Source of the DNA: Verrucomicrobiia bacterium
GTDB lineage: Bacteria; Verrucomicrobiota; Verrucomicrobiae; Limisphaerales; UBA11358
NCBI GenBank assembly: GCA_030042375.1
Contig: JASHZU010000431.1
Location: 1 to 5,367 of the forward strand
Length of the DNA stretch: 5,367 bases
Direction: 5' to 3'
Part shown: piece after piece, positions 1 through 5,367 of the stretch
Position numbering within the stretch: position 1 is the first letter of the stretch
Layout of the letters: every line of letters starts with the position of its first letter
Translations under genes and position numbers: made by a program
The notes under the pieces: model-generated
Database searches by the model: none
What the model was told of the DNA's origin: nothing
The model's input: the letters and a program-made list of their open reading frames with translations, nothing else

Positions 1-3000
1 GTCTGGCCATAACCATTCGCGCCCCAGGCAACGACCGTGCCGTTGGTTTCCAAAGCGAGGGCGTGGACAGCCCCGGCAGCCAGTGCCACGACATTGGTTA
101 GTCCGGGAGGAAGATCGAGCTGGCCGCTGGAATTGTCGCCCCAGCCGGAGATGACGCCGTTGTTTTGCAACGCCAGCGCAAAATATTCATCTCCCGCGGC
201 AATGGCCACGACGTTATTTAAACCGGGCGGGACATCCGCCTGGCCGTAAGTATCGTCGCCCCAGGCGGTGACAGTGCCGTTCTTATTGAGCGCCAGTCCA
301 TCCAACATTTCTGCGGCAATAGCAGAGCAATTGGTCAGGCCAACGGGCACGTTGGTCATGCCGGAAGAATTGTCGCCCCAAGCGGCCACACCTCCCAGAC
401 CGAACAATTGATCTCCGCCATAAACGACGCCAAGCGCGTTGCTGACATCCAGGCGGTAGTGATAAACCTGGTTGGGGCTCAATGAGGGGAGCGTGGCCTT
501 CAAATAGATAAGGCTGTTTCCGCCGTTGATGGACTGAAGCGGCGTCGAGACGCCGTAGTTGGTGCCGCCCCATTCGAACCATGCGGCGGCCGGGGAAGCA
601 TTAGGCGTAGCGAGGCCGTTCAATTGCGCGCTATTGCCCCTGACAAGCGTGGCAGGCAACGTGGCCGAGTAGGGAGAGCCAAACAGGTAAACCAGATCGA
701 AATTCACTTCGACGGCGTAATTGACAGGAACGGCGTTGGTGTTTTGCACGCCAAGATAATAAACGCCACCCTGGACGATGTTGGTGGGCGCCGTATTGGT
801 ACCCAGGATACTGGTCCCGTTGGTTTCATCGAACATCAAGGTGTAGGCGCCATTGGTCGTGGGCGGGAAGTTAGTCGTATAAAGGATATTGACCGGCAGA
901 TTGGTGGCGTACAGCAGAATGTTGGTGGCCCAAACGGCATTCGTGGGCACGTAGACGGTCAGCCAGTTGACGCTGTTGGCCGGAACGGTATTGGTTACCG
1001 GCAGGCCACCGGGCAGCTCCGGTATCACGGTAACGAGGAACTGGTTCGTGGCGCTCAAATCAGTGAACGAATTGGTGACGATGGTGGTGAACAGGATGTT
1101 CGTACTCGGCTCGTTCGTTGGAACATTCCAGGTAATAATGCCGTTGCCACTATTAATTGTCGCACCGACCGGCGGCGCGGTCGTGAGCGAATAATACAAT
1201 GTGCCGGCGTTGGTGTCCGTGGCGGTATTGGTAATAACCAAGGTGCTGCCGGCATCAGCAAAGACATTGGTAATATCCGGCAGGAAGGGCGGCGTGTAAC
1301 TCAGCTCGAAATTCACTTCGATGGTGAACGTTTGTTGAGACGCGGCATTGTTTTGCACGGCGAGGTAATAAATCTGGCCGGGCAACAGAGGCGGAGTCGT
1401 CAGGAGATTCGTAAACAACGTGTCGCTGCCGCTGACGAGATTGTTGATTAATACGTAATCCGGCGGAGTCGGCGGGAGGGCCTCCGTGGGATCGTTGGTC
1501 TGGTTAAACCACAGGCTCAGCGGGCCAAGGGTGAGAGAATCCAGGATATTGGTGGCGGCAATGGCATTCGGCGGTACAAGGACGGCATAATAGATGGAGC
1601 TATTGCCCGGAACGGTATTGGTCACGAGCGTGTCGCCAGGGAGCGGGATAGGCACCGGCGGCACGGGTGTTTCAAAGCTGACCTCCACGGCGTAATTGGT
1701 ACAGAAGTTGTTCGTGTTTTGGACGCCGAGGTAATAGGTGCCACCGGGCACCAGGCGCGGTGGGAGCGGCGCGCCGTTGATAGTGACGATAGCAGAGCCG
1801 CCAGTTGAGGCGGTCAATAATTCAAAGTCGTTGGAATTGATGGTCGAAGGCGGGACGTTGGTGCTGTACCAGAGGTTCAGGGGCGCGTTGGCGAAGAGCA
1901 GGGTATTGGTGGCCGCGAGCGCGTTGGTGGGAACACTCACCGTGTACCATTGGATGGTGTTCGCACAGACGGTATTGGTGACCGGCGTGTCGTTGTCCAG
2001 AGGCCCGGCCATTTCAGAGTATGACGGAGGAACGGCGCTGACAAAGACGTCCACGGTGACAGGACCGAAGTAGGCAACGGTGTCATTATTGGTGACATAG
2101 ACATCAAAGGACGCGTAACCGGAATAATTGGTGCCGCCGGCGGCGCCATTGGTGGGCGTAAAGATGGCGATGCTGTTGCTATAGGTGCCGGTGTTGGTGT
2201 ATGAGCCGAGGACGTTGGTAATATAGACCAGGCCATGAATGGCGTTCGTCACGAAGAAACTCAAGTTGCCGGTCTTGCCGAACAGTTTCTGCAAATTCAC
2301 GCCGACGGGCGTGTTCGTATAGGTCAGCGCGTGCGGACCGCCGAGCCAGTTGTCAAATTCCTCCAGCTCAGAATAACCGGAGTTATCAATGACGCTATTA
2401 TTTTGCGCGTTGGTGATGGACTGGCCAAAGGTAATTTTCCAGAAATCGGGGATGCCGTCATCGGCCGAATCGAGATAGATCAGCGTGGAAGTGTTCGTCG
2501 GCAAAATTCCCGGCGCGCCGATGATGCTGCCGATTTGCTGGCGGACGTTTTCAACAATGTTTGTGTCGATCGAATCGCGCTTGAACATGTCCACACCGGC
2601 AAAGTCCAGGACTTTCTCATAAGCCAAGAAGGCTTCGTCAACGGTCACCGGCGGCAGCGGGAATTGATTGGTGGTCGTAATCTGGCTGGTGTAGGTGGGC
2701 CAATTGGTGAACATGTTTAACCCGGTATTTGCACCGTTGAGGACGCCGTTTTTGTCGCTATCGATGAGATTATTGGTCTGGAAGATCCAGGTATTGGTAT
2801 CCATGCTCCAGAAGGCGATGTTGGTCGTGACCGTATCGGCGCCGGCAATGGCATAATTGCAGACGTAATTCAGATAGTTCGTGTAGCCATTGGGGTTGTT
2901 GGCGCTGTCGTTCGTGGCGTACCCGGCGTTGGTGACCCAGTTGTAAATGACGTTATTAACGAAATCGAGCGCGACATTGTCGCCGAGATGCGGGCTGCCG

Positions 3001-5367
3001 GAATAATTGTCGGCAAACAGATTATGATGGAGGCTGACGGAGCCACCGCCATCGCGCACGAGAGCGCCGTCCGGCGGCGGTTGGTTTGTGACCGCAAGGG
3101 TGTCGGAAATGATGGACCATTGGACAGTAACGTTGGTGGAACTGAGAACCGCCAAATCAACGTTCGAATTCCACGTGATCGACAGGTGATCGCCGATGAT
3201 GTTGGAGGCGGTATTGAGTTGCAATGAATAAGCGCCGCCGCCCGACAGCGTTCCGCTTGCCTCCGGCGCGCTGAATGCAATTCCGGCGGCTGTGCCTGAG
3301 AACACTGAAGCGTAGGTACTTTGCACTCCACCCGGCGTAATTTCGGTGATGGTGAATTCCCCACCGCTGACTGTGCCTGACACAAGCAGATCGCCCGCGT
3401 TGTTAAACGCCAGTCTATTAGGGGCATAAGTCATACCGGCGACGAAGGTACTTCTTACGCCGGCGGGCGTGAATTCGTAGATATTACCGCTGCCGTTGTC
3501 CGATTCAAACAGGTCGCCCGCACTGTTAAACGCCAGCCCTGAAGGATAATTCAGCCCCGTGGCAAAGGAGCTTTGCACTCCCCCTGGCGTGATTTCGGTG
3601 ATATAGCCGGTGCCAGAGAATCCGCCACATACAAACAGGTCGCCCGCACTGTTAAACGCCAGTGCAATGGGACCGGAGAACCCGGTGGCAAAAATTGTCG
3701 GATTTGAACTTATTGTTCCATTGTTATTCGTGAATTCGATGATATCACCGCTGCGATAATCCGCGTCATATAGATTGCCCGCACTGTCAAAAGCCAATCC
3801 TTGGGGATCAACGTCGGTAGCAACTGTGCTTTGCGCTCCGCCTGGCGTAATTTCGGTGATGTAGCCTGTTTCACCGGCATTATTATCCGAACTCCCCACA
3901 AACAGATCCCCAGCGCTATTAAACGCCAGTGTGTCCGGATAACTCAACCCGGTGGCAAACGGGCTTGAAGTTCCGTCTGGCTTAATTTCATACACGTCGC
4001 CGGGGGCATAATTCGCCGCGAACAAATTCTGCGTTAGCGTCGCATAACTCGACCGCAGGCGGAGGTCACGCATGATGATGTCATGCGCGTTCTGGACCGT
4101 GACCGGGCCGCCGGCGACCGTGATGCCGCCGGGCGGCGCGGTCTGGCCTTCAATGGAAAGATAGGAATTGGTGATGGTCAGCGGCGACTGCAAATAGATG
4201 ACGCCGGAGATATCAAAGACAACGGTGCGATTGGTGGAGCTGACGGCGTCGCGCAGGCTGCCGAGGCCGGAATCGTTGAGGTTGACGACGTGATAGACGG
4301 TGTTGTTGGTGTATCCGTTTCGGAAGCTCGCGCCGACGGCACCCGCGCCCGCGCCTTCGGCACCGGGGAAGGCGGGGAAGACGTTATTGGTATCAATGAC
4401 GGCGAGGATGGTGAAATGAATCATGTTCGTCGTCTGGTTGGGCACGCCCAAATACCAGGTGGCGGCGAGATTGGTCAGGGCACTATTGGTCTGAACCTGG
4501 ATAAATTCAGGGAGCGTGCCCGGCTGCTGGCTGGACTGGAAGAACGGCGGGGCGAACGGCGGGGCGTTGGTTTCCACGGTCAAATCGCCATTGCCGGTGA
4601 GGTTATACAATTGGAAATGGATGGAGCCGACGTAGTTGGTGTTCGTGGCTGTAACTGTATTCGTGACGACGAAGGTGAAGAAGTTCGTCAAGGCCGCGCC
4701 CGGCCCGGCGGTGTAATCCAGCGGCACGCCGTTGGTGAGCGGGATGTAGGTGACGTTGGTGCTGGTGACGTTGGCCGGATTCATGTCCAGCTCCTGCGCC
4801 TCGATGCTGTAATTTACCGCGTTGGTATCGTTATTAAAGACGCCGAGATACCAGGTTCCCGGCGTGAGGGGAACGGGAGTGGAATTGGTCAGGACATAGA
4901 TATTTTGGTTGGCCCGGCCGCTGTTAAAGCTGCCATAGTCTGAACTGGTCAACGTGGGCAACGGACCGCCTTCGCTCGCCACAAGGTATACATTACCGCT
5001 GGGATGGAGGATTTGGAAGGTGGCCTCGTAAGGATTGTTGGTCGAGACGACAAAGCTGTAGTAGCGCACCGAGCCGTTCACATTCGTGAGCGTGTCATTA
5101 AATGGAACGTCGTTGGTCAGGCCGACGATGTTGTAATCCACCTGGAAGACTGCCGAGGCAGCACTGGTGCCGGGGTTTTGGAGGCCAATATAATAGGTCT
5201 GGCCGGGGATGAAATTGGTCGGGACGCTGGTGGTTGTCAGGGCCTCGCTTCCGCTTGTGCCCGAGAACATGAAGGTATCGGGCGGAGTGACTCCGGTCGG
5301 TGCAGTGGTCTGGTTAAAGAACACGTTCAGAGGCAAGGTGGAGGAAACCAGGATATTCGTCACGACG
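1..5367 (-). CDS. Giant multidomain secreted protein, partial at both ends (pectate-lyase-like beta-helix, NHL propeller, PPC-like and RCC1 repeats)
   Basis: A single minus-strand frame is open across the entire window (1,788 codons, no stop), and neither the start nor the stop is present, so signal peptide, ribosome binding site and C-terminal sorting signal cannot be seen. Recognisable modules run without interruption in this one frame: PPC-like sandwiches, a PL1-type beta-helix split by six NHL-type units, a TSP3-like acidic segment, Ig-like and Fn3-like domains, and RCC1 repeats. I counted five Cys, nine Lys and about seventeen Arg in the whole stretch, while Asn and Thr are very abundant, often as Thr-Asn pairs. 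This composition fits an exported protein and giant proteins of Verrucomicrobiota. A role in binding or processing polysaccharide outside the cytoplasm is inferred from the beta-helix; the exact substrate is unknown. The frame and domain content are certain or nearly so; the function is not. Confidence 0.95.
3..398 (-). repeat. RCC1-type repeat array, continuing beyond the window
   Basis: Residues 1657-1788. Units of 39-40 residues follow the pattern AWGDNSSGQ-x-x-x-PPGLTNVVAIAAG-x-x-x-x-ALAL-x-x-NGTV. The Trp of the WG motif falls at residues 1663, 1702, 1742 and 1781, giving three complete units and the start of a fourth. RCC1 repeats form beta-propellers, usually of seven blades, so about four more units are expected beyond the lower window edge. 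In bacteria these arrays occur in exported proteins of mostly unknown role. The third unit from the window edge is unusual in having LTNCSAIAAEMLDGLAL, with Cys 1680. Confidence 0.9.
399..686 (-). other. Fibronectin type III-like domain
   Basis: Residues 1561-1656. The pattern ATLVRGNSAQLNGLATPNA, AAAWFEWGGTNYG, LPSLSPNQVYHYRLDVSN and ALGVVYGGDQLFG matches the Fn3-like modules that often precede RCC1 arrays in verrucomicrobial proteins. The F-E-W-G-x-T-x-Y-G strand and the L-x-P-x-x-x-Y-x-Y-R-L strand are the main landmarks. It has no enzyme motif and probably serves as a linker or display module. Confidence 0.65.
687..1016 (-). other. PPC-like beta-sandwich repeat 6
   Basis: Residues 1451-1560. 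The order is LPVTNTVPANSVNWLTVYVP, AVWATNILLYATNLPVNILY, VQGGVYYLGVQNTNAVPVNY and AVEVNFDLVY. It is the nearest relative of repeat 4; the two share VTNTV-x-AN near the start and YYLGVQNTN with YAVEV near the end. Nucleotides encoding the VNFE/VNFD strand (for example tcgaaattcacttcga at about 698 and 1307) are almost identical between repeats 5 and 6, consistent with tandem duplication. Confidence 0.65.
1017..1301 (-). other. Putative-Ig (He_PIG-like) domain
   Basis: Residues 1356-1450. The sequence FADAGSTLVITNTATDTN, then LYYSLTTAPPVGATINSGNG and IITWNVPTNEPSTNILFTTI, ending in SATNQFLVTVIPE, follows the He_PIG pattern: a Y-x-L-x-x-x-P-x-GA-x-I stretch, a G-x-I-x-W strand, and a closing strand FxVTV. 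Such domains are structural modules of bacterial surface proteins. It sits alone between two PPC-like repeats. Confidence 0.65.
1302..1646 (-). other. PPC-like beta-sandwich repeat 5
   Basis: Residues 1241-1355. The order is LVTNTVPGNSSIYYAVLVPP, AIAATNIL, LSLWFNQTNDPTEALPPTPP, PGQIYYLAVQNNAASQQTFT and IEVNFEL. It resembles repeat 1 at the start of the window most closely (shared FNQT and PGQxYY), even though the lyase lies between them. This suggests that sandwich modules were copied to both sides of the lyase. No catalytic residues are seen. Confidence 0.65.
1647..2012 (-). other. PPC-like beta-sandwich repeat 4, with a paired-cysteine variant
   Basis: Residues 1119-1240. Layout: DNDTPVTNTVCANTIQWYTV, ALAATNTLLFANAPLNLWYS, then PGGTYYLGVQNTNNFCTNYA leading into VEVSFE. 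It is closely similar to the repeat at residues 1451-1560. Two of only five cysteines in the window lie here (residues 1134 and 1222), both at positions where that sister repeat has Pro. They could form a disulfide joining the first and last parts of the sandwich. A Pro/Val-rich linker (TPVPPVPIPLPGD) follows. Confidence 0.65.
2013..2339 (-). other. Asn/Thr-rich Ig-like beta-sandwich domain
   Basis: Residues 1010-1118. After PHALTYTNTPVGVNLQKLFG come alternating short strands: NLSFFVTN, GLVYITNVLGSY, SIAIFTPTNGAAGGTNYSGY and ASFDVYVTNNDTVAYFGP, ending VTVDVFVSAVPPS. The final strand pattern and lack of any WYLGV signature separate it from the PPC-like repeats and suggest a cadherin- or Ig-like sandwich. 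I cannot assign a named family. It most likely serves as a structural spacer between the lyase and the C-terminal sandwiches. Confidence 0.45.
2340..2489 (-). other. TSP3-like acidic segment following the lyase
   Basis: Residues 960-1009. The motif LDSADDGIPDFWKITFG (965-981) resembles the DxDxDGxPDxWE calcium repeats that commonly close verrucomicrobial pectate-lyase domains, and it is followed by SGYSELEEFDNWLGG, the usual companion helix. Some acidic positions of the strict repeat are replaced (Ser-Ala in place of a D-x-D pair), so calcium binding may be weakened. It probably caps the beta-helix and links it to the sandwich modules. Confidence 0.6.
2490..3242 (-). other. Pectate-lyase-like beta-helix, C-terminal part and tail; active site looks degraded
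   Basis: Residues 709-959. The helix resumes with AYSLQLNTASNIIGDHLSIT, then STNVTVQWSIIS, SVSLHHNLFADNYSGSPHLG and LDFVNNVIYNW, the usual order of coils in PL1-type lyases. The DH of the vWiDH motif is kept (residues 726-727). In the coil where relatives have a pattern like SRNPR, this protein has SGSPH, so the position expected for the catalytic Arg is Gly 790 and the next Arg is His 793. The strand after DH reads WNSNVDL, where relatives often carry a D-E pair. The tail (VDEAFLAYEKVLDFAGVDMF, then KRDSIDTNIVENVRQQIGSI) matches the tail usually seen after such lyases. The fold is confident; loss of lyase activity is an inference from remembered family patterns. Confidence 0.85.
2733..2762 (-). 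other. EF-hand-like calcium loop in lyase tail
   Basis: Residues 869-878 read DSDKNGVLNG. This fits the D-x-D-x-N-G-x-L-N start of an EF-hand or dockerin-type calcium loop, preceded by the hydrophobic pair LI. There is no second matching loop beside it, so it is not a full dockerin. It may bind a structural calcium ion. Confidence 0.45.
3243..4049 (-). repeat. Six NHL-type beta-propeller repeats inserted within the lyase domain
   Basis: Residues 440-708. Six units of 41-45 residues each end in LAFNSAG or a close variant and begin the next unit with DLF or NLY. The Phe of this anchor lies at residues 482, 526, 571, 613, 654 and 698. The pattern P-x-x-LAFNSAGDLFxxDxxSGxIYEFTPxG is typical of NHL/SMP-30-like propeller blades, and six units would make one closed six-bladed propeller. 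Units 2, 4 and 6 share ITEI(T)PGG(A/V)QS, while units 1, 3 and 5 have a (V/I)(Y/I)E(I/F) strand instead. No catalytic or metal site can be assigned; such propellers usually bind proteins or ligands. Rare Ser codons (TCA, AGT) and Gly GGA are enriched here compared with flanking modules, suggesting a separate origin. Confidence 0.88.
3506..3662. repeat. 31-bp exact direct repeat, 126-nt period
   Basis: The 31 bases at 3506-3536 recur exactly at 3632-3662 on the plus strand; both contain the core gcactgttaaacgccag. They encode the hinge between successive propeller blades (LAFNSAGDLF). Degenerate copies lie at the same place in other blades, near 3390-3413 and 3903-3929. Exact nucleotide identity between blades points to recent duplication or gene conversion. 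It could also be a site of recombination or misassembly. Confidence 0.85.
4050..4382 (-). other. Pectate-lyase-like (PL1-type) right-handed beta-helix, N-terminal part
   Basis: Residues 329-439. The sequence AFPGAEGAGAGAVGA and then VYHVVNLNDSGLGSLRDAV (residues 358-375), NRTVVFDISGVIYL, LSIEGQTAPPGGITV and DIIMRDLRLRS matches, in order, the opening of bacterial PL1-type pectate lyases. These enzymes fold as parallel beta-helices and cut polygalacturonate by beta-elimination. The normal family sequence would continue after the RxLRxR strand with a short loop and then a DH-containing coil. Here that continuation is displaced by about 270 residues of NHL repeats and resumes near residue 709. 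The fold call is strong from motif order; activity is doubtful (see the second part). Confidence 0.88.
4383..4778 (-). other. PPC-like beta-sandwich repeat 3
   Basis: Residues 197-328. It starts YIPLTNGVPLDYTAGPGA, contains FFTFVVTNTVTATNTN and IHFQLYNLTGNGDLTV, and closes with ATWYLGVPNQTTNMIHFTI. It is longer than its neighbours because of a Pro/Phe/Gln-rich loop (APPFAPPFFQSSQQPG). A short linker ending DTNNVFPA leads straight into the beta-helix domain. The WYLGVPN signature supports the PPC-like call. Confidence 0.6.
4779..5114 (-). other. PPC-like beta-sandwich repeat 2
   Basis: Residues 85-196. This one has the classical PPC order: an opening DVPFNDTLTNVNGSVRYYSF strand, a middle section YEATFQILHPSGNVYLVAS, and a closing TPGTWYLGVFNNDTNAVNYS. 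The GTWYLGVFN element is the strongest PPC hallmark in the window. It is more divergent from the C-terminal copies than those are from each other. It carries no catalytic motif and probably acts as a structural or binding module. Confidence 0.7.
5115..5366 (-). other. PPC-like beta-sandwich repeat 1 (N-terminally cut by window edge)
   Basis: Residues 1-84. The segment begins inside the domain (VVTNILVSSTLPLNVFFNQ) and ends with the signature PGQTYYIGLQNPG followed by a beta-strand FQVDYNI. The same layout recurs near residues 1270-1355, where ATNIL, LSLWFNQT and PGQIYYLAVQN appear in the same order, so these are copies of one repeat. The pattern resembles bacterial pre-peptidase C-terminal (PPC) domains, which are beta-sandwiches found in secreted enzymes and thought to aid binding or localisation. 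Family assignment is by eye; a distinct but related verrucomicrobial sandwich family is possible. Confidence 0.6.

Follow-up and report, generated by a model that had tools for sequence, protein, structure and literature searches.

A six-bladed propeller in an insertion slot of a PL1-type beta-helix, probably a pseudo-lyase, from a Verrucomicrobiia bacterium

How does a whole propeller come to sit in a single turn of a lyase-like beta-helix, and what might such a helix do? The question arises from the window, as we call the entire 5,367-nucleotide stretch analysed here, in which the minus-strand frame 5366..3 is open end to end. The window protein belongs to a much larger, giant protein of many domains, which is probably secreted, and its parts are placed in Table 1, where the RCC1 start at 386 is a by-eye reading of the sequence. 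We lean, with moderate confidence, towards a dead PL1 pseudo-lyase scaffold whose slot holds exchangeable domains and which probably serves binding or display.

Table 1. Parts of the window protein and sites of altered residues
Feature	Coordinates	Strand	Residues and basis
PL1-type beta-helix, N-terminal half	4053..4382	-	329-438, ends RDLRLR; 69-79% to P0001-P0005, model, match to 9buj
Insertion slot between two coils	3228..4052	-	439-713; loop lengths in 202 helix pairs
Six-bladed NHL-type propeller	3261..4034	-	445-702; structure match
PL1-type beta-helix, C-terminal half	2505..3227	-	714-954
Conserved Asp-Glu pair site, here Asn-Val	3159..3164	-	735-736; relatives' alignment
Conserved His site, here Pro	3075..3077	-	764; relatives' alignment
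Catalytic-base position, here Gly	2997..2999	-	790; aligns with Arg220 of PfPL1 and Arg236 of pectin lyase B (1qcx)
RCC1 repeats, C-terminal, second propeller-type module, interrupted by the window edge	3..386	-	PF13540, 59.3 bits, three stretches

The inserted propeller and its slot

The initial annotation had placed a six-bladed NHL-type propeller inside one turn of a PL1-type helix at 3243-4049; model and structure match confirm the architecture, and the measured borders agree with that span within about 20 bases. The model of helix plus insert (pLDDT 80.5, pTM 0.69), matched to 9buj over model positions 4..630 by structure comparison, has one continuous helix with a closed propeller in one turn, the outcome that the annotation had anticipated. 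In the sequence, six 'LAF/IAF' and six 'E(I/F)' motifs mark the strands, the last blade being closed by N-terminal strands, and the insert forms the closed ring of six blades that defines such a propeller. This supports the suggestion that the helix tolerates the insertion thanks to the self-closed form of the propeller. The structural evidence concerns the propeller case, a 537-residue nested insert having been modelled at pLDDT 49. When excised, the insert passes Pfam NHL (PF01436; 33.9 bits, cut-off 20) and scores only just above the cut-off of SMP-30/gluconolactonase, SGL (PF08450; 28.1 against 26.3), the whole frame falling below both (17.9 and 21.0) and not reaching the ScyD/ScyE family (NF033206; 58.5 against 80 bits). 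PF00544, pectate lyase, is absent from the matches of the whole frame (E up to 1) and of the two helix pieces (E up to 5), in searches whose HMMER filters drop weak matches. GC skew in 500-base intervals lies at about +0.10 to +0.25 in the flanks and at -0.03 and -0.08 in two intervals within the insert.

The slot turn holds 275 residues in the window protein versus 12-13 in standard relatives, and is likewise short in PfPL1. Protein searches covered the best 120 of 1783, 2790 and 629 matches, to which our counts refer. The slot is 6-37 residues long in 166 of 202 helix pairs and 168-552 in the other 36, with none between; the pair count requires both halves, excluding partial proteins (e.g. 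P0007, P0047, P0048, P0050, P0054 and P0064), L002 supplies two pairs, and 34 of the 36 insert-bearing pairs are distinct, L001 (P0018) and L006 (P0036) being counted twice. A database check for other PL1 helices with a propeller in this turn, proposed in the initial annotation, returned the same part order in P0001-P0005, P0253, P0254, P0259 and P0274 among the matches listed (contigs of 8.6 kb to 3.3 Mb); locus L081 of genome G552 has it too. The initial annotation did not foresee that the propeller is just one of four unrelated domain types found in this turn among relatives. The inserts fall into four unrelated clusters, three of them backed by Pfam (five inserts scanned, NHL separately), and slot contents within the clade comprise a stub of 6-34 residues, the propeller, a DUF642 jelly roll, DUF642 with nested LamG, and other domains.

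All inserts lie inside one 67-row clade lacking the catalytic arginine (SH-aLRT 98) of a 115-row tree, which omits loci beyond L023, duplicates and cores below 200 residues and retains 37 of the 96 Arg-bearing rows. On a 77-row tree, which further omits P0277 and the rows whose Arg column is occupied by Tyr, Cys or His, keeps 8 Arg-bearing rows and adds L081, insert presence or absence requires 13 changes, at least 9 of them forced by starred branches. Between close helix pairs, identity falls at the slot edges. As to the source of the inserts, intragenic copying was rejected for the propeller, the SO2946-type, the 211-residue and the single DUF642 inserts, which have no match elsewhere in the same protein (E 1e-5), and tandem expansion was rejected at the junctions, where no tandem array is present. 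LamG-containing inserts in 8 rows (two being the same protein) do match elsewhere in their own protein, more weakly than they match another slot insert. Similar modules occur elsewhere in proteins carrying the double insert.

Inheritance or exchange of the propeller

The NHL-bearing helices form one clade (100/99; 11 rows of the 77-row tree) and the branches of their propellers are long, as one old capture followed by vertical inheritance and fast evolution, with no exchange with free-standing propellers, would predict. Furthermore, four of ten slot propellers (P0003, P0005, P0253 and P0254) have another slot propeller as their best match, and P0003, P0253 and L081 have slot-end sequence in common, so the propeller there looks inherited. 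The other six, on the other hand, score best against a free-standing protein, above any other slot propeller (P0002, 54% versus 42%; P0259, 60% versus 53%), and a single clade of slot propellers is rejected (p-AU 0.0034), with at least 6 changes forced, in a comparison of 10 slot with 55 of 120 free-standing propellers (lengths 280-320) that were selected by similarity to the window's own, on a tree whose bootstrap is unsettled and whose long slot branches could be scattered by repeat-register errors. For individual pairs the AU tests are weak (the window's propeller with P0001, p 0.037; P0254 with P0259, p 0.032). A single capture is a possible history, if one that we think is rather less than evenly likely.

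Identity in the core does not track identity in the propeller (Spearman 0.06, a value reached by 714 of 2000 permutations); for core and single DUF642 insert the coefficient is 0.74 (0 of 2000), and the weak value for DUF642[LamG] (0.43; 186 of 2000) points neither way. In all ten rows the propeller aligns with free-standing homologues starting at an AQNL/GQNL motif. Free-standing NHL propellers with PEP-CTERM, such as P0134 and P0160, are independent, uninserted proteins of about 300 residues that, among the matches listed, are 58-59% identical over 94-95% of the insert, the alignment starting after their leader, at AQNLF. The slot propeller corresponds to a whole mature free-standing propeller, and in relatives the entire propeller, or just the middle blades, may have been replaced with copies drawn from the free-standing pool. 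Such exchange across relatives is supported by these comparisons but not proven. A fuller version would make the protein a modular receptor, in which the dead helix is a socket (one strong match per genome) and the head is swapped by recombination with genes for free-standing propellers and, on a longer time scale, is exchanged for unrelated domains. We offer this tentatively and judge it somewhat unlikely; if true, the binding target of the protein would differ among related bacteria.

Catalytic residues and possible function

Gly790 stands in place of Arg220, the proposed catalytic base of pectin-active PfPL1 according to PMC11229556, and of 1qcx index 236, and a catalytic role for Arg at this PL1 position is also reported in PMC10992409. 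The second PfPL1 arginine, Arg235 in PMC11229556, does not map onto a chain index in the alignment and was left out. The catalytic Arg occurs in 96 of 109 relatives with turns of 12-13 residues versus none of 36 insert carriers. Asp735 is present in all 96 Arg-bearing relatives, Glu736 in 92 and His764 in 95, compared with 0, 2 and 8 of the 36 carriers. Canonical Arg-bearing relatives (e.g. P0069-P0079; 51-57% identity in the N half, 40-42% in the C half) have a 12-residue turn, keep the Arg, unlike the window protein, and carry a pectinesterase domain (PF01095). Rows that lack the Arg yet carry no insert are common, making up 33 of the 67 in the Arg-less clade.

From these observed losses we infer that the window's PL1 helix has probably ceased to work as a lyase and is a pseudo-lyase. 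Of the annotated 'lyase with a lid', the PL1-type helix stands and the working lyase probably does not, the combined reading being unlikely because both the catalytic Arg and the Asp-Glu pair are replaced. One might still suppose a lyase of changed mechanism, with another base and the propeller as a substrate-gripping lid over the groove, given that D726, H727, N805, N833 and N837 are invariant in 36/36 insert carriers, that Arg793 is kept in 21 and His764 in 8, and that the insert lies within the active-site turn stack by model strand order. The five invariant residues thus place the fold under constraint; base Arg and Asp735 are nevertheless gone from every carrier and Glu736 from 34/36, and a shared catalytic lid is hard to reconcile with a turn that accepts four unrelated domains, making this an improbable alternative. 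Neutral decay, in which a dead domain of a giant protein tolerates functionless insertions, would account for the frequent toggling of insert presence and for loops of 6 to 552 residues. It fits less well with the lack of intermediate lengths, the in-frame state of all inserts, and the helices of the ten NHL carriers being 59-90% identical while the propellers differ, and we give it little credence.

In the favoured scaffold reading, the PL1 beta-helix has lost its catalytic base and the adjoining conserved Asp-Glu pair, and one turn has become an insertion slot in this clade; this turn belongs to the stack in which the former active-site residues lie and precedes them by one coil. The rigid helix may hold the inserted domain next to the former substrate groove, a position suggested by model strand order, and the job is probably binding, or display of a head that binds a ligand, perhaps on extracellular polysaccharide. 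The propeller may be a lid, a ligand-binding arm or a docking site, and we favour binding solely by inference. Turn length hardly varies in Arg-bearing relatives, whereas the Arg-less clade covers 6 to 552 residues, so whether lost activity frees a fold to take on new parts can be tested with sister sequences; loss of catalysis and opening of an insertion site would thereby be linked within one enzyme family. A natural beta-helix socket used repeatedly for a propeller, jelly rolls and nested domains would be useful to protein designers, and it hints at what very large, uncharacterised Verrucomicrobiota proteins may do.

Several known systems invite comparison. First, in the PL1 enzyme Bsp165PelA, too, one long turn of the helix, the T3 loop, projects from the core; PMC10992409 describes it as a loop of a working enzyme, not a separately folding domain. 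Second, the lyase-like groove of the beta-helical autotransporter adhesin UpaB is reported to bind glycosaminoglycans; it belongs to another helix family, and extracts of PMC6488583 describe no inserted domain. Third, the integrin alpha-I domain, itself an insertion, widens the ligand range and obstructs an older pocket, according to PMC12422189. Its host is an animal protein, whereas the window protein is bacterial. In integrins, moreover, the propeller hosts the insert, whereas in the window protein it is the insert. In the top-ranked open-access PMC records we found neither a propeller inserted into a PL1 helix nor an Arg-less PL1 clade.

Although the window is a single contig, the part order recurs on independent contigs, in nine other catalogued proteins and G552, so assembly error at the insert junctions, the circumstance that would have undone the annotated architecture, is ruled out as its cause and a chimera has next to no likelihood. 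Matches were found in 7 of 384 class genomes searched and, at order level, in 27 of 320; the family of G355 comprises one genome. G552 carries a slot propeller together with short open frames containing related propellers.

Order of parts in the window protein and position of the slot

The window is occupied by a single frame in which Pfam finds only a weak SGL/NHL signal at mid-frame besides the terminal repeats tabulated below; no pectate lyase family is among the Pfam matches for the whole frame or the excised helix pieces. Because RCC1 repeats accompany the propeller, this is a protein with two different propeller-type modules.

Features of the window by nucleotide position
Feature	Positions	Strand	Remarks
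Reading frame	5366..3	minus	1788 aa, open at both ends
RCC1 repeats	3-386	minus	Pfam; C-terminal end, cut by window
Diverged repeats, 'YYLGVQN'-type motifs	697-1745, 5175-5207	minus	Families D3 and D8; flank lyase helix; no Pfam match

The initial annotation placed an NHL propeller at a loop of a PL1-type helix and proposed looking for others. Among the protein matches listed, P0001-P0005 cover 99-100% of window residues 325-960 at 48-59% identity, each with the order N half, propeller, C half, and a later search added P0253, P0254, P0259 and P0274 among its listed matches. Since the order of parts recurs in these relatives, the sequences indicate that the arrangement is a family trait, and an assembly accident is ruled out as its origin. 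The structure prediction gives one helix with a closed propeller. No report of a PL1 helix with an inserted propeller was found in the open-access literature searched.

In the predicted model (own numbering), the coil bearing the slot, the turn filled by the insert, consists of strands 98-101, 104-109 and 112-114, and the insert forms the turn after 112-114. Later coils follow (391-394, 397-402, 405-407; 414-417, 420-425, 428-430; 446-448, 451-456, 459-461), and the former active-site positions 735/736, 764 and 790 (model 411/412, 440 and 466) fall in the corresponding turns of the three coils that come after the slot coil. The modelled strand order thus suggests that the slot shares a turn stack with the old active site.

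Loss of active-site residues

Profile alignment sets window Gly790 against Arg220 of PfPL1 (chain index), the base named for that enzyme (PMC11229556, excerpt), and, in a weak match (E 0.13) to pectin lyase B (1qcx), against index 236, named as that enzyme's base in Table 4 of PMC10992409 (excerpt). Among 96 short-turn, Arg-bearing relatives, Asp735 is found in 96/96, Glu736 in 92/96 and His764 in 95/96. In the insert carriers, Arg790 occurs in 0/36 (Ala 18, Gly 16, Asp 2), Asp735 in 0/36, Glu736 in 2/36 (P0009, P0026) and His764 in 8/36, with Arg793 still present in 21/36; pairs from more distant loci, mostly other phyla, have Arg790 in 22/25. The supposed lyase is thus probably a dead enzyme. 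We call the Asp-Glu pair (735-736) conserved, not catalytic, because PfPL1 is proposed to act without a catalytic metal (PMC11229556, excerpt). The canonical Arg-bearing relatives P0069-P0079 carry a pectinesterase domain (PF01095), which fits a pectin-degrading ancestor. Two copies of the helix occur in P0008: one (residues 5-677) lacks the Arg and carries an insert of 374 aa, whereas the other (1273-1579) has the Arg and a 12-aa turn.

On a 115-row helix tree all inserts fall within one 67-row clade (SH-aLRT 98), none of it bearing the Arg. As 33 of these 67 rows have no long insert, Arg loss alone does not, on this tree, bring an insert. Arg losses outside the clade (Tyr 7; Cys, His, Ser and Ala 1 each) all have a 12-aa turn and no insert; the Tyr rows (P0094, P0105, P0251, P0264, P0265, P0267, P0269) form a separate loss. 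On a careful 77-row tree, where changes are counted undirected, gains and losses not being separable, insert presence requires 13 changes (at least 9 forced) and insert type 21; NHL carriers are a single clade (100/99).

Inserts in the slot and their distribution

Among the matches listed, the turn measures 6-37 aa in 166 of 202 helix pairs and 168-552 aa in 36, with none of the 202 between 37 and 168 aa. The catalytic Arg is present in 96/109 turns of 12-13 aa, 12/37 of 6-11 aa, 10/20 of 14-37 aa and 0/36 of at least 168 aa. The 36 inserts form four clusters without detectable mutual similarity, namely DUF642-type (n=22, 20 distinct), NHL propellers (n=10, window included), SO2946-like (n=2) and a 211-aa type (n=2); the slot accepts several domain types. 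In the five inserts scanned, Pfam detects DUF642 (33.4 and 31.8, cut-off 27), LamG (74 and 71.9, cut-off 27.6) and SO2946-like_C (30.1, cut-off 27); the 211-aa type matches fn3_3 below its cut-off, and LamG is the only family above its cut-off in a 384-aa insert. Because the two ends of a single-DUF642 insert align to those of the 362-384 aa inserts (P0016 7-91 and 103-176 to P0041 3-78 and 314-376), LamG appears to be nested inside a DUF642-like domain there; the 534-552 aa inserts comprise DUF642, then such a nested pair.

Helix matches at E <= 1e-30 occur in 27/320 genomes of the order of G001, one each, and in 18/49 genomes of one family, Arg-bearing helices included. Long inserts are present in 8 of the 27 (G001, 537 aa, from locus L001; G003, 168; G009, 172; G005, 243; G006, 240; G007, 211; G552, 261, NHL; G569, 174), and in 8/8 the Arg is absent from the printed motif. 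Seven of the eight are apparently in the pair table already via named loci; G552 is new. Related propellers (identity 34-46%) are encoded elsewhere in this genome by short open frames of 398, 300 and 341 aa (contigs C142, C62 and C154), and a 3662-aa open frame on C102 has seven slot-propeller matches, possibly a many-propeller protein.

Proposed propeller exchange and role

Free-standing propellers are 40-60% identical to the insert among the matches listed, and by our count 29 of the 120 listed carry PEP-CTERM (PF07589). When ten of them are set beside the insert, similarity begins at AQNL in eight and at GQNL in two, directly after a leader-like stretch; we read this starting point as a putative signal-peptide cleavage site. 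Such relatives are plentiful in genomes G537 and G548, with 15 and 13 slot-propeller matches (E <= 1e-20).

In 6 of 10 slot propellers the best of the 120 listed free-standing proteins outscores every other slot propeller (bit scores, free-standing vs slot: P0001, 225 vs 127; P0002, 214 vs 156; P0004, 300 vs 238; P0259, 307 vs 243; P0274, 251 vs 206; window, 253 vs 243); in P0003, P0005, P0253 and P0254 a slot propeller scores higher. Core identity is uncorrelated with propeller identity (0.06), correlated with that of single DUF642 inserts (0.74) and in between for DUF642[LamG] (0.43, 186/2000). Inheritance of the slot propellers, rather than exchange with the free-standing pool, would agree with the slot ends common to P0003, P0253 and locus L081 of G552, where the propeller seems inherited; for the window itself the margin of the free-standing match is slight, and long branches and repeat register may mislead the tree. 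However, a single slot-propeller clade is rejected (p-AU 0.0034, at least 6 changes forced; 10 slot and 55 free-standing, bootstrap not settled); four smaller groups gave p 0.037, 0.035, 0.0014 and 0.032.

The alignments and the model give one helix with a closed propeller, a lost base and a slot used by several domain types. We infer that the helix would lack lyase activity and act as a stiff mount, that the inserted domain would serve for binding next to the former groove, as a head, and that free-standing propellers have supplied replacements for those in the slot. Two cases are similar in kind: the beta-helix of UpaB, for which binding of glycosaminoglycans in a lyase-like groove has been reported (PMC6488583, excerpt), and the integrin alpha-I domain (PMC12422189, excerpt).
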